DNA of 64,000 nucleotides from Slackia sp. ZJ119 (GTDB taxonomy: Bacteria > Actinomycetota > Coriobacteriia > Coriobacteriales > Eggerthellaceae): positions 1 to 64,000 of the forward strand of contig NZ_JAAKEN010000009.1 of assembly GCF_011039175.1 (NCBI RefSeq), in the 5' to 3' direction. The translations under genes were made by a program, and so were the position numbers. Shown in pieces: positions 1-64,000 of the stretch (the stretch's first letter is position 1; each line of letters starts with the position of its first letter). The notes under the pieces were generated by a model. That model was given only the letters and a program-made list of their open reading frames with translations. It ran no database searches and had not been told where the DNA came from.

Positions 1-128
1 TGTCAAGTCAGAATCCTACACACTTTTCTGCCTATACGAAAGTCGAGCGGTATCGACTTCAGAGCCATCTATTTGGCATCTGAACAGGGAAAACAACATG
101 AATTCTTACACACTTTTTTGCCTATATG
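1..128. mobile_element. possible insertion-sequence end at window edge
   Basis: Positions 7-37 and 98-128 are two diverged direct copies of one motif (core CTACACACTTTTCTGCC and CTTACACACTTTTTTGCC). A short hairpin (AAGTCGA/TCGACTT, 42-60) lies between them. The second copy cuts directly into the coding part of the toxin repeat at 122-160, as an inserted element would. The TTACACA core resembles the ends of IS256-type elements. No transposase is visible here; it would lie outside the window. This is inference from pattern only. Confidence 0.3.
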
Positions 129-160
129 CCCAGAGTGAGCAACTCAGGCCACGTGACCAT
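122..160 (-). pseudogene. truncated copy of the small hydrophobic toxin ORF
   Basis: This is a second copy of the peptide gene found intact at 1455-1535. The promoter, ribosome site (GGGAGGAGG) and first ten codons (MVTWPELLTL) are kept. The frame then runs into the motif at 98-128 and stops after two more residues. The copy lies within a 94-bp repeat (132-225) that matches 1507-1600 with one visible mismatch. It probably became non-functional when a mobile element inserted. It lies just downstream of the TDT transporter gene, on the same strand. Confidence 0.45.
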
Positions 161-225
161 AGCATGCCTCCTCCCGAAAGAAGAAGCAGCCCCGCCCGTC
201 CCGTTCGCTTATTGTAACGGAAAAC
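132..225. repeat. 94-bp direct repeat, copy 1
   Basis: The segment is nearly identical to 1507-1600; one difference was seen, GTGACC against GTAACC. It holds, on the minus strand, a TACAAT promoter element, a GGGAGGAGG ribosome site and the first codons of the toxin peptide. The two copies flank the transporter gene, so the pair could support recombination that deletes or duplicates it. The repeat also supplies the last codons of the transporter. Confidence 0.85.
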
Positions 226-1285
226 GGGGTTCGAAACACTCTTCGAGGCGCTCGTCCGCTCTTTTCTCGGCAAGGACGTCGGGCGCACAAGGCCTGGTGA
301 ACTCACGGTAGAAGAAGCGGATGTAATGCGCGAGCACGAAGACGACCATGCCGGTGGCGAACAACGTCTCGCAGACGGTCAAAGCGCTGAGCAGCGTGCC
401 TGCTGCAGATCTCTCCAGCGCGAGGACCCTGGCTCCCGACAGATATTCAAGACCCCGCGAGAGCGCGGTGGCCGATATGACGAACGGGAACGTCATGGCG
501 GCAAAGCTCGGGTAAAAATTCAGCTTCAGGAACTTCGGAAGATGGAAGATCACGAAGAAGTAGAGCGCTTGGGCAAGCGTCAGCAGCGCGACGACGAACG
601 CTGTGCTCGGTTCGTCGTACACGGAGAGGTATCCCATCAAAGCCAGGCTTGCCGGGGCGGCATAGATGCAGAACAGGGGCCGCGCCGCCTCTGGAACTCG
701 GTGCTTGGCATAGCGAAACGTCACGAGCGCGAAAAGGGCGATGAAGCAAACGAAGCCGAACCAGAAGAGGATGCGGCCAAGCCCTTGCTGTCCGAACGCA
801 GGGGAAGTGACGGAGGCGGCGATGATGCCTACGTAGCAGATGAAGTACGTGGGGAAGACCTCGGGCAGCTTCAACTTGCGCATGAACCTGGCCGTGAACC
901 AGACGATGAGGGCGCAATGGCCGAAGACGGCAAAGGCCCAGATGGCGAAGGCTGCCTCGAAGGCAATGGGCGCTACGTGCCTTGCGAGCAGCATGATGCT
1001 CATGAAAAGGGTTCCCAATACGCTTGCGGCTATGGCGTTGCCGAGGTCGTCGTGCATCAGCTTGGGATGGACGACGACCTTCAAGACGAGGAGGGCAACC
1101 ATGACGAGGGAGAGGCTGCCGCAGACGATCTGGAGCACGTTGCTCCACGGCGCAAGAAGGTTCCCCAAAGACGCAAGCCCCAAAGCGACTCCCGCCGTCG
1201 GGACGGGCACTTTGGCAAGCGCGTCTCTTGGGCCGATCGCTTTTCTTTTCTCTGGTTCGCTTTCCGTCGCGTCGGTTCGTCCCAT
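209..1285 (-). CDS. TDT-family (TehA/SLAC1-like) transporter
   Basis: The product is a polytopic membrane protein of about 358 residues with roughly ten hydrophobic segments, starting near ALGLASLGNLLAPW. It matches the layout of the tellurite-resistance/dicarboxylate transporter (TDT) family, which includes TehA and the SLAC1 anion channels and moves small anions across the cytoplasmic membrane. ATG at 1285 is preferred because GAGGG lies about 11 bases upstream; ATG at 1312 has no ribosome site and overlaps the -35 of a plus-strand small RNA. The C-terminal residues PRFPLQ are encoded inside the 94-bp repeat at 132-225, so the 3' end may have been remodelled by that repeat. The substrate cannot be read from the sequence. 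Confidence 0.75.
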   Translation of the reverse strand: MGRTDATESEPEKRKAIGPRDALAKVPVPTAGVALGLASLGNLLAPWSNVLQIVCGSLSLVMVALLVLKVVVHPKLMHDDLGNAIAASVLGTLFMSIMLLARHVAPIAFEAAFAIWAFAVFGHCALIVWFTARFMRKLKLPEVFPTYFICYVGIIAASVTSPAFGQQGLGRILFWFGFVCFIALFALVTFRYAKHRVPEAARPLFCIYAAPASLALMGYLSVYDEPSTAFVVALLTLAQALYFFVIFHLPKFLKLNFYPSFAAMTFPFVISATALSRGLEYLSGARVLALERSAAGTLLSALTVCETLFATGMVVFVLAHYIRFFYREFTRPCAPDVLAEKRADERLEECFEPRFPLQ

Positions 1286-1311
1286 GTTCGATTTCGCCCT
1301 CAAGTCCGTCA

Positions 1312-1339
1312 TTGCAATTCGCAGAGATTTTGCTACAAT
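1312..1339 (+). promoter_or_regulatory. promoter of the small antisense RNA
   Basis: The -35 is TTGCAA (1312-1317), the spacer is 16 bases, and the -10 is TACAAT (1334-1339), preceded by TGC as an extended -10. This is among the better-formed promoters in the window. No plus-strand ORF of note follows, and a hairpin with a pyrimidine-rich tail comes about 100 bases later. Confidence 0.6.
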
Positions 1340-1345
1340 ACGGGA

Positions 1346-1452
1346 CAGGCGGCAACCCGCTACCATCGGGCGGCTGCTTCACAATAACTGGTCTATTGTG
1401 ATTGAAGAGCCGCTTTCCAGCTAGGGGGGCGGCCTTTCTCTTTCCATCGCAG
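1346..1452 (+). ncRNA. candidate antisense antitoxin RNA
   Basis: A predicted transcript of about 100 nt starts after the promoter at 1312-1339. It contains a hairpin CACAATA/TATTGTG (1380-1400). It ends at a hairpin (1409-1433: GCCGC arm, AGCTA loop, GCGGC arm, with G.U pairs formed only on this strand) followed by CTTTCTCTTT. It runs convergent to the 26-residue peptide gene at 1455-1535 and would pair with the 3' untranslated part of that mRNA. This is the usual layout of Gram-positive type I systems such as txpA/ratA and bsrG/SR4. It also lies antisense to the 5' leader of the transporter gene. No expression evidence is available. Confidence 0.5.
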
Positions 1453-1454
1453 GT

Positions 1455-1535
1455 CTATTCGCCTATCGACATCCCGAGCTTCACGGCCGCGATGATCAGC
1501 AACAACAGAGTGAGCAACTCAGGCCACGTAACCAT
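1455..1535 (-). CDS. small hydrophobic peptide, candidate type I toxin (Hol-Tox/TxpA-like)
   Basis: The ORF encodes 26 residues beginning MVTWPELLTLLLLIIAAVKL: one membrane-spanning helix and a short polar tail ending SIGE. Its ribosome site GGGAGGAGG lies 6 bases before the ATG, one of the strongest in the window. TACAAT upstream (about 1581-1586 on the minus strand) could be its -10. The size, single helix and MVT start resemble the putative holin-like toxins and TxpA/Fst-type membrane toxins of Gram-positive type I toxin-antitoxin loci. The convergent small RNA at 1346-1452 fits the antitoxin role. A truncated duplicate lies at 122-160. It could instead be a non-toxic small membrane peptide. 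Confidence 0.55.
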   Translation of the reverse strand: MVTWPELLTLLLLIIAAVKLGMSIGE

Positions 1536-1600
1536 AGCATGCCTCCTCCCGAAAGAAGAAGCAGCCCCGCCCGTCCCGTTCGCTTATTGTAACGGAAAAC
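1507..1600. repeat. 94-bp direct repeat, copy 2
   Basis: This is the partner of 132-225. Here the minus-strand reading carries the complete promoter, ribosome site and start of the intact toxin peptide. The right edge joins a partial CTAG-type inverted-repeat element (1603-1660). Confidence 0.85.
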
Positions 1601-1602
1601 GC

Positions 1603-1660
1603 CGATTGATTCCGCCCTGCGAGCCCAGACCAAGACGGCTTTGGTCAGCGTTTCCCTAGG
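1603..1660. mobile_element. partial CTAG-type miniature inverted-repeat element
   Basis: The segment matches the right half of the elements at 31503-31663, 56800-56882 and 60126-60285: ATTCCGCCCTGCG, then GACGGCTTTGGTCAG, then CGTTTCCCTAG. The left terminal GGGAAACACTGATC is missing, so the copy is truncated or rearranged where it meets the 94-bp repeat. Confidence 0.6.
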
Positions 1661-1740
1661 CCATCTCCCATCGGTTGACGGTGCGATGACCGACTGAACA
1701 CCGCGTTCTTCTGTCGGCTGTCCCGAAAAAGTCCGTGCAG

Positions 1741-1746
1741 TATAAT
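1741..1746 (+). promoter_or_regulatory. -10 element before the GTPase gene
   Basis: A perfect TATAAT lies 26 bases before the GTPase start codon. No good -35 is seen (ctgtcc at 1718-1723 with a 17-base spacer). Confidence 0.4.
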
Positions 1747-1771
1747 TCCGCGAAGACGGAAAGGCTGCTTT

Positions 1772-2956
1772 ATGGAATACGGAAACGTTCTCGTTATAGG
1801 AAATTCGGGCGTCGGCAAGTCGACGCTCATAAACGCCGTGTTGGGAAACGACGTCAAGGAAAAGGCGCTTGCCGGCACCGGCACCAGCGGCACGACGAAA
1901 GAGCTGAAGATTTACGAAAGCGACGCCATACCTTTCAGGATCATCGACACCATCGGCTTCGAGCCCTCTATTTTCAAGAGGCATGCCGCCATCAAGGCGG
2001 TGAAGAAGTGGTCCAAGGAAAGCGCGAAAGACGAGAACAGCGACAAGAAGATCAACGTCATATGGTTCTGCGTCGAGGGGACGTCGAGCAAGTTGTTCCC
2101 CGAATCCATCAAAAGCCTCTCGAAAGCGACGGCTTTATGGAAGTCGGTGCCCGTCATCGTCGTCATAACCAAGTCGTACTCCGTTCCGGACCGTGAGGCG
2201 AACATGCAGATGGTGCGTAGTGCTTTCGCGGCGCAGAAGCATTACGCAAAGAACCTCAAAGGCGTGATACCGGTCGTTGCCAAAACGTTCACGCTGAACG
2301 ACACGGCGTTTGCTGCGCCCGAAGGAATCTCGGAGCTCATCGACGCGACGAACGCCGTCATGCCCGAGGGAATCAAGGCTGCGGCCAAGGACATATCCGC
2401 GTTCAAGCTGAACCGCAAACGCGCATTGGCCCAGAGCGTGGTGGGCGCGTCGACGGTCGGCGGGGCCACGGTCGGCGCGGTCCCCATCCCCATTGCGGAC
2501 GCGATGATCCTTTCGCCCATAGAAGTTTTGGAGATCAATTCGATCGCGAAGATCTACGGGATCAAGGACAACGAAGAGTCGAAGCGGTTCATCAACTCGA
2601 TAGTCGAGGTCGGAACGGCCAGCGCGGCGGCCAAGGCCGCCATCAGCGCTTTGAAGGCGATACCGGGCATCAACCTGGCGGCCGGCGTGCTGAACGCCGT
2701 CATTGCCGCAGGGTTTGTGGCGGCCATCGGCGAGGGCTCCATCTACGCCTTTGAGAAGATCTACCTGGGGGAGAAGACCTTGGACGACATTGACTGGATC
2801 AAGAAGTTCATGGAGTCGAGGCTCTCCAGCGAGTTTGTCGACAAGGTTGGCAAGGGTATGCAGAAAGTAGCTGAGAGCGGCGGGGGCAAAAACATGGCGG
2901 CGATGATTTCGAGCGTCGTGGTCCAGCTGTTTGCGCCTGGTGGCGGGAAGAATTAG
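1772..2956 (+). CDS. P-loop GTPase with C-terminal YcjF/DUF697-like hydrophobic domain
   Basis: The 394-residue protein starts with a G1 loop GNSGVGKST (about residues 10-18). A G2-like threonine (GTTKEL) and a G3 motif DTIGFE follow. The G4-like motif ITKSY departs from the usual NKxD/TKxD by having serine in place of aspartate. From about residue 220 the protein becomes alanine- and isoleucine-rich with helical hydrophobic stretches (VGASTVGGATVGAVPIPIAD, then GINLAAGVLNAVIAAGFVAA), as in the DUF697/YcjF class of membrane-associated Era/Obg-like GTPases. An AAAGG ribosome site lies upstream and a short leader follows the TATAAT at 1741. It stands alone. It is likely a membrane-associated GTP-binding protein of unknown role. 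Confidence 0.75.
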   Translation: MEYGNVLVIGNSGVGKSTLINAVLGNDVKEKALAGTGTSGTTKELKIYESDAIPFRIIDTIGFEPSIFKRHAAIKAVKKWSKESAKDENSDKKINVIWFCVEGTSSKLFPESIKSLSKATALWKSVPVIVVITKSYSVPDREANMQMVRSAFAAQKHYAKNLKGVIPVVAKTFTLNDTAFAAPEGISELIDATNAVMPEGIKAAAKDISAFKLNRKRALAQSVVGASTVGGATVGAVPIPIADAMILSPIEVLEINSIAKIYGIKDNEESKRFINSIVEVGTASAAAKAAISALKAIPGINLAAGVLNAVIAAGFVAAIGEGSIYAFEKIYLGEKTLDDIDWIKKFMESRLSSEFVDKVGKGMQKVAESGGGKNMAAMISSVVVQLFAPGGGKN

Positions 2957-3992
2957 GGCGCGGGGATGTCGGAGGGGTGCCTGCCGGGTCGGTTTATGGC
3001 TTGGTAGGGGCTCTTTCTTGTTGGGTTGCTGTGGGGGGGAGTGGTGGTTGGTGATGGTTTTGATTCAGTACTTAGTACGATTTTTGGTACGCCTTGCCGG
3101 AAACAGCCGTGGGGTGGGGCAGAAACCCCAGGTGAGCTTGCCATGGAGTGTGGCAGGGCTTTCAGGGGCGGCTTTGGTATGAGGTAAAAGCCTCGGGGGG
3201 GGGCTTGGGGCGAGGCCGAATTTCCAGGCGATCCGGATTTAAGGCGGGGCAGGGCGCCCGAAGGCGGGATTTCGAGCGGCTTGGTATGAAGAAATTGTGT
3301 GTTGGAGACGGAAGAGGCCGAATCGCCCCCTTCGCGCATCAACTTGCTGGAATTCGGGCTGCAAAACGGCGTATGCAGCGGCGTTTGGGCGCGTTTTGGC
3401 TTGATGGGCGGCTTTGTTGCGGCAGATATACCGCAGCTGTGTCGAGCAAAGGACCCTTCTGCGCCTCAAATGATGCAGAGATCGCCAGATTTCGGCTGAA
3501 AATCTCCAACACACAATTCCTTCATATGCAGGCCCCGGCAAAAGGGGCGCCCGTGCCGGAAAACGCGCATAATCGCCGGGAAGTACTGCATAAAAGCGCA
3601 GAGGACGTGCATGGGCTTCGCCATGGACTGCGGCAACCCCGGCGGGAGCTCCGCCAAGGTCCGCACGAGCCCCGGCGGGCACCACGCGGGCGCAAACCCC
3701 GGCAGGGGCGTCCTGCGGGCCTCGGCAGGGCCCGTGCAAACACCGGCGGGGTGACGGGGGGCGGGGGTAGGGAACACGTGGGCACAAACGCCGGTGGGGG
3801 GGTGACACCGGCCGAAGCACCACGCGGGCGCCGGCAGGGACCACGCGGGCGCCGGCGGGGGCGTCCTGCGGGCCTCGTCAGGGCCCGTGCAAACACCGAC
3901 GGGAGCGTCCCCCTGTCACCCATCGGGGGTTGCCACTCCGCTCGGACGGAGCGGCAGCCCCCGCCCCGCTGCTCGGCCCTTCCCGCTCGTCT
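2957..3992. other. long GC-rich spacer with repeats, no supported gene
   Basis: This is about 1 kb between the GTPase and the first surface protein. It holds a 242-bp inverted-repeat element (3285-3526) and a GC-rich stretch (about 3610-3910) of degenerate units around CCCCGGCGGG. One block (GTCCTGCGGGCCTCG followed by CAGGGCCCGTGCAAACACCG) occurs at about 3708-3747 and again at about 3866-3900. Open frames here have repeat-driven composition and no recognisable domain, so none is called. Confidence 0.6.
3285..3526. mobile_element. 242-bp inverted-repeat element, family 2 (copy 1)
   Basis: The left end (3285-3308, TATGAAGAAATTGTGTGTTG...) is a near-perfect inverted match to the right end (3503-3526). 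The same end sequence, inverted-repeat layout and size recur at 32604-32847. The inner arms also correspond (GCGCATCA... against CTGCATCATTTGAGG). The element encodes nothing recognisable. It looks like a non-autonomous miniature inverted-repeat transposable element; no partner transposase was identified. Confidence 0.6.
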
Positions 3993-6188
3993 CTAGCGTC
4001 CGGGGCGCCAGCGGCCGTCGGGGCCGACGTAGTAGCCACCGACCCTCGTGTTCGCCGCCATGGCGCCGGAGCCGGGGCGCAGGTAATACCAAGAGTTCGC
4101 CGAGGTCGGCTTGCCGGTCCTTCCGTCGACGCGCTGCCAGCCCTCAAGCATGCGCCCGAACGTGCCGTCGTGCGTGGCGTTCAGCAGATACCACGCCCTG
4201 CCCACCTTCTGCCAGCCGGAGAGCATGGCGCCCGACCCCTTGAAGCGGTACCACGCGCCGTCCACAAGCCGCCAACCCGTGGCCATCGCGCCCTCTGTGC
4301 CCTCGCCCTTCTCGGCGAGGTAATACCAGGTGGCGCCATCCTTCTTCCATCCAGTCGCCATCGATCCTTCCACGCCCTCGCCTGCGCCGCTGAGGTAGTA
4401 CCACGCGCCGCCGACCTTCTGCCAACCCGTTGCCATCGCGCCGGACTGCTCCAGGTAGTACCACGTGCCGTCCACCTCTTGCCAGCCCGTGGCCATCGCG
4501 CCCGATTCCTTCAGGTAATACCACTCTCCGTTGACCTGTTCCCAGCCCGTTTGCATGGCGCTGTCCGAAAAGTAGTACCAGTCGCCGCCGACTTCCTGCC
4601 AGCCCTCTTCGACAAGCCCGCCGTCCTCGTCAACGAGCTGCCAGGTGCCGTCGGCGTCCTCGACCCAGCCGTTCGCGTCCGGCTCAAGGGCGGGGATCGC
4701 CTTCCTTTCCGTGAAGCCGCAGACGCCGCACGCGCGGGCCTGGGCGCCCTCTTCGGCCGTGGTGGGCTCTTTTTCCGTGGTCCACCCGCCGAAGGCGTGG
4801 GGCTCCTTCGCGCTCGCGACGTTGCAGCCCGGCACCGTGCAGGTCCGCCAGTGGGCGTGCGCGTCGCGCTCCCAGGGGGCGCCTGCGAAGCCGTGCTCGT
4901 GAGGGGCCGGCCCCGTGGCGGGGATGGGCTCGGTCCTCGTCGCGCCGCAGACCGCGCACGTGAAGGTCAGCACGCCGTCCTGCGTCGCCGTCGGCTCCGT
5001 GGTTGTGACGCCCTCGCCGAAGTCGTGGCCGGGGGCGGGGAGCGTGGCGGCGTCCTTCGTCTCGCTGCACCTTGCGCAATGGACCGACTCGCTGCCGTCT
5101 TCCGTGCAGGTCGGCGGCACGTCGACGGTCGGGGAGTCCTCCCAGGCGTGCCCCAGGGCGGGGACGGCCTCGGTCTGCGAGACGCTGCAGCGGAGGCACG
5201 CACGCGTCTTGGAGCCGGCCTCGTCGCACGTCGGCTCGACGTCCGTCTCCCACGCGCCGAAGGCGTGCCCCAGGGCGGGGAGGGTGAAGTCCCTCGTCGT
5301 CGTGCAGTATTCGCACTGGACCCTCTCTTTTCCGCTCGAGGTGCAGGTGGGGCGCGACGTGACCGTGGAGTCGCCCGTCCAGACGTGCTCGGCGCTCACG
5401 ACGTACTTGTCGCCGCTTCCGGTTTGCGTAGCGCAGCCGGTGAGGTATTTCGCGACATCGGTATTGAACGTGCCGCCGGAAATAGATATGGTTGTTTCTG
5501 TACCGCAATCATTTACTGAGGGTGCATTATCGTCCTCAGAATTTTTACCTCCGGTGTATGTGCCGCTCTCGACGGTAATCTCCCCAGCAGGATCTGCCCA
5601 GATGGCGTAGAACTTCTTGCTGCTTGCATCAAAGGTGCAGTCTATCAAGGTGACGGAGGCAACGAAAACGTTGATGCCGCCGTTTGAGGTAACGTTTTGC
5701 ACTGTTATGGATGTGTTTGCAGTGCCGTTGCCTATAAAAAGAGGATAGTTAACAAGATCGATCTCAGAGTTGTCAAGAGGAAGATTCGATGGGCTTGCAA
5801 TTCTACCATTTTTGATAGTGGCATTTTCGCCCTGAAAAACCGCCATCAATGTTTTGGAAACGGTTACGGTATGGCCGTTCAAATCAAGTGTTGAACCCTT
5901 TTTTAGATTGTATTCTGTAGTTCTCTCACCAATTACTTCATCAGCCACTTCAAAATCCCGAAGCAGCTTGATCGTGTCGCCCTCGCTTGCGGCGTTAATG
6001 GCTTCCAGAAGAGTGTCGTAAGATTTGTCGCCGACCTGGGCAACGGATCCTTCGGACGCCTCTGCCGCCCCAGAGGCGTCCGCGACATCCTCTTCGGCTC
6101 CGAAGGCCGCCGCCGGGGTGAGCGAGCAGAGCATGGTCGCTGCCAGCACGGTCGCAAAGGCGCGATGAACGAACGGTTTCGGCTTCAT
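3993..6188 (-). CDS. secreted cell-wall-binding surface protein with KW repeats
   Basis: The protein has about 731 residues. The N-terminus has a signal peptide (MKPKPFVHRAF, then a hydrophobic core to about TPAAAFGAEE). The next ~250 residues form a repetitive, beta-solenoid-like region (TLLEAINAASEGDTIKLLRD, TLDLNGHTVTV), as in many Gram-positive surface adhesins. Four to five repeats with paired CxxC cysteines follow (CTSSGKERVQCEYC, CDEAGSKTRACLRC, CTEDGSESVHCARC). The C-terminus has about nine CW_binding_1-type repeats (pattern GWQEVDGTWYYLEQSGAMAT), which hold such proteins on wall polymers. ATG 6188 is chosen because GAAAGGAT precedes it and the signal peptide starts there. It lies head-to-head with its paralogue at 6630. 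The ligand or target is unknown. Confidence 0.8.
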   Translation of the reverse strand: MKPKPFVHRAFATVLAATMLCSLTPAAAFGAEEDVADASGAAEASEGSVAQVGDKSYDTLLEAINAASEGDTIKLLRDFEVADEVIGERTTEYNLKKGSTLDLNGHTVTVSKTLMAVFQGENATIKNGRIASPSNLPLDNSEIDLVNYPLFIGNGTANTSITVQNVTSNGGINVFVASVTLIDCTFDASSKKFYAIWADPAGEITVESGTYTGGKNSEDDNAPSVNDCGTETTISISGGTFNTDVAKYLTGCATQTGSGDKYVVSAEHVWTGDSTVTSRPTCTSSGKERVQCEYCTTTRDFTLPALGHAFGAWETDVEPTCDEAGSKTRACLRCSVSQTEAVPALGHAWEDSPTVDVPPTCTEDGSESVHCARCSETKDAATLPAPGHDFGEGVTTTEPTATQDGVLTFTCAVCGATRTEPIPATGPAPHEHGFAGAPWERDAHAHWRTCTVPGCNVASAKEPHAFGGWTTEKEPTTAEEGAQARACGVCGFTERKAIPALEPDANGWVEDADGTWQLVDEDGGLVEEGWQEVGGDWYYFSDSAMQTGWEQVNGEWYYLKESGAMATGWQEVDGTWYYLEQSGAMATGWQKVGGAWYYLSGAGEGVEGSMATGWKKDGATWYYLAEKGEGTEGAMATGWRLVDGAWYRFKGSGAMLSGWQKVGRAWYLLNATHDGTFGRMLEGWQRVDGRTGKPTSANSWYYLRPGSGAMAANTRVGGYYVGPDGRWRPGR

Positions 6189-6629
6189 GGTCCTATCCTT
6201 TCGGTGATGCGATGCACGGGCTTGTTGCGGAAGCCGCAGGTGGGCTTCCGTTTCATACAGTATGTCACGGGCAAGCGACGGCTGCATCACAAGAAAGCAA
6301 AACGTTTACAAAACCGATTGCCATCATGCAAGTTTCGGTGCGATCCGACAGAGGGCGAGCCGTCGGTTTCGTACAAGTTTCGACGTATGTGGGAGCTTTT
6401 TCGTCGCATTTTGTCCCCTTTCCGTCGCGCCATTCCCTGACGTGCTCCTATCCGAAATGCAGTCCTGAAGAGGGGACATGCAAGAAGAGCTGCGCCGTTT
6501 CTGTGTGTCATAAACAGATTGTTTTCCGTAATAATTATCGAGCAACCAGGGACCATCTCGAATGCGGCGGTCGCTACAATGAATAAGTGGGAATTTGAAG
6601 AATATATGTATCTTTAGGAGGTCTTCCCT
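6189..6629. promoter_or_regulatory. divergent promoter region between paired surface-protein genes
   Basis: This is 441 bases with no gene. A TACAAT (6575-6580) lies 49 bases before the plus-strand start and could be its -10; no clear -35 was found. The stretch is somewhat less GC-rich than the flanking genes. Because it separates two paralogues transcribed outward, shared regulation or phase-variable expression is possible. No operator palindrome was recognised. Confidence 0.4.
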
Positions 6630-9059
6630 ATGAAGAAGAGGAAAGCAGTCCTGCGCAACTCAATGGCGGTGCTGCTGTCGGCCGTCATGGCAAGCTCCCT
6701 GACCCCGGCGATCGCTTTGGCGAATGAGGGCGAAGCGGATACGAGTAACGGAGGAATGGTTGCTCCAGCCGATGGGGCCGTGGTGTCGATGAACGGTCAA
6801 ACCTATCCGAGCATTGCCGCAGCTCTTGAGCGAGCTGTCGGCGGGCAGAATGCCACGATCACGCTCGAGAAGAGTTTCTCTGAAAACGTGGTCATTCCTG
6901 CCGGAAAGGAAATAACCCTCAAGCTTAACGGCAAGACGCTCACCAACAATGCAAGCAATGGTGCGAAGGACACTATCACGGTGATGCAAGGCGCCAAGCT
7001 CACCATTAATGGCACGGGCACCGTGGACAACGTTAGCCATGGCAAAGCGGTCATCGCCAACAACGGCACGGTGACTCTCAACGGCGGGAGCTACACTCGC
7101 AGCCAGGAGGCAGGTAAAAACAAAGACGACAACGGCGGCAATTCCTACTACAACATTTTTAACCATGGCATCATGACCGTGAACGACGGCGTGACCGTTG
7201 TGCAAGACGGCAAATTTTCGAGTTTGTTCGAGAATGGCTACTTTGATTATAGTTCTCAGTACAACGAGGGCGAGAACGAAAAGACTCCGACGCTCACTAT
7301 TAATGGCGGTACGTTCTCTGGCGGCCTCAACACGATAAAAAACGACGACAACGGGATTCTTCGCATATACGAAGGAACTTTTAAGGGCATGTCCCAGGCT
7401 GCGTTTTTGAACTGGAATGTGGCAACGGTAGAAGGCGGCACTTTTACCTTGGACGACACGGCGGAACAGGCTGCGGCCGTGCTTCTCAATGGCGGCGGCA
7501 AGCCAGATATAAACAAAGGTGAGCTTACAATTAGTGGCGGCGTATTCAAGGGAGGCAAGAAACCTGTCATTAAATCGATTTATGCCAATCATCCAGAATA
7601 CCTGGATACTGTGAACATCAAGGGTGGCAGGTTCAGCCAGAACCTAGGACGCCTTTGGGATGATAGCGTCGAGGCCAAAGTGACGATAAACTCGGACGGG
7701 CTTTACGGCATCTGCGACCATACCGCCACAGGCAGGACCTACAAGGGCGCCTATCCCGCTACCTGCGGAAACGACGGCTACGCCGGCGACATCCATTGTG
7801 ATCTCCCTGCTTGCGACGAATTTATCTCCCGCGGTCGCACCATCCCCGCCACCGGCGACCACGCATACGGCGAGTGGGCCGTGACCGAGGAGGCCACCGA
7901 GTTCGAGCCGGGCACGCAGGAGCGGTCCTGCAGCGTGTGCGGCGCGAAGGAGACGCAAGAGACGCCGGCGCTCGGCCACAAACCCTCCGAGGCCTGGAGC
8001 TCGAACGCGACCGACCACTGGAAGGTCTGCGAGGGCTGCGGCGCCGAGCTGGAGGAGGCTCCCCACTCCTTCGGCGAGTGGGAGACGACCAAGGAGGCCA
8101 CCGAGCTTGAGCCCGGCGAGAAGGCCCGCTCCTGCTCCGTCTGCGGCGCGACGGAGACGGAAGAGCTGCCGGCGCTCGGACATGCGCCCTCCGAGGCCTG
8201 GCAGTCCGACGCGGACGCCCACTGGAAGGTCTGCGAGGGCTGCGGCGCCGAGCTTGAAAAGGCCGCCCACGCCTTCGGCGAGTGGAAGACGACCAAGGAG
8301 GCCACGACGGAGGCCGCAGGCTCCCAAGAGCGCACCTGCAGCGTGTGCGGCTACGTGCAGGCGCAGGAGATCGCCAAGCTCTCCCCCGTGCCCGAGGGGG
8401 GCTCGGGCTGGGTCGAGTCCGAAGACGGCGAGTGGGGCTACGTCGAGGCCGGCGAGCCGGTCGACCAAGGCTGGAAAGAGGTCGGCGGCGAGTGGTACTA
8501 CTTCGAGGAAGAGGCCATGCAGACCGGCTGGGCCCAGGTCGAGGGCGAGTGGTACTACCTCGAGGACTCCGGCAAGATGGACACCGGCTGGAAGGAGGTG
8601 GACGGCGACTGGTACTACCTCGAGGACACGGGCAAGATGGCCACGGGCTGGCAGCAGGTGGACGGAGACTGGTACCACCTCGGGAAGTCCGGCAGGATGG
8701 ACACGGGCTGGAAGAAGGACGGAGGGACGTGGTACTACCTCAACGGCGCCGGCGAGGGCGCGGAGGGCTCCATGGCGACCGGCTGGAAGAAGGTCGGCGG
8801 CGAGTGGTACTACCTGAACAGGTCCGGCGCGATGCGCTCGGGCTGGCAGAAGCTTTCCGGCACGTGGTACCTCCTGAACGCCGCGCACGACGGCACGTTC
8901 GGCGCCATGCTCGAGGGCTGGCAGCGCGTCGACGCCAAGGCCGGCAAGCCGACGTCTGCGAACTCCTGGTACTACCTCGAGCCCGGCTCCGGCGCCATGG
9001 CCGTGGGCAGGTGGGTCGGCGGCTACTACGTCGACGCCTCCGGCCGCTGGATTCCCTAG
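6630..9059 (+). CDS. secreted cell-wall-binding surface protein with KW repeats (paralogue)
   Basis: This 809-residue protein begins after a consensus AGGAGG. It has a signal peptide (KKRKAVLRNSMAVLLSAV, then SSLTPAIALANE). A beta-solenoid-type region of about 320 residues follows, rich in G-GxF/T turns (TINGGTFSGG, VEGGTFTLDD, ISGGVFKGGK). Three CxxC repeats come next (CSVCGAKETQETPALGH and the paired CEGCGAELEEAPHSFGEW). The C-terminus has about nine KW repeats (GWKEVGGEWYYFEEEAMQTG pattern) and a terminal GGYYVDASGRW block like that of 3993-6188. It is secreted and held on the wall by the repeats. The solenoid differs most from the paralogue, while the C-terminal half is conserved, as in diversified adhesin families. 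Confidence 0.82.
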   Translation: MKKRKAVLRNSMAVLLSAVMASSLTPAIALANEGEADTSNGGMVAPADGAVVSMNGQTYPSIAAALERAVGGQNATITLEKSFSENVVIPAGKEITLKLNGKTLTNNASNGAKDTITVMQGAKLTINGTGTVDNVSHGKAVIANNGTVTLNGGSYTRSQEAGKNKDDNGGNSYYNIFNHGIMTVNDGVTVVQDGKFSSLFENGYFDYSSQYNEGENEKTPTLTINGGTFSGGLNTIKNDDNGILRIYEGTFKGMSQAAFLNWNVATVEGGTFTLDDTAEQAAAVLLNGGGKPDINKGELTISGGVFKGGKKPVIKSIYANHPEYLDTVNIKGGRFSQNLGRLWDDSVEAKVTINSDGLYGICDHTATGRTYKGAYPATCGNDGYAGDIHCDLPACDEFISRGRTIPATGDHAYGEWAVTEEATEFEPGTQERSCSVCGAKETQETPALGHKPSEAWSSNATDHWKVCEGCGAELEEAPHSFGEWETTKEATELEPGEKARSCSVCGATETEELPALGHAPSEAWQSDADAHWKVCEGCGAELEKAAHAFGEWKTTKEATTEAAGSQERTCSVCGYVQAQEIAKLSPVPEGGSGWVESEDGEWGYVEAGEPVDQGWKEVGGEWYYFEEEAMQTGWAQVEGEWYYLEDSGKMDTGWKEVDGDWYYLEDTGKMATGWQQVDGDWYHLGKSGRMDTGWKKDGGTWYYLNGAGEGAEGSMATGWKKVGGEWYYLNRSGAMRSGWQKLSGTWYLLNAAHDGTFGAMLEGWQRVDAKAGKPTSANSWYYLEPGSGAMAVGRWVGGYYVDASGRWIP

Positions 9060-9104
9060 CGAGCGCCTGAACCTAAGACAGAGGGGCCTCTCCGAAGGCC
9101 CGCA

Positions 9105-9134
9105 GGCAAGGCCGCGCACCCGCGCGGCCTTGCC
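9105..9134 (+). terminator. strong hairpin after the surface-protein gene
   Basis: A 13-bp perfect stem (GGCAAGGCCGCGC/GCGCGGCCTTGCC) with loop ACCC lies 45 bases past the stop codon. No U-tract follows, so termination efficiency is uncertain. Confidence 0.55.
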
Positions 9135-9224
9135 GTCTCAGGTGCGAGGGAGACCTGCCGGTCCCAACCAACGCCTTCTGCTTGACATGCCCTCTTGCGC
9201 AGTCGGCCCAGTCTATGCGACAAT

Positions 9225-9290
9225 ACATTATGGAGGTGCGAATAGCGCTTCTACCAAGTCGCCGAAGGTTATCCTTCGGCATCTTTTATC
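9225..9290 (+). ncRNA. structured leader upstream of a DUF3800 gene
   Basis: An 8-bp perfect hairpin GCCGAAGG-TTAT-CCTTCGGC (9261-9280) is preceded by a second weaker hairpin around GGAGGTGCGAATAGCGC (9232-9255). Both lie within 75 bases of the DUF3800 start codon. Conserved RNA motifs named DUF3800 motifs have been described upstream of DUF3800 genes by comparative genomics. The position and two-hairpin layout match that idea, but the assignment to a given motif class needs a covariance model. A GACAAT (9219-9224) with TTGCGC 18 bases before it could be the promoter. Confidence 0.4.
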
Positions 9291-9302
9291 TGGGAAGGCG
9301 CG

Positions 9303-9980
9303 ATGGAACGCGAGCTGTCGATCTTTTGCGACGAGTCAGGCGGAATGGGCGGCATGTCAAAATACCGCCTCGTTACGCTCGTCTTCCACGACCAATCCGA
9401 TGACATTTCCGAGTGCATTTCTCGCTATCGAAAAGACCTGTCGAACAAGGGGTTGGAGGACATTCCGTTCCACGCTTCGCCGTTGATGTATGGGAAGCCA
9501 CCATATGGCGGCATCGACATTGCCGATCGCAGGAGAATGTTCGCATCGTTTTCGTACTTTCAGCGTGGGCTTCCCTTTCGATATGCGTTCTTTGCGTACA
9601 AAAGAAGCGAGGTGGACGGAGAATACCGGTATATTGCACGTCTGAAACGCGATATGGTGGTGTTTCTGTCTGACAATCTGGACTATTTTCAGTCCTTTGA
9701 CAAGGTGAAGATATACTATGACGGCGGACAGCGGACGATAACCAATGCGCTTCATGCGGCGTTCGAGTACGAGCTCTCGAAAGAGGCCGTCCTTTACAGG
9801 AATGCGTCTCCGAAAGAGTATAGATTGAGCCAAGTCGCTGACTATCTGTGCACTCTTGAGCTGGCGGCGCTGAAGTTCGACGCCCGCGAGATCACTTCAA
9901 CGGACGAGGCGTTCTTTGGACTCTCTGCGACAACTTTCAAGCGCAACTACCTCAAAAAGGCGCGAAAGAAGCTTCTGTAA
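9303..9980 (+). CDS. DUF3800 domain protein
   Basis: The 225-residue protein begins MERELSIFCDESG. The acidic D-E-S-G start, a central KIYYDGG strand and a late acidic pair near QVADYLCTLEL are features of DUF3800, a family with a predicted RNase H-like fold and unproven nuclease activity. GGAAGG lies before the ATG. The gene follows a structured leader (9225-9290). DUF3800 genes often sit in mobile or defence-rich DNA. No neighbour here forms an operon with it. The molecular function is unknown. Confidence 0.8.
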   Translation: MERELSIFCDESGGMGGMSKYRLVTLVFHDQSDDISECISRYRKDLSNKGLEDIPFHASPLMYGKPPYGGIDIADRRRMFASFSYFQRGLPFRYAFFAYKRSEVDGEYRYIARLKRDMVVFLSDNLDYFQSFDKVKIYYDGGQRTITNALHAAFEYELSKEAVLYRNASPKEYRLSQVADYLCTLELAALKFDAREITSTDEAFFGLSATTFKRNYLKKARKKLL

Positions 9981-10150
9981 GGGGGCATGTCTCTGTCAGT
10001 CGCCCCTCCGCCCCTGCCTTCCTTGACGACCTCGCCACGCTCTTCTGCATTTTTTATTCGATTGCGCCGGCATGACTGTTCCGCAAGCGCTTTGACGGTA
10101 GAGTTTTCCGGCATAATGTGCACTTTTGACGCTGGAGTATGGTGAGCTGC

Positions 10151-11479
10151 ATGCCTGTTTGGCTTGGTTTGTTGTTGGTCGTGTTCTTCCTTCTGATGAA
10201 CGCCTTTTTCGTGATTGCAGAGTTTTCTCTTGTGCGCGTGCGCAAATCTCAGCTTGAGCTTGCGGTCGAGGAAGGCAAGGCCGGCGCGAAGTCGGCGAAG
10301 ATGGTCGCCGAGAACGTGAACGCCTACCTTTCCGCCTGCCAGCTGGGCATCACGCTGGCCTCGCTCGCTCTTGGCTGGGTCGGCGAACCGGCGGTGTCCG
10401 CGCTCATCTCTCCGCTGCTCGCGCCGTTCAACCTGCCCGAAGGGGCCACGCATGCCATCGGCGTTGCGGTCGGCTTCACCTTGGTCACGACGCTGCACGT
10501 GGTGGCGGGCGAGCTTATTCCCAAGTCGCTGGCCATTTTCTCAACCGAGCAATATGCCCTGTTCAGCGCGACGCCGCTCGTGTGGTTCTACAAGATCACC
10601 TATCCCATCATGGTGGTGTTCAACGGCATCACCAACGGCGTCATGAAGCTGCTCGGCCATGACGTGGCCAGCGAGCACGAGGTCTACACCGACGAGGAGA
10701 TCAAGCTGCTCATCGACGAATCGACTGAAAGCGGCCTTATCGACGCCGACGCGAACGAATACGTGGACAACATCTTCGAGCTGGGCGACAAGGACGCCGA
10801 GGCCATCATGACGCCGCGCATGGACATCGTCTGCATCGACCTGGACGATTCGCTCGAGGAAAACCTCAAGCTCGTCAAGCAGTACAACTACACGCGCTAT
10901 CCGGTGTGCCGCGAGAACAAGGATCGCATCGTTGGTTTTGTGCACGTGAAAGACCTCTACACGCTGCCGGCCGACGCGACGATAGACGACCTGGAGATCC
11001 GCACGATCCTGGCCGTCCCCGAGGGGCTTTCGATCGCGAAGCTTCTGCAGGAGCTCCAAGGCCAGTGCACGAAGATCGCCGTGGTCATCGACGAGCACGG
11101 CGGCACGGCGGGCATCGTGACGATGTCGGACATCATGGAGCAGATCGTCGGCCGCATCGACGACGAGTACGCCCATGGCGACGAGGACGAGGTCACGCAG
11201 CTCGAAGACGGCAGCTATCTCATCGACGGCTCGCTGCCCATCGACGAGGCGTGCGAGATCATCGGCTTCACTCCCGAAGAGGCGGAAGAATGCGAAACCG
11301 CCGGCGGCCTGCTGCTGGCGCTGTTCGACCGCATCCCCGTGACGGGAGACACCACCGAAGTCGGCGGCAAGCACGCCCACGCAAAGTTTACCGTGGTTGA
11401 CATGGACAAGCGCCGCATCGACAAGATCCTCATCGTCGTGACGCCGCACGAAGACGAAGAAGAAGCGACGGAGAGCTGA
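10151..11479 (+). CDS. CNNM/CBS-domain membrane protein (HlyC/CorC family)
   Basis: About 442 residues. It has an N-terminal CNNM (DUF21) domain of three to four membrane helices (residues 1-190, MNAFFVIAEFSLVRVRKSQL, GWVGEPAV). Paired CBS domains follow (AIMTPRMDIVCIDLDDSLEE... RYPVCRENKDRIVGFVHVKD... VVIDEHGGTAGIVTMSDIME). A C-terminal CorC_HlyC domain ends the protein (LEDGSYLIDGSLPIDEACEI). Proteins of this family act in magnesium or cobalt handling at the cytoplasmic membrane; older 'hemolysin' labels are historical. ATG 10151 is chosen because GGTGAG precedes it and the first helix starts there; ATG 10139 is possible. It is monocistronic, followed by a long palindrome at 11501-11572. 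Confidence 0.85.
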   Translation: MPVWLGLLLVVFFLLMNAFFVIAEFSLVRVRKSQLELAVEEGKAGAKSAKMVAENVNAYLSACQLGITLASLALGWVGEPAVSALISPLLAPFNLPEGATHAIGVAVGFTLVTTLHVVAGELIPKSLAIFSTEQYALFSATPLVWFYKITYPIMVVFNGITNGVMKLLGHDVASEHEVYTDEEIKLLIDESTESGLIDADANEYVDNIFELGDKDAEAIMTPRMDIVCIDLDDSLEENLKLVKQYNYTRYPVCRENKDRIVGFVHVKDLYTLPADATIDDLEIRTILAVPEGLSIAKLLQELQGQCTKIAVVIDEHGGTAGIVTMSDIMEQIVGRIDDEYAHGDEDEVTQLEDGSYLIDGSLPIDEACEIIGFTPEEAEECETAGGLLLALFDRIPVTGDTTEVGGKHAHAKFTVVDMDKRRIDKILIVVTPHEDEEEATES

Positions 11480-11500
11480 CAGAGGTGACGCAGAGCTGAA

Positions 11501-11572
11501 AGCTGACAGAGGGACGGGGTATTCGTCAGGCCGGCCTGCCGGCCTGACGAATACCCCGTCCCTCTGTCAGCT
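11501..11572 (+). terminator. perfect 34-bp palindrome after the CBS-domain gene
   Basis: The arms (11501-11534 and 11539-11572) are perfectly complementary over 34 bp around a CCTG loop. The left arm begins AGCTGACAGAGGGACGGGGT. It lies between the CBS-domain gene and the rplJ promoter and can act as a terminator in either direction, though no T-run directly follows. Such a long perfect stem is unusual for a simple terminator and may be a mobile repeat unit. Confidence 0.6.
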
Positions 11573-11598
11573 CGTTCGTGAAAAAACGATGGTCGCGC

Positions 11599-11626
11599 TT
11601 GCAATTTAGGCGGTACGTGGCAGAAT
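11599..11626 (+). promoter_or_regulatory. probable promoter of rplJ-rplL
   Basis: TTGCAA (11599-11604), a 16-base spacer and CAGAAT (11621-11626) would start transcription near 11633, giving the long leader expected for an L10 leader RNA. Confidence 0.45.
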
Positions 11627-11639
11627 GAACAGGCTGTGT

Positions 11640-11840
11640 AAACAGCGCTGTTGTGAACATTGTTCCGCTACCAGAGACAGCCGGTGCCTTCGGGCGTAAA
11701 CGCGCAAGCGGCCAGCCGAGGTGGTTCGAAAAGTCTTGGGCTTGTCGACCCCTGCGTCTTTGATGCGGGGGTCGTTTTCTTATCCCGAAGCGACTCCACC
11801 CGTATGCGGCGGAACCCGATGGGTAAGAAAAAGGAGGTGT
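11640..11840 (+). ncRNA. L10 leader (ribosomal protein autoregulatory RNA)
   Basis: The 200-base leader of rplJ has the CCAGAGACAGCCGGTGCC segment typical of bacterial L10 leaders, to which the L10-L7/L12 complex binds. A GC-rich hairpin GACCCCTGC/GCGGGGGTC (11747-11773) followed by GTTTTCTT looks like the attenuating terminator. The ribosome site AAGGAGGTG of rplJ closes the leader. Excess L10(L12)4 would reduce expression of the operon. Confidence 0.75.
11747..11781 (+). terminator. attenuator hairpin in the L10 leader
   Basis: A 9-bp GC-rich stem (GACCCCTGC...GCGGGGGTC) followed by GTTTTCTT lies 64 bases before rplJ. This position fits attenuation of the ribosomal operon. Confidence 0.55.
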
Positions 11841-11844
11841 ATCG

Positions 11845-12369
11845 ATGCCCAACGCACAAAACGTAGAGTCTTTGGCCCAGATCAAGGCTGCCCTCGAAGG
11901 CGAAACCGCTCTGTGGATCGTCGACTATCGCGGCCTGACCGTGAAGGAGATCCAGGCGCTTCGTCGCGGCATTCGCGAAGCTGGCGCGTCCATGAAGGTG
12001 TGCAAGAACACCCTTATGCGCATTGCGCTTGCCGACATGGGGTTGCCGACTCTGGACGATCTGCTGTCCGGCCCTTCTGCGTTCGTGTTCGCTGGCGAGG
12101 ACGTGGCTGCATCCGCCAAGGTGCTCAAGAACTTCGCCAAGGACAATCAGAACTTGGAAATCAAGGGCGGCTTGATGGAAGGCAAAGCAGTGACCGCCGA
12201 GGAAGTGGAAGCCATCGCTTCGCTGCCGTCTCGCGAGGAACTCATCGCCATGGTTGCCGGCGCCATTTCCGGCGTTGCCCGTGGTCTTGCCACCACCATC
12301 AACGGTGTGCCGCGCGGTTTGGCCCAGGTGGTCAAGGCCGTGGCCGACCAAAAGGGAGAAGCGGCCTAA
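11845..12369 (+). CDS. rplJ: 50S ribosomal protein L10
   Basis: The 174-residue protein is typical L10: the RNA-binding N-terminal domain (IVDYRGLTVKEIQALRRGIR, VCKNTLMRIAL) is followed by the C-terminal helix (VAGAISGVARGLATTINGVP) that binds L7/L12 dimers. It forms the base of the ribosomal stalk. AAGGAGGTG precedes the ATG. It is the first gene of a two-gene operon with rplL and is preceded by an L10 leader. Confidence 0.95.
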   Translation: MPNAQNVESLAQIKAALEGETALWIVDYRGLTVKEIQALRRGIREAGASMKVCKNTLMRIALADMGLPTLDDLLSGPSAFVFAGEDVAASAKVLKNFAKDNQNLEIKGGLMEGKAVTAEEVEAIASLPSREELIAMVAGAISGVARGLATTINGVPRGLAQVVKAVADQKGEAA

Positions 12370-12422
12370 GGGCGCGTCTCCAGGCAGCCTGACGAGGGCT
12401 GCCGCATGACAAACGACATTTT

Positions 12423-12440
12423 GGCCGGAACGGTCCGGCC
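12423..12440 (+). promoter_or_regulatory. rplJ-rplL intercistronic hairpin
   Basis: A GGCCGGA-ACGG-TCCGGCC hairpin ends 19 bases before rplL, just ahead of its ribosome site. A second stem (GGCAGCC/GGGCTGCC) lies upstream of it. It may tune the relative expression of L12, which is needed in several copies per ribosome. Confidence 0.35.
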
Positions 12441-12459
12441 CCTTTGAAAGGATTTGAAC

Positions 12460-12837
12460 ATGGCTGTTACTCGTGAAGAGATCATCGAGGCTTTGAAGGA
12501 GATGTCCCTGCTCGAGGCTTCTGAGCTGGTGAAGGACATCGAGGAGACCTTTGGCGTGTCCGCTGCTGCTCCGGTTGCCGTTGCTGCTGCTCCGGCTGCT
12601 GGCGGCGAGGCTGCTGCCGAGGAAAAGACCGACTTCGACGTTATGCTCGAGGGCTTCGGCGACAACAAGATCGCCGTCATCAAGGTCGTCCGCGAGATCA
12701 CCGGTCTGGGCCTGAAGGAGGCCAAGGAGGCCGTCGAGTCTGCTCCGACCGCTGTCGCCGAGGGCGTCAACAAGGAGAAGGCCGAAGAGCTCAAGGCCAA
12801 GCTGGAAGAGGCCGGCGCTGCTGTTACCCTCAAGTAA
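12460..12837 (+). CDS. rplL: 50S ribosomal protein L7/L12
   Basis: 125 residues starting [20 protein letters not shown]. The N-terminal dimerisation domain is followed by an alanine-rich hinge (about residues 38-58) and a conserved C-terminal factor-binding domain ([20 protein letters not shown]... [15 protein letters not shown]). It recruits translation factors to the ribosome. The start is ATG 12460, with GAAAGGA upstream; an in-frame TTG two codons earlier is not favoured. Confidence 0.96.
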
Positions 12838-12875
12838 CTGCTGCTTGAAGATCGCTTCATAGCACTCGCGTTGAA

Positions 12876-12918
12876 AGCGCGTCGACCTTCGGGTCGGCGC
12901 GCTGTTTTGTGTTTTGTG
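12876..12918 (+). terminator. rho-independent terminator of rplJ-rplL
   Basis: A 12-bp stem AGCGCGTCGACC-TTCG-GGTCGGCGCGCT (12876-12903, one G.U pair) is followed by GTTTTGTGTTTTGTG. Confidence 0.8.
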
Positions 12919-12996
12919 CGCAAGGCGGGCCGTTCGCGGCGCGTGCGGTATGCTCTCCTTGTTCGGGTTTCCTTTGCGGCTGAAAGCAGGCTTGCC

Positions 12997-15030
12997 ATGT
13001 CCAACGAGCGGTTTCTTCCCACGACGCGCGACGAGATGGCGGCGCGGGGCTGGGATTCGGTCGACTTCGCCTACGTTTCGGGCGATGCCTATGTGGATCA
13101 CTCATCGTTCGGCATGGCCATCATCACGCGCCTTTTGGAGGCGAAGGGCTTCCGCGTGGGCGTCATTGCGCAGCCCGACTGGAACGACCCGGCCAGCGTG
13201 CGCGTCTTCGGCGAGCCGCGGCTGGGGTTTTTGGTGTCGGCCGGCAACATGGATTCGATGGTGAACCACTACACCGTGGCGAAGAAGCGCCGGCGTGCGG
13301 ACGCGTATTCGCCGGGCGGCGCGGCGGGGCTGCGGCCGAACCACGCGTGCGTCGTGTATGGGAACTTGATACGGAAAACGTACAAGAAGACGCCGGTCAT
13401 TCTGGGCGGCATCGAGGCGAGCTTGCGGCGGCTGGCGCACTATGATTACTGGTCGGACAAGATGAAGCGCTCGATTCTGCTCGATTCCGGCGCCGACCTG
13501 GTGTCGTACGGCATGGGGGAGCACTCGATCGTGCAGATTGCCGAGGCGCTGGACGCAGGCCTTGCCATCGAGGACGTGACGTTTGTCGACGGCACCGTCT
13601 ATCGCGCGAAGTCGCTTGACCACGTGTACGACTTCGAGCTGCTGCCTGGCTGGGACGACGTGCGCACGCGCCCGAAAGACTATGCTCGCTCGTTTGCCGT
13701 GCAGTATGCCAATGCGGACCCGTTCACGGGAAAACGCCTGGTCGAGCCATATTCCGACCACGAATTCGTCGTGCAGAACCCGCCGGCGGAGCCGCTTTCG
13801 CAAGAAGAGATGGACGCCGTGTACGCGCTGCCGTACGCCGGGCGGGCGCATCCGTCCTACGACGCGGCGGGCGGCGTGCCGGCGCTTGCCGAGGTGCAGT
13901 TCTCGCTGACGAGCAATCGCGGCTGTTTCGGGGAATGCGCCTTCTGCGCGTTGACGTTCCACCAGGGGCGCATCGTGCAGACGCGCAGCCACGAGTCGCT
14001 GCTGTCCGAGGCGCGAAGCATGGTCGGGCGGCCGGGCTTCAAGGGTTACATCCACGACGTGGGCGGGCCGACGGCGAACTTCCGGGCGCCGGCCTGCGCG
14101 AAGCAGTTGCGGCACGGGGCGTGCGCGAACAAGCGGTGCCTGGCGCCCGAGCCGTGTCCGCGTCTTCAGGCCGACCATGCCGACTACCTGGCGCTGCTGC
14201 GGCAGTTGCGCGAGATTCCCCAGGTGAAGAAGGTGTTCGTGCGGTCCGGCATCCGGTTCGACTACGTGCTGGCCGACCGCGAGCACGGCGACGAGTTTTT
14301 GCGCGAGCTGGCCGAGCACCACGTGAGCGGGCAGCTGCGCGTGGCGCCGGAGCATGTGTCCGACGCGGTGCTGCGCGTGATGGGCAAGCCGCCGCGGCAG
14401 GTCTACGACCGCTTCGTCGAGCGGTTCCAGCAGGCCACCGACGCGGCCGGCAAAGAGCAGTACGTGGTGCCGTACTTGATGTCGTCGCACCCGGGCAGCG
14501 GGCTTGCCGAGGCGGTGGAGCTGGCGGAATACTGTCGTGATTTGGGGTTCAACCCCGAACAGGTGCAGGATTTCTACCCGACGCCCGGCAGCCTGGCCAC
14601 GGTGATGTACTGCACGGGGCTGGACCCGCGCACGATGGAGCGCGTGTACGTGGCGAAGTCGCCGCACGAAAAGGCGCTGCAGCGGGCGCTCATCCAGTAC
14701 CGCGACCCGAAGAACGCCGATCTGGTGCGCGAGGCGCTGCGTCGGGCTGGGCGGCGCGACCTGATAGGGTTTGGCCCGAAGTGCCTGGCAAGGCCCGAAC
14801 GCGCGGAGAGGAAGGGCCGCGGCGCCGAGAAGGGCGGGGCGGCCGAGAAGGGCCAGGCTGCCAAGAAAGGCCAGGGCGCCGCGGCAGGGAAGGGCAAGGC
14901 TGCCAAGAAAGGCCGCCCTGCTGAGAAAGGCGGAGGTGCCGCGAAGGGCCGCCCTGCCGCGAAGGCTCGCCCCGCCGCCAAAACCAAGTCCAAGTCCAAG
15001 GCGGGCGGCTCTCGCGGACGCCGCGCATAA
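12997..15030 (+). CDS. YgiQ-type radical SAM protein with basic low-complexity tail
   Basis: About 677 residues. The N-terminal part (MSNERFLPTTRDEMAARGWD, VDFAYVSGDAYVDHSSFG) and the radical SAM cluster motif GCFGECAFCALTFHQGR (CxxxCxxC) identify the YgiQ/UPF0313 family. Conserved ending blocks (VAPEHVSDAVLRVM, QVQDFYPTPGSLATVMY) are present. These enzymes bind a [4Fe-4S] cluster and S-adenosylmethionine; the reaction is unknown. The last ~70 residues are a run of A, K, G, P and R units (EKGQAAKKGQGAAAG pattern), an extra tail that could bind nucleic acid or membrane lipids. ATG 12997 begins the conserved domain. Confidence 0.85.
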   Translation: MSNERFLPTTRDEMAARGWDSVDFAYVSGDAYVDHSSFGMAIITRLLEAKGFRVGVIAQPDWNDPASVRVFGEPRLGFLVSAGNMDSMVNHYTVAKKRRRADAYSPGGAAGLRPNHACVVYGNLIRKTYKKTPVILGGIEASLRRLAHYDYWSDKMKRSILLDSGADLVSYGMGEHSIVQIAEALDAGLAIEDVTFVDGTVYRAKSLDHVYDFELLPGWDDVRTRPKDYARSFAVQYANADPFTGKRLVEPYSDHEFVVQNPPAEPLSQEEMDAVYALPYAGRAHPSYDAAGGVPALAEVQFSLTSNRGCFGECAFCALTFHQGRIVQTRSHESLLSEARSMVGRPGFKGYIHDVGGPTANFRAPACAKQLRHGACANKRCLAPEPCPRLQADHADYLALLRQLREIPQVKKVFVRSGIRFDYVLADREHGDEFLRELAEHHVSGQLRVAPEHVSDAVLRVMGKPPRQVYDRFVERFQQATDAAGKEQYVVPYLMSSHPGSGLAEAVELAEYCRDLGFNPEQVQDFYPTPGSLATVMYCTGLDPRTMERVYVAKSPHEKALQRALIQYRDPKNADLVREALRRAGRRDLIGFGPKCLARPERAERKGRGAEKGGAAEKGQAAKKGQGAAAGKGKAAKKGRPAEKGGGAAKGRPAAKARPAAKTKSKSKAGGSRGRRA

Positions 15031-15032
15031 CG

Positions 15033-15076
15033 AAGCGGCCCCGAAGGCGTGGCGCTTGCTGCCTTCGGGGCCGCTT
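15033..15076. terminator. bidirectional hairpin between convergent genes
   Basis: A 16-bp stem (AAGCGGCCCCGAAGGC/GCCTTCGGGGCCGCTT) with a 12-base loop lies just after the YgiQ stop and before the end of the convergent surface-protein gene. Confidence 0.6.
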
Positions 15077-15113
15077 TCGGGCCGGTTTGCCTGCGGATGT
15101 CACAGGCGGCGGG

Positions 15114-18100
15114 CTACTTCAGCCACGCGCCGCTCTTTGCGAACCAATGCACCTTGCCGTCGATCATCTTGGGGCCGGTCTGCATGGCGCCGTTGTCGTT
15201 CAGGTAGTACCACGTGCCGCCGATCTTCTGCCAGCCGGTCTGCATGGCGCCGGACTCGTCCAGATAATACCAGGTCTCGCCCAGCTTCTTCCAGCCGGTC
15301 ATCATGGCGCCGTACGTGCCGTCGTGGCGGCCGTTCATCAGGTACCACGTGCCGTCGATCTTGTGCCAGCCGCCCGGCAGCATGGAGCCTTCAACCCCTT
15401 CGCGGGCGTTTTGGAAGTAGTACCACTTCCCGCCGACCTTCTTCCAGCCGATGGCCGCTGCTCCCTCGGCGCCTTCGCCGGCGCGGTTCAGGTAATACCA
15501 GCGGCCGTTGTCGCGCAGCCAGCCGGTGGTCATGGCGCCGTTGTCGTCGAAGTGGTACCACGAGCCGTCGACCTTCTTCCAATCGGTGGTCATGGCGCCG
15601 CTCTTGTCCAGGTAGTACCAGGTTTTGCCGTCGCGCAGCCAGCCGGTCTGCATCCAGCCGTCCGCGTCGAAGTGGTACCACGCGCTCGGCACGCGCAGCC
15701 ACGTGGCCTTCGGGTAGCTGCCGTTGTAGTGCCTGAACCACCAGCGGTTGTTCGACTTCTGCCAAGACCCAAGCACGACGGGCTCGTTTTCAGGCGACAG
15801 GATGATCGGGCTGACGTCGATGGCGCCGGCAATATCGTTGATCTGCAGCGTCAACATATCGCCGCTGACGGTCACGCGCGGGTCGGACAGCAGCGATTTC
15901 GTCGTGCCGCCGGCGGTTTCGGTCACGTTCCACCCGGTGACGGCGTAGCTGTCGGCAAGGTGCAGCTTGAACGTGAGGTCGGAGTTCTCGGGCACGTTGC
16001 CGCCGCTCACGAAGTAGCTGATCGAGCCGGTGACCGGCGCCACGGCCCGCGCCGTCATGTGGCCCCAATCGCCGTTGGCGGGGTAGTCCACCCGGAACAG
16101 CTGCGTGGCCTTCGTGGTGATGCTGGCGCTTGCGGCGTGCAGCTGTTCGTCGTCGACGATGCGGTAGGCGTACGCGGTGCTCGGCGCCAGACCGGTGTCG
16201 GTGTACGTTTCGGTCCACAGCTCGTCCTCGGCGTTCTCGTCGGTGACGTTGCGCTTCTCGAACGTGTGCACCGTGTCCCACGCGCCGGTGTTGGCGTTTT
16301 TGCGCTGCAGCAGGTAGGCGCCCGGCGCGTTGTGGGCGCCCCACGGCAGCTGCGCTTCAAAGGTGGCTTCGTGCGAGGTCACGGACGTGGCGGCAAGCCC
16401 GTGGGCCACGGCGGGGCCGTATTGGACGCGCTTGGCGCTGTAGCCGACCAGGTTGAACGTCGCGGGGTCCGTCCCGCCGGCGAAGGAGCATTCGGATGCC
16501 AGCCTGTCGGGGTTGTTGGAGTCTTCGTAGCGGCCGGCGTACATGCCCATTTCGAAGTCGTAGTCGTTCCAGTCGGTGGTCACGCTCTTGAATTCGCCCT
16601 TGTACTGGTTGCCGTAGTAGAACGTCTTTCCGACGCTGCCGGATTCGTTGAGGGTCATCATCAGGTCGAAGTCGCTGAAGCGCGTGCCGGAGTGGAACTT
16701 CAGCCCTTGCTTGACGTTCCACGAGACGCCGCCGCCGTCGCTGTGCTTCCATGTGCAGGTGAGCGAGCGTGCCGTGGCGCCGAAGGCCTGCCCGTGGTCA
16801 AGCCCCAGCGTTTCGTCTTCGCGGATGTCGAATTGCGACGTGTCGAGGCGGTCGGGCTGCTTGTAGGTGTCGGGGCGTCCCTTCGTGTGGAGCGCGAACG
16901 TCTCGGCGCGAGGCATGTAGGCAAGAGCTTCGCTGGAGAAATCTACCTCGCCGAGACCGTATTCGTTTCGCACTTCGATCATCTTGGCCTCGAACGCTTT
17001 GTTGTACGCTTCGGCCATCTCGTTGTATCGGGCGGCGCACTTGTCGTATTCTTCGAGCGAGAGCACTTCCACCTGCGGGGTGCCCGGCGCCTTCATGACG
17101 GCGTATTCGTTTTCTTCGGATGCGCCGGGACGCCATATCTCGTAATAGTACAAGTCCAGCGGCGTGCAGGTGACCACGGCCGAGTCCTGGCCTTTCGAGG
17201 TGCTGACGGTCTTCCATACCTCGTGCGTGACGGAGCCTTTGTAGCTGGGCGCGACGGAAAAGCCCGGCGTGACGCCCAGCGACGTCTCGGTTTTGCCGAC
17301 CTTGAAGCCGGCCAGGATTTGGAAGTCGAACCCGATGCTGACCGAGGCCGACCCGTCGACGGTGTCGCCGTCGATGTCGGTCAGCGCCGTGGAGCCGGAG
17401 TCGTACGCGCTGCCTTCGGCCACCTGGATGTCCTTGAAGGCGGGCGGGGCGAACAGCACCGATTCCACCGCGGGCTCGGTGTAGATGAACTCATGGCCCA
17501 CTAGCTTCATGAACAGGGCGTCTTGGTCTTCTGTGCCCGAGAAGTCGAAGTTGCCCAGGCAGGTGGCCCAGCGGGCGGACTTGTCGCCCCATTCGATGTC
17601 GTCGCGGTCGCTCCAGTAGGTCCATCCCGTGGACGATCCCGAGTCTCGGAAGATGTAGTGGTCATAGCGGATGTCGTCGCCGTGGCCTTCGTCTTCGTCG
17701 AACATCGAGGTGCAGTACAGCACTTCGGTGCCGGCGTAGTTCGTCATGGTTTCGACCGTCGCTTGCCCGTCGCCCACCGGCAGCATGTCTTCGGTCGTGG
17801 TGGCTTCGGTCATGAGCAGCAAGACGTTGTTGCCGTCGTGGCCGTTGAAGTGGTTGTTGAACGTGTTGCGGTGCGGCGTGAACGAGTTCGTGTCCTTGTT
17901 GTAGTCGTACCAGAACATGCCGAAGAACACCTGGTCGCACGTGGCGTTGTTCTGATGGCCCGTCAGCGATGCGCACGCCAGGGGCACGGTCCAGTTCGAA
18001 GAGTTCGTGTAGCGCGACAGCGTGTAGTACGCCCCGTCGGCTTTGCAGTAGCGGCTGTCCGGGTCTTCGTGGTACAGCGACGTGTCGACGTTGGCCCTGT

Positions 18101-19496
18101 GGCCGGGCAGCTCGGACCCGGTGGTGCGGTGCAGGCCGTTGTCGTCCGTCATCCAGGTGAAGCCGTGGATGTTGCCGCGGTCAAGGTGCCCCGTGGCGTC
18201 GGCTTCGCCGTCGTAGACCCATTCGAGGTAGCTCAGGTACAGCTCGCCGTCGGTGGCGGAATAGCCGCCATAGCCGCCGATGACCAGTTCGTTGTGGCCG
18301 TCGTTGTCCGGGTCGCCCACGGCCGCCGACGTCATCTGCGTGGTGGCGCGATCAGGCACGAGCCACGGCTTCGAATCTCCGATGACCGCAGGCTCGACAA
18401 AGCCGTTTGTCAAGGTGCCGCCGTTCGCCTGGTAGACGCCGATGTTGGTGACGTATGCGCCGCCGTTGGGGCTGCCTTCCTGATAGGCGACGATCACGTC
18501 GTCGTTGCCGTCGCCCGACAGGTCGTCGACCGCAAGCGAGGCCGGCAGCAGGCCGTAGTACTTCGTGTCTTGGTAGCGCGGCAGGTCTATCTTCTTATGG
18601 TACACGAAGAGGTAGCGGCAGCCGTCAAGGTATCCGCTGCTTTCAAGTTCGTACCTATGCCAGTCTTTGCCGGAAAAGACCAGGCTGCTCTCAGAGCGGA
18701 ACATGAAGAAAAGGTGCAGCTCAGGATTATTCTCGCCGTAGATGAATACGGCAGCGTCATCGCTGCCGTTGCCGTCGATGTCGCCGGTTGCCAGGTGGTA
18801 GCGGTTCGGGTCCTGCATCGTCGGCGCGTCGTCTTGGGTGTTGTGCGGGGAGGCGCCGGCGAGGTAGCCGTTTCCTACGGGAATCCCGAAGATGGCGCCG
18901 CTGTTGTCATGAAGCGTATCGCCGGGGTCGTCGCTTGAGTAGTTGGCGCGGACCGAGGCGAGGCGAAGGCTCCATTCGTCGTAGAAGTCCTCATTGTTGC
19001 AGAGCATGATGGCATCGTCGCGACCGCTGTGGGTCAGGTCGATGGGGGCGATGGCGCCCGTGTCGGACGCGCCGGTGTACACGTTGTTGTTGTAATGGTG
19101 GTATCCGTTCGACGCGCCCGTCGAGCTGACGATGTCGTCAAGCGTGACGTCGACATATTCCGACCAGTTGCTGGCCGGGTTCGTGATCGACAGCAGTTCT
19201 TTGGGGACGACGCCCATCCAGCCGGTCGACGGATCCATGGTGCCGTAGTCTTCGGTGTTGCTTTTGGACGTGTCGAAGCCGAAGAGGTTTGCGCCCGATT
19301 CGTCCGATCGGTCGGCCACGTTCGGCAGGTAGCTGCCCGCATTGACGGTGCCGACTTCCTCATACGATGGGCCGGCGAAGGCGGGGGTTGCGCACATGAG
19401 CGAACAGACAAGGGCGAAGATGCCTGCAAGGAGCGCAAAAGCCCTCGTCATACGCCGGTTGGGGTGGGCAGAAGCGAAGCACGATGGGACATCCAT
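15114..19496 (-). CDS. giant secreted FG-GAP/KW-repeat surface protein
   Basis: 1,460 residues, well above most neighbours. The signal peptide follows a long basic start (MTRAFALLAGIFALVCSLMC, cleavage near AFAGPS). Residues ~200-480 carry FG-GAP/VCBS-type calcium-binding loops (GDIDGNGSDD, DDLSGDGNDD, GDPDNDGHNE), as in beta-propeller adhesins. The middle has extended domains of unclear type, and a fibronectin-III-like segment appears around residue 1060 (AHGLAATSVTSHEATFEAQL). The last ~250 residues are about ten KW cell-wall-binding repeats (GWLRDGKTWYYLDKSGAMTT). ATG 19496 is preceded by ATAGGAG; ATG 19451 is an alternative. It is probably a wall-anchored adhesin or host-polymer-binding protein, the third KW protein within 16 kb. 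Confidence 0.8.
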   Translation of the reverse strand: MDVPSCFASAHPNRRMTRAFALLAGIFALVCSLMCATPAFAGPSYEEVGTVNAGSYLPNVADRSDESGANLFGFDTSKSNTEDYGTMDPSTGWMGVVPKELLSITNPASNWSEYVDVTLDDIVSSTGASNGYHHYNNNVYTGASDTGAIAPIDLTHSGRDDAIMLCNNEDFYDEWSLRLASVRANYSSDDPGDTLHDNSGAIFGIPVGNGYLAGASPHNTQDDAPTMQDPNRYHLATGDIDGNGSDDAAVFIYGENNPELHLFFMFRSESSLVFSGKDWHRYELESSGYLDGCRYLFVYHKKIDLPRYQDTKYYGLLPASLAVDDLSGDGNDDVIVAYQEGSPNGGAYVTNIGVYQANGGTLTNGFVEPAVIGDSKPWLVPDRATTQMTSAAVGDPDNDGHNELVIGGYGGYSATDGELYLSYLEWVYDGEADATGHLDRGNIHGFTWMTDDNGLHRTTGSELPGHRANVDTSLYHEDPDSRYCKADGAYYTLSRYTNSSNWTVPLACASLTGHQNNATCDQVFFGMFWYDYNKDTNSFTPHRNTFNNHFNGHDGNNVLLLMTEATTTEDMLPVGDGQATVETMTNYAGTEVLYCTSMFDEDEGHGDDIRYDHYIFRDSGSSTGWTYWSDRDDIEWGDKSARWATCLGNFDFSGTEDQDALFMKLVGHEFIYTEPAVESVLFAPPAFKDIQVAEGSAYDSGSTALTDIDGDTVDGSASVSIGFDFQILAGFKVGKTETSLGVTPGFSVAPSYKGSVTHEVWKTVSTSKGQDSAVVTCTPLDLYYYEIWRPGASEENEYAVMKAPGTPQVEVLSLEEYDKCAARYNEMAEAYNKAFEAKMIEVRNEYGLGEVDFSSEALAYMPRAETFALHTKGRPDTYKQPDRLDTSQFDIREDETLGLDHGQAFGATARSLTCTWKHSDGGGVSWNVKQGLKFHSGTRFSDFDLMMTLNESGSVGKTFYYGNQYKGEFKSVTTDWNDYDFEMGMYAGRYEDSNNPDRLASECSFAGGTDPATFNLVGYSAKRVQYGPAVAHGLAATSVTSHEATFEAQLPWGAHNAPGAYLLQRKNANTGAWDTVHTFEKRNVTDENAEDELWTETYTDTGLAPSTAYAYRIVDDEQLHAASASITTKATQLFRVDYPANGDWGHMTARAVAPVTGSISYFVSGGNVPENSDLTFKLHLADSYAVTGWNVTETAGGTTKSLLSDPRVTVSGDMLTLQINDIAGAIDVSPIILSPENEPVVLGSWQKSNNRWWFRHYNGSYPKATWLRVPSAWYHFDADGWMQTGWLRDGKTWYYLDKSGAMTTDWKKVDGSWYHFDDNGAMTTGWLRDNGRWYYLNRAGEGAEGAAAIGWKKVGGKWYYFQNAREGVEGSMLPGGWHKIDGTWYLMNGRHDGTYGAMMTGWKKLGETWYYLDESGAMQTGWQKIGGTWYYLNDNGAMQTGPKMIDGKVHWFAKSGAWLK

Positions 19497-19633
19497 GGCA
19501 GACTCCTATCATTCGTGGCCATTGTGTCCATGATAGCACGGATTTGTAATAAATTCGTGCTGGCAGAAGCCGGATATGCGGGGGCGCTTTGGCTGGGCGC
19601 CTTGTCGATGGGAGGGTGCGTCAAGCAAAGGCG

Positions 19634-19755
19634 GGCGATTCTATCGAAGATGTCGCGAAATCTTGCTTCAAGGCGCTCTATCGTTGCGTTCTTTCGGATG
19701 AGGAGGCAAACGACCTGATCAAGGACTCTATTCCTTGGCGATCTTCCGAAGAGGC
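19634..19755 (+). repeat. coding-like repeat A (DSIED...SDEEANDLIKDSIP)
   Basis: The plus-strand frame reads DSIEDVAKSCFKALYRCVLS then DEEANDLIKDSIPWRSSEEA. A diverged copy is at 20866-20994. Differences fall more often at third codon positions (12 by hand count) than at first (9) or second (5), which suggests the plus frame was once translated. It overlaps the 3' end of the THEP1-like gene on the other strand. The parent protein family is not recognised. Confidence 0.45.
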
Positions 19756-20334
19756 GATGTCTGCGATGCGCGGTTCGCCCCACACCGGAGCGAGCCGCCT
19801 CTTTGCGTCTTCGACAAGTTCCGGGCGCACGACCACCGCCGCATGCGCCGCTGCAGGGGGCGTGCGCCATGCGTGCGCCTGGTCGGCCTCTGCCTTGCAG
19901 GCCGGCACATCCAACAATGCAAGGGCGCTCGTGAACCCTTTCCCAAACACCAGCTCGAGCGTTCCGATCTCGTCAATGACCAGAAGGTCGCGCTCGCCCA
20001 GGCCCTGCGAGGCGATGTCGTCGAAGTGCCGGTTGACGTGCGCAATCGCCTCGTCGTAGATCCGCCATCCGAGCTTCACCGAATCGGCCTGCTCGGTGGA
20101 GGCGTCGACGTCGGAAGGCAGCCCCCGCTTCACCGCGAACGGGATTTTCTCGCGCTCAGGGAGAAGCAGCGCGTCGATCGCCACCTTCTCAAGGGCGCCC
20201 TGCCCGTCGGCCTGCCAGACGCCGGGAGTCATCACGCCTTTGCAGGCGATGCCGCGTCGCGAGCACGCTTCGACAAGCCGCTCGAGCCAACGCGTCTTTC
20301 CAACCTGTCTGTCTCCGGTCACCAAAACAAGCAT
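19678..20334 (-). CDS. THEP1-like nucleoside-triphosphatase
   Basis: About 218 residues starting MLVLVTGDRQVGKTRWLERL. The Walker A loop GDRQVGKT is at the N-terminus and the Walker B segment DLLVIDEIGTLEL about residue 130. Both, with the small size, fit the NTPase family of THEP1/COG1618, which hydrolyses nucleoside triphosphates, sometimes coupled to cofactor biosynthesis. AGAAGGG lies before ATG 20334; longer starts upstream have no ribosome site. The last ~26 residues are read antisense through repeat A (19634-19755), so the C-terminus may have been altered. It lies downstream of the suf operon but 650 bases away. Confidence 0.7.
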   Translation of the reverse strand: MLVLVTGDRQVGKTRWLERLVEACSRRGIACKGVMTPGVWQADGQGALEKVAIDALLLPEREKIPFAVKRGLPSDVDASTEQADSVKLGWRIYDEAIAHVNRHFDDIASQGLGERDLLVIDEIGTLELVFGKGFTSALALLDVPACKAEADQAHAWRTPPAAAHAAVVVRPELVEDAKRRLAPVWGEPRIADIASSEDRQGIESLIRSFASSSERTQR

Positions 20335-20990
20335 TGCACCCTTCTTTCGCAAGCGCATTCCCAAGCGCGGCGGATCGCCCGGTAGCAATTGTCTCACAGT
20401 CCGACGTTGAAAAACAGGCGGCGAAAAGGGGCCGCCTGCGTGCACCTTGCAGTCGAGGCGCCGGCTCTTTCCCTTCCTTGCCTGGTGCGCCTCGGGGTCG
20501 CGCTCGTCTCTGACGCGGTCGAGCAATTGCCATAGGCGTCGCCGCACGCCAGATATGCGGCGACGCCTTCGCTCAGTTGAGGAAAATGAGCGAATAAATC
20601 AGCGCTTCGCTGGCGGCCAGCAGGTTTTTCGCAATTCGGACAACGAAGCAGACCACTCGGCAAATGTGGGTTTTGATAAAGAGATGATAAAGAAAACTCC
20701 CGAAGCGCCGCTCGAGTCATTCAATGAAACACCAGATCATCGCCTCGCATGCTCTCAACGCCTTTTCGCAGTTCTTCCAAAATGATTTTCAGTGATAAAG
20801 AAAACTGCCTCTGCGGCTTGCGTCTTGTGACTGCGAAACAGAATCTACGTCCGGACAAGTTCAGCGACTCTATTGAAGATCCCACGGAGTCTAACTTCAA
20901 GACGCTTTATCGCTACGATCTTTCCGACGAAGAAACAAACGACCTGGTGAAGGATTCTATTCCTCGGCAAGCCTCCGAAGAGGCGACATT
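20335..20990. other. gene-poor spacer between THEP1-like and sufU genes
   Basis: About 650 bases. It contains repeat B (20866-20994) at its right end and two copies of GATAAAGAAAACT (about 20686 and 20793). No ORF here has a recognisable domain apart from the repeat-B peptide. Confidence 0.5.
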
Positions 20991-20994
20991 CTAG
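20866..20994 (+). repeat. coding-like repeat B
   Basis: The plus frame reads FSDSIEDPTESNFKTLYRYD then LSDEETNDLVKDSIPRQASE, ending TAG at 20992-20994. It is a diverged copy of repeat A (19634-19755). Its TAG overlaps the sufU stop codon, which uses the complementary strand of the same CTAG. It may be the 3' end of a lost gene family. Confidence 0.45.
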
Positions 20995-21413
20995 CCTTCG
21001 TTCAGCATGGTTTCCAGGGTGCGCCAGGCAAGCTGGGCGCATTTGACGCGGGCGGGCATGCGGGCGATGGACTCGAGTTGGGCCGCTTCGTCGAGGTCTT
21101 CCCTGTCTTCGCTGGTCAGTGCGTCGCCTTTCGTCATGCCGAGAAACAGGCCGCACAAGCGCCGGGCCTCTTCGACCGATTCGCCGGTGATGAGGTCGGC
21201 CATCATGTCGGCCGACGCTTGGCTGACGGCGCAGCCGCGGCCGGTGAAGGCGGCCTCTTCGATGACGCCGTTTTCCACGCGCAGCGCCAGCGTGATCTCG
21301 TCGCCGCAGCTGGGGTTGACGCCGTCGTGCTTTGCGGTGGGGTTGGGGAGGTCGTATTTGTAGTCGGGGTGGGCGTTGTGCTGCATCAATGCTGCTGTGT
21401 AGATGTTGGGCAT
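20991..21413 (-). CDS. sufU: SufU/NifU-like Fe-S scaffold or sulfur-transfer protein
   Basis: 140 residues starting MPNIYTAALMQHNAHPDYKY. The cysteine-ligand pattern of SufU is present: NPSCGDEITL, FTGRGCAVSQASADMM and RVKCAQLAW, the three conserved cysteines that bind zinc or an Fe-S cluster. It accepts sulfur from SufS in Gram-positive Suf systems. AAGGAAC precedes ATG 21413. It is the last gene of the sufCBDSU operon, 309 bases after sufS with a large palindrome between them, so it may need readthrough or its own promoter. Confidence 0.88.
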   Translation of the reverse strand: MPNIYTAALMQHNAHPDYKYDLPNPTAKHDGVNPSCGDEITLALRVENGVIEEAAFTGRGCAVSQASADMMADLITGESVEEARRLCGLFLGMTKGDALTSEDREDLDEAAQLESIARMPARVKCAQLAWRTLETMLNEG

Positions 21414-21722
21414 GGTTGTTCCTTTTTGTTGCTGGTTGTGGGGTTGTTGGAATGTGGGGTGGGTTTTGAAATAGCCGGGGGAGGGTCCATGCTCAAACAG
21501 TCCTCGCTCGGCGGAAATGTCCACTGGACATTTCCGTTCGCTGCGGAACTGCGCGTGGACCCTCCCCCGACGATTTCAAAACCCATCGGCCGTCGAGCTT
21601 TGCCTTCACTGATTTGGCACAGCCGCCTGCTGCAGGGTTTTCGGGTAGGCACAAACACGACCGGGGGGGGGTGGCTCTCTCGCATGCCCTGGTGGGGGTT
21701 TGCTTGCTGGCGGCCTTGGGGG
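21414..21722. repeat. sufS-sufU spacer with 124-bp imperfect palindrome
   Basis: 21461-21584 forms one long inverted repeat. Outer arms GGGTTTTGAAAT/ATTTCAAAACCC enclose CGGGGGAGGGTCCA/TGGACCCTCCCCCG and a perfect centre CGGAAATGTCCA-C-TGGACATTTCCG. The inner part of the arms is more diverged. There is no ORF. In RNA it would make a very long hairpin inside the suf transcript; as DNA it resembles a miniature mobile element. Confidence 0.7.
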
Positions 21723-21759
21723 CTAGAAAGTTCGCTTTGGCGAACTTTCTAGCTTTTTT
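21722..21759 (+). terminator. perfect hairpin with T-run at the sufS stop, plus-strand oriented
   Basis: The 14-bp stem GCTAGAAAGTTCGC-TTTG-GCGAACTTTCTAGC is followed on the plus strand by TTTTTTGGG, a standard terminator facing into suf. Its arm encodes the final residues of SufS (SSPKRTF) on the minus strand. It would stop antisense transcription into the suf operon. Confidence 0.55.
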
Positions 21760-23024
21760 GGGTTGAAGGTGGTCCAAACGTTGTTTAGGGCTTTTATCAG
21801 GCGGTCTATGTCTGATTGGTCGTTGTAGAGGGCTACGGAGGCTCGGCAGGTGGATTCTTCTCCGAGCCAGGTTATGAGGGGCTGGGCGCAGTGGTTGCCG
21901 GCTCGGATGGCGACGTTTTCCAGGTCGAGCAGGCTGGCGACGTCGTGGGGGTGGATGCCGTCGACCACGAAGCTGACTGCGCCGTGGTGGTGCGCCGGGT
22001 CCGGGTGCCCCAGCACGCGCACGTACGGCAGCTCGGCCAGGCGGGCCATCAGGTAGGCGACGAGCGCCTGTTCGCGGGCGTGCACCACGTCAAGGCCGAT
22101 GCCGTCGAGGTAGTCGAGCGCTGCGGCGGTCGCCACGATGCCCGCTGCGTCCTGCGTGCCGGCTTCGAACTTCTCGGGCACAGGCGCCCAGGTGGCGTCC
22201 TGCTCGGTGACGTATTCGATCATCTCTCCGCCGGTCAGGAAGGGCGGCATCGCGTCGAGCAGCTCGCCGCGGCCCCACAAGACGCCGATGCCGAACGGGC
22301 CGAAGGCCTTGTGGGCCGAGAACGCGAAGAAGTCGCACCCGATGGCCTCCACGTCGATGGGCAGGTGCGGCGCCGACTGTGCGCCGTCGACCACCAGGTA
22401 GCCGCCGTGGGCATGCACGCGCTCGCCCATCTCGCGCACGGGGTTTTCGATCCCGAGCACGTTCGAAACCTGCGTCGCCGCGACGATCTTCGTCTTCGGG
22501 CCGATCTTCGCGTCCATTTCCGCCTGCGTGACGACGCCGTTTTCGTCCGGATACATATAGATGAGGGTTGCGCCGGCGCGGCGGCACGCCTGCTGCCACG
22601 GCACCAGGTTGCTGTGGTGCTCCATGACGGTGAGGCACACCTCGTCGCCGGGCTCGAGCACCAGGCCGCCGAACGATGTGGCGACGAGGTTGAGCGCCTC
22701 GCTCGTGTTGCGGCAAAAGACGATGTCGCGGGCGTGGGCGGCGCCGATGAAGCGGGCCACTCGGCTGCGGGCGGCCTCGATGGCCTCGGTCGCGTCGACG
22801 GACAGCCGGTAGAGGCCGCGCAGGGCGTTGGCGTTTTTTGCCTCGTAGAAGCCGCGCTGCGCGTCCAGCACGCACGCAGGGCGCTGCGCGGTGGCGGCGC
22901 TGTCGAGAAAGGCCAGGTCGGGGTTGGAAGCCAGCAGGGGAAAGTCGGCTTTGAAGGGGTTGTGAGCAATGTCGGCGGCGGTTTCGGCGTCGAGGCGGCG
23001 GATGGGTTTCGCAGACGCACTCAT
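21723..23024 (-). CDS. sufS: cysteine desulfurase SufS
   Basis: 433 residues of a fold-type I PLP enzyme. The PLP-binding lysine lies in SAHKAFGP, the cofactor region in TSEALNL and VDGAQSAPH, and the catalytic loop cysteine in RAGNHCAQP. It releases sulfur from cysteine for Fe-S assembly, passing it to SufU. AAAGGAGATC precedes the ATG. The operon position between sufD and sufU is typical of Gram-positive suf. The final residues lie in a perfect hairpin (21722-21753). Confidence 0.93.
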   Translation of the reverse strand: MSASAKPIRRLDAETAADIAHNPFKADFPLLASNPDLAFLDSAATAQRPACVLDAQRGFYEAKNANALRGLYRLSVDATEAIEAARSRVARFIGAAHARDIVFCRNTSEALNLVATSFGGLVLEPGDEVCLTVMEHHSNLVPWQQACRRAGATLIYMYPDENGVVTQAEMDAKIGPKTKIVAATQVSNVLGIENPVREMGERVHAHGGYLVVDGAQSAPHLPIDVEAIGCDFFAFSAHKAFGPFGIGVLWGRGELLDAMPPFLTGGEMIEYVTEQDATWAPVPEKFEAGTQDAAGIVATAAALDYLDGIGLDVVHAREQALVAYLMARLAELPYVRVLGHPDPAHHHGAVSFVVDGIHPHDVASLLDLENVAIRAGNHCAQPLITWLGEESTCRASVALYNDQSDIDRLIKALNNVWTTFNPKKLESSPKRTF

Positions 23025-23093
23025 AAGGCGTGATCTCCTTTGGGTCGGGGCGGGGAGGCGGGGAGGCGGAAGCGTGCGGGCCGCCTCCGGGCG

Positions 23094-24368
23094 TTAGGCG
23101 ACGGATTCTTCGAAGTCGGGGAAGTGGACGCGGCCGAAAGCGACCACGGCGGCGCGGGCGAAAGAGTCCGGCGCGTCGAAGTAGGCGTTTTCCACCGTGG
23201 CCCGCAGCGCCATGGCTTCGGCGGCTTGCGACGACAGGCCGCGGCTTTCCAGGTAGAACAGCTGCTCGGGGTTCATGCTGCCGATGGTGGCGCCGTGGTT
23301 GCCGGCCACGTCGTCCTCGCCGCACAGGATGACCGGCACGGACCGATTGACCGCATCGTCGCTGGTCATCAGCACGTTTTCCACCTCGCTGCCTTCGGCG
23401 CCCTTGCAGCCGCGCACAAAGTCGATCGTGCCGCGCAGGGTTTTTTCGCTGCTGCCGGCCAGCACGCCGGCGACGTTCAGGCTGCTTGCGGTGTGCTCGC
23501 CGCGGTGGCGCATGACGAAGTTGAAGTCGCGCTTTTGGGAGTTCTGCCCGATGTAGCGGGTGGTGACGGACGCCTGCGACCCGGTGCCGCGCAGGTCGCA
23601 GGCCAGGCCGCCGTATGCCTCGTCGCCGCCCAGCACGCTGTGCCGCACGACCAGGCGGGCGCCTTCGTCCAACACGATGCCGCTGTCGTCGAGCACGGTC
23701 GTGCCTTCGCCGGCCGCCTGGGTGACGGACAGGCGCAGCGTGGCGCCGCGTCCCACGTAGGCCCGCAGCGACGAGCCGATCATCCCGCGCGAAACCTTGC
23801 CCGACTCGTGGGTCAGCGCCAGGTCGAGCTCGGTGCCGTCGGCCACCGCCACGTCGATCGCACAGGCGTTCAAGGCTCCTTCCAGGGCGAACGTGCGCAC
23901 CGACGCCTGCGCCGGCGCATCGCCCGGCGCCGTTGCCAGCACCACGGCCGCGCCGCTTGCCTCGCGCAGGAAGTCCAGCGCTTCGGGTCCCATGCCGGTC
24001 TCGAACGCGCCGGCCACCGAGCGCGTGACCTCCACGGCTGCGGCGCGGGTCTGAAACGCCGAGAGCGCGGTTGCGTCCAGCGGGTTGAAGCCGTCCTGGC
24101 CGGCTGGCGACGTTTCGCGCTCGACCAGGGCTTTTGCGTCATCCAGGCTGCAGGCGGCCTCGGGCGTGCCGAACGTGTGCACTTGCAGGCCGCGCAAGGC
24201 GGCGTCGAACGCGCCCGCTTCGCCGAAGAGGGCAGGGTCGCAGCGGACGTCGGCCCGATGCTCGAGCGCGAGGTCGTCCGGCACGTCGATCGTCGCGTGG
24301 TTCATGGCCAGGCGGTGCCACGTCGGCGCCGGCATGGCGTTCACAGAGTGCAAAACGGCAGTGTCCAT
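23094..24368 (-). CDS. sufD: Fe-S assembly scaffold component SufD
   Basis: 424 residues. It shows the right-handed beta-helix repeat character of SufB/SufD (QASVTTRYIGQNSQKRDFNF, SLNVAGVLAGSSEKTLRGTI, ENVLMTSDDAVNRSVPVILC) and the conserved GEDDVAGNHGATIGSMNPEQ block. It forms the SufBC2D scaffold that builds Fe-S clusters. The ATG directly abuts the sufB stop codon, so translation is probably coupled. Confidence 0.9.
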   Translation of the reverse strand: MDTAVLHSVNAMPAPTWHRLAMNHATIDVPDDLALEHRADVRCDPALFGEAGAFDAALRGLQVHTFGTPEAACSLDDAKALVERETSPAGQDGFNPLDATALSAFQTRAAAVEVTRSVAGAFETGMGPEALDFLREASGAAVVLATAPGDAPAQASVRTFALEGALNACAIDVAVADGTELDLALTHESGKVSRGMIGSSLRAYVGRGATLRLSVTQAAGEGTTVLDDSGIVLDEGARLVVRHSVLGGDEAYGGLACDLRGTGSQASVTTRYIGQNSQKRDFNFVMRHRGEHTASSLNVAGVLAGSSEKTLRGTIDFVRGCKGAEGSEVENVLMTSDDAVNRSVPVILCGEDDVAGNHGATIGSMNPEQLFYLESRGLSSQAAEAMALRATVENAYFDAPDSFARAAVVAFGRVHFPDFEESVA

Positions 24369-25781
24369 CTATCCGATCGCCCCTTCCATTTCAAGCTTGA
24401 TCAGGTTGTTCATTTCAACGGCGTATTCCAGCGGCAGTTCTTTGGACACCGGCTCGGCAAACCCGTTCACGATCATCGCCTTGGCCTCTTCTTCGGAAAT
24501 GCCGCGGCTCATCAGGTAAAACACCGTGTCGTCGGCAATGCGGCCTATGGTGGCCTCGTGTCCGATGCTCACGGTGTTGCAGCGGATGTCCATGGCCGGG
24601 ATGGTGTCGGAGCGGCTTTTGTCGTCCAGCATGAGCGACTGGCACGACACGCTCGCCTTCGCGCGTTCGGCGCGTTCGGTCGCCACGACCGACGAGCGGA
24701 AGGTGGAGACGCCGCCGTCTTTCGAGATCGACTTCGTCTCGACGGCCGCGCTCGTGTCGGGGGCTGCCAGCACCACTTTGCAGCCGGTGTCGAGGTTTTG
24801 CCCCGCGCCGGCGAACGTGATGCCGGTGAACGAGCAGGCGGCGCGGTCGCCCTTCAGGATGGACATGGGGTAGAGGTATCCCACGTGGCTGCCGAACGAC
24901 CCGCTGATCCACTCCACGTCGCCGTCGGCGTCCACGAGGGCCCGCTTGGTGTTGAGGTTGTACATGTTCTTCGACCAGTTCTCGATGGTCGAGTAGCGCA
25001 GGTGTGCGCCCTTGCCCACGAACAGCTCCACCGCGCCGGCGTGCAGGTTGGCCACGTTGTACTTCGGGGCCGAGCAGCCTTCGATGAAGTGCAGGTCGGC
25101 GCCGTCTTCCACGATGATGAGCGTGTGCTCGAACTGTCCGGCGCCCTTTGCGTTCAGGCGGAAGTAGCTTTGCAGCGGGTAGTCCAGCCGCGTTTCTGCC
25201 GGCACGTACACGAACGACCCGCCGGACCACACCGCGCCGTGCAGCGCGGCGAACTTGTGGTCGTGCGGCGGGATGAGCGTCATGAACTTTTCGCGGATGA
25301 TCGGCTCCCACTGCGGGTCGCCCAGCGCCTCTTCGATGCCCGAATACACGATGCCCATTTTGGCGGCGGCGTCCTGCATGGAGTGATACACCAGCTCAGA
25401 GTCGTATTGCGCCCCGACGCCGGCCAAATACGCGCGTTCGGCCTCCGGGATGCCCAGGCGGTCGAACGTGTTCTTCACGTCGTCGGGCAGGCTGTTCCAG
25501 TCGCTTTGCTGGTCGGTGGCCGGCTTCACGTACGCAACGATGTCGTCCAGGTCAAGCCCCGCAAGCGACGGGCCCCAGTCGGGCGCGGGCATGCGGGAGA
25601 ACAGGTCGAGCGACTTCAGGCGGAAGTCGAGCATCCATTCGGGCTCGTTCTTGCGGCGCGAAATCTCGGTGACTATTTCAGGAGTAAGTCCTGCTTCGAA
25701 ACGTGCGGTCGGATCCTCGGCGTTCGCGACGTCGTACAGGCTGCGGTCGACATCGTCCACATGGGTTCTTTGCTGTGCCAC
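24369..25781 (-). CDS. sufB: Fe-S assembly scaffold component SufB
   Basis: 470 residues. The conserved SufB landmarks are present (EPEWMLDFRLKSLDLF, GWSKN-type NWSKNMYNLNTKRALV, GSFGSHVGYLYPMSILKGD, and the end MSRGISEEEAKAMIVNGFAE). It is the main scaffold of the SufBCD complex. Start GTG 25781 is favoured: AAGGAGG lies 5 bases before it, whereas the upstream GTG 25799 has no ribosome site and overlaps the sufC stop. Confidence 0.93.
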   Translation of the reverse strand: MAQQRTHVDDVDRSLYDVANAEDPTARFEAGLTPEIVTEISRRKNEPEWMLDFRLKSLDLFSRMPAPDWGPSLAGLDLDDIVAYVKPATDQQSDWNSLPDDVKNTFDRLGIPEAERAYLAGVGAQYDSELVYHSMQDAAAKMGIVYSGIEEALGDPQWEPIIREKFMTLIPPHDHKFAALHGAVWSGGSFVYVPAETRLDYPLQSYFRLNAKGAGQFEHTLIIVEDGADLHFIEGCSAPKYNVANLHAGAVELFVGKGAHLRYSTIENWSKNMYNLNTKRALVDADGDVEWISGSFGSHVGYLYPMSILKGDRAACSFTGITFAGAGQNLDTGCKVVLAAPDTSAAVETKSISKDGGVSTFRSSVVATERAERAKASVSCQSLMLDDKSRSDTIPAMDIRCNTVSIGHEATIGRIADDTVFYLMSRGISEEEAKAMIVNGFAEPVSKELPLEYAVEMNNLIKLEMEGAIG

Positions 25782-25792
25782 GGCCGCCTCCT

Positions 25793-26557
25793 TTAGCACG
25801 CGACCGGCAGCGCGGCGAACTGCTCGTAGCCGTGCGCGTCGATGTCGTCGATGAGGGCGGCGTCGCCATGCGCCACGATCGAGCCGCGGGACAGCACGTG
25901 CGCCGCGTCTATGTCCACGTGCTCCAGGATGCGCGTGTTGTGCGTGATGATGACGAGCGTGGCGCCGGGCTGGCGGCGGTAGGCCTCAATGCCGCGCGAC
26001 ACCACGCCGAGCGCGTCGACGTCCAGGCCCGAGTCGGTTTCGTCCAGAATGGCCAGCGACGGCTGCAACAGCAGCAGCTGCAGCATCTCGAGCTTCTTCT
26101 TCTCGCCGCCGGAAAAGCCCACGCCCAGCTCGCGGTCGAGGAAGGCCGGGTTCATGTCGAGGGTTTCGGCCAGCTTTTGCACGTGGCGGCGGAACTGCTT
26201 GCCCTTCATGTCGCCGGTGCCCGCACGCCCTTCGCAGATGGCCCGCAGGTAGCTCGACACGGGGACGCCGGGGATTTCGACCGGCGCCTGAAAGCCCAAG
26301 AACAGCCCGGCGCGGGAGCGCTTGTCGGGGGAGAGCCCGGTTATGTCTTTGCCGTCGAAGACGATGTTTCCGCTGGTCACTTCATAGGCGGGGTCGCCCA
26401 TTACCACGTGGCCGAGCGTTGATTTCCCCGCGCCGTTGGGGCCCATCAGCACGTGGGCCTCGCCGGCGTTGACCGTCAGGTCGACGTGGCGCAGGATCGG
26501 CGCGTCTTCGGCGGATGCGGAAAGATCGGTCACGATCAGCTTGGGTTCACAGGTCAT
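25793..26557 (-). CDS. sufC: Fe-S assembly ATPase SufC
   Basis: 254 residues with Walker A GPNGAGKST, the SufC-specific signature GFSGGEKKKLEMLQ, Walker B LAILDETDSGLD and a histidine switch (VIITHNTR). It drives the conformational cycle of SufBCD. ATG 26557 is preceded by GAAAGG. First gene of the operon; the promoter is at 26669-26697. Confidence 0.94.
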   Translation of the reverse strand: MTCEPKLIVTDLSASAEDAPILRHVDLTVNAGEAHVLMGPNGAGKSTLGHVVMGDPAYEVTSGNIVFDGKDITGLSPDKRSRAGLFLGFQAPVEIPGVPVSSYLRAICEGRAGTGDMKGKQFRRHVQKLAETLDMNPAFLDRELGVGFSGGEKKKLEMLQLLLLQPSLAILDETDSGLDVDALGVVSRGIEAYRRQPGATLVIITHNTRILEHVDIDAAHVLSRGSIVAHGDAALIDDIDAHGYEQFAALPVAC

Positions 26558-26650
26558 GGGAGCTGCCTTTCGTTGGGGGGCGGGGCGGCCGCGTCCGTTT
26601 CGTTTTTGTGTCTGTCGCAACAGTGTCGTGCGCTGCCGTCCGCTAAATCA

Positions 26651-26663
26651 TACAAAGTTTGTA
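26651..26663. promoter_or_regulatory. candidate Rrf2/IscR operator over the suf transcription start
   Basis: A perfect palindrome TACAAA-G-TTTGTA begins 6 bases downstream of the suf -10 and would cover the start of transcription. A repressor bound here would block initiation. The divergent Rrf2-type regulator (26798-27241) is the natural candidate. Confidence 0.5.
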
Positions 26664-26668
26664 GGAAT

Positions 26669-26697
26669 AAGATACGGCCCCCGTTTCCGGGTGTCAA
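26669..26697 (-). promoter_or_regulatory. promoter of the sufCBDSU operon
   Basis: On the minus strand a consensus TTGACA (26697-26692) is followed by a 17-base spacer and TATCTT (26674-26669). The leader to the sufC ATG is about 105 bases. Confidence 0.65.
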
Positions 26698-26797
26698 GTG
26701 TTAATCATAGAAAACTGCTAGAATTTTGCGAGGGCAATAGGTATAGTGGGAAGAAGCCATTCGCCGCTTGTTGCCGAGTTGTGAAAGGAACGAACCC

Positions 26798-27241
26798 ATG
26801 CTCATTTCCACGAAGGGCCGCTATGCTTTGCGCCTGATGGTGTGCGTCGCCTCGCAGGAAGCAGAGTACAAGACGTCGCTGCGCGAGGTGTCGGAAGCGG
26901 AGGGCATCTCGCTGAAGTACCTGGAGCAGCTGGCGCGGCCGCTCGTGCAATCGGGCCTGCTCAAAAGCGTGCGAGGGAAGGGCGGCGGCTATATGCTGGC
27001 CCGCGATCCCGCCGCTGTGACGGCCGGCGACGTGCTTCGCGCCGTGGAAGGCACCACCGCGCCCGTGGCTTGCGCCGCGCTCGAGGGCGAAGACGCGTGC
27101 CCGCGGTCGCACAAGTGCACCACCGTCGCGTTTTGGGCGGGGCTCGACCGCATCATCGACGAGTACGTGAACGGCGTGACGCTGCTTGACCTGGCGAAAC
27201 CGTCCGGTCCGGGCGCGGCGCTGCCGGCGTCGGTGGCCTAG
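26798..27241 (+). CDS. Rrf2-family regulator, IscR/SufR-like
   Basis: 147 residues starting MLISTKGRYALRLMVCVASQ. The N-terminal winged helix contains the Rrf2 hallmark LLKSVRGKGGGYMLARDP. Three cysteines (CAALEGEDACPRSHKC) match the cluster-binding region of Fe-S-sensing Rrf2 proteins such as IscR. It is divergent from sufC. It likely senses Fe-S status and represses suf through the palindrome at 26651-26663. GAAAGGAACG precedes ATG 26798. It is co-transcribed with tcdA. Confidence 0.85.
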   Translation: MLISTKGRYALRLMVCVASQEAEYKTSLREVSEAEGISLKYLEQLARPLVQSGLLKSVRGKGGGYMLARDPAAVTAGDVLRAVEGTTAPVACAALEGEDACPRSHKCTTVAFWAGLDRIIDEYVNGVTLLDLAKPSGPGAALPASVA

Positions 27242-27242
27242 C

Positions 27243-28064
27243 ATGGCCGAGCTCGACGCGATGGGGCGGCGCTGCGGCGGCGCCGAGGGACGCCGCTTTT
27301 CGGGCACGCCGAAAGAGAAGCTCGAGGTTTTGTGGGGCACGCAGGCGGTCGAGCGGCTGGATCGGTCGCGCGTGGTGGTGATGGGCCTGGGCGGCGTGGG
27401 GTCGAACTGCGTCGAGGCGCTCGCGCGGGGCGGCGTCGGGTCGTTCGTGCTCGTGGACCACGACGTGGTGTCGCCGACGAACATCAACCGTCAGGCCATC
27501 GCGTTTTGCAGCACCGTCGGGCGCAAGAAGTGCGAGGTCGCCAAGGCGCTCGTCGCCGACATCAACCCGCAGGCGCACGTGGTTGCCCTCGACCGGTTTC
27601 TGTGGGCCGACGACGCCGAAGCCTTCCTGGACGAGTTCTGCCTCGACGCCGACTACGTGGTGGACGCCATCGACTCCGTTTCCGCAAAGCTCGCCCTGGC
27701 GGCCGCGGCCGAGAAGCGCGGCCTGCGCTACATCAGCTCGATGGGCGGCGCCAACAAGCTGCATCCCGAATGCTTCCGCATCGCCGACGTGTACGAAACC
27801 GTGAACGACCCGCTGTCGCGCATCATGCGCAAGGAGGGACGAAAACGGGGCATCAAGGCGCTCAAGGTGCTGTATTCCTGCGAACAGCCCGTGAAAACCC
27901 AGGTCACGGCCGGCTCGACGCGCCGCGAGCGGTCCGACTTGGGCACGGCGTCGTTCATCCCGCCCATCATGGGCCAGATGATCGCCGGCGAAGTGCTGCG
28001 CGAGCTGGCGTGCGGCGAAACGGCGGGCGACAAGCTGGCGGGCGATGAAACCCTATCTATTTAG
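27243..28064 (+). CDS. tcdA: tRNA threonylcarbamoyladenosine dehydratase TcdA
   Basis: 273 residues of the ThiF/MoeB/E1 superfamily. The nucleotide-binding loop is GLGGVGSNCVEALARGGVG. The Rossmann DHDVVSPTNINRQ block, the K-K-C-E-V-AKALV helix and the VVDAIDSVSAKLAL segment are conserved. The GTASFIPPIMG ending matches TcdA (CsdL/YgdL). It converts t6A37 of tRNA into its cyclic form using ATP. ATG 27243 lies one base after the stop of the Rrf2 gene, so the pair is coupled. In E. coli this activity is linked to a cysteine-desulfurase system, which makes the suf neighbourhood reasonable. Confidence 0.88.
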   Translation: MAELDAMGRRCGGAEGRRFSGTPKEKLEVLWGTQAVERLDRSRVVVMGLGGVGSNCVEALARGGVGSFVLVDHDVVSPTNINRQAIAFCSTVGRKKCEVAKALVADINPQAHVVALDRFLWADDAEAFLDEFCLDADYVVDAIDSVSAKLALAAAAEKRGLRYISSMGGANKLHPECFRIADVYETVNDPLSRIMRKEGRKRGIKALKVLYSCEQPVKTQVTAGSTRRERSDLGTASFIPPIMGQMIAGEVLRELACGETAGDKLAGDETLSI

Positions 28065-28094
28065 TATGTGATAGAATCTCTGGGATTTCGCACA

Positions 28095-28160
28095 AGGGAA
28101 ACGCTGATCAAAGCCGCCCTGCGAACGCAGGGCCGGCGGAATGGATCAGTGCTTCCCCAG
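28095..28160. mobile_element. short CTAG-type inverted-repeat element
   Basis: The sequence AGGGAAACGCTGATCAAAGC at the left is answered by an inverted GGCGGAATGGATCAGTGCTTCCCC at the right (28135-28158, shown here in overlapping parts: GGCGGAATGGATC, CAGTGCTTCCCC). The centre is a CCCTGCGAACGCAGGG hairpin. The flanks here have lost CTAG. It lies between tcdA and the TatD-like gene and may act as a terminator or carry part of the downstream leader. Confidence 0.6.
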
Positions 28161-28176
28161 GGAAAGGACTTCTCCC

Positions 28177-28974
28177 ATGCAACAGCCTGCTTCCGCCCTT
28201 GACCGCTTCGACATGCACTGCCATTTGGACTTTGCCCCCGATCCGCGCGTTCTCGCCGATGAGCTGGCCCTTCGCGGCATCGGCTGCTTCTCCATGACGA
28301 TGGACCCCGCCGCCTACGAACGCGCCTGCGCAGCCCTTGACGGGTGCGCGAACGTGCGCGTGGGTCTGGGCGTCCATCCCTGGGAGGTGCCGGCCGACGA
28401 CGAGGGGCGCCTGCGCGACCTCTTCGACGCCTTCGCCCCGCTCGCTGCGAAAACCCGCTTCATCGGCGAGGTCGGCCTCGACTTCTCGCCCCGCTGCTTC
28501 GGGGCCGAGGACGCGCAGACGCGGCTCTTCCGCGAAATAGCCGGCGTCTGCGCCCGCGAAGGCGGGAAGGTCGTCTCCATCCATGCGGTGCAGTCGGCCT
28601 CGGCCGTGCTCGACATCTTGGAGGAAACGCGCTGCTGCAGCCGCAACACGTGCGTCTTCCACTGGTTCTCAGGCACGTCAGACGAGCTAAAACGCGCATC
28701 TGACCTGGGATGTTGCTTCTCGTTTGGCCCGCGGAGCCTCGGCAGCCGCCGGGGTCGGGCCTACGCCGGGTCGCTGCCGCTTGGCCAGCTGCTGCTCGAG
28801 ACCGACGCGCCGGACGCGCCGCAGCCGACGCTCGAGCCTGTGCCCGTCACGGCCGAGTTTGTTGCTGGGCCGTTAAGCTTTGCGCTTACCGAACTGTGCG
28901 CCAGCCGCTCGGAGTATTCTGATACCGTTACTGCAACTGTGAGAAACACCAGCGCAAGACTGCTTTCGCTGTGA
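28177..28974 (+). CDS. TatD-family metal-dependent hydrolase
   Basis: 265 residues. The amidohydrolase metal ligands are in place: HCHLDF near the start, E in GEVGLDFSP, H in VSIHAV, H in FHWFSG and D in LLLETDAPDAP. TatD proteins are Mg-dependent 3'-5' exonucleases or related hydrolases acting in the cytoplasm. ATG 28177 follows AAAGGAC; an upstream ATG at 28141 lies inside the miniature element and is not favoured. The C-terminal ~30 residues are less conserved. Confidence 0.8.
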   Translation: MQQPASALDRFDMHCHLDFAPDPRVLADELALRGIGCFSMTMDPAAYERACAALDGCANVRVGLGVHPWEVPADDEGRLRDLFDAFAPLAAKTRFIGEVGLDFSPRCFGAEDAQTRLFREIAGVCAREGGKVVSIHAVQSASAVLDILEETRCCSRNTCVFHWFSGTSDELKRASDLGCCFSFGPRSLGSRRGRAYAGSLPLGQLLLETDAPDAPQPTLEPVPVTAEFVAGPLSFALTELCASRSEYSDTVTATVRNTSARLLSL

Positions 28975-29012
28975 CGTGCCGCTTGCGCTGCGGCAAGACA
29001 AGGAGCTTTATC

Positions 29013-29618
29013 ATGATCATCACCTGCCTCGATTTGGAAGGCGTGCTCGTTCCGGAAATCTGGGTGGCCTTCGCCGAAGAGGCCGGCATTCCCGAGCTGA
29101 CCCGCACGACCCGCGACGAGCCCGATTACGACAAGCTGATGACGTTTCGCCTGAACGTGCTGCGCGAACACGGCCTGGGCCTGGCGCAGATCCAGGAGAC
29201 CATCGCGCGGATCGACCCGTTTCCGGGCGCCCGCGAGTTCCTAGACGGGCTGCGCGAGATGGGACAGGTCATCATCATCAGCGACACGTTCATCCAGTTC
29301 GCCAAGCCGCTCATGCGCAAGCTCGGCTGGCCGACCATCTTCTGCAACGAGCTCGTCGTGGGCGACGACGGCATGATCGATGGCTTCCGTATGCGCTGCG
29401 ACCAGACGAAGCTGACGACCGTGCAGGCGCTGCATTCGTGCGGCTTCCAGACCGTTGCCGCAGGTGACAGCTACAACGACCTGGGCATGATCGAGGCGAG
29501 CGCCGCAGGCTTCCTCTTCCGCTCCACCGACGAGATCAAGCGCGAGCACCCCGACGTGCAGGCCTTCGAGAATTACGATGATCTTATGGCGGCCATCTCG
29601 GCCGTGCTGCAAGATTAG
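29013..29618 (+). CDS. thrH: ThrH-type phosphoserine phosphatase/homoserine phosphotransferase
   Basis: 201 residues of the HAD superfamily. The family normally has DxDxT/V; here the motif DLEGVLVPE is the ThrH signature. Motif II is IIISDTFIQF, and the later GDSYNDLGMIEASAAGFLF completes motifs III-IV. ThrH dephosphorylates phosphoserine and can move phosphate to homoserine. AAGGAGC precedes ATG 29013. It stands between tatD and a regulator gene and ends in a terminator hairpin. Confidence 0.87.
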   Translation: MIITCLDLEGVLVPEIWVAFAEEAGIPELTRTTRDEPDYDKLMTFRLNVLREHGLGLAQIQETIARIDPFPGAREFLDGLREMGQVIIISDTFIQFAKPLMRKLGWPTIFCNELVVGDDGMIDGFRMRCDQTKLTTVQALHSCGFQTVAAGDSYNDLGMIEASAAGFLFRSTDEIKREHPDVQAFENYDDLMAAISAVLQD

Positions 29619-29681
29619 TGGACTTATCGTAAACTATTTTCACCACACATACGGCGGCACTGTGTGCCGCATTTCCAGTAG

Positions 29682-29728
29682 GCGCCGCCTCAAGCGAATC
29701 CCCTTCCCTCCTTCGCTCGAGGCGGCGC
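29682..29728 (+). terminator. terminator-like hairpin after thrH
   Basis: The stem GCGCCGCCTC/GAGGCGGCGC, extended by AGCGA/TCGCT, is followed by GTGTATTGTCTTTT. A smaller perfect hairpin, GCGGCAC-TGT-GTGCCGC, lies just upstream. Confidence 0.55.
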
Positions 29729-29776
29729 GTGTATTGTCTTTTGAACCTTCGAGGCAACTCCTGAAGGGAGCTATCC

Positions 29777-30808
29777 ATGAGTGGAAACCCCCAGAAGCTG
29801 AAACTGCTCTATCTGATGAAGCTGTTCGGCGAAGAAACCGACGAGGTTCACGGCGTGACGATGAACCGCATTCTCGAATATTTGTCCGAGCGCGGCATCA
29901 GCGCTGAGCGAAAGTCCGTATATCGGGACATCCACACGCTGCGCGAGTTCGGTTTCGACGTGCGCGTGTTCCATCGCCTGCCCGACGAGTACGCGCTCGC
30001 CAACCGCCTGTTCACGCTGAGCGAGATCATGCTGATGATCGACGCGGTGCAAGGCTCGCAGTTCTTGACGAAGAAAACGAGCGACCACTTGGCAAAGACG
30101 CTCAAGACGTTCGCGTCGAAGCACGACCGCAAGGGGCTCGACAAGGCGGTGCACGTGCATCGGCGCGTGAAGTCGCAAAACGACTCGGCGCTGTCGAACG
30201 TCGACGTGATCCAGCAGGCGTTGACGCAGAAGCGAAAGGTGCGGTTCCGGTATTTCTCCTACGACGGCAACAAGCAGAAGGTGCTGCGCCGCGATGGCCG
30301 CTGGTACGAAGAAACGCCTGTTCAGATAGTGTTTTCTGAAGGGCGTTACTATTTGGTGGCCTACAACGAGAAGCACGGCTCGTTCGTGCATTACCGCGTG
30401 GACCGCATGATCGACGTGGAGGCGTCGGAAGCGCCGCGCGTGCGCAACGAGGCCGTGGCGTCCTACAACGTCCGCGAATTGGAGGACCGGGCGTTCGGGA
30501 TGTACGCGGGCGAGGCGGTGCCGGTGACGTTTTCGGTGGACGAATCGCTGATGGACGTGGTGGTCGACCGCTTCGGCAAGGACGTGGTCACCGCGAAGCT
30601 GCCCGACGGCCGGGCGAGCGTGCATGCGACGGTGCTGCGCAGCCCGGTGTTCTACGGATGGCTGGCCCAGCTGGGCGACAAGGTGACGATCGAGATCCCG
30701 CAGTGGCTGGCCGAGGACTACCAGCAGCACCTGCGCGACATACTCGCGGTGTACGAGCAGAAGCCCGCCGACCGCCCGTCGCTTCCGGGGGTCGAGCTGT
30801 CGGAGTAG
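29777..30808 (+). CDS. WYL-domain transcriptional regulator
   Basis: 343 residues. An N-terminal winged helix-turn-helix (LKLLYLMKLFGEETDEVHGV, SVYRDIHTLREFGFDVRV) is followed by a WYL domain (VRFRYFSYDGNKQKVLRRDG; the usual WYL triad reads YYL in GRYYLVAYNEK) and a WCX-like C-terminal region (VTFSVDESLMDVVVDRFGKD). WYL regulators bind ligands or nucleic acids and control diverse loci. GAAGGGAG precedes the ATG. The genomic neighbourhood does not reveal its target. Confidence 0.85.
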   Translation: MSGNPQKLKLLYLMKLFGEETDEVHGVTMNRILEYLSERGISAERKSVYRDIHTLREFGFDVRVFHRLPDEYALANRLFTLSEIMLMIDAVQGSQFLTKKTSDHLAKTLKTFASKHDRKGLDKAVHVHRRVKSQNDSALSNVDVIQQALTQKRKVRFRYFSYDGNKQKVLRRDGRWYEETPVQIVFSEGRYYLVAYNEKHGSFVHYRVDRMIDVEASEAPRVRNEAVASYNVRELEDRAFGMYAGEAVPVTFSVDESLMDVVVDRFGKDVVTAKLPDGRASVHATVLRSPVFYGWLAQLGDKVTIEIPQWLAEDYQQHLRDILAVYEQKPADRPSLPGVELSE

Positions 30809-30814
30809 GGGGCA

Positions 30815-31500
30815 GGGCTGCCGGGGAAGCAGGGTTGCCGGCGGGTCGCGCTTCCCGGGGGCAGTATTTGAGGGATGGCGGGACCTCGGTGGGCAGCGTT
30901 CCCGGGGTGGCAGAGCTCCGGCAGGCAGCACCCCTGGCGAAGTCGGATTTGTTGGAAGGCGGCATCCCGAGGTAGCAGAGTTCTGCCAGGGCTGTGCTTC
31001 GGTAGGTAATGATACTAATTAAGTGGCATTAACAGCAGGCAGCGCCTCGGCGGGTCGCGCTCCCGGGGGGGGGTATTCGAGGGATGGCAGGACCTCGGTA
31101 GGAAGCACGTCTGACGAGGCAGTATTTGAGGGAGGCAGTGTCCCGGCGGGCGGAATCCCTGGCGAAGTTGGATTTGTTGGAAGGCGGCATCCCGGCAGAC
31201 AGCACTCCTGGTGAGGCAGGGTTTCGGCAGGGTGACATTGCCGAGGAGGCAAGGCTCTTGTAGGCAGCGCCCCTGGCGAGGCGGTGTTTGAGGGATGGCA
31301 GGACATCGGTGGGCAGCGTTCCCGGGGCGGCAGAGCTCCATTAAGGCTGTACTTCGGTAGGTAATGCTACTAATTAAGTGGCATTTGGCGAGGGTGGCAT
31401 TCCTGGCGGGGCAGTGTTCCGGCGGCAGTGCTGCCGATGCTCGCAGTGCTGCCGACAGGGCAGGGGCGCGGCGCGGGCCGGCCCCGCCCCAGGAGGCCGG
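30815..31500. repeat. degenerate 16-17-bp minisatellite region
   Basis: About 690 bases made of many diverged units around CCYGGYGRGGCAGYRTT, e.g. CCTGGCGAGGCGGTGTT, CCTGGCGGGGCAGTGTT and CCTGGTGAGGCAGGGTT. On top of this, larger blocks are duplicated: GGATTTGTTGGAAGGCGGCA occurs at about 30945 and 31170, and TTCGGTAGGTAATG with CTAATTAAGTGGCATT occurs at about 31000 and 31350. The unit length is not a multiple of three across blocks and no domain was recognised, so it is treated as non-coding. Confidence 0.65.
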
Positions 31501-31502
31501 CT

Positions 31503-31663
31503 TAGGGAAACACTGATCAATTCCGCCAGCCCTGAATCCGCATGACGGCGCCCGGCAGCCTCAGGCCTCGTTTGCGCACGTCAGTGCGTGCGCTCGGCCT
31601 TCGACCGTCGGGCATCCGTCCTGCGAATCCAGGACAAGACGGCTTTAATCAGTGTTTCCCTAG
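31503..31663. mobile_element. long CTAG-type inverted-repeat element (about 160 bp)
   Basis: The left end TAGGGAAACACTGATCAATT and the inverted right end TTTAATCAGTGTTTCCCTAG enclose an internal region with GACGGCGCCCGGC and CAGGACAAGACGGC. The same interior occurs in the copy at 60126-60285. Its right terminal CTAG supplies the stop codon of the minus-strand gene at 31660-32340. It is non-coding. Confidence 0.7.
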
Positions 31664-32340
31664 GCGCTGCGGAGGTGCAGCGACCAGGGCAAACACGGCG
31701 TGGCCCGCACCGACGAGCGCACGGGCGGATTCGTCCGGCGCCGCGCCTGCGCATAGCCGCACCCCTGGGCTCCAAGTGCCAGCCTTCCGCCGTCTTCGAA
31801 TCTCGCTTCGATGACGGTGAGCAGCCCCGCCTCGCTGGTTCCGAACGCGAACGACGATACGCGCCGCCCGACGGCATACGAGCACGGGCCGAAGCTTTTC
31901 CAGGTGAGGCGCGACCCCGCGGTGCCGGCGGCGCCGAAGGGCAGGGCGTCGTCGAGGTGCTTGAACGAAGCCGCCACGTGCATGTCGTCCATGGGACAGA
32001 CCACGATGTCGCCCTTCGTCATGCGCAGCAAAAATGGCGCCTTCTCGACCCAGCGGACGCGGTCCTCGTCCCACAGCGTCAGCACGTCTTCGATGTTTTG
32101 GCTGGCCCGGTGGATGGTCGCTTCCATGACACGCAACGTCAGGCTGCGAGCGTCGTGCTTCCAGCGTTTTTCCAGCGTGCCGAGGATTTCTGCTCCCAAA
32201 GCAGACGGCGTCGGGGCGTTGTCGGCGTGCGCACGAGCCTTCGACGGCGCGGCGGCGGGTGTGGCGGTCGCGCAGGCTTTTGCAACGGGAGCGGCGGTTG
32301 CGCGGGTCTGCAAAACGGCGGTTGCGGCGGTCGTGGTCAT
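31660..32340 (-). CDS. hypothetical protein truncated or ended by a mobile element
   Basis: 226 residues that I do not recognise. The first ~45 residues are rich in alanine and threonine (TAATAVLQTRATAAPVAKAC). The middle is more globular (ILGTLEKRWKHDARSLTLRV, VLTLWDEDRVRWVEKAPFLL, MTKGDIVVCPMDDMHVAASF). There are no membrane helices and no signal peptide. AGGAGG lies before the ATG. The stop codon TAG belongs to the terminal CTAG of the miniature element at 31503-31663, so the native C-terminus may have been longer. Confidence 0.6.
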   Translation of the reverse strand: MTTTAATAVLQTRATAAPVAKACATATPAAAPSKARAHADNAPTPSALGAEILGTLEKRWKHDARSLTLRVMEATIHRASQNIEDVLTLWDEDRVRWVEKAPFLLRMTKGDIVVCPMDDMHVAASFKHLDDALPFGAAGTAGSRLTWKSFGPCSYAVGRRVSSFAFGTSEAGLLTVIEARFEDGGRLALGAQGCGYAQARRRTNPPVRSSVRATPCLPWSLHLRSA

Positions 32341-32603
32341 GGCTTCCTCCTAGCGTGCGGTGTTTCATCGGCGTTTGCGATTGCGCCATAATAGCCGACG
32401 TCCCTGCGATAAGCTGTACCAAAAATGTCCCAGTTAGCAAGAAATAGCAAAAGGTGTCAGCGGATCGGCCGTGCCTGGCTTGGCTGGGCGGCAACTGGTG
32501 GCCACATTCGCACGGATCGCGGACAGTTCGGCGGCTTCAGGCGGCTTTGGGCCCTTTTGCCTGTGCGGTGTGTCGCGGAATCAGCCGTGAGTCGACTTCG
32601 TAA

Positions 32604-32847
32604 TATGAAGAAAATGTGTACTGGAGATTTCCTGTAAGGAAATCGGATGGCTGCGCATCATTTTGGGCGAAAAACAGCCTTTTTAGGCCTCTACGGCTCG
32701 GTTTTCGCCCTTCTGAAAGCTAAAAAAGGCGTCATTTTGATGTATATATGCAGAATTGCAAGTATTTTCTTGCGTCAAAGTTGCCAAAATGATGCGCAAG
32801 GGGCAAAAATGGGCCTCTAAAGTCTCAACTACACAAATTATTCACAT
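32604..32847. mobile_element. 244-bp inverted-repeat element, family 2 (copy 2)
   Basis: The left end (TATGAAGAAAATGTGTACTG, 32604 onward) is matched, inverted, by the right end (32823-32847). A second inner pair GCGCATCATTTTGG/CCAAAATGATGCGC is perfect. The end sequence and size correspond to the element at 3285-3526. It is AT-richer than its surroundings and encodes nothing recognisable. Confidence 0.65.
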
Positions 32848-32902
32848 GAAAGTGGCGGCTGGCGAGAAAGCGATGCGCTTCAAGGCCTTGTCGCTGGGCA
32901 AA

Positions 32903-32936
32903 TGCACGAGCCTGGCCGCAAAGCCAGGCTCGTGCA
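32903..32936. terminator. strong hairpin downstream of ettA
   Basis: A perfect 14-bp stem TGCACGAGCCTGGC-CGCAAA-GCCAGGCTCGTGCA lies about 140 bases past the ettA stop. In the ettA direction it is followed by TTTGCCC. It is probably its terminator. Confidence 0.5.
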
Positions 32937-33076
32937 AGTTGGTCGATGATGCCGCTTTCGGAAGACCGGCCAAGGTGCGGCCTGCGGTCATGCCCCCCGC
33001 GGTCTCGTTACGACCTGCGGCTCCACGGCGATCTGCAGTTTCGCCGCCTGCGGCTCCACCGTCCTCCGCAACTCCG

Positions 33077-34756
<1,680 letters not shown>

Positions 34757-34906
34757 GGGTTGCGGACTCCTTTTTGCGCCTTATGTTTGCAAAACGTCCT
34801 CGCATTGTAGCAGGTCAGCAAGTGGAAGCGGCAAGGGGTCGGCGATGCGCCCAGGAAGATCACGAATGGGCGGGGAAGGGGAGGGCGCCGGCCGCCGGCC
34901 GCGCTT

Positions 34907-35857
34907 TTACTGCTCGAGCTCGACGGCGGCTTCCGCCGCTTTTTGCGTGACGCGGGCCTGCACTTCCAGGTAATAGGCCGCTTCGGCGTCGGTCATGGCG
35001 TTTTGGTCGAGGCCGTTGATCGTTTTGGCCCATTCGGAATACTGGCTGAGAATGCTTGCGTAGTCGTTCATCATCGACAGGTAATCGCCCGTGCTTTCAG
35101 CTTCGGCGTACTTCTGCATGAACGCGAAGTACTCGTCCATGAACGCTTCGTATTCATCCAGGCAAGCCTTGAATTCTGGGTCGATGTCGCCACTTGCCGT
35201 CGCTGCATCTTCGGCTTCGGCGGTCGGCTCGGCCGTTTCGGCTTCTGCATTGGTTGAAGCGGGGGCATCGGTCGGCTCTGTGGGTTTGGCTTCTGTGGCT
35301 GCTTCTGTTCCTGTTGTAGTGTCATCTGCAGGTACTGAATTACTATCTAATTTCGTATCAGAACCATCGGCATCGCTCGAACCAGAGGCCGCATCCGACG
35401 ACGTTTTGGCCGACGGGGCGGCTTGGGACGCATCTTGCTCGCTGAAGTACTGGTGGTACGCGAAAGCGGTTCCGATCGAAAACAGGCAGACGCCTGCGCA
35501 GAGGACGAGCGAGATGACGGCCAGCACCAGGCCTCGGCGTTTTTTTCGCGCGGTGGCGATGCAGCCGAAGAAGGCCAGGATGAAGCCGAGTGCGCCGAGC
35601 AGGACGCCGCCGATGTTGGCTATGGGAAACATCGACAGGGCGGCGCCGATGAGACCCAGCAGAAACGCGGCGATGACCAGCGCCGAAAACGGCGGCTTGG
35701 ACGCTGCGGGCGGTGCCGGAGGCGTGGGCGGCGCGACGGGCTGCGCTGCCTGCGGCGGCTGGATCGGCGGGGTTGGCGCTTCTGCGGCTTTCGTCGTCTG
35801 CTGCGGCGCAGCGTCTTGCGGGGCCGGCTGCGGGTTGGTCGATGGCGCGTCGTTCAT
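34907..35857 (-). CDS. DUF6591-type membrane protein with proline-rich N-terminus
   Basis: 316 residues. It starts with a proline/alanine/glutamine-rich segment (residues 1-55). Three to four membrane helices follow (ALVIAAFLLGLIGAALSMFP, IGGVLLGALGFILAFFGCIA, LVLAVISLVLCAGVCLFSIG). A disordered Ser/Asp/Ala/Thr spacer leads to a C-terminal domain (EFKACLDEYEAFMDEYFAFM ... DAEAAYYLEVQARVTQKAAE) of the DUF6591 type common in gut Firmicutes and Actinobacteria. AAGGAG precedes ATG 35857; the longer upstream frame has no ribosome site. It stands alone. Function unknown; probably an envelope protein with an extracytoplasmic helical domain. Confidence 0.75.
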   Translation of the reverse strand: MNDAPSTNPQPAPQDAAPQQTTKAAEAPTPPIQPPQAAQPVAPPTPPAPPAASKPPFSALVIAAFLLGLIGAALSMFPIANIGGVLLGALGFILAFFGCIATARKKRRGLVLAVISLVLCAGVCLFSIGTAFAYHQYFSEQDASQAAPSAKTSSDAASGSSDADGSDTKLDSNSVPADDTTTGTEAATEAKPTEPTDAPASTNAEAETAEPTAEAEDAATASGDIDPEFKACLDEYEAFMDEYFAFMQKYAEAESTGDYLSMMNDYASILSQYSEWAKTINGLDQNAMTDAEAAYYLEVQARVTQKAAEAAVELEQ

Positions 35858-36271
35858 GAGGGTCTCCTTGCAACAACAGGGGAAGAGAGGCTTCCTTCCG
35901 GGCATGTGCCTCGCAACCATTGAAGCGCATTCGGCTTCGCAATGCATTAGCTGCCAGCTATGCGCAACAAGATGGCAACGCGCCATTTCTTGCCTTTTGC
36001 GAGCGCCTGCCGGCGGGTCTGCGGCATGGCAGAAAAGCCTGGCTGCAAGCTGATTGCAGGTTGATGCGACGCTCAAGCGGAGCACGCCAACCCCGCGTTG
36101 TCCGCTCCTGAAATTCTGGTTGATCATTGGGGCAGATTGTTCCAGTCGCCCTGAACTGGCGGCAGGTTTGGATGTCGCGCTTCTTCTTGCCGCGGCCGAC
36201 GAGGAAGGCGAAATGCAGCGACGGCGCGTACAAACCTTGCCCGTTATAGGCTTGCACGACTGCGCGAAGAC

Positions 36272-37153
36272 CTAATGCGAGCCCATGAGCTCCGCTGCGA
36301 AGCGACTCATCTCAGGCGTCGGATTCTTGGAGTACAGCAGGCCGAAGGGCACGATGTACGCCCACTCCATGGGCAGCGACACGAAGCCGGGATGCACGTT
36401 GTCCCAGGCGTCCAGCGTTTCCATGAGGATGGACCTGCGCTCGCACTCGTTGAACGTTTCGATGCTGTAGAAGCTCGGCGTGTCCACGATCGAGACTTTT
36501 GGATGGTGGTCCTTTATCTCGCGGCGCAGGGAGTCGAGCACGGGCGATGAGCCCTCTTTGACGAGCATGAGCGACTGCCCCTCGAGATCGTCCCAGTTGA
36601 GAGAGGCCTTGCCGGCAAGCGGATGGTGCCTCGGCACGGCGATCTTGCAATCGTAGAAGCCGAGCTTGAGCACGTTGCACACCTCGTGCCACGCCGGCGC
36701 GTCGCAGGGGCCGAGAAAGCAGTCTATCCGCGAGCCGAGCCGTCCGACGACCTCGTCGAGCTCCGAGCCGTCATCGAAGGACACGACTTCGATCCCGAAA
36801 TCGCTCTCCGAGCCCATGCGCGACCAGATCTCGAGCAGGCGGGAGCACGGCCGCAAAAGCGATGTGCCGACCCGGATCATCGGTTTATGCGTCCCGGCAA
36901 GCGAACGCATCTCGTGAAGAGCCGCGTCGGACAGCTGCTCCATTCGCTTCGCCGCCTCGAAGAGCACTTTCCCGGCATCAGTGGGGCTGACGCCTCGGTT
37001 CGTGCGGTCAAGCAGCCGAACGCCGGTCTCTGCCTCAAGAGAGTCCACATGCTTCTTCACCGATACGGCAGAAATGAAAAGGCCGTCCGAAGCGGCCGAG
37101 AAGCTCCCAGCTTCGACAACAGCTTGAAACGTCTGCACGCGTGCATCCAACAA
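36272..37153 (-). CDS. LysR-family transcriptional regulator
   Basis: 293 residues starting from a TTG codon (ATG alternatives would cut into the helix-turn-helix). The N-terminal domain (ARVQTFQAVVEAGSFSAASD, SAVSVKKHVDSLEAETGVRL, LDRTNRGVSPTDAGKVLFEA) is a LysR winged helix, followed by the periplasmic-binding-like effector domain. It is divergent from the SDR gene at 37293 with 139 bases between, the classical arrangement for LysR control of its neighbour. The ligand is unknown. Confidence 0.83.
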   Translation of the reverse strand: MLDARVQTFQAVVEAGSFSAASDGLFISAVSVKKHVDSLEAETGVRLLDRTNRGVSPTDAGKVLFEAAKRMEQLSDAALHEMRSLAGTHKPMIRVGTSLLRPCSRLLEIWSRMGSESDFGIEVVSFDDGSELDEVVGRLGSRIDCFLGPCDAPAWHEVCNVLKLGFYDCKIAVPRHHPLAGKASLNWDDLEGQSLMLVKEGSSPVLDSLRREIKDHHPKVSIVDTPSFYSIETFNECERRSILMETLDAWDNVHPGFVSLPMEWAYIVPFGLLYSKNPTPEMSRFAAELMGSH

Positions 37154-37292
37154 GCCTATCCCACCATCTCCTAGTATTAACCACAGATTAAAGCGGACTA
37201 GTCAATTGAACCATTCCGGACCCGTTTTGTAAAGGCTAGATTTGATGTGCGCATTTCGACTTGGCAAGAAGCATGATGGAAAGGATCCGAAG

Positions 37293-37937
37293 ATGGCAAA
37301 GAGAATCGTGGTCATCGGCGCAGGCCCCGGCCTTGGCAACGCGGTCGCGCGCAGGTTCGGCAAGGAAGGTTACGAGGTGGCCCTCGTTGCAAGGAACCAG
37401 AAGAGCCTCGATGCGTACAAGACGGAGTTCGACGGGCTTCAGATACCCGTCTCGGTTTATGCCGCTGACGTCAGCGACATCGAATCTTTGGATGCGGCGA
37501 TTGAGAAGATCAAGCAAGACGGGGGCGAGCCGGACGTGGTCGTCTACAACGTCGGCATAACGTCGGTGGACGAGGAACCGCTTACCGCGAAGGACGTCAT
37601 GCGCCACTTCGCAACCGACGTGGTCGGGGCTTACGAGACCATCCAGAAGTTCGACACCCCGGAGTTCGCAGAGAAGCACGGAGCCGTCATCCTCACGGGC
37701 GGCATCCTCGGCGAGTCCCCGTATCCGGGCTATGTGGCCCTTTCGATGGACAAGGCCGCGCTGCGCAACCTCGCTCTTGAGAAGAACCAAGAGCTTGCGG
37801 GCAAAGGCATCTACGTTGGAACCGTCATGGTTTGCGGCACCATCGGAAGCAGCGACCGCTTCGCTCCCGACAACATCGCAGAGGCTTTCTGGAACCTCAA
37901 CGACGCGCGAGACGCCTACGAAGTGAAGTACCAGTAA
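37293..37937 (+). CDS. SDR-family protein with altered catalytic site
   Basis: 214 residues. The N-terminal Rossmann glycine loop GAGPGLGNAVARRFG, the acidic ADVSD and the YNVGIT strand show a short-chain dehydrogenase/reductase fold that binds NAD(P). The usual YxxxK catalytic pair is altered: lysine is kept (in SMDKAALRNL) but the residue four positions before it is leucine, and the conserved serine region reads ILTGGI. Activity is therefore uncertain. GAAAGG lies before ATG 37293. It is divergent from a LysR regulator and upstream of an MFS transporter. Confidence 0.8.
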   Translation: MAKRIVVIGAGPGLGNAVARRFGKEGYEVALVARNQKSLDAYKTEFDGLQIPVSVYAADVSDIESLDAAIEKIKQDGGEPDVVVYNVGITSVDEEPLTAKDVMRHFATDVVGAYETIQKFDTPEFAEKHGAVILTGGILGESPYPGYVALSMDKAALRNLALEKNQELAGKGIYVGTVMVCGTIGSSDRFAPDNIAEAFWNLNDARDAYEVKYQ

Positions 37938-37948
37938 TCGATCGGCTT

Positions 37949-37968
37949 GCCGGGGATTCGTTCCCGGC
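37949..37968 (+). terminator. hairpin after the SDR gene
   Basis: An 8-bp stem GCCGGGGA-TTCG-TTCCCGGC lies 12 bases past the stop. No T-run follows. Confidence 0.4.
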
Positions 37969-38103
37969 CCAAAGGATGGACCTTTGCCGGTTCGTCCAGC
38001 GCAGCGCCTCTGCCTGTTGTCGGGCAATGGGATGCCGATCGCAGCCGGTTCGGCCGGTGGTATGGCTTTCATGCCCTTAATCCTCGTTTAAGAAAGGGAG
38101 CCA

Positions 38104-39279
38104 ATGCAGAACGCGAGGTTCAGGCTGACGATGCCGATGGTGATGCTGCTCACCGTCGCGTCGGGGCTGGCGATCGGAAACCTCTATTGGGCGCAGCCGT
38201 TGCTCGTGCAGATTGCTGGCGACCTTGATGTGGCCGTGGCCGACAGCGGGCTGCTCGTCACGGCCACCCAGATCGGCTATGCCCTTGGCATCCTGCTCAT
38301 CGTGCCCTTGGGCGACATCTGTCCCCGGCGAAAGCTCATTGGCGTCGTGATGCTTCTCGTCGCGCTCTCGCTTCTTGCGTGCGCACTAAGCCCCAGCTTC
38401 GCCTTGCTGGCCTTTTCTCTCTCGGCCATGGGCGTCACGACCGTGGCGGGCCAGATCATCGTCCCCATGGCGCGTGACTTGGCAGACCCTCGGCAACAAG
38501 GCCAGGTGGTGGGCATCGTCACGGCGGGCATTATGCTCGGCATCTTGGTTGCTCGCTCCCTCAGCGGGCTGGTTGCCGACGTCTTGGGCTGGCGTGCGAT
38601 ATACGGCATCGCCGCCGCCCTCAACCTGCTGCTCATGGTCGTCCTCTGGAGACGTCTTCCCAAGCTGCCGCCTAAGGAGAGGCTAAGCTACGGCACGCTG
38701 CTTGCAGACGTGTTCAGGGCCGTGGCGAAGTACCGCCCTCTCAAGTGGATGCTCGTCACCAACGGCCTTGTCTTCGGCGTGGTGTTCAACCTCTTCTGGA
38801 ACGCCGTCACGTTCCTGCTCGGAGGCGAGCCCTTCAACTTCAACACGTTCCAGATCGGGCTCGTGAGCCTCGCAGGCGTCACGGGAGCGGCCGGATCGAT
38901 ATGGGTCGGCAAACTGCAGGACAAGGGCGTCGGCGTGCAGGCGGTCGGCGTCTTCATCGCGCTGTCGTTCGCGAGCATGATGATCGCGCTGTTCGCCAGC
39001 CAGTCCGTCGCGCTCATCGTCGTTGCCGCCGCCGTCTACTCCCTTGGCGTGCAAGGCACAGGAACGCTCAACCAGCTGCGCGTTATGAGCCTCGACCCCG
39101 CCAAGAGCAGCCGCCTGAACACGATGTTCGTGTTCAACAACTTCGTCTGCGGCGCCATCGGAAGCGCTCTGTCGGGGTTCGTCTGGGCGCAAGCCGGATG
39201 GACGGGCATCTGCGCCACGGCGCTCGCCGCAATTGCGCTCGCAGCCCTGAGCTGGTTCAAGAGCCGCAACGCAAGCTGA
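38104..39279 (+). CDS. MFS transporter (DHA-type drug/metabolite efflux)
   Basis: 391 residues with about 12 hydrophobic helices. The start IGNLYWAQPLLVQIAGDLDV and the loop PLGDICPRRKLIGVVML (motif A-like region between helices 2 and 3) are typical of MFS exporters of the NepI/YdeA type. AAAGGGAG precedes the ATG. It lies 166 bases after the SDR gene and may share LysR control. Substrate not readable. Confidence 0.82.
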   Translation: MQNARFRLTMPMVMLLTVASGLAIGNLYWAQPLLVQIAGDLDVAVADSGLLVTATQIGYALGILLIVPLGDICPRRKLIGVVMLLVALSLLACALSPSFALLAFSLSAMGVTTVAGQIIVPMARDLADPRQQGQVVGIVTAGIMLGILVARSLSGLVADVLGWRAIYGIAAALNLLLMVVLWRRLPKLPPKERLSYGTLLADVFRAVAKYRPLKWMLVTNGLVFGVVFNLFWNAVTFLLGGEPFNFNTFQIGLVSLAGVTGAAGSIWVGKLQDKGVGVQAVGVFIALSFASMMIALFASQSVALIVVAAAVYSLGVQGTGTLNQLRVMSLDPAKSSRLNTMFVFNNFVCGAIGSALSGFVWAQAGWTGICATALAAIALAALSWFKSRNAS

Positions 39280-39326
39280 TATTCTTCTGCAAGCTGCAAG
39301 CGGTATTTGTTGCTCAGGCGGGTTGC

Positions 39327-39590
39327 GGGAGCAAGCATGCGTATGCCGCGCGACAGGCATTCGCGCTTTCCGAGCTTGCGGAGGGCCTCTGCTCGTCGGT
39401 CGGATCCCTTGCGAATGCCAACAAGATCTCTCGCATCCTGAAGGCCGTGAAGGGCATGGCGGCGGACAACGAGACGATAGCCGCCTATTTGAACCACCTC
39501 GTCGAGCCGTTCCTGTTTCGCTGCGCCAGGCGCTATCAAGGCGCGAGCGCGGACTGGGCAAGAAAGGCGCGGTTGCTGAGGTGCGTGCGA
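39327..39590 (+). pseudogene. fragment of a DUF4143-type AAA ATPase
   Basis: The frame reads LAEGLCSSVGSLANANKISR then ILKAVKGMAADNETIAAYLN and HLVEPFLFRCARRYQ. This is the C-terminal DUF4143 signature of AAA-type ATPases (pattern SLTNPxKISxTLK...TIxxYLxxLxxxFLxxxxxRY). The upstream ATPase domain is absent and the frame runs out shortly after. It is a relic within an accessory region. Confidence 0.6.
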
Positions 39591-39816
39591 ACTAATGTAA
39601 AACGGCCGAGCAACAGAGCACTTCCATGCGCCATTACATTAGTTTCCATCCACTATCTATCTATATGAGCAGGTCATGCGCTTGTCCGGTAATGGAGGCG
39701 CTCTCTCCTCCATTAGTTTGCCTTGTGGGCTCTTGACGAGAACCGAGATGGGGACTTCGCCAACTAATGTAAATGAGCGTAGAATCACATTAGTTTGGAA
39801 ATGGAATTGCATTAGT
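39591..39816. promoter_or_regulatory. six-copy ACTAATG/CATTAGT motif array
   Basis: Copies at 39591 (forward), 39634, 39711 (reverse), 39763 (forward), 39788 and 39810 (reverse), mostly within TTACATTAGTTT contexts. The last copy ends 10 bases before the start codon of the AlbA_2 protein gene. The density and mixed orientation suggest a cooperative binding site, perhaps for that gene's own winged-helix product. Confidence 0.5.
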
Positions 39817-39826
39817 TGGGAGCGCC

Positions 39827-41500
39827 ATGATACGACAGCTGAGCGAGATGCCTTCCCTGGTTCTGCGTCTCATCGGAGACGTTGAAACGGAGGTCGTCGA
39901 GTACAAGGCCGCGAAGCAGAACTACGACTTCGAGGATATTGGGAAGTACTTCTCGGCGCTCAGCAACGAGGCGAACCTTCGCGGCACGGAATGCGGGTGG
40001 CTCCTCTTCGGCATCACGAACGACCGAAAGATCAACGGCACCGCCTACCGCAAGGAGGCGAGCATGCCTAGCGTCGGGTTGCGCCGCCTCAAGCGCGAGA
40101 TTGCGAAGTTCACCAACGAGGGCATGACCTTCGAGGAGATATACGAGTTCGAGATGGAGGGCAAGCGTATCGTTGCCTTCCAGATTCCTGCGGGAACCTT
40201 CGCAACGCCGACCACCTGGCATGGCATTCCCTGGTCGCGCGAGAACGAGTCTCTCGCCGAGATGCCCAAGTTCAAGCTAGAGGCCATCTACGGGCAGAGC
40301 CGCCCTGACTGGTCGCGGCAGCTTGCGTTCGAGGCGAACCTTGATGACCTCGACCCTGATGCGGTGTCGTTCGCCTGCAAGAAGTACGTGGAGAAGTTCG
40401 AGGAAAGTCAGCCAGCCGTCCGCGGCCTGGACGAGGTATCCATCTTGAGCAAGATGGGACTCATCATCCACGGGCATGTGACGAACGCTGCGCTCGTTCT
40501 TCTGGGCAAGTCGGAGGCGAGCGTGTTCCTGGGAGGCATCGAGCCGCGCATCACCTGGACGCTCTATGCGAGCGATGGCTCCACTATCGCATACGAGCAC
40601 TTCGAGCCGCCTTTCATCACGAAGGTTGACTGCGTGCTCGGCAAGATCAGGAACGAGAAGTACCGATTCTTCGATCGCGAGGACACGCTGTTTCCAACTG
40701 AAGCGCACCGCTATAGCCCTGAGGTAATCCGCGAGCTTTTGCACAACGCTATAGCGCACCAGGACTTCCGGATGTCTGGCAAGATCAACGTGTTGGAATA
40801 CGAGGACCGGCTTGTGTTCAAGAACGAGGGTGCGTTCATCCCCGAGACCATTGAGGCTGCACTCGAGAGTGGGTACAAGCCTCCCTATTACCGCAATCCT
40901 CTGTTATCGAGCGCCATGAGCAGGACGGGGATGATGGACCGCAACGCCATCGGTATCCGCAACGTCTTCGACATCCAGCGCGGCCGCCTGCTGCCCATGC
41001 CCACCTACGACCTCACCAGGCCGGCTCGCGTGTCGGTGACGCTCTACGGGACCGTGCTGAACGAGGACTACTCCCGACTGCTTGCCAAAGACCCCAGCCT
41101 GGACCTCGTTACCGTCCTTCTGCTCGACCTGGTGCAGAAGGGGCTTCCTATCACCAAGGACCAATCGCGGCTGCTGCATGAGCGCAAGCTTGTGAGAGGA
41201 CGTTACCCGAAGCTCACTATATCGGCTGAGGTGGCTGCGGCAACCGGCGCACACGGCGACTACGTGAGGGTCAAGGGGCTAGACAACAGCGTGCTCAAGG
41301 AGCTGATACTGGAGCTGCTGCGAGTACGCCCGTGCTCGCGTGCGGAGATCATCGCCGAGTTCGACCATGCGCTGCCAGCTGACCTCACGGCCAAGCAGAA
41401 GGGCGACCACGTGAGCTATCTGCTCCAGTCGCTGCGCAAGGCGGGCCGGATCACGAACGAGGGGAGTACGTCGGCCGCCGAGTGGCGCATCGCCGACTAG
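39827..41500 (+). CDS. AlbA_2 (Schlafen-like) and HATPase domain protein
   Basis: 557 residues. The N-terminal AlbA_2 putative DNA/RNA-binding domain (ETEVVEYKAAKQNYDFEDIG ... LSNEANLRGTECGWLLFGIT) is followed by a middle region and an HATPase_c_4-like domain (VIRELLHNAIAHQDFRMSGK ... INVLEYEDRLVFKNEG). The end has winged-helix-like segments (LLRVRPCSRAEIIAEFDHAL). Such proteins are often labelled RecG-like or putative transcriptional regulators. GGGAG precedes the ATG. The upstream six-copy motif array suggests autoregulation. It lies among defence-type gene fragments. Confidence 0.78.
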   Translation: MIRQLSEMPSLVLRLIGDVETEVVEYKAAKQNYDFEDIGKYFSALSNEANLRGTECGWLLFGITNDRKINGTAYRKEASMPSVGLRRLKREIAKFTNEGMTFEEIYEFEMEGKRIVAFQIPAGTFATPTTWHGIPWSRENESLAEMPKFKLEAIYGQSRPDWSRQLAFEANLDDLDPDAVSFACKKYVEKFEESQPAVRGLDEVSILSKMGLIIHGHVTNAALVLLGKSEASVFLGGIEPRITWTLYASDGSTIAYEHFEPPFITKVDCVLGKIRNEKYRFFDREDTLFPTEAHRYSPEVIRELLHNAIAHQDFRMSGKINVLEYEDRLVFKNEGAFIPETIEAALESGYKPPYYRNPLLSSAMSRTGMMDRNAIGIRNVFDIQRGRLLPMPTYDLTRPARVSVTLYGTVLNEDYSRLLAKDPSLDLVTVLLLDLVQKGLPITKDQSRLLHERKLVRGRYPKLTISAEVAAATGAHGDYVRVKGLDNSVLKELILELLRVRPCSRAEIIAEFDHALPADLTAKQKGDHVSYLLQSLRKAGRITNEGSTSAAEWRIAD

Positions 41501-41840
41501 CAGCAAGAACCGCAGCGAAGCCTTTGCCGCCCGCGCTGGCTGATGGACTGGACGGGCGCGGACGGGCGCGGACGACCGCGTGACGGCAGCAGACCGGACG
41601 AGCGCACACCCGGAGCGTGGGCGGCCGGGCTGCGGACAACCCGAAGTTGGTAGTGCACGGCTTGGCTAGCGACCAGGGGTGGCGGCAAATAAGTCTTAAC
41701 GCCGCAAGCGTGGGAACGCCCGCACGGAACCAGGTCAAACCTCTACGCAGTCGACGGCGAGGTCGGTTGGCGGTTGCCCGAAGTGTGGCGAGAGAAATGT
41801 ATCCATTATCTCCGGCGACTGGGACTAGTGGTGTGGTCGT

Positions 41841-42347
41841 ATGGGCGAATACTTCGTCTGGATCAATCAGGACAAACGGCAATGCCTTGATCAGCGCGCA
41901 TGCGACGACTGCGGCTGGATGTTTGGGATTGCAAGCGTGCAGAGATGCGAACTTACCGAGGCTGCATGCACGCTGATAGCCGGCTCCTGGCGCGGAGGCC
42001 GAGTGATCTTCGCCGGAGACTACCTGTCTTTCGGCGACGAAGAACACGATAGCCGCAATGGGCTGCTTGCGAAGGAATTCGGCAAGCAACCTTATGAAAA
42101 CTGCTACGGCGGAGGTTGCGAGGAGCTGGCAGCGCCTGACCCTATTGTGAGGTACCGTTTCTCAATCAATGAGACCAAGCGTGAGTACGTTGATCGGGGC
42201 AATACGCCCCTCGCCGATGTTTGCGAACTGCCAAACGGCGAGCTTGTATGGAGTCGATACGATCCGGTGCCCCCGTTCTTCTCGCCTGTTCAGAGAGACA
42301 ATGGTTTTATCCGTGGTCGGCGGTGTCTCGATGATGTTCGATTCTAG
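41841..42347 (+). CDS. conserved hypothetical protein (WINQDKR family)
   Basis: 168 residues. The start MGEYFVWINQDKRQCLDQRA and the blocks GRVIFAGDYLSFGDEE and VRYRFSINETKREYVDRG look like a family of small uncharacterised cytoplasmic proteins from gut bacteria. No signal peptide, membrane helix or catalytic motif. The ribosome site is weak (GTGGTG). The last ~15 residues run into rearranged DNA and may not be native. Confidence 0.55.
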   Translation: MGEYFVWINQDKRQCLDQRACDDCGWMFGIASVQRCELTEAACTLIAGSWRGGRVIFAGDYLSFGDEEHDSRNGLLAKEFGKQPYENCYGGGCEELAAPDPIVRYRFSINETKREYVDRGNTPLADVCELPNGELVWSRYDPVPPFFSPVQRDNGFIRGRRCLDDVRF

Positions 42348-42420
42348 CAGGAGCCACCCGGAGAGGGGTGCAGGGACATCTCGCACTGCTGGGTTAGATG
42401 GGGCGAGACGGTGGTGCTTA

Positions 42421-42800
42421 CGACGCTCTTTCTGGCTGCCGAGCCGTTGCATCAAGACGATGTTGGCGCCCCAGGGAATTTGTGCAACAACCTGTTGCAC
42501 AAATTGAAGGTCGGGCCAGATTTCGGCGAACCTCCTCATGTATTTTAAGTTGCGAGGCGAGAATCCCTGCATATCCGGAAACGACTTCTTCAGATCATGG
42601 GACAGCTTGTCGATAACCTTCGCGCCCCAGCCGTGCTTTTTCTGCTGCGTTAAGATTGAATTTCCAATTTGCCAGTAGAGGCCCTTCTGTTTAGGAGCCT
42701 CGTGCGCGTCCATGTAGTCGAACATCTGCTCGAAGCGCCGTCGGTGGTTTTCTGGTATTCCAGCTGGCGCAGTTCCACGGCGCGGATCTGCTCGAACATG
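42421..42800 (-). pseudogene. chimeric fragment: ORF6N-type piece fused to DUF1016 piece
   Basis: 42421-42681 is almost identical to 45670-45928 inside the DUF1016 nuclease gene (two visible differences). It encodes LYWQIGNSILTQQKKHGWGA and on to VAQIPWGANIVLMQRLGS. It is fused at about 42682 to a piece (42683-42800) related to 46505-46625 of the ORF6N-type gene (FDYMDAHEAPKQKG). The result is a hybrid reading frame with no complete domain, made by recombination between neighbours. Confidence 0.75.
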
Positions 42801-42828
42801 ACGGCTGAATAAGCGGCTATCAAGCACC

Positions 42829-42856
42829 GGGGGCTTATCCCCGGCTTTTTCGTTTA
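42829..42856 (+). terminator. terminator hairpin, plus strand
   Basis: CCGGGG-GCTTAT-CCCCGG is followed by CTTTTTCGTTT. No plus-strand gene is directly upstream; it may belong to lost DNA. Confidence 0.5.
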
Positions 42857-42930
42857 AGGGGTCTATTCGGGGTCATGGCTCAAAAGTGTGTCTGCTTGAA
42901 TTATTTGCTGTTTGAAGTCTGATTGCATAT

Positions 42931-42951
42931 GGAATTAATCAGCGTTTCCCT
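42931..42951. mobile_element. solo end of the CTAG-type element at the hxlR-type stop
   Basis: TTAATCAGCGTTTCCCT matches the terminal repeat of the CTAG-type elements. It encodes the last residues (EGNAD) and the stop codon of the minus-strand HxlR gene. Confidence 0.5.
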
Positions 42952-43288
42952 CGTCCATGTGCTCCACGCCCCAGGTGCACAGCTGGTCGAGCACCACCAT
43001 GAGCGACTCGCCGAGCGGCGTGAGCGAATACTCCACCTTCGGCGGCACCTGCGGGTACTCCTTTCGGACCACTAACCCGTCAGCCTCAAGCTCCTTCAGG
43101 TTGGCCGACAGCGTCTTGTCGGTGACCTTGCCCAGGTAGCGGCGCATCTCGTTGAAGCGCACGGGCTGGAACTCCATCAGGCAGTAGAGGATCGCCATCT
43201 TGTGCTTGCCTTGGATGAGCGACATCGTGTAGCTGTAGCCCGTGCCCTCGAACCGCGCGTCTTCGATCTTCGTCTCGTTCAGCCCCAT
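42935..43288 (-). CDS. HxlR-family transcriptional regulator
   Basis: 117 residues. The HxlR winged helix is clear: SLIQGKHKMAILYCLMEFQP, VRFNEMRRYLGKVTDKTLSA, NLKELEADGLVVRKEYPQVP, KVEYSLTPLGESLMVVL. These regulators respond to electrophiles, metals or redox signals and usually control an adjacent oxidoreductase; the flavoprotein gene at 43407 is divergent. AGGAGATAG precedes the ATG. The C-terminal EGNAD and the stop come from a miniature-element end. Confidence 0.88.
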   Translation of the reverse strand: MGLNETKIEDARFEGTGYSYTMSLIQGKHKMAILYCLMEFQPVRFNEMRRYLGKVTDKTLSANLKELEADGLVVRKEYPQVPPKVEYSLTPLGESLMVVLDQLCTWGVEHMDEGNAD

Positions 43289-43406
43289 GGCTATCTCCTA
43301 AGATAGTACCTATCTTTGAAAACAGTACTGGTCAATTATTCGCCGCTTAATCATACTGCATCCCGAAGAAACAGGAAACAATTAATAGGCAGGAAAGGAT
43401 CAACCT

Positions 43407-43970
43407 ATGGCATTCAAGAATCTGGGGAGCGCGGGCGAGCTGTTCCCGCAGTCGGTGTTCATCATCGCAAGCTACGACGAGAACGGGGTGCCCAACGCCA
43501 TGAACGCGGCGTGGGCCGGCGAGTGCAGCCGCCACGAGGTCTGCTTCAACATCGGCGACCACAAGACCACGGCGAACATCATCAAGCGGGGCGCCTTCAC
43601 CGTGTCGCCGGCCGACGCGGCGCATGTGGTCGAGGCCGACTACTTCGGCATCGCCACCGGCAAGGAGACAGACAAGGCGGCCGCATCCGGCATGACGTTT
43701 GTGCGCTCCGAGTTCGTGGACGCGCCCGTCATCGAGGAGTTCCCGCTCACCATGGAGTGCGAGGTCACGGACGTCCAGGGCGACGAGCGCGGCGCCCGCG
43801 TCGTGGGACGCGTGGCGAACACGCGCGTTGACGAGTCGGTGCTCGATGAGGAGGGCCGCGTGGACTTCGGCAAGATGCGCCCGATCGTCTACGACTCCAC
43901 CCGCCGCATCTACCGCGTGGTCGGCGAGGAGGTCGGCGGCGCCTGGGATGCGGGCATGAAGCTGATGTAG
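43407..43970 (+). CDS. flavin reductase-like (FMN-binding split barrel) protein
   Basis: 187 residues. SVFIIASYDENGVPNAMNAA, then HEVCFNIGDHKTTANIIKRG and SPADAAHVVEADYFGIATGK, show the flavoredoxin/flavin reductase split-barrel family, which binds FMN and moves electrons. GGAAAGGATC precedes the ATG. The divergent HxlR gene is the likely regulator. A strong terminator follows. Confidence 0.85.
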   Translation: MAFKNLGSAGELFPQSVFIIASYDENGVPNAMNAAWAGECSRHEVCFNIGDHKTTANIIKRGAFTVSPADAAHVVEADYFGIATGKETDKAAASGMTFVRSEFVDAPVIEEFPLTMECEVTDVQGDERGARVVGRVANTRVDESVLDEEGRVDFGKMRPIVYDSTRRIYRVVGEEVGGAWDAGMKLM

Positions 43971-44001
43971 GACCTCGCAAGGGCAAGCCCGTTTGTGACG
44001 C

Positions 44002-44045
44002 CCCCGCACCGTCTAGCCGAAACGTTAGACGGCGCGGGGCTTTTC
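44002..44045 (+). terminator. terminator of the flavoprotein gene
   Basis: A 14-bp stem CCCCGCACCGTCTA/TAGACGGCGCGGGG (one mismatch or wobble) is followed by CTTTTCATG. Confidence 0.7.
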
Positions 44046-44255
44046 ATGTTAGACGGCTACAGGATGCACGCTTTGACATGGGATTCGGCGGACGAGCGGC
44101 TGGACAAATGACGGCAGCGTAGGATTTCGTGGAGAAACGCCATTCTCGGCATCTTCTCCATGGTAGAACTCTTGCGACTGCTGGCGTGTGCGATGGCGGC
44201 GCTCTGTCTTCTCGCCCTTATGGGTGTCTGAACCTTGGCTGGTGGAACGCTGCCC

Positions 44256-44822
44256 TCAGTACCTTCCCGCGTACTCCTGACGGGCCTTCGCGGTTACGGC
44301 TTTTATGAATTCGGTCTTTGCCTCGGTATACGCGTCTCTGTCGCGCTCGAACCGCTTCCATAGGCGCAGTTTCAGGGCTTCGTACTCCTGGGCGGTCTGG
44401 GGGTGCGCGTTGAGGTAGTCGCGGAAGTACAGTTCGTCGTTGTCCCCGAAGCGGCGCAGGTGGACGTGGTAGACCTTCTCGGCAAACCCGTCCTTCGTGT
44501 AGCCGAGGTTGAGGGAGATCCGTTTCCCCTCGTTCGACATCATGATGAAGCCGGAGCGCTCGAGCTTCTCCGCCGCCTTTTCCAGATCTGACTGGCTGGG
44601 GAGCTCGACCATGACGTCGACTATGTCCTTGGCCCATATGTTGACTACGGCAGTGCTGCCTATGTGGCTGATCCTCTCGACCGCGCAGTCGGACAGCAGC
44701 TCGACCAAGAGGCCTTCGATCTCTTCGTACTGCTGGCGCCACGTGTCGTCATGTTCCACGAGGAATATGGGAAAGAGCTCCCACAGCTCTTCCAGCGTCA
44801 TGTCCGCCAGTTCTTTTCCCAT
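44256..44822 (-). CDS. GrpB-family (UPF0157) nucleotidyltransferase-like protein
   Basis: 188 residues. The core VERISHIGSTAVVNIWAKDI followed by VDVMVELP is the nucleotidyltransferase-fold signature (GSTAV... KDIVDV) of GrpB. YHVHLRRFGDNDELYFRDYL is the second conserved block. These proteins are small, cytoplasmic and of uncertain substrate. GGAGAAGG precedes the ATG. No operon partner. Confidence 0.85.
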   Translation of the reverse strand: MGKELADMTLEELWELFPIFLVEHDDTWRQQYEEIEGLLVELLSDCAVERISHIGSTAVVNIWAKDIVDVMVELPSQSDLEKAAEKLERSGFIMMSNEGKRISLNLGYTKDGFAEKVYHVHLRRFGDNDELYFRDYLNAHPQTAQEYEALKLRLWKRFERDRDAYTEAKTEFIKAVTAKARQEYAGRY

Positions 44823-45000
44823 GCCTTCTCCCCGTAGCAGTTCATAGTCTCAAGCCCTCACATTCTAAGGCACAGATGATGGTGCAAGACCCAGAAGAAC
44901 CATTCGTGGCGTCTTCATCGCAATGACTGACAGCAAAAAACGAAATCAAACAGATTGTTGAAGAGACCAATCAGGCGGGGGCTGGTACATGGGCAATTGA

Positions 45001-46080
45001 TCACTCCGTTTCCGAGAGTTTTTCAAGCTCGTTTTCCATCTCTTCGATAGTCGGAAGCCCATCAGCAAGATTGCCGACAAGACTAGACTCAAGCTCTTGC
45101 TGCCAGTCTGCAACGCCGATGGGATTCTTGTAGCTATCGAGCGAGTATTCGACCACAACGTTGTTCTTGCCCATAACGAGCAGAATGCCGATGGTTGGTT
45201 TGTCCTCGGGTTCCTTCAAAATAGCATCGACCACGTTCTGATACATGCTTAGCTGACCCAGAAACCCGGGATCGAATTTGCACGCCTTCAACTCAATGAC
45301 AATGTAGCATCGAAGCTTCAGGTGATAGAAGAGCATGTCAATGTAGTAATCCTCATCCTCGAACTCGAGGTGCACCTGCCTGCCCACGAAGGCGAACCCT
45401 CGCCCGAGTTCCAATAGGAACTCCTGGATATGGTCAGTCAGCTTGTCTTCAAGTATCTTTTCGCGTCGGACGGGGTCTGTTCCAAGGAAGTCGAACAGAT
45501 ACGGATCTTTGAATACCTGCGCTGCCATGTCGGAATCGGCGGGTGGGAGCGTGGTGCTGAAGTTGTTGGGTTCCTGCCCCGATCTTTCCATAAGGTTCTT
45601 GTCTATCATCAGGTTGGGAATGTTTCGGCTCCAGCCCTCTTCGATTGTCTTCTGTGCATACCAAAGACGCTCTTCGGGGCTGCCGAGCCGTTGCATCAAG
45701 ACGATGTTGGTGCCCCAGGGAATTTGTGCAACAACCTGTTGCACAAATTGAAGGTCGGGCCAGATTTCGGCGAACCTCCTCATGTATTTTAAGTTGCGAG
45801 GCGAGAATCCCTGCATATCCGGAAACGACTTCTTCAGATCATGGGACAGCTTGTCGATAACCTTCGCGCCCCAACCGTGCTTTTTCTGCTGCGTTAAGAT
45901 TGAATTTCCAATTTGCCAGTAGAGGCATATCAGCGAGGCGTTTGCCTGAAGAGATATGCTCACCCTGGCAGTTTGTATCCGGTTCTTCAGATCGGCAAGG
46001 AAAGACTCGTAATCCGACTTGAATGCCAGAGAGCTGGATGCGACGGGAATAATGACTCCGTCATCAGATCCGTTGTCCAT
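45001..46080 (-). CDS. DUF1016 (YhcG-type) PDDEXK nuclease-domain protein
   Basis: About 359 residues. The N-terminal DUF1016_N region (NASLICLYWQIGNSILTQQK, KSFPDMQGFSPRNLKYMRRF) is followed by the C-terminal nuclease domain (GFAFVGRQVHLEFEDEDYYI, DMLFYHLKLRCYIVIELKAC; the D...E-x-K nuclease residues are visible in YYIDM and VIELKA). Such genes occur in defence and restriction loci. ATG 46080 has AAAAAGGAA upstream. A 260-bp piece of the gene is duplicated at 42421-42681. Confidence 0.85.
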   Translation of the reverse strand: MDNGSDDGVIIPVASSSLAFKSDYESFLADLKNRIQTARVSISLQANASLICLYWQIGNSILTQQKKHGWGAKVIDKLSHDLKKSFPDMQGFSPRNLKYMRRFAEIWPDLQFVQQVVAQIPWGTNIVLMQRLGSPEERLWYAQKTIEEGWSRNIPNLMIDKNLMERSGQEPNNFSTTLPPADSDMAAQVFKDPYLFDFLGTDPVRREKILEDKLTDHIQEFLLELGRGFAFVGRQVHLEFEDEDYYIDMLFYHLKLRCYIVIELKACKFDPGFLGQLSMYQNVVDAILKEPEDKPTIGILLVMGKNNVVVEYSLDSYKNPIGVADWQQELESSLVGNLADGLPTIEEMENELEKLSETE

Positions 46081-46248
46081 GCGATTCCTTTTTTCTGTAT
46101 CGTCGTTCATATTGCACCATCCGTAGTTTGGTCTTGTATTCCAGCTCATTGGCGGCGATGGAGCGGGCGGGTGCTTTGCTGACAATATAGTATCCGATTC
46201 CTACTTGACGTCGATCACTCCGGCGCGACGGTGTGTAAAATCCAGAGC

Positions 46249-46899
46249 TTAATGCTGCGAAGTACGGACGTGCTCTTGCATTTTGGGATTGTCCGCAGAC
46301 CCCATGCTCATTTCATCGTGCTGGTCGAGGCGCGGGCGAGGATGAGTCCAAACGACGGCATCCACGCCGCCTTGCTTCTTCGCCAGGATGCTGAGCGTGT
46401 CCGTACCTACGTAGCCGTCGATCAGCACTATTTCGCGCTTCGCCCGCCGCGCGAGCGACACCAAAAGCTCGAACGCGTCCCAGACCTGGCCGTCGAAGAA
46501 CACCTTCTGCTTGGGAGCCTCGTGCGCGTTCGTGCAGTCGAACGCCCGCTCGAAGCGCTCGTCGGTCGTCTTCTGGTATTCCAGCTGGCACAGTTCAACG
46601 GCGCGGATCTGCTCGAACAGAGCGGCGTTGCTGGCGATGAAGTGGCGCATCTCGACGAAGGCATCCATGATTTGGACACTCACACGCACGGCTGTCTCGC
46701 TTCTGAGCACGGTGGAGAGCATTGCCACGCCCTGTTCGGCGAACATATTTGGGAGTTTGCGGCGTCCGCCGCTGCCCTCTGCCTGCTTTGAAGTCGAAAT
46801 TTGTGACTTCAAAACTTCCCACTCCTCTTTGCTCGACTGAAAGCAGAAATGTTCGGGGATAAGTTCTCTTGGGCTCGCGGCATAACTCAAGAGGCGCAA
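46249..46899 (-). pseudogene. truncated ORF6N/KilA-type DNA-binding protein gene
   Basis: The frame matches the C-terminal two thirds of ORF6N-type proteins: KLPNMFAEQGVAMLSTVLRS, VSVQIMDAFVEMRHFIASNA and VWDAFELLVSLARRAKREIV LIDGYV (in two parts). The N-terminal ORF6N domain is missing; only the last part (IPEHFCFQSSKEEWEVLK) remains. The C-terminus is also atypical. The gene shares recombined sequence with 42683-42800. Confidence 0.65.
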
Positions 46900-46961
46900 T
46901 GGGCTTTCCAGAAGGCCGCGAAGCCTTCCCGTGTTGAGCGGGATTGAAGCTCAATGGCCTC

Positions 46962-47702
46962 TCATCGGGTTTCCCTAGAGATCTCAAGCGAAAGAACGTT
47001 CTTCGGACAGACGTCGCAGCATGCCGCGCATTGGATGCACTCGGCACTCCCGACATGTCCGGTCTTCGCCTCGGATTCGACATCCAGGCTCATGGGGCAG
47101 GCTTTGTTGCATTTCCCGCAGCCTACGCATGCATCAGGCTCGGCCTTCACGTGAAGCTGCGGCAAGCCGAGCGCGTTTCCTGTCTTGCCGCCGATGATCA
47201 TGAAGGGAGCCATCCAGCAAATGCTGTGGCACATGGCGCGTCTTCCCAGAAAGACGTTCGGAATGAAGAAGAGGGCGACTATGCCGAAGTAGATTCCCAG
47301 GCCAAACAGGTTGGAAACGGAGATGCCGTGGTCCGTGTGGAAGAAGAAGTCGATGCTGTGGATGCCGCCTGCGACCACGAATCCGGCTATGATCGAGATG
47401 ATCCACGGCACCCAGATCGCCCACTTCAGCAGATTGAGGCGAGCCTTCCGGAAAGGCTTGTCCAAAGACTGGGCCTGGATCTCTTGCAATCCGGCAAGAG
47501 GGCAGACCCATCCGCACAGGGCACGCCTGAACACTGTCGCGAACAGGAGCTGCAGCGCGAACATGATTCCGGCTGCTGCGAGCACGCCCTGAAACGCCCC
47601 CAGCACGATCAGGTATGGGGAGAAGTAGTAGATGATGATCGGGAAAAGGAGGAACGCCACCGTCAGGAAAAACAGGCGGAGCCTTTGCCTTTTAGTCTTC
47701 AT
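46962..47702 (-). CDS. membrane-bound 4Fe-4S ferredoxin (NapH/NosR-like)
   Basis: 246 residues. Four to five membrane helices, with the cytoplasmic CGWVCPLAGLQE and a CHSICWMAP block between helices. Two C-terminal 4Fe-4S motifs follow (CVGCGKCNKACP and CIQCAACCDVCP). This is the NapH/NosR/PolyFerredoxin class that moves electrons between quinol and cytoplasmic or periplasmic oxidoreductases. GAAGGAG precedes ATG 47702, which overlaps the end of the TetR gene by 11 bases. The end of the gene (TCTAGGGAAACCCGATGA) resembles a CTAG-type element terminus. The electron partner is not nearby. Confidence 0.8.
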   Translation of the reverse strand: MKTKRQRLRLFFLTVAFLLFPIIIYYFSPYLIVLGAFQGVLAAAGIMFALQLLFATVFRRALCGWVCPLAGLQEIQAQSLDKPFRKARLNLLKWAIWVPWIISIIAGFVVAGGIHSIDFFFHTDHGISVSNLFGLGIYFGIVALFFIPNVFLGRRAMCHSICWMAPFMIIGGKTGNALGLPQLHVKAEPDACVGCGKCNKACPMSLDVESEAKTGHVGSAECIQCAACCDVCPKNVLSLEISRETR

Positions 47703-48273
47703 GCTCAACTCCTTCAAGCCGTATGCCCATGGTCGTGGCCAGCGAGTAAAACACGTTGTGCATGTCTGCCTCGAGCTCGTCGTCGCTGAACTCGGCGCCC
47801 GCCATTATCATCGTGGCAAGCCCATGGGTGTATATCGTCATGTCGGAATAAAGCCTCTTCGCCTGGGCGTCGGTGATTCCCCACATGGACACCATCTCGG
47901 ATACGACGCCCGGCTGCTCTGCAAGGTTCAGGATCTTGGCCATGTTGTCGGCCTTCACGTAAGGTGACATGTAAACGAACGAGAACACGCCGGGGAAGTT
48001 CTGCGCGATTCGGATGTGGGCAAGTCCCACGGACGAGAAGGCGTTGCGGCCGTCGTCCGCATGTTCGGCGTTGTAGGCGCGCACCCAGTCCACCGAATGT
48101 CGGTAGAGCGCGTCCATGAACGCCTCGCGATCCCCGAACATGCTGTAAAGAGGCTGGACGGAGCTTCCTGCGGCCTCCGCCACGCGCCTCATGGTTACCG
48201 CCTCGTACCCTTCGTCCTTCACGATGCTGAACCCGGCGTTGAGGATGTCGTCCTTCGAGAACATCTGCTTCAT
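47692..48273 (-). CDS. TetR/AcrR-family transcriptional regulator
   Basis: 193 residues. The N-terminal helix-turn-helix (SKDDILNAGFSIVKDEGYEA, VTMRRVAEAAGSSVQPLYSM, FGDREAFMDALYRHSVDW) is TetR type. AGGAG precedes the ATG. The gene and the downstream ferredoxin gene form an operon (11-base overlap). A 30-bp palindrome covers its promoter, which indicates autoregulation. Confidence 0.88.
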   Translation of the reverse strand: MKQMFSKDDILNAGFSIVKDEGYEAVTMRRVAEAAGSSVQPLYSMFGDREAFMDALYRHSVDWVRAYNAEHADDGRNAFSSVGLAHIRIAQNFPGVFSFVYMSPYVKADNMAKILNLAEQPGVVSEMVSMWGITDAQAKRLYSDMTIYTHGLATMIMAGAEFSDDELEADMHNVFYSLATTMGIRLEGVEHED

Positions 48274-48283
48274 TCCACTCCTG

Positions 48284-48313
48284 TATAACGCTTGTTATAT
48301 AACAGGCGTTATA
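48284..48313. promoter_or_regulatory. TetR operator palindrome
   Basis: A near-perfect 30-bp palindrome of the form TATAACGCYTGTTATATAAC... with mirror arm, placed 11 bases upstream of the TetR start codon, touching the -10. One central mismatch pair (T/G in CTTG against CAGG) was seen. Confidence 0.7.
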
Positions 48314-48339
48314 TTATCACGCCCGGGGAACGCTGGCAA
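48311..48339 (-). promoter_or_regulatory. promoter of the TetR-ferredoxin operon
   Basis: On the minus strand TTGCCA (48339-48334), a 17-base spacer and TAATAT (48316-48311). The -10 overlaps the end of the operator palindrome. Confidence 0.55.
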
Positions 48340-48458
48340 GGAGAGGGGGCTGGGAGCGTTCCGGAAGAGACCTCGATAGGGGCGGGAGCGGAGGCGACCC
48401 CTTTGCACAAGGAGCCGCAAAGGGGTGTTGGGTTTCCGGCTCGCCAGCTATGCAGTGA

Positions 48459-48472
48459 CAGCGTTTCCCTAG
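48459..48472. mobile_element. solo CTAG-type element end
   Basis: CAGCGTTTCCCTAG matches the terminal repeat of the CTAG-type elements. It stands without a partner arm, just before the transposase relic. Confidence 0.4.
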
Positions 48473-48486
48473 ACATCCCAGCTCTA

Positions 48487-48517
48487 AGACCGACTTTTTC
48501 AGAGAAAAAGTCGGTCT
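48487..48517. repeat. perfect 14-bp hairpin before the transposase relic
   Basis: AGACCGACTTTTTC-AGA-GAAAAAGTCGGTCT lies about 17 bases before the relic start. It may be part of the original insertion-sequence end or a terminator shielding the transposase from outside transcription. Confidence 0.45.
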
Positions 48518-48533
48518 GGGGCTGGGGAGCGAC

Positions 48534-49130
48534 GTGAACGATCCAAAATGCGGCGCCTGCGGAGGCGCGATGGAGAGAAACGGCAGGACCAAAAGGGGCT
48601 CAAAGACGGAGGCTCAGGTCATGCGGCGTGCCGACGGCGCACCGCATCGACAACACCGCAAAGCACCTCAAGGCGTTTCTTCGGCGGCTTTCAGGGAGGC
48701 TCTCCGTCATCGAGGCGGCATCTTGCCCGAAGGGCGCTTTCAGGAGGCGGCCGAGCGGTTTTGGAAGATGCGGCCGCTGCCGGTCTGCACAGGCGAGGTT
48801 CACGACGTCGTCTTTCTGGACAGGATCTATGTCGCGAAAAAGCTAGTAGTCCTCATCGCGTGCAGCAAAGAGCACGTACTCGCTTGGCATTTCGCGCCGT
48901 CTGGCCGGGCGCCCGCGTCCAGCGCTGCTTCGTCCACGTGTCCAGGCAGGTCAAGTGAAAGGCCACGCTCAATCCGCAGCTGGGCGCGGGAAAGGAGCTG
49001 CTCGAGCTGGCGCAGAGGCCGACGAAGGCGAAGGGCGCCGATGCGGCCGCGACATGGACGGCCACCATGCGGGGTGGTGCGCCAAGGCGGTCTTTTGGTG
49101 GCGCTGCAGCGGCACTGCCTGAGCCTGCGT
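48534..49130 (+). pseudogene. frameshifted IS1249-family transposase relic
   Basis: The start (NDPKCGACGGAMERNGRTKR) is the zinc-ribbon N-terminus of IS1249-type transposases. Further family blocks appear in other frames: RIDNTAKHLKAFLRRL, AERFWKMRPLPVCTGEVHDV, VFLDRIYVAKKLVVLIACSK, and finally AKAVFWWRC near 49075. Several frameshifts are needed to join them, so the gene is dead. Repeated 70-bp segments at about 49320 and 49440 may be remains of element ends. Confidence 0.65.
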
Positions 49131-49511
49131 GGAGCTTCCTGTGGACCGACCGGTTCCTCAGACGAGGGCACGGACAGAGAACTGGAAAGCGTCGCTGCGA
49201 AACTGTCTGCAGCCTGGGTGGGACAGGCAGAAATCTGAAAGCGCCACGAGCATGATGATCGCCTTCCGCGAACGCGGTTCAGCGGTTTCGGCAAAGGCGC
49301 CCTGGGCTTCAGCGCGAAGGCGCCAGAAAAAACTGGGGCGAGACCGCTCGGCGGCCCCGCCCCTGCAAAACCCGAAGGTTTTTACGTGGAGCGTTATTCT
49401 CGCGCATGTTTCAGGCAGATGACAACAATATCGAAAAGGGGCTGGAAAAAACCAGGGCAGAACCGCTTTCGCAATCCCGCCCCGTAAAACCAGAGGTTTT
49501 GTGATGTGGAT
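49131..49511. other. spacer with a diverged 70-bp direct repeat
   Basis: About 49320-49390 (GCCAGAAAAAACTGGGGCG...) and 49440-49510 (GCTGGAAAAAACCAGGGCA...) are two diverged copies of one segment ending TTTTACGTGGA or TTTTGTGATGTGGA. No gene. They lie between the transposase relic and the Abi gene. Confidence 0.45.
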
Positions 49512-50480
49512 CTAGTCTATCAGACCGAGCCCCGCTGTCAAACGGCGCAGGAACGCGATCGAGGAAACCGCAGGATTCGATTCCGGAAGAATGCTGGCCG
49601 TCGCGTCGAAATAGTTGAAGAAATCGGACAGCTGGCCTTTCCGCGCTTCCGCAGTGCTTCCGCTTGGCACGATGCGGCTGTACTGGTAGAAGAGCGTGGC
49701 TATCTGCGCCATGCGAGGGTTGCCCATCTTCTTGGAGCGCAGACGCTTCCCGATCCCGCATTTGGCCACTGCATGCATGACCGCTGGCGAGACGCGCTCG
49801 GGCGGCCCGCCAGCGGTCAGGTCGTTCAGGATGCACTGCGAGTGAGCGGACGCATTGCGAGCGGATTTGGCCTTCTTGAGAAGGTAATGGTCGCTGAGCA
49901 GCTCTTTGTCCTGCCACCTGTCGGCGCAGAACTTCATAAGGCCTATGAACGTCCCGAAGGACACAACCTCCACGAACGCCCAGATGGGCATGTCGCCTCG
50001 GTATTTCCTGACGACCGCGCCGCAGTACGCGTCGGTCGATCTGACCTCAAGCTCGCTCTCAATGTAGCTGCGGCGCTTCGAGGGAACGCCCTCCCTATAG
50101 TCGCGCATGACTGCGTAGCCGTCCTCGCCGTTGAACTCGGCGGCTCTGAGCAGCCTTGCGGCGGCGAAGTGCTCAACGTCGAGCGTCATGGGCAGCAGTA
50201 CGTCGCGCAAGCGGCGGTCGAGGCCTGCGAGGTACTTCAGCTGCGCGAAGTCGAGGTCGATGTAGCAGCCGTCCTTCTCGCCGCCGACGCGCTTGTCGAA
50301 CAGCTTGCGGTACGCTGCGACCTTGAAGAACCGGCACTTGCCGGCCAGGTATTCGGCGGCTTCCTCTTCGCTGCACAAGTCGAACGTGACGCCCTTCGCT
50401 TTCAGATGGGCGATCTGCTGGTCTGTGGTGAGCAGCGGCTTTTCGTGCTGCGGTTTGGCGTCTTTTGTCGGTTCTTCCAT
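49512..50480 (-). CDS. Abi family (AbiD/F, Abi_2) abortive-infection protein
   Basis: 322 residues. The Abi_2 pattern is clear: TTDQQIAHLKAKGVTFDLCS, AAYRKLFDKRVGG, YIDLDFAQLKYLAGLDRRLR and PIWAFVEVVSFGTFIGLMKF. The HEPN-type RNase motif RNASAH (Rx4H) follows in KSARNASAHSQCIL. Proteins of this family block phage growth by RNA cleavage. GGGAG precedes the ATG. It neighbours a serine recombinase and an insertion-sequence relic, a usual setting for mobile defence genes. Confidence 0.85.
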   Translation of the reverse strand: MEEPTKDAKPQHEKPLLTTDQQIAHLKAKGVTFDLCSEEEAAEYLAGKCRFFKVAAYRKLFDKRVGGEKDGCYIDLDFAQLKYLAGLDRRLRDVLLPMTLDVEHFAAARLLRAAEFNGEDGYAVMRDYREGVPSKRRSYIESELEVRSTDAYCGAVVRKYRGDMPIWAFVEVVSFGTFIGLMKFCADRWQDKELLSDHYLLKKAKSARNASAHSQCILNDLTAGGPPERVSPAVMHAVAKCGIGKRLRSKKMGNPRMAQIATLFYQYSRIVPSGSTAEARKGQLSDFFNYFDATASILPESNPAVSSIAFLRRLTAGLGLID

Positions 50481-50791
50481 GGCGCTCCCATCGGTCCTGG
50501 GGGAATTCTATCAGCTTGCCGAGTATTTCGGCGCTTCCCTGTGCGGCGATTCGGCTTAGCGCCGCATATGCCCATTGGCCGCCGGGCACCGACTTCCCAT
50601 GACGATTTCAGGTTGTGACGCGAACGTAGCCTTTGCATCGACGCGGGCGGCTTGCGCTGGGGCGTCTCCCCTGGCTGCGCCGCATTTCTCAGGACTATTT
50701 CAAACGTGTCTTGAGGGCGGCTGTGCGGGGCGTTTGCCCTTTGCCGCCCTTGGAGCAGGGACGGCGGCTGGCAAGAAGGAGGCTTATGCAG

Positions 50792-51433
50792 ATGGAAGGA
50801 CGGATCTACGGGTACGCGAGGGTTTCGAGCAAGGACCAGAACCTCGACCGGCAGCTGGACGCGCTGGCGGAGTTCGGAGTTGCCGCGGACATGGTGTTCG
50901 CCGACAAGGCCAGCGGGAAGGACTTCGAGCGGCCGGAGTACAGGCGGCTCATGGACGTGATGGAGCCGGGCGACGTGATGGTCGTGAAGAGCATCGACCG
51001 GCTGGGGCGAAACTACGACGAGATCATCGAGGAGTGGCGGAGCATCACGAAACGCAAGGGGTGCGCGATCGTCGTCCTGGACATGCCGCTGCTGGACACG
51101 CGGGAGTGCAGAGGGAGCGTCACGGGCGTGTTCATATCCGATCTGGTGCTGCAGCTTTTGAGCTACGTGGCGCAGGTGGAGCGCGACAACATACGGCAGC
51201 GTCAGGCCGAGGGGATTGCGTCTGCCAAAGCGCGTGGGGTGCGGTTCGGGCGGCCCCCGATCAAGAGGCCGAAGAGCTACGGGAAGACGAAGCGCGCGTT
51301 TTTGACGGGCGAGATCACCCGCAAGGAGGCCGCCGCCCGCCTGAAAGTGAGCATAACGACCTTCGACAAGTGGATGGCCGAAGATGACTTTGCCGCTCAC
51401 CGAAAAGGCACGGACGGCTTAGCTGACGCATAA
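50792..51433 (+). CDS. serine recombinase (resolvase/invertase family)
   Basis: About 213 residues. The N-terminal catalytic domain has the active serine in YGYARVSSKDQNLDRQLDAL and the arginine block VVKSIDRLGRNYDEIIEEW. The long E helix (LQLLSYVAQVERDNIRQRQA) and the C-terminal helix-turn-helix (ITRKEAAARLKVSITTFDKW) are complete. ATG 50792 has AAGGAGG at suitable spacing; ATG 50786 is possible. It catalyses site-specific recombination at dimeric sites. No cognate site was located. Confidence 0.88.
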   Translation: MEGRIYGYARVSSKDQNLDRQLDALAEFGVAADMVFADKASGKDFERPEYRRLMDVMEPGDVMVVKSIDRLGRNYDEIIEEWRSITKRKGCAIVVLDMPLLDTRECRGSVTGVFISDLVLQLLSYVAQVERDNIRQRQAEGIASAKARGVRFGRPPIKRPKSYGKTKRAFLTGEITRKEAAARLKVSITTFDKWMAEDDFAAHRKGTDGLADA

Positions 51434-51473
51434 GCGCAGGTCAATCGATGCAAATGTCGCTTTTTGTCTCTGG

Positions 51474-51842
51474 TTAAAGTAAGCCTCGTCGCAGCGTGAG
51501 CCGCGCCTCGCCGACAAAAAGGTCACATCCCGATGAGCTGTGAAACACATTAAGGCGAGGAATCATCTCAGTGCTTACTGTGCGCTTGGCAAGGCTTTGA
51601 TCGGCGCGCAGACGACCATAGTCAGTCTCAAAGGGATCCACAGCTTCGGTAACGCGCTCGCTTATGCCCAAAACGCTACATACACCCAAAAACGTTTCAA
51701 GCGATACTGAAGGATCACCATGCTCGAGCCGCGAAAGAGGGCTGCGGCTCACGTTTGCCTTCTGCGCAACTTGCTCCATAGTCAGACGTTGCAGCCGACG
51801 CCATAACAGGCTATTACTAAGATTCTCACGGTTTGAATCCCC
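51474..51842 (-). pseudogene. HipB-like XRE helix-turn-helix protein without a clear start
   Basis: The frame contains LLWRRLQRLTMEQVAQKANV, SRSPLSRLEHGDPSVSLETF and LGVCSVLGISERVTEAVD, an XRE/HipB-type helix-turn-helix with its antitoxin-like tail. There is no ATG, GTG or TTG in frame close before helix 1. The frame instead runs back through a terminator and a CCA-ended structured sequence. Either it begins at CTG 51809 or it has lost its first ~10 codons. Confidence 0.55.
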
Positions 51843-51863
51843 TGCAAGACCCCCAGCAAAGAA

Positions 51864-51886
51864 AAACGCCCCGAGTAGAGGCGTTT
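51864..51886 (-). terminator. terminator following the CCA-ended RNA-like sequence
   Basis: On the minus strand AAACGCC-TCTACTCGG-GGCGTTT is followed by TTTC. It lies directly after ATCTCCACCA (51897-51906). Confidence 0.55.
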
Positions 51887-51896
51887 GAAAAAACGT

Positions 51897-52001
51897 GGTG
51901 GAGATGATAGGATTCCCGCGTCCGCCTTTGGCGAACGCTCTCGGCCCTCGGTGCAAGCACTTTCGGGCGGTCACCCGGAGACAACCCGGTGGGTTATCTC
52001 C
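51897..52001 (-). ncRNA. structured RNA-like sequence with tRNA/tmRNA-type 3' end
   Basis: On the minus strand a ~105-base segment begins GGAGATAACCCACCGGGTTG and ends ATCTCCACCA, so a GGAGAT/ATCTCC end pairing and a CCA tail are present. Inside are hairpins GTGC-TT-GCAC and GCGTTCGCC-AAA-GGCGGACGC. GGACGCGGG plus ATCTCCACCA resembles the 3' end of actinobacterial tmRNA, but the T-loop (TTCGA) is absent and there is no room for a full ssrA. It could be an att-site remnant of ssrA or a tRNA, or an unrelated small RNA. A terminator follows. Confidence 0.3.
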
Positions 52002-52023
52002 GTTATGGCAGGACTACGTAATG

Positions 52024-52269
52024 CTACGCGAAGAGTTCGGCTTCTTTTCGCACTGAAGCTGCTTTCTTGATAGAGGCAGAAGCTACCTTCACCATTATCT
52101 TGCTGACACTGCGTGCGCCTGCGGGACAAACGTCAATGCAGCGCATACAGGCTATGCAGGCTTTCTTGCTTGCCTCGAACGATACTGAGTCTATTGCGCC
52201 CACGGGACACATTTGCGCACACGTACCGCAGTTTGTGCACATTTTTCCTACAGAAGGCACCAGAGGCAC
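52024..52269 (-). pseudogene. C-terminal ferredoxin half of a frameshifted EFR1 gene
   Basis: 81 residues. Two 4Fe-4S motifs, CTNCGTCAQMCPVGAID and CIACMRCIDVCPAGA, then a basic tail. Together with 52248-52790 it would make a complete EFR1-type flavodoxin-ferredoxin protein. Adding one A to the A5 run at about 52277 (TACAAAAAGGTGAC) joins the frames as YKKGDAVPLVPSVGK. It could be a real frameshift, a homopolymer sequencing error or, less likely, programmed frameshifting. Confidence 0.7.
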
Positions 52270-52790
52270 AGCGTCACCTTTTTGTATGGGCGGTTTCCCG
52301 GAATCGCCTCAGTTGCATCCTTGCCTTCTTCAATCATTTTTTTCGTGGTGCGTGCGAACTCCTGAAGATGCTCAAGATCGAGAGCATCGGGTCTTCCTGT
52401 GGCAAATTGCGGCATGATAGAGTGTTGTGCGATCGCAGCAATGCCTGCCACTACTGTAAATCCGGCTTCCTTTGCGGCATCCGCCATTTCAACAAGGCCA
52501 TCCTCACAGGCACGATTGCCATATACGCACATCACCACACAAGGAGCCTCACTGCCAGCGATCATCTTTAAGCGTTCGACAGCTACACTTGGCACCCTTC
52601 CACCAAAGCAAGGCATCGCAATGAGAACACTGTCCTCCTTTGCCATGAAGATCTCTGAACAGTTGAAGTCTTTGGCGCTAAGATCCACAACTTCGATTTC
52701 ATCACTCCAACCGCTCATGAACATATCGGCGGCCTTCTTGGTGCCTCCTGTCGGGCTGAATACAAGCTCCTTATATGCCAACGCTCTCAT
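52248..52790 (-). CDS. N-terminal flavodoxin half of a frameshifted EFR1 gene
   Basis: 180 residues. The FMN phosphate loop SPTGGTKKAADMF and the later MPCFGGRVPSVAVERL and CVVMCVYGNRACEDGLVEM are the flavodoxin-like part of EFR1-family proteins. The ferredoxin half lies in another frame just downstream (52024-52269). The ATG overlaps the end of the upstream EFR1 gene, so the two were co-transcribed. Its use as an electron carrier depends on whether the frameshift is real. Confidence 0.75.
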   Translation of the reverse strand: MRALAYKELVFSPTGGTKKAADMFMSGWSDEIEVVDLSAKDFNCSEIFMAKEDSVLIAMPCFGGRVPSVAVERLKMIAGSEAPCVVMCVYGNRACEDGLVEMADAAKEAGFTVVAGIAAIAQHSIMPQFATGRPDALDLEHLQEFARTTKKMIEEGKDATEAIPGNRPYKKVTLCLWCLL

Positions 52791-53583
52791 GCTCCTTCTT
52801 GTCGGTTTTCAATAGGGGATTCGCGTAGCGGCGCCTGCCTTTGGATATAGATCCGTAGTCAATAGCTTCCGCCGGACAAAGGTGAACGCAAGCCAGACAT
52901 TCTGTGCAATCACCGCCTTGCCACGCTGGATGTCCGTTTTCCATAACAATCGTGTTGGTGGGACAAAGCTTCTCGCAAGTTGAGCACGAAACGCACCGAG
53001 TCAGGTCAACGCGGAACTGGTTGATCGGCCGTGGCTTTTCCTCGGTGCCAGTTGCTTTCGAAAGCAACTGCCCAAGCAAATTGCCTTTTGCCTCCCTGCG
53101 ATTTGAATGCAGCGAGACTGCCCGAGCAACGTCTATTACCGTTTCCGCCTCTTTAGCTATTTGTTCTTTTTGCCTCTCGGCACGAGGGGGATTGCTCACA
53201 TAAATACAATTGGCCACCGAAGGAACCTCAAAGGTTGCATCGAAAGATATCCCGAATCTTGAGCTCATGAGCTTTTCCAGATACTTCACCTCGGCACCTG
53301 GGAAATACCCATACACATCAACCGCATAAGAGTAGCCGGGTGCAAAAGCCTTGCCATCGTTTGTTACAAAGCTTGCTTTCCGAAAAAACTCATCAACAAT
53401 GCGCGGGGTCGACCAGCGATAAACAGGAAACACTATGCCAAGATCTTCCCCTTGCGTCACATGAATATCAAAGTCGCCAGCCTTATAAGCTGCGCCCAAA
53501 TCAAGAAGACGATCGCCCGTTAACTCAGCGATCATCTGGGCAGCCATCTTAGTATTTCCCGTGCCCGAGAAAAAGACAATCAT
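52771..53583 (-). CDS. EFR1-family flavodoxin-ferredoxin fusion protein
   Basis: 270 residues. The N-terminal flavodoxin-like domain has the FMN loop FFSGTGNTKMAAQMI and the aromatic FPVYRWSTP. The C-terminus has two 4Fe-4S motifs (CVSCSTCEKLCPTNTI and CTECLACVHLCPAEAI). EFR1 proteins are cytoplasmic electron carriers of anaerobes. ATG 53583 has GGGGAT upstream. It is followed, with overlap, by a second EFR1 gene. The next cluster is the molybdoenzyme, for which these proteins could supply electrons. Confidence 0.87.
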   Translation of the reverse strand: MIVFFSGTGNTKMAAQMIAELTGDRLLDLGAAYKAGDFDIHVTQGEDLGIVFPVYRWSTPRIVDEFFRKASFVTNDGKAFAPGYSYAVDVYGYFPGAEVKYLEKLMSSRFGISFDATFEVPSVANCIYVSNPPRAERQKEQIAKEAETVIDVARAVSLHSNRREAKGNLLGQLLSKATGTEEKPRPINQFRVDLTRCVSCSTCEKLCPTNTIVMENGHPAWQGGDCTECLACVHLCPAEAIDYGSISKGRRRYANPLLKTDKKEHESVGI

Positions 53584-53688
53584 CTCAATCCCCTGTCTTT
53601 GTAAGCTTATAAAGAAAGGGCCGACACATGATCGGCCCTTTCTCACGAAGAGCGGTCAGGCTTTTGTACTATGCCTGGCAGGACTCGA

Positions 53689-54102
53689 TCAGATATCCTT
53701 TTCTGCGTACCAAACGCCTTCCCTGGTTTCCTCCCACGTATGCTGCTGGTAGATGCGGTACTGCTTCTGGCGCAAGTCTTCGCGCATCTGAGAGAAGCTA
53801 CTTTCTGGATCTTCCGGGTCCCCGTATGCCAGCGCCTGCGTCGTGCAATTGTACACACAGTACGGCAGATGATTTGTTGTTGCATCTCCAGAACAACTGA
53901 TGCAATGCTGGTTAAAGATGGGCATCCACTTCATATAGAGGTTCGGCCATTTGCCACCCGGAATGTCAATTTGTCCGCCGCCGATGGTTCGCACGAACGT
54001 CCGATACTCGTCTTCGCCCAGGTTAAACGCCTTCTTACATGCCATGGAGCACGTCCAGCACCCCGTGCAGCGGTTGATGTTGACGAAAATCTCCTTTGCC
54101 AT
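53689..54102 (-). CDS. 2x[4Fe-4S] electron-transfer subunit of the molybdoenzyme
   Basis: 137 residues. The N-terminal cysteine set CTGCWTCSMAC and the central CISC...HLPYCVYNC give eight cluster cysteines, half the number in DmsB-type four-cluster subunits. The protein carries no signal peptide or membrane helix. GGGAG precedes ATG 54102. The ATG lies 9 bases after the stop of the molybdoenzyme gene, so the pair is one operon and one complex. Confidence 0.85.
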   Translation of the reverse strand: MAKEIFVNINRCTGCWTCSMACKKAFNLGEDEYRTFVRTIGGGQIDIPGGKWPNLYMKWMPIFNQHCISCSGDATTNHLPYCVYNCTTQALAYGDPEDPESSFSQMREDLRQKQYRIYQQHTWEETREGVWYAEKDI

Positions 54103-54111
54103 GACTCCCAC

Positions 54112-56631
54112 CTATGCCTTTCTCACTTCGCAGAGGCTGTCCCAAAAGACCTCCGGCGTGCTCTTCTCGATGATGAAACGTGCGGAACGCGGAACTCCCG
54201 CGGCATCTTGTGCAGCCTTTGCGCCCAACGAGACCATCATCATGAGGTCATTCTCGCGGCTTGGGTGCGTCAACGGCGACTCTAGCGTCTCCGGGCAATC
54301 GGAGTCTGGATAGAAGTCCTCATTAAAGCTGTACCACATATGTGCCATACCCTCGGGAATGTCGGGGCGCAAGCGCAACTTCACCTTGATGGTGCCGCGC
54401 TGATTGAACACCTCAACATCGTCGCCGTCATGCAGCCCGCGCTTTTCAGCCTCTGCGGGATTCATGGCAACGCCCGTCTGAGTGGCGGTAGCCAGTTTCA
54501 CCAGATCGCGCACGTTGGTGTACTGGCTCTGCATGAAGTACTTGTGACGCCCCGGATAGAATTGCAGCGGATATTGCTCGCGCGTCGGGTGGTCCTGAAT
54601 AATGCAGGTCTCATAGTCGGCGAACGCCTTGCCGATGGGAGCTAGGCCCTCTTGGTAGAACTCGATTTTGCCCGATGCCGTCTCAAACGTGTTTGACGTG
54701 AAGTTGTCAGGCGTGACGTCCGTATTATCGATGCGCAAGGTCTTCATTTTCTCCAGGCGTTCCCAGGTGACCGGTGCGCTTTCGCCTGCATGCTCGGGAT
54801 CCTCTTCGGCTGTAATGGTTGCCATAATCGGTGCGCTGCTTGCGGAGATGGCCATCTTGAGCTGCAGCCATTCCTTCATGGTTTTTTGGAACACGTCGCC
54901 CAAGCCAACGCGCTGCGCGATGCCCCGATAGATTTCTGCAGCATCAAGGCACTCGCCGACAGGCTCAATTGCAGGTTCACAAAGCGTGATGCACTCATTC
55001 GGACCGCTCATAAGCTCCCAGCGCTCATAGATGCTGGCCTCGGGCAACACATAGTCCGCATACTTCGCCGTGTCAGAGTAGCGAATCTCACTTACGATGA
55101 AGCAGTCCAGGTTCGGAAGGATCTCTTCTTTCCACATATGTTTGTTTGGCCAGTTCAGCAGCGGGTTTGAGAAGGCATTGAAGAGAACCTTGTACTGCTG
55201 CATGCTCGGATCCTGGAAGCTCTTCAGGATATTAGGCAACGTTTCTTGATCGCTTGAGGTGACATCGCCAGTGGGGAACCAAAGCGGCATGATGTTGATG
55301 GCCGATTGGGGCGGATAGTCCATGGCGGAAGGCAGCAGCGTGGAACCAGGTTTGCCCAGCTTGCCCGTAAGATAGCAAATGAGGAAGACCGCACGATCTG
55401 CCTGCACGCCATTCGCATAGCGGAAGCCGTTATTGGCAAACATCGTCACGCGATCGTTGTCTGTGTAGCAATAGGCCAAAGCGCGACAAGTCTCGGCAGG
55501 CACGCCCGTGAGCTCTGCCTGAGTTTCCGGCGTCCACTTCGCCAGATGCTCGCGCAGCTTCTTAAACACCGTCTTGCAGGGAATACCGTTTACAACTATC
55601 TCGGTGTCCAGCACCGGAGTCAAACCAGCGTATACGTCCTTTTTCTCTTCTTCTTCGACACCTGCATACATCTGAGAAGCATCGGAACCAATAGCACCTG
55701 TAGCAACACGGCCCACATCCTTCGGTGCTGGATGAGCTGCGCCGTCTTCCTCGGCCACGAAGGCAAAATCGGCGGGGCTGCCGCCCTCTTCCACGTCTGA
55801 CCATTTCAAATACTGGCCGTTATCGTTGCGCACCAAGTATGCAGAAGTGGTGCGATCAATCAGCGTATCTTTGTCATACTTGTCCTCTTCCACAATGACA
55901 TGAGCCATGCCCAGAGCCAATGCGGCATCGGTACCAGACTTGATGGGCACCCACCAGTCAGCCTTAGCGCTGGTAACATCGTAAAGATTGCTGATATGAA
56001 CGATCTTGGTTCCACGATCCTTAGCATTCATCAGCATGTGCGTGGTCTCACCGGGGCGGGTGAACCCAATGGGGTTCGATCCCCATACGAAGATGACATC
56101 GGTGGGGTTGTTCAGCAGATACTTGCTGTTCGACACAAGACCGCCCATGTCCGTGAGGCTGGCATAAATCAGCGACATGTCCACCGAGGGACCCTCGAAC
56201 ACCGTACCGCCTAAAGAGTCAATGAAGCCCATGGCAAGGTCGTGCTCTGTAGAGCGGTCAGCTGCTGGAACACCGCACCAGAACTTATTCATGAGAACTG
56301 AACGGCTGCCGTACTTCTCGATGGATTTGTTGATGATCTCACCGATCTCGTCAAACGCCTGGTCCCACGTGATGCGCTCCCATTCACCCGCACCGCGCTC
56401 CGTGCCCGGCTTGCGCTTCATGGGATATTTCAGCTTGTCGTCCGCATAGATAGTGTCGAACGCCGTGGCACCCTTGCTGCATATCCGACATCCCGGCGTT
56501 GGCCCAGGCAGGTTCGCGCGTTGCGTGCGCACTACCTCGCCGTCCTTGGAGTGCACTTCCAAGATGCAATGTTCGTGGCACCCGAAGCCCTGACACGGAT
56601 TAAGCGTAACCCTTACTCCCGTATCCTCCAT
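54112..56631 (-). CDS. molybdopterin-dependent oxidoreductase (DMSO reductase family)
   Basis: About 839 residues. The N-terminal [4Fe-4S] segment has cysteines in NPCQGFGCHEHCILEV and GCRICSKG. Molybdopterin-binding regions follow (WERITWDQAFDEIGEIINKS, VIFVWGSNPIGFTRPGETTH, TKIVHISNLYDVTSAKADWW), and the C-terminal cap domain (GVAMNPAEAEKRGLHDGDDV, EVFNQRGTIKVKLRLRPD) is complete. ATG 56631 has AAAGGAGAGGGG upstream. At this start there is no twin-arginine signal, so a cytoplasmic location is likely. The absence of a membrane anchor and the small two-cluster partner recall gut-actinobacterial catechol dehydroxylases and pyrogallol transhydroxylase, but the substrate is not known. The metal ligand residue was not identified with confidence. 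Confidence 0.88.
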   Translation of the reverse strand: MEDTGVRVTLNPCQGFGCHEHCILEVHSKDGEVVRTQRANLPGPTPGCRICSKGATAFDTIYADDKLKYPMKRKPGTERGAGEWERITWDQAFDEIGEIINKSIEKYGSRSVLMNKFWCGVPAADRSTEHDLAMGFIDSLGGTVFEGPSVDMSLIYASLTDMGGLVSNSKYLLNNPTDVIFVWGSNPIGFTRPGETTHMLMNAKDRGTKIVHISNLYDVTSAKADWWVPIKSGTDAALALGMAHVIVEEDKYDKDTLIDRTTSAYLVRNDNGQYLKWSDVEEGGSPADFAFVAEEDGAAHPAPKDVGRVATGAIGSDASQMYAGVEEEEKKDVYAGLTPVLDTEIVVNGIPCKTVFKKLREHLAKWTPETQAELTGVPAETCRALAYCYTDNDRVTMFANNGFRYANGVQADRAVFLICYLTGKLGKPGSTLLPSAMDYPPQSAINIMPLWFPTGDVTSSDQETLPNILKSFQDPSMQQYKVLFNAFSNPLLNWPNKHMWKEEILPNLDCFIVSEIRYSDTAKYADYVLPEASIYERWELMSGPNECITLCEPAIEPVGECLDAAEIYRGIAQRVGLGDVFQKTMKEWLQLKMAISASSAPIMATITAEEDPEHAGESAPVTWERLEKMKTLRIDNTDVTPDNFTSNTFETASGKIEFYQEGLAPIGKAFADYETCIIQDHPTREQYPLQFYPGRHKYFMQSQYTNVRDLVKLATATQTGVAMNPAEAEKRGLHDGDDVEVFNQRGTIKVKLRLRPDIPEGMAHMWYSFNEDFYPDSDCPETLESPLTHPSRENDLMMMVSLGAKAAQDAAGVPRSARFIIEKSTPEVFWDSLCEVRKA

Positions 56632-56912
56632 TTCCCCTCTCCTTTCTTTAATTTCACGCCATCGAAATCCATGGGTTTTGCTGGCGTGACTTGGTAATTC
56701 AATAATAGAGAAGGGATGCTCGTAGAAAAAATATACATACTGACACATTGCTACGATATACATAATGCATTCTCTTGTATCTATTATGTTTTATAATACC
56801 TAGGGAAACACTGATCAATTCCGCCAGCCCTGCGCTAGCGAGCCGGCGCAGGGCGAGACGGCTTTGATCAGCGTTTCCCTAGAGTTACATCTCAGAGAAT
56901 CGAGGGCATCCC
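56632..56912. promoter_or_regulatory. divergent control region of the molybdoenzyme and LysR genes
   Basis: The region is AT-rich. It contains CATAAT (56761-56766) and ATTATG (56784-56789) as an inverted pair with 16-17 bases between, and TATAAT (56792-56797) reading toward LysR. The CTAG-type element at 56800-56882 sits between that TATAAT and the LysR start. A LysR operator is expected here; no single T-N11-A site stands out. Confidence 0.4.
56800..56882. mobile_element. complete 83-bp CTAG-type inverted-repeat element
   Basis: CTAGGGAAACACTGATCAAT at the left and an inverted GATCAGCGTTTCCCTAG at the right enclose CAGCCCTGCGC...GCGCAGGGC. CTAG occurs at both edges. It is the clearest short copy of the family. 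It separates the regulator from part of its upstream region and forms a strong hairpin in RNA. Confidence 0.75.
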
Positions 56913-57824
56913 ATGGATATTAACCAATTAAGGGAGTTCACCGTATTTGCCCGTCATCTCAATTTCAGCAAAGCGGCATTAGCATTGGGCATTGCTCAGC
57001 CAACCCTTTCGAGTCATATAGCAGCTATGGAGATGGAACTTGGGTTTAAGCTGGTTCAACGCGGAAAGCCCCTTCATATCACACCCGCAGGTAAGCAATT
57101 CTGCGTAGAATGCGAAAGAATACTGGCATCGTTTGGCACAGCTGTAGAAACATGCAAGGAACTGGCGAAAAAGCATGTTGGACAAATAGCATTCGAAACG
57201 CCTATCACACAAGGCGGCATCTTGGGTCTTTGCGAACGCTTCCTGCTGCACTTCCAAAAGGAGTTCCCCACCATTAGCATCAGAAAGCACAGGAGCGCCG
57301 ATATGCCTCTGGAGGACATCTTGAGAGCCGGGTTGGCAGATGTTGGTCTTATTCTTAATCCAAAGATAAGTCTTAACGGGATCGAAGCAAATGAAGTCGA
57401 ACTTTTGCCGCTTCATAGCGAAACGCTTGGGCCGCATTATCTCTGGGTAGACGAATCGCATCCCTTGGCGAAACGTGATCAAATCGAGCTTGCCGATCTC
57501 AAGGGCTGTCGCTTCTTGTTTCCTTCGTCAATTCGCTATCAGGGCCTGGAATGCTTGGGCGTCCTAGCCGAGACTCTTGTTGGCGTCAAAGTTGAGCGCG
57601 TATTGTGGCCTGGGACCTACGAGGAGTGCATTATGGGAATTGATGCAGCGGAGGTAATGATCGTAAGCGACGATGATCTGCGCGAGCCGGCATACGGGTT
57701 AGTTGATGGGCGTGTAGCCGTCCCCCTCAAAGGGATGAAAGAGCTCGTACAACCATGTTTTATCTTCTTGAAGTCCAACACAAATCCTGCGATCGAGTCA
57801 TTTCGAACGTTTGCGCTACGTTAA
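56913..57824 (+). CDS. LysR-family transcriptional regulator
   Basis: 303 residues. The start MDINQLREFTVFARHLNFSK with LGIAQPTLSSHIAAMEMELG and FKLVQRGKPLHITPAGKQF is a standard LysR helix-turn-helix, followed by a full effector-binding domain (IAFETPITQGGILGLCERFL). It is divergent from the molybdoenzyme operon, so it is the likely substrate-responsive activator. GAGGGC precedes the ATG. Its base composition, lower in GC than the core genes, matches the rest of the redox island. Confidence 0.9.
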   Translation: MDINQLREFTVFARHLNFSKAALALGIAQPTLSSHIAAMEMELGFKLVQRGKPLHITPAGKQFCVECERILASFGTAVETCKELAKKHVGQIAFETPITQGGILGLCERFLLHFQKEFPTISIRKHRSADMPLEDILRAGLADVGLILNPKISLNGIEANEVELLPLHSETLGPHYLWVDESHPLAKRDQIELADLKGCRFLFPSSIRYQGLECLGVLAETLVGVKVERVLWPGTYEECIMGIDAAEVMIVSDDDLREPAYGLVDGRVAVPLKGMKELVQPCFIFLKSNTNPAIESFRTFALR

Positions 57825-58498
57825 ACGATAGGCACATGTACCTCAGGAGTGTTGAACTCGTCCACAATTTGATTACAGCCAAACAGCCGCATTTTCCGTT
57901 TTGATCGATCTATCATCTGCTTTTCGAATTTCTCAAATACGGGAGCGAACAACTTCATTTCTTGAGCCGTGCAACCGTTTTTTCGTGCGAAGGTTTGCCA
58001 ACACTTCAGAGCCGATGCAACCTCCGTCGCAATGTCATCGGCTTGTCCGGCGCTCAATCTGGCATAAACCGCCAGATCGGCCTGCCACGTCGGTAATGCG
58101 CCGCATCTCCCGATAAGGATTCGGGTTAATGTCGAACATCGGCGAGAGCGCCCACGAGTCGTTCTGTCTGAGAAACCCCAATTGCGCAGATGATCGTCGG
58201 TGTTGCCGATACCCAGGTAAAACACCACCCGCCTAAACAACTCGGCAAGCTGGCCCGCAGCATCATTGGCAAAGAGAGCAATCGACTCGGCCGATTCCGC
58301 ATAATCGCGCGTCTCACCATCTAACGATTGCAACGTGGTCATGGCGCTCTGATAAGGAATGCGCCTGCCCATTACCTGGGACTCTTCCCGATCAAAGCGC
58401 TCCAGCAGCAGCACCGATTCGCCGCCTATGCGAACAAGCTGCGACCATGGCACCGAGATGCCGGCGGCTTCAGCCAAATCAAGAGCAGTCTTTTCTCA
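57821..58498 (-). pseudogene. hipA-type kinase remnant
   Basis: The frame carries HipA blocks GGESVLLLERFDREESQVMG, RRIPYQSAMTTLQSLDGETR, VVFYLGIGNTDDHLRNWGF and, later, SAGQADDIATEVASALKCWQ. Between them a single-base loss (TTGGGG before TTTCTC) moves the conserved LRQNDSWALSPMFDINPNPY into another frame, and a second change restores it. The N-terminal third is missing: the frame begins just after the thpR stop. The XRE/HipB-like relic at 51.5 kb may be an unrelated partner. Not functional. Confidence 0.75.
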
Positions 58499-59077
58499 CG
58501 CCATCACATTCCACTCGTCACCAGGATGCGAGAACTTCGCCAGCAAAAGCCGCTCCCACTCCACCGTGTAGAGCGGCTTGTAGACGGCGCCTTGCCGATC
58601 CAAGGTGCTCTTGAAGAGCGTGGCTTTTGCAGCGAAGGCCGGCTCTGGAAAGGGGACGGACGGAAGCGACGCCTTCGGAATGCGCGCGCGACGCGCCAAG
58701 GTGACGTGCGGCTTGAAGGGCTTGGAATCGAACGGGATCCCGCGAGCGGCCAAACCCTCGCGCACCGACGCCGCAAGCGCCATGAGCCCGTCGTCCTCGA
58801 CAAGGCCCAGCCACAGCGTGGCGTCCGAGGCGCGTCCGAACTTTCCCAACCCGTTGGCCGCCAAGCGCACCGGGGCCGCGCCTGCGCATGCTTCGTCGAG
58901 CGCGTTCATGGCCTGCCCCGCCGCCGCGTCGTCCACGTCTCCGAGAAAAGCGAGGGTTATGTGGTAATTCTCCCTTGGAGCGAACCGCCCTTCAACGACG
59001 GCGCTCAACGTCCGCGCCATGCCTGCCACCTCATCGATGAACGCTTCTGGCAGTTCGAGCGCTACGAACGTTCGCAC
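58496..59077 (-). CDS. thpR: RNA 2',3'-cyclic phosphodiesterase (LigT/ThpR)
   Basis: 193 residues. Two HxTx motifs, YHITLAFLGDVDD and KPHVTLARRARI, define the 2H phosphoesterase family. It opens 2',3'-cyclic phosphates on RNA ends; the bacterial protein also ligates tRNA halves in vitro. Start GTG 59077 is preceded by AAAGGAGG. Confidence 0.88.
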   Translation of the reverse strand: MRTFVALELPEAFIDEVAGMARTLSAVVEGRFAPRENYHITLAFLGDVDDAAAGQAMNALDEACAGAAPVRLAANGLGKFGRASDATLWLGLVEDDGLMALAASVREGLAARGIPFDSKPFKPHVTLARRARIPKASLPSVPFPEPAFAAKATLFKSTLDRQGAVYKPLYTVEWERLLLAKFSHPGDEWNVMA

Positions 59078-59117
59078 GAGCCTTTCCTCCTTTCAACTGG
59101 GAACAAATAAAGCTGAT

Positions 59118-59140
59118 GGAATTACTCAGCGTTTTCCTCG
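59118..59140. mobile_element. solo CTAG-type element end at a stop codon
   Basis: GGAATTACTCAGCGTTTTCC resembles the element terminus (GGAATTGATCAGCGTTTCCC). It encodes the last residues (ENAE) and the stop of the ArsC/Spx-like gene, as at 42931-42951. Confidence 0.45.
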
Positions 59141-59499
59141 CCAAGCACAGCCCTCCAATCGGCCTCTTTGAAGCCCGGCGTCGCCGGCACGCCGCCGACG
59201 ACCAGCAGAGGCCGCTTCACCAGCATGCCGTTGCTTGCCAGCAAGGCGTAGGCTTCCTCGTCGGTCATGCCGCCGTCGAGCTTCTGCTTGACGCCCTGCT
59301 CGCGGTAGAGCATCCCCGACGTATTGAAGAACCGGCGGATGGGCAGCCCGGACGCCTCGTGCCACGCCCTCAGCTCCTCCACGGTCGGATTCTGCGCAAC
59401 GATGTCGCGATCCTCGAACGCGACTTCGTTTTCCTCAAGCCACTTCTTGGCTTTCCTGCACGTCGAGCACTTGGGATATTCGATGAAGAGCACTGACAT
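59122..59499 (-). CDS. ArsC/Spx-family protein (arsenate reductase-like)
   Basis: 125 residues. The N-terminal thioredoxin-like fold has the CxxC motif in EYPKCSTCRKAKKWLEENEV. Conserved EDRDIVAQNPTVEELRAWHE, RRFFNTSGMLYREQGVK and LLVKRP-type MLVKRPLLVVGGVPATPGFK follow the ArsC/Spx/YffB pattern. It may reduce arsenate or be a redox-sensing Spx-like protein; the family member cannot be told from sequence alone. AAGGGG precedes ATG 59499. The C-terminal ENAE is from a miniature-element end. Confidence 0.83.
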   Translation of the reverse strand: MSVLFIEYPKCSTCRKAKKWLEENEVAFEDRDIVAQNPTVEELRAWHEASGLPIRRFFNTSGMLYREQGVKQKLDGGMTDEEAYALLASNGMLVKRPLLVVGGVPATPGFKEADWRAVLGEENAE

Positions 59500-59769
59500 G
59501 GATTTCCCCTTCCCGCCGGCCTTTCCGCAGGCCAGTTTCCTGCAGCCGCCGACCATCACTGTTGAGCACGCGCATCATGATGCCACAAAACGAATGGCAG
59601 CGAAGTCGAGAAACGCTCTCATGACGAAGAACGCCCTGGCGGTGCATGTCAGCCCGCGCAAGACAGCAGCTCCAAGATGTTCGCGAAACAACGACAAACG
59701 CGAGCGATTGACCGTTCGCGCCGGCACTTTGGTATCATCTGTTTGCCGGACTCAACAAAAGGAGAACTC

Positions 59770-60129
59770 ATGGAAAGAGAACTGTTCGACTACGTCGCCG
59801 AGCGCGTTGACATCCTCTCGATCTCAAACGCCAGCAAGCAGGCAACCAAGGAAGCGGCTCTTGCCTGGAAGGACGCCGTCGCCGATGCGAGCGATGAGGA
59901 CGTCGAGGCCGCTACTGCCGACCTGATCGACTTCCTCGAGGGTCGGCCCAACACGATCGACGGCGCCATCGCCTTCGCCCAAGGTCCCGCCGCCGAGATG
60001 TTCGGCAAAGAAGCCGCCGACCAGCTCCTTGCCAAGCAGACCAAGCGCAAGGAACAGGGCGAGAAATACTGCGACTGCGAAGCCTGCAGCGCCGCTGTCG
60101 AGCTTCTCGCCAAGTTTGGCCGCATCTAG
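59770..60129 (+). CDS. small conserved protein (label 'Hsp90-like' not supported)
   Basis: 119 residues, helical and acidic: ERELFDYVAERVDILSISNA, KQATKEAALAWKDAVADASD, then a cysteine pair in KYCDCEACSAAVELLAKF. Similar small proteins in gut anaerobes are sometimes labelled molecular chaperone Hsp90, but nothing here resembles an Hsp90 domain. AAAAGGAGAA precedes ATG 59770. The stop codon TAG is the terminal CTAG of the miniature element at 60126-60285. Confidence 0.7.
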   Translation: MERELFDYVAERVDILSISNASKQATKEAALAWKDAVADASDEDVEAATADLIDFLEGRPNTIDGAIAFAQGPAAEMFGKEAADQLLAKQTKRKEQGEKYCDCEACSAAVELLAKFGRI

Positions 60130-60285
60130 GGAAGCACTGGTCAATTCCGCCGGCCCCGGGCCCGCATGACGGCGCCCGGCGGCCTCAGGCCTCGTTTGCG
60201 CACGCCAGTGCGCGCTCGGCCTTCGATTGCCGGGCATCCGTCCTGCGAATCCAGGACAAGACGGCTTTAATCAGCGTTTCCCTAG
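60126..60285. mobile_element. long CTAG-type inverted-repeat element (160 bp)
   Basis: CTAGGGAAGCACTGGTCAAT at the left and TTTAATCAGCGTTTCCCTAG at the right. The interior (GACGGCGCCCGGC, CAGGCCTCGTTTGCGCACG, CAGGACAAGACGGC) is shared with 31503-31663. Its left CTAG forms the stop codon of the preceding gene. Confidence 0.75.
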
Positions 60286-60390
60286 GCGAAAACGTGGGCC
60301 GAAGCTTCGGGGGCCCAGCGTTTCCTTGGGGACGCGTCACAGGCACGGCCGCTTGCAGTAAGATGATGTCCTCGTCGTTAGGGGGATTGT

Positions 60391-61062
60391 ATGGATGCAG
60401 CGTTGTTCAGGTCCGCGCTTGTGAAGTTCGTCGCGGGTCTTCTGGTCGTCGGCCTTTTGCTGTTCCTGCCTGCGGGGACGCTGTCTTGGTGGCGCGGGTG
60501 GCTGCTCGTGGGGGTTCTTTTCGTGCCCATGTTCGCGGCAGGCCTCGTCATGATGGCGAAGGCGCCGGACTTGCTTAGGATCCGCCTGAACGCACGCGAG
60601 GAGCAGGCCGAGCAGCGCACGGTGGTCGCGCTCTCATGCCTCATGTTCGTCGCCGCCTTCGTCGTCGCCGGGCTCGGCTGCCGCTTCGGCTGGCCGACGC
60701 TGCCCGAGTGGGCGTCGTGGGCGGGCGCGGCGGCGTTCCTTGCGGCATACGCGCTCTATGCGGAGGTCATGCGCGAGAACGCCTACCTTTCGCGCACGGT
60801 GGAGGTGAGGCAAGGCCAGCACGTGGTGGACACCGGCCTGTACGGCATAGTGCGGCATCCCATGTACAGCGCGACGATGCTGCTGTTCCTCTCGATGCCC
60901 GTCGTGCTCGGCTCCCCGTTCTCGTTCGTGATCATGCTTGCGTACGTCCCCATAATCGCCAAGAGGATACGCAACGAGGAGAAGGTGCTTGCCGACGAGC
61001 TCGAAGGCTACCCGGAATACCTGCGCCGTGTGAGGTGGCGGCTCGTCCCGCACGTCTGGTAG
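60391..61062 (+). CDS. isoprenylcysteine carboxyl methyltransferase-type membrane protein
   Basis: 223 residues with four to five membrane helices. The C-terminal segment VVDTGLYGIVRHPMYSATML and NEEKVLADELEGYPEYLRRV RWRLVP (in two parts) is the SAM-binding ICMT/PEMT signature. It is an integral membrane methyltransferase of unknown acceptor; bacterial members methylate lipids or other hydrophobic thiols or amines. GGGGGAT precedes the ATG. Confidence 0.85.
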   Translation: MDAALFRSALVKFVAGLLVVGLLLFLPAGTLSWWRGWLLVGVLFVPMFAAGLVMMAKAPDLLRIRLNAREEQAEQRTVVALSCLMFVAAFVVAGLGCRFGWPTLPEWASWAGAAAFLAAYALYAEVMRENAYLSRTVEVRQGQHVVDTGLYGIVRHPMYSATMLLFLSMPVVLGSPFSFVIMLAYVPIIAKRIRNEEKVLADELEGYPEYLRRVRWRLVPHVW

Positions 61063-61141
61063 CGGGCAAAGCCGCAGCTCAGAAGCTTGATTCGTTCAAG
61101 CTCGTCCAGGTTGTCGGTCACGACGGTCGCGGCGCTTTCCG

Positions 61142-61735
61142 TTGCCCATCGACAAGGATGTGGCCAATCGCGAAGCCGTCGTCTTCGGCTGCGACGCCAT
61201 CCTCGACGAGATCCGCGCCGCAAAAGACAGTATGAATGACATCCACGCCACACAAGCAAGCATCACTTCCCTTGGTGAGCGGATCGCTGCTATTCTGAAT
61301 TCCATCGAAAAAGAAAGGCTTGACGACATGCCAGCTACCAAGGAACAACAGCGCAACGAGCTGCACAAGACCATCTATGCGAGCAACGCGGGCAAATCGG
61401 GTGGCGAATTCTTCACTCCGCAGGAAGTTGGCGAGTTACTTGCTCGCATTGCTATCGGCAATCGCACCAGCGTGAACAAGGTCTACGACCCGTGCTGCGG
61501 TTCGGGCGGCCTCTTGCTCAAGTTTGCCAAAATCCTCGGCGCGGGCAACGTGCGCAGCGGCTTCTTCGGCCAGGAGATAAACCTGACCACGTACAACTTG
61601 GCACGCATCAACATGTTCCTGCATGACATCAACTTCGACAGGTTCAACCTGGCGCGTGAAGACACGCTCAAAGCACCCGCCCACTGGGATGACGAGCCTT
61701 TCGACGCCATCGTCTCGAATCCGCCCTGTATAGTT
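61142..61735 (+). pseudogene. truncated type I restriction-modification methylase (hsdM)
   Basis: The frame carries HsdM landmarks: [20 protein letters not shown], the SAM-binding [40 protein letters not shown] and the catalytic start DAIVSNPPC, where NPPY/F is expected. It then breaks off at about 61730. The N-terminal domain is also missing or reduced. The 3' cut is where the recombinase cassette sequence begins, so insertion or deletion by that cassette is likely. Confidence 0.75.
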
Positions 61736-61755
61736 AAAGTTATAAACTGTCTAAA

Positions 61756-62400
61756 TTGCAAGCAATTGGCGGCGTAGTTCAAAACATATTCTTGTACCAA
61801 GGCCATGCACGTGCCACGGTGAAGAAGGTCCGCAGCCACGAGCTGGCAAGGAGGCTGAAAGAAGTCTGCGACGAGGTAGGAGTCGAGAGGTTCACGCCCA
61901 GGAACATTCGCAGGAGGTACGAGACCGAGGTGGTCGTCCAAGGGGTCAGGCGCAACATCGGCAGACTCGCCCTCAAGCCGCTGACGGGGCATTCGTCGCT
62001 CGCTATCACCGAGCGCTATTACGTCAGGGACGGCATCAGGGAGTATCTGCAGGCGGTGCACGGCATCGAAATCGGCCGGCCTCTCATAAAGGGCGATGTG
62101 GTGCGGTCCGTTCCGGCCGACCTCGGTTGCGTCGAGAACGCCGTCGAGGGAGGCGCGGGGTTCTGCAGGAACCCCGAGTGCGACGTCGCGGGAACCGTCA
62201 CCTGCCCGATGTGCTCGGGGTTCGTCACCGAACCGGGCTGCATCCCCGAGATGGAGGAGGCCGTTGCGTCGATCAACTTGAAAATCGCGGAGTGCGGGCC
62301 AAGCCAGCACGACAGAACGCATCTGCTGAGCGTCAAGAGGCTCTATCTCGGCTATCTCGCGGTCATGTACGAAACACGGGAGGCGCAGAATGCCGGCTAG
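61756..62400 (+). CDS. C-terminal part of a tyrosine recombinase (Tn554 TnpA/TnpB-like)
   Basis: 214 residues. The block [20 protein letters not shown] holds the LGH-type box and the nucleophile tyrosine of tyrosine recombinases. A four-cysteine segment [18 protein letters not shown] follows, as in the long-tailed integrases of Tn554-like elements. The N-terminal half is missing; the frame begins just after the truncated hsdM. The stop overlaps the start of the next gene by 11 bases, typical of the coupled tnpA-tnpB pair. Confidence 0.65.
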
Positions 62401-63091
62401 CGCAACAGCCGAACAGAGGTCCTCCTGGGCCTTCGTAGGCGAAGCACCGCGAACGTCGGTAATAGCGAGCATTGATGAGATGCGGTTCGAAGGCGAGAGA
62501 CTTCTTGCCGATCTTCGGCTAAGCCCTGTGGTGGAGTTCGCCGGCTTCTCGATCGACTTCGGCTCGAACCTTTGGGACTTCACGGCGGCAACCGACCTGC
62601 CTATCGAAACCTGCAACCTTAAGGCAAAGTTCTACGGTGAGCCCTACGACGACTTCCTGAAGCTGTACCTGCTCAGCTGTATTATTTGGAGGAGGACGAA
62701 GGTACAGACCGCGATTCTCTACGTCAGAACCGTGGACATAGCCTTGCGCGACATGGGCGCTGCACGCAAGGGTGTCAGGATGCTTACCTGCGAGGACTTC
62801 GAGCGTGGGCTAGAGAGGACATCGGCGCTGAGCTACAGCCATAAGACGACGGAGGCCCGGCAGCTCTGCCTGTTCCTGGAGTTCTACGAGGCCTACTTCG
62901 GCAGGCTCGCCGATCCCGGGCTGATACCCCTGCTCGACAGGTCCTCTTCCGAGGCGGCGAGGAAGCTGGCCGGATGCGAAGGATGGCGGGCCATTCTCGA
63001 CGACTGCTTCGTCCTCTTGCTGGAATGCTGCAGAAGATCTTTGGAATGTGATGACGAGCCATTTATACTGCGCGTTCGGGGTGTGCCCTAA
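62390..63091 (+). CDS. N-terminal part of a second integrase (Tn554-like)
   Basis: 233 residues. The position (11-base overlap with the preceding integrase) and the content (LWDFTAATDLPIETCNLKAK, FLKLYLLSCIIWRRTKVQTA, SYSHKTTEARQLCLFLEFYE), resembling a core-binding domain, suggest the second recombinase of a Tn554-like set. No catalytic C-terminal domain is present; the frame is cut at about 63060 where another sequence begins. Confidence 0.5.
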   Translation: MPASATAEQRSSWAFVGEAPRTSVIASIDEMRFEGERLLADLRLSPVVEFAGFSIDFGSNLWDFTAATDLPIETCNLKAKFYGEPYDDFLKLYLLSCIIWRRTKVQTAILYVRTVDIALRDMGAARKGVRMLTCEDFERGLERTSALSYSHKTTEARQLCLFLEFYEAYFGRLADPGLIPLLDRSSSEAARKLAGCEGWRAILDDCFVLLLECCRRSLECDDEPFILRVRGVP

Positions 63092-63386
63092 TCAGTGCCA
63101 TATGTTCTTCATGCTACCCGACGCACTCGATGCCGTCCGCATGTACATGGGGCTTGTCGACGCAAACATCGAGGCCGGACACGTAAAGACGGCGGCCAAC
63201 GAGCTAAGGAAGGCCCAAAATGTCATCCGCTTGGCTGTCTTGCCCGAACTTGATGAGCTGGAGGAGCAGCTGGCCGACAAGGGGCCGCAGCGAATCGTCG
63301 AGAAGCATCCTTCCTTAGCTGACATCGTGGATAATATCGAAGAAGCCGAAACGGAGGTGGGCTTGTGGCTGAATCGGAAGGACTGA
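63048..63386 (+). CDS. small helical hypothetical protein, possibly a fragment
   Basis: 112 residues. The first ~25 residues span a rearrangement junction. The rest (ALDAVRMYMGLVDANIEAGH, VKTAANELRKAQNVIRLAVL, DIVDNIEEAETEVGLWLNRK) is helical and repeat-like. I do not recognise the family. Its stop overlaps the next start (63365), which suggests an operon. Confidence 0.4.
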   Translation: MMTSHLYCAFGVCPNQCHMFFMLPDALDAVRMYMGLVDANIEAGHVKTAANELRKAQNVIRLAVLPELDELEEQLADKGPQRIVEKHPSLADIVDNIEEAETEVGLWLNRKD

Positions 63387-63871
63387 ACGTTCGGGAGGCC
63401 GTCGAGAGAAAACTTATAGCGCTGGGTGTGGATGCGGATGACGTGAATGTGCGCACGTTGCGACACCTCGAACTAATCGAGAAAGCCGTGCAAGCTGAGG
63501 AGGAAAGACTCAAGCAGGCCAAGGCAACGGTTCGGGGCCGCGGGTTCGTCTTGAGCGCCATCTCCGCAGCGAGCGGAGTGTCGCGCGCCACGTTCTACAA
63601 CAAGCCGCTGCTCGCGGAATACGTCGCGCTCAGCAGATCCGAGGCGGTCGGCGACATCGACGCGACCGCCTCGAGAGCCGAGCTTGCGGCGGCCAACGCG
63701 AAGGTGCGCCGGCTCATGGAGCGCGACGGGGCGCTCGTGCTGGCGCTCGCGGACAACGAGAGGCTGGCGAAGAGGATCGAGGCGCTGGAGGCGGCGCTGG
63801 AGGACGTCCGGCGCCACTTCGAGGGAACGCCGAGAGGAAGGGTCGTGCCCTTCGGGAAGGACGTAAGATGA
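63365..63871 (+). CDS. DUF6262/TnpC-like coiled-coil protein
   Basis: 168 residues. A helix-turn-helix-like part (FVLSAISAASGVSRATFYNK) is followed by a long coiled coil (RIEALEAALEDVRRHFEG). This matches the third, small protein (TnpC/DUF6262) of Tn554-like elements, which helps orient the integrases. Start GTG 63365 is preceded by GGAGGTGGG. It overlaps the next gene in ATGA. Confidence 0.65.
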   Translation: MAESEGLNVREAVERKLIALGVDADDVNVRTLRHLELIEKAVQAEEERLKQAKATVRGRGFVLSAISAASGVSRATFYNKPLLAEYVALSRSEAVGDIDATASRAELAAANAKVRRLMERDGALVLALADNERLAKRIEALEAALEDVRRHFEGTPRGRVVPFGKDVR

Positions 63872-64000
63872 ACTTCGAGGAAGCCGCGGAGAAGGCCTTG
63901 GCGTTCAGGGAGGAACGCGACTGGTCCCGGTTCCACAACCCCAAAGACCTGGCCGTGTCCATCAGCCTGGAAGCAGCCGAGCTGCTCGAGGTGTTCCAGT
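63868..64000 (+). CDS. MazG-like nucleotide pyrophosphohydrolase (partial, runs off the window)
   Basis: 44 residues are visible: MNFEEAAEKALAFREERDWS, then RFHNPKDLAVSISLEAAELL EVFQ (in two parts). The FHNPKDLAxSISxEAAELLE block is the substrate-binding and metal-binding start of MazG-like/RS21-C6-type NTP pyrophosphohydrolases, which degrade (d)NTPs. The ATG overlaps the TnpC-like stop (ATGA), so it is cargo or part of the same operon. Confidence 0.75.
   Translation, partial: MNFEEAAEKALAFREERDWSRFHNPKDLAVSISLEAAELLEVFQ

Follow-up and report, generated by a model that had tools for sequence, protein, structure and literature searches.

What are six copies of one heptamer doing in front of a single gene? 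In the window, by which we mean the whole 64-kb stretch of DNA analyzed here, ACTAATG occurs six times in both orientations within the 226 bp that precede a gene for a protein with AlbA_2 and HATPase domains, the last copy ending 10 bp 5' of the ATG at 39827 and adjoining GGGAG. An initial annotation, made from the letters of the sequence, had pointed to this cluster, placed its last member near the start codon, called it far above chance and suggested autoregulation. All six copies proved exact (Table 1).

Six sites bracket a predicted promoter

The claim of an excess over chance held for the clustering and not for the total. Six ACTAATG in 64 kb are unremarkable as a count, since 3 of 100 shuffles reach six, but the copies are concentrated: the window has none outside the array, and among its 7325 canonical 7-mers with at least three different letters, ACTAATG alone has six non-overlapping copies in any 226 bp (with the rate taken from the shuffles, the Poisson probability of at least six is 1e-16, uncorrected for having picked this word and this place). 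Nor is the motif equally common elsewhere in the genome (2.84 Mb in 40 contigs), where 6 of its 19 copies lie at the array; the same word read backwards, our control, occurs 49 times. The extended 11-bp core, AACTAATGTAA, has three copies genome-wide, all three at the array, and its control has none.

The six sites bracket a sigma-70-like promoter predicted from the consensus, with sites 4 and 5 within it and directly after it. Its -10 hexamer is kept in all eight aligned sequences, those of the window and seven motif-sharing relatives (TAGAAT in five, TATAAT in three; L117, which carries another motif, was left out). Over the last 75 bp, compared between the window and four relatives of 94-96% identity, all 21 motif columns are invariant, as against 23 of the 43 other columns (Fisher 5e-5), and the 6 columns of the -10 hexamer and 5 of the ribosome-binding site are likewise all invariant. 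Site 3 overlaps a TAATGGAGG/CCTCCATTA palindrome at 39690-39715.

On the far side of the gene, 50 bp past the stop codon, three 10-bp GC-rich units were seen by eye at 41550-41579 (GGACGGGCGC twice and a variant), where a simple word count found no strong array. A piece upstream of the array that had been considered as DUF4143 has no Pfam match. Farther downstream lie two minus-strand features, at 42165-42827 and 45001-46185: a complete gene for a DUF1016/YhcG PDDEXK nuclease, assigned to PDC-S02 by PADLOC, and 2.2 kb from it a truncated DUF1016_N copy. The N-terminal part of the truncated copy shares a short peptide with an ORF at 46249-46899, and the copy looks like a chimeric partial duplication.

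Table 1. Positions of the sites, the predicted promoter and the encoded domains in the window
Feature	Position	Strand	Sequence or evidence
Site 1	39590..39600	+	AACTAATGTAA, exact core; heptamer at 39591
Site 2	39634..39644	-	AACTAATGTAA, exact core; heptamer at 39637
Site 3	39708..39718	-	AACTAATGGAG, 2 mismatches to 11-bp core; heptamer at 39711
Predicted sigma-70-like promoter	39757..39785	+	TCGCCA-17-TAGAAT; consensus prediction, 1 found against 0.3 expected in shuffles
Site 4	39762..39772	+	AACTAATGTAA, exact core, inside -35/-10 spacer; heptamer at 39763
Site 5	39785..39795	-	AACTAATGTGA, 1 mismatch, right after -10 hexamer, over expected transcription start; heptamer at 39788
Site 6	39807..39817	-	AACTAATGCAA, 1 mismatch, right before GGGAG ribosome-binding site; heptamer at 39810
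Gene with Schlafen AlbA_2, GHKL HATPase_c_4 and winged helix	39827..41500	+	557 codons
SLFN_AlbA_2, residues 20-143, with E20, E25, K27	39884..40255	+	Pfam, E 4.7e-11
HATPase_c_4, residues 319-406	40781..41044	+	Pfam, E 1.1e-12
C-terminal winged helix, residues about 484-557, candidate DNA-reading head	41276..41497	+	AlphaFold model

The gene encodes a protein with Schlafen architecture

The AlbA_2, HATPase and winged-helix-like parts that the initial annotation had recognized in the product were all borne out, the first two by Pfam and the third by an AlphaFold model. SLFN_AlbA_2 scored 43.7 bits, above the Pfam gathering cut-off of 25.3, and HATPase_c_4 48.2 bits against a cut-off of 26. Of 72 members taken, 67 exceed 400 residues, and conservation was counted in the alignment of these. 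The GHKL N-box (E303/N307/H311), just before the HATPase_c_4 match, is kept in all 67; in the E-x4-E-x-K Schlafen signature, E20 is kept in 65, E25 in 57 (with D in 8) and K27 in 65. A third acid is variable, the window protein having N65/D66 and column 65 holding D in 45, N in 9 and E in 7 of the 67. The model, computed from 14 sequences (alignment A2), has a mean pLDDT of 82 and a pTM of 0.64. Its residues 484-557 matched winged helices, with residues 485-556 resembling the Z-alpha and ArsR types (for example 4kmf_A, with Z 10.1 and rmsd 1.6 over 61 aligned residues), and residues 1-159 aligned to structures of the SAMD9 tRNase/DNA-binding domain (Z 9.5-9.6, rmsd 3.6-3.7; 144 aligned at Z 9.6). 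With AlbA_2, a GHKL ATPase with its N-box and, in the predicted model, a wHTH, the window protein has the prokaryotic Schlafen architecture, for which we take COG2865 to be the label.

The best full-length structural match was DIP2311 of Corynebacterium diphtheriae (PDB 3LMM; Foldseek E 7e-23). Its alignment with the window model, at only 16-19% identity, covered 416 residues with a VIA-align Z of 22 and an rmsd of 14.2, the latter suggesting that the domains are placed differently. The window protein is a bacterial relative of the Schlafen proteins of humans, which are antiviral. Compared with the AlbA_2 domains of human SLFN13, SLFN12 and SAMD9, its third acid is uncertain, and we treat the domain as a putative RNase. 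In rat SLFN13 the catalytic pair E205 and E210 is separated by five positions (PMC5862951), a spacing that E20 and E25 reproduce here.

Other searches with the window protein returned little: NCBIfam gave no match, PADLOC gave weak matches to argonaute-associated models and nothing else, and phmmer against PDB sequences gave none at E 0.01. Plasmids gave 51 records, of which 4 spanned 80% of the query or more, all below 60% identity, and phages gave 6 records, of which 1 spanned that much. No relative was found on viral contigs (0 of 57 pattern stretches).

Most close relatives keep the motif, many distant relatives carry other repeats

A motif search upstream of homologues, proposed by the initial annotation, revealed conservation. 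Eight distinct relatives have 66-96% identity to the window protein, and the ACTAATG motif stands upstream in seven of them: those of Adlercreutzia (L002/L042, 96%), an Olsenella MAG (L043, 95%), an Atopobiaceae MAG (L047, 95%), an Eggerthellaceae MAG (L031/L046, 94%), a genome of the host genus (L003 in G002, 68%, with one exact copy upstream and the motif downstream as well) and Bifidobacterium (L044 and L045, 66% each, with the motif both upstream and downstream). The eighth (L032/L117 in G118, 69%) has no ACTAATG and carries TAGACTAG-type repeats on both sides, the array word at L117 being CTAGTCTA. Copies of TACATTAGTT are likewise concentrated at the locus in five relative genomes (4 of 5, 5 of 5, 4 of 4, 3 of 3 and 2 of 3), in which the backwards word has 3, 2, 0, 0 and 1 copies. 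The 95% Atopobiaceae copy (L047 389-1294) lacks an internal stretch, its alignment to the window gene breaking off near +830 and resuming near +1621; this looks like a deleted gene with its three-site promoter array kept, and a MAG assembly fault is possible.

Beyond this group the motif gives way to others. At 44-49% identity, L048 has a different motif, and no repeat motif was found at L004/L049 or L033. Among the more distant relatives L048 and L050-L057 (37-49%), inspection by eye found other tandem repeats in seven of nine (L048, L050 and L052-L056), directly after the end of the match or a few hundred bases from it; examples are TTTAGATGAG in a Methanofastidiosia archaeon (L050), TTTAAACGAGT in L052 and TTTTAGACATT in L056. 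The same inspection found no clear repeats at L051, from a second archaeon, or at L057.

We surveyed the family more widely with a fixed detector. Among the 6-10-mers that occur three or more times without overlap, strand disregarded, no farther than 300 bp from the start or stop codon, it takes the one with the best score. In the order of the host, 61 of 71 distinct places were examined, with 203 genes from the same regions as controls. Of the other ten, five belong to the window's clade or are its 45% relative and were analyzed on their own, and five were fragments or had not been retrieved. Private repeats scoring at least 2 occurred at 30 of 61 homologues and 19 of 203 controls (Fisher 1e-10, kinship ignored), and at a score of at least 4 the counts were 20 of 61 and 8 of 203. 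The Lachnospiraceae, as a replication with the same detector, gave 11 of 22 homologues versus 10 of 87 controls (Fisher 2e-4, kinship ignored) and, at a score of at least 4, 5 of 22 versus 0 of 87. This set comprised every place, 22 of 35, whose open frame reached 400 codons; one was misplaced by an internal stop and counted as a miss, one was already in A2, and one has 73 bp upstream. The better side was upstream in 17 of the 30 arrays and downstream in 13, and it was downstream in 6 of the 11 Lachnospiraceae arrays. No array was detected at 31 of 61 and 11 of 22 homologues. Across all relatives, private arrays were seen in several bacterial phyla and one archaeon.

L087 (G004:C9:643768-644163) is a 203-codon ORF that matches residues 416-546, in the C-terminal part, alone; CGCGTAA repeats lie nearby, and a full-length homologue bearing a different motif stands about 4 kb away.

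Spacing is helical and motifs are private

Adjacent copies are mostly 10-12 or 20-23 bp apart, such phased gaps making up the majority in 26 of 30 arrays and in 10 of 11 from the Lachnospiraceae, versus 7 of 15 control arrays, and distances between copies in the same orientation peak at 10-12, 20-22 and 30-34. These gaps correspond to helical turns, which fits proteins aligned on one face of duplex DNA. The runs for same-orientation distances and for motif sharing were made with L051, L055, L057 and L058 left out: the frame match of L055 is broken, many stops interrupt that of L057, and the other two had not been added.

Motifs can differ between homologues of a single genome. Four of the nine homologues in G006 have a detected array, with the motifs AAGTACAA, ATCAGGTAGA, GGAGTA and TCACTGCAA, and the second homologue of the window genome (L086, on contig 12) has CTCTAACCT repeats, a different motif from that of the window gene. 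Three of the seven copies of AGGTTAGAG in the window genome are at L086, this word being not rare genome-wide (control 9). In G160, seven of nine TATATCGGAA copies flank its gene (control 4), and five other genomes hold 0 or 1.

Sharing of motifs falls off with protein identity. Counted over ordered pairs, the motif was shared by 39 of 80 at 60% identity or more (24 of the 39 in the window's clade), 9 of 106 at 45-60% and 0 of 117 at 35-45%; among pairs that fall below 35% or do not align, 23 of 2537 shared it. Judged from these comparisons of sequence, the sites and the protein appear to diverge together. The 41 of 80 pairs at 60% or more that did not share a motif include some partners without any detected array; clear switches, with an array in both partners, were seen at 69% (window versus L117) and 75% (L084 versus L086). 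Motifs are also shared across genera at 58-79% protein identity. A comparison of 17 sharing with 42 non-sharing pairs singled out no specificity domain; in residues 409-470, pairs at 55-75% identity were 56% identical when sharing (14 pairs) and 51% when not (18 pairs; p 0.06).

The array as a probable private self-operator

We consider it probable that the six sites form a private operator, on which the gene's own protein would bind cooperatively and in phase to repress its own promoter. Autoregulation, as the initial annotation had it, is best supported because the sites bracket the promoter, the -10 hexamer is kept, and the motif is conserved upstream of relatives and rare elsewhere; it agrees less well with arrays that lie downstream and with the roughly half of the family at which none was detected. 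The protein would bind AACTAATGTAA-like sites, probably in oligomeric form and aligned along a single face of the duplex, and would then cover the -35/-10 spacer, the transcription start and the region of the ribosome-binding site, repressing its own transcription, while the outer sites may strengthen repression by looping. A potentially growth-arresting Schlafen-type RNase would in this way be kept scarce, and release might come when the GHKL domain binds a nucleotide, or in response to phage or stress. Many lineages of the family have an array of their own, placed at the promoter, directly behind the stop codon or in both positions. The arrays whose best side is downstream (13 of 30 and 6 of 11) are not accounted for by simple promoter occlusion; such arrays may have a part in looping or keep the protein near its own gene.

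In a further reading, which we think improbable, the array itself would be the antitoxin, the RNase staying silent while it sits on its flanking array or arrays and being freed when the array DNA is degraded, displaced, copied by an invader or lost. If true, one gene and its DNA sites would make up a one-protein addiction and defense switch whose specificity is rapidly re-invented between lineages.

Mobility, other binders and chance accumulation

The arrays could instead mark where a small mobile unit (array, gene, array) ends or recombines as it moves between genomes, regulation being secondary, an explanation we hold to be unlikely. Between the outermost motifs, at -64 upstream and +1763 downstream, the two Bifidobacterium loci have 92% identity, and immediately beyond these limits the resemblance ends. 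Near-identical modules (94-96%) lie in different genera with different flanks, and shared limits with different flanks indicate that gene and array travel together. Of 61 homologues, 12 lie between direct repeats that measure 30 bp or more (up to 232 bp) at 80% identity or better, as does 1 of 116 controls, and tyrosine recombinases occur near L043 and L046. Against this, Pfam finds no transposase or recombinase domain in the protein, the outermost motifs of L044 and L045 are in direct and not inverted orientation, the integrases nearby can explain transfer, and some of the flanking repeats (L092, L100, L056) are duplicated neighboring sequence without the motif. Three attempts to find an empty site, each incomplete, gave no clean one. 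The window's upstream flank had matches in 11 of 137 family genomes, its own included, that were otherwise short or partial; a Bifidobacterium flank had matches in 5 of 112, its own included, the three inspected having partial flanks only; and the L100 flank was found in 9 of 9 genus genomes, its own included, the sequence beyond it differing in those read and none being clean.

Several of these flanks have features of their own. No flanking direct repeats of that kind were found at the window gene. The AlbA_2/HATPase genes at L092, L056, L100 and L102 have flanking direct repeats of 89-232 bp, which at L056 and L100 look like duplicated 3' ends of neighboring host genes. The L045 module has tRNA-Leu(cag) on one side and, downstream, a second copy of the end of that tRNA with the terminator hairpin; this duplicated sequence also flanks the L044 module left and right, and the arrangement looks like a tRNA-linked integration hotspot. 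An HsdR gene is found near L043.

In type III toxin-antitoxin systems, tandem same-strand repeats are transcribed as an antitoxin RNA, and the short repeats beside a single putative RNase gene, whose AlbA_2 domain resembles Schlafen/SAMD9 RNase domains, might likewise act as RNA. We rejected this as the main reading and give it very little credence: the sites occur in both orientations, their phasing is that of duplex DNA, and some lie upstream of or inside the predicted promoter and would not be transcribed with the gene. Many operators are bound by separate regulators. The array could accordingly belong to another regulator, encoded by the host or by an element, with the gene as its client, and the available text of PMC7554251 places a small putative transcription factor in the TrlG operon; here this seems to us a rather poor prospect, given a motif that has few copies elsewhere in the genome, accompanies the gene into other genera and families and is not the same at paralogues within a genome, and a protein with a modeled winged helix of its own. 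Least credible of all is an unselected accumulation of repeats near horizontally acquired genes. Clusters, some of them phased, do occur at control genes (19 of 203 and 10 of 87), but motif columns are conserved while spacers diverge, the spacing is regular, and different genera have a motif in common at 58-79% protein identity.

Relation to known systems and significance

Plasmid iterons and parC repeats are private repeats, phased at 10-11 or about 22 bp beside a Rep or ParR gene, and are often autoregulatory. The window array is similar, but a role in replication or partition is not indicated. AbiE provides another likeness, its toxin-antitoxin operator being autoregulated through several repeats at the promoter according to PMC7319586, so that there too a conflict gene is autorepressed. 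The same source has a separate antitoxin bind the AbiE repeats, whereas in the window one polypeptide would carry both effector and DNA-reading domains; and unlike AbiE-type operators as presented there, the motif of the window family can switch between close homologues.

For the protein, the available text of PMC12839542 reports prokaryotic fusions that join a Schlafen-type RNase with a minimal histidine kinase (GHKL) and a wHTH, gives at least 1017 taxa in which they lie near BREX or related loci, lists such fusions among backup suicidal effectors and cites a preprint (10.1101/2025.07.24.666596) on bacterial Schlafens in phage defense. The three-part architecture is like that of the window protein; that text describes no DNA array, unlike what is seen at the window locus. 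In PMC7554251, the Photorhabdus TrlG locus, patchily distributed, arrests replication on a temperature up-shift, which also induces transcription of the operon, and trlG mutations or deletion of the operon permit growth at 36 C. TrlG combines AlbA_2 and HATPase_c_4 as the window protein does. Unlike the window gene it sits, in that account, in a three-gene operon, where its putative partner is the small protein with homologues annotated as transcription factors. The Schlafen RNases near BREX and the arrest by TrlG are consistent with a toxic protein needing tight control, and by analogy with its protein family and this literature the window protein may have a putative phage-defense role.

A promoter array at the window gene alone would be ordinary, an autoregulated conflict gene being a known thing. 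What appears new is the recurrence of private, switching, helically phased arrays as a family trait. This family-wide pattern had no match in the literature searched, where we found no description of such Schlafen arrays (preprints being outside the coverage of the search). Bacterial Schlafens are now proposed as phage-defense effectors, and how potentially suicidal proteins are silenced is a question that the arrays address, offering a testable answer in the form of a self-operator or a DNA tether. The arrays are also a signature by which family members with matching sites can be found, and some forty protein-site pairs are a natural set for a recognition code of the winged helix.
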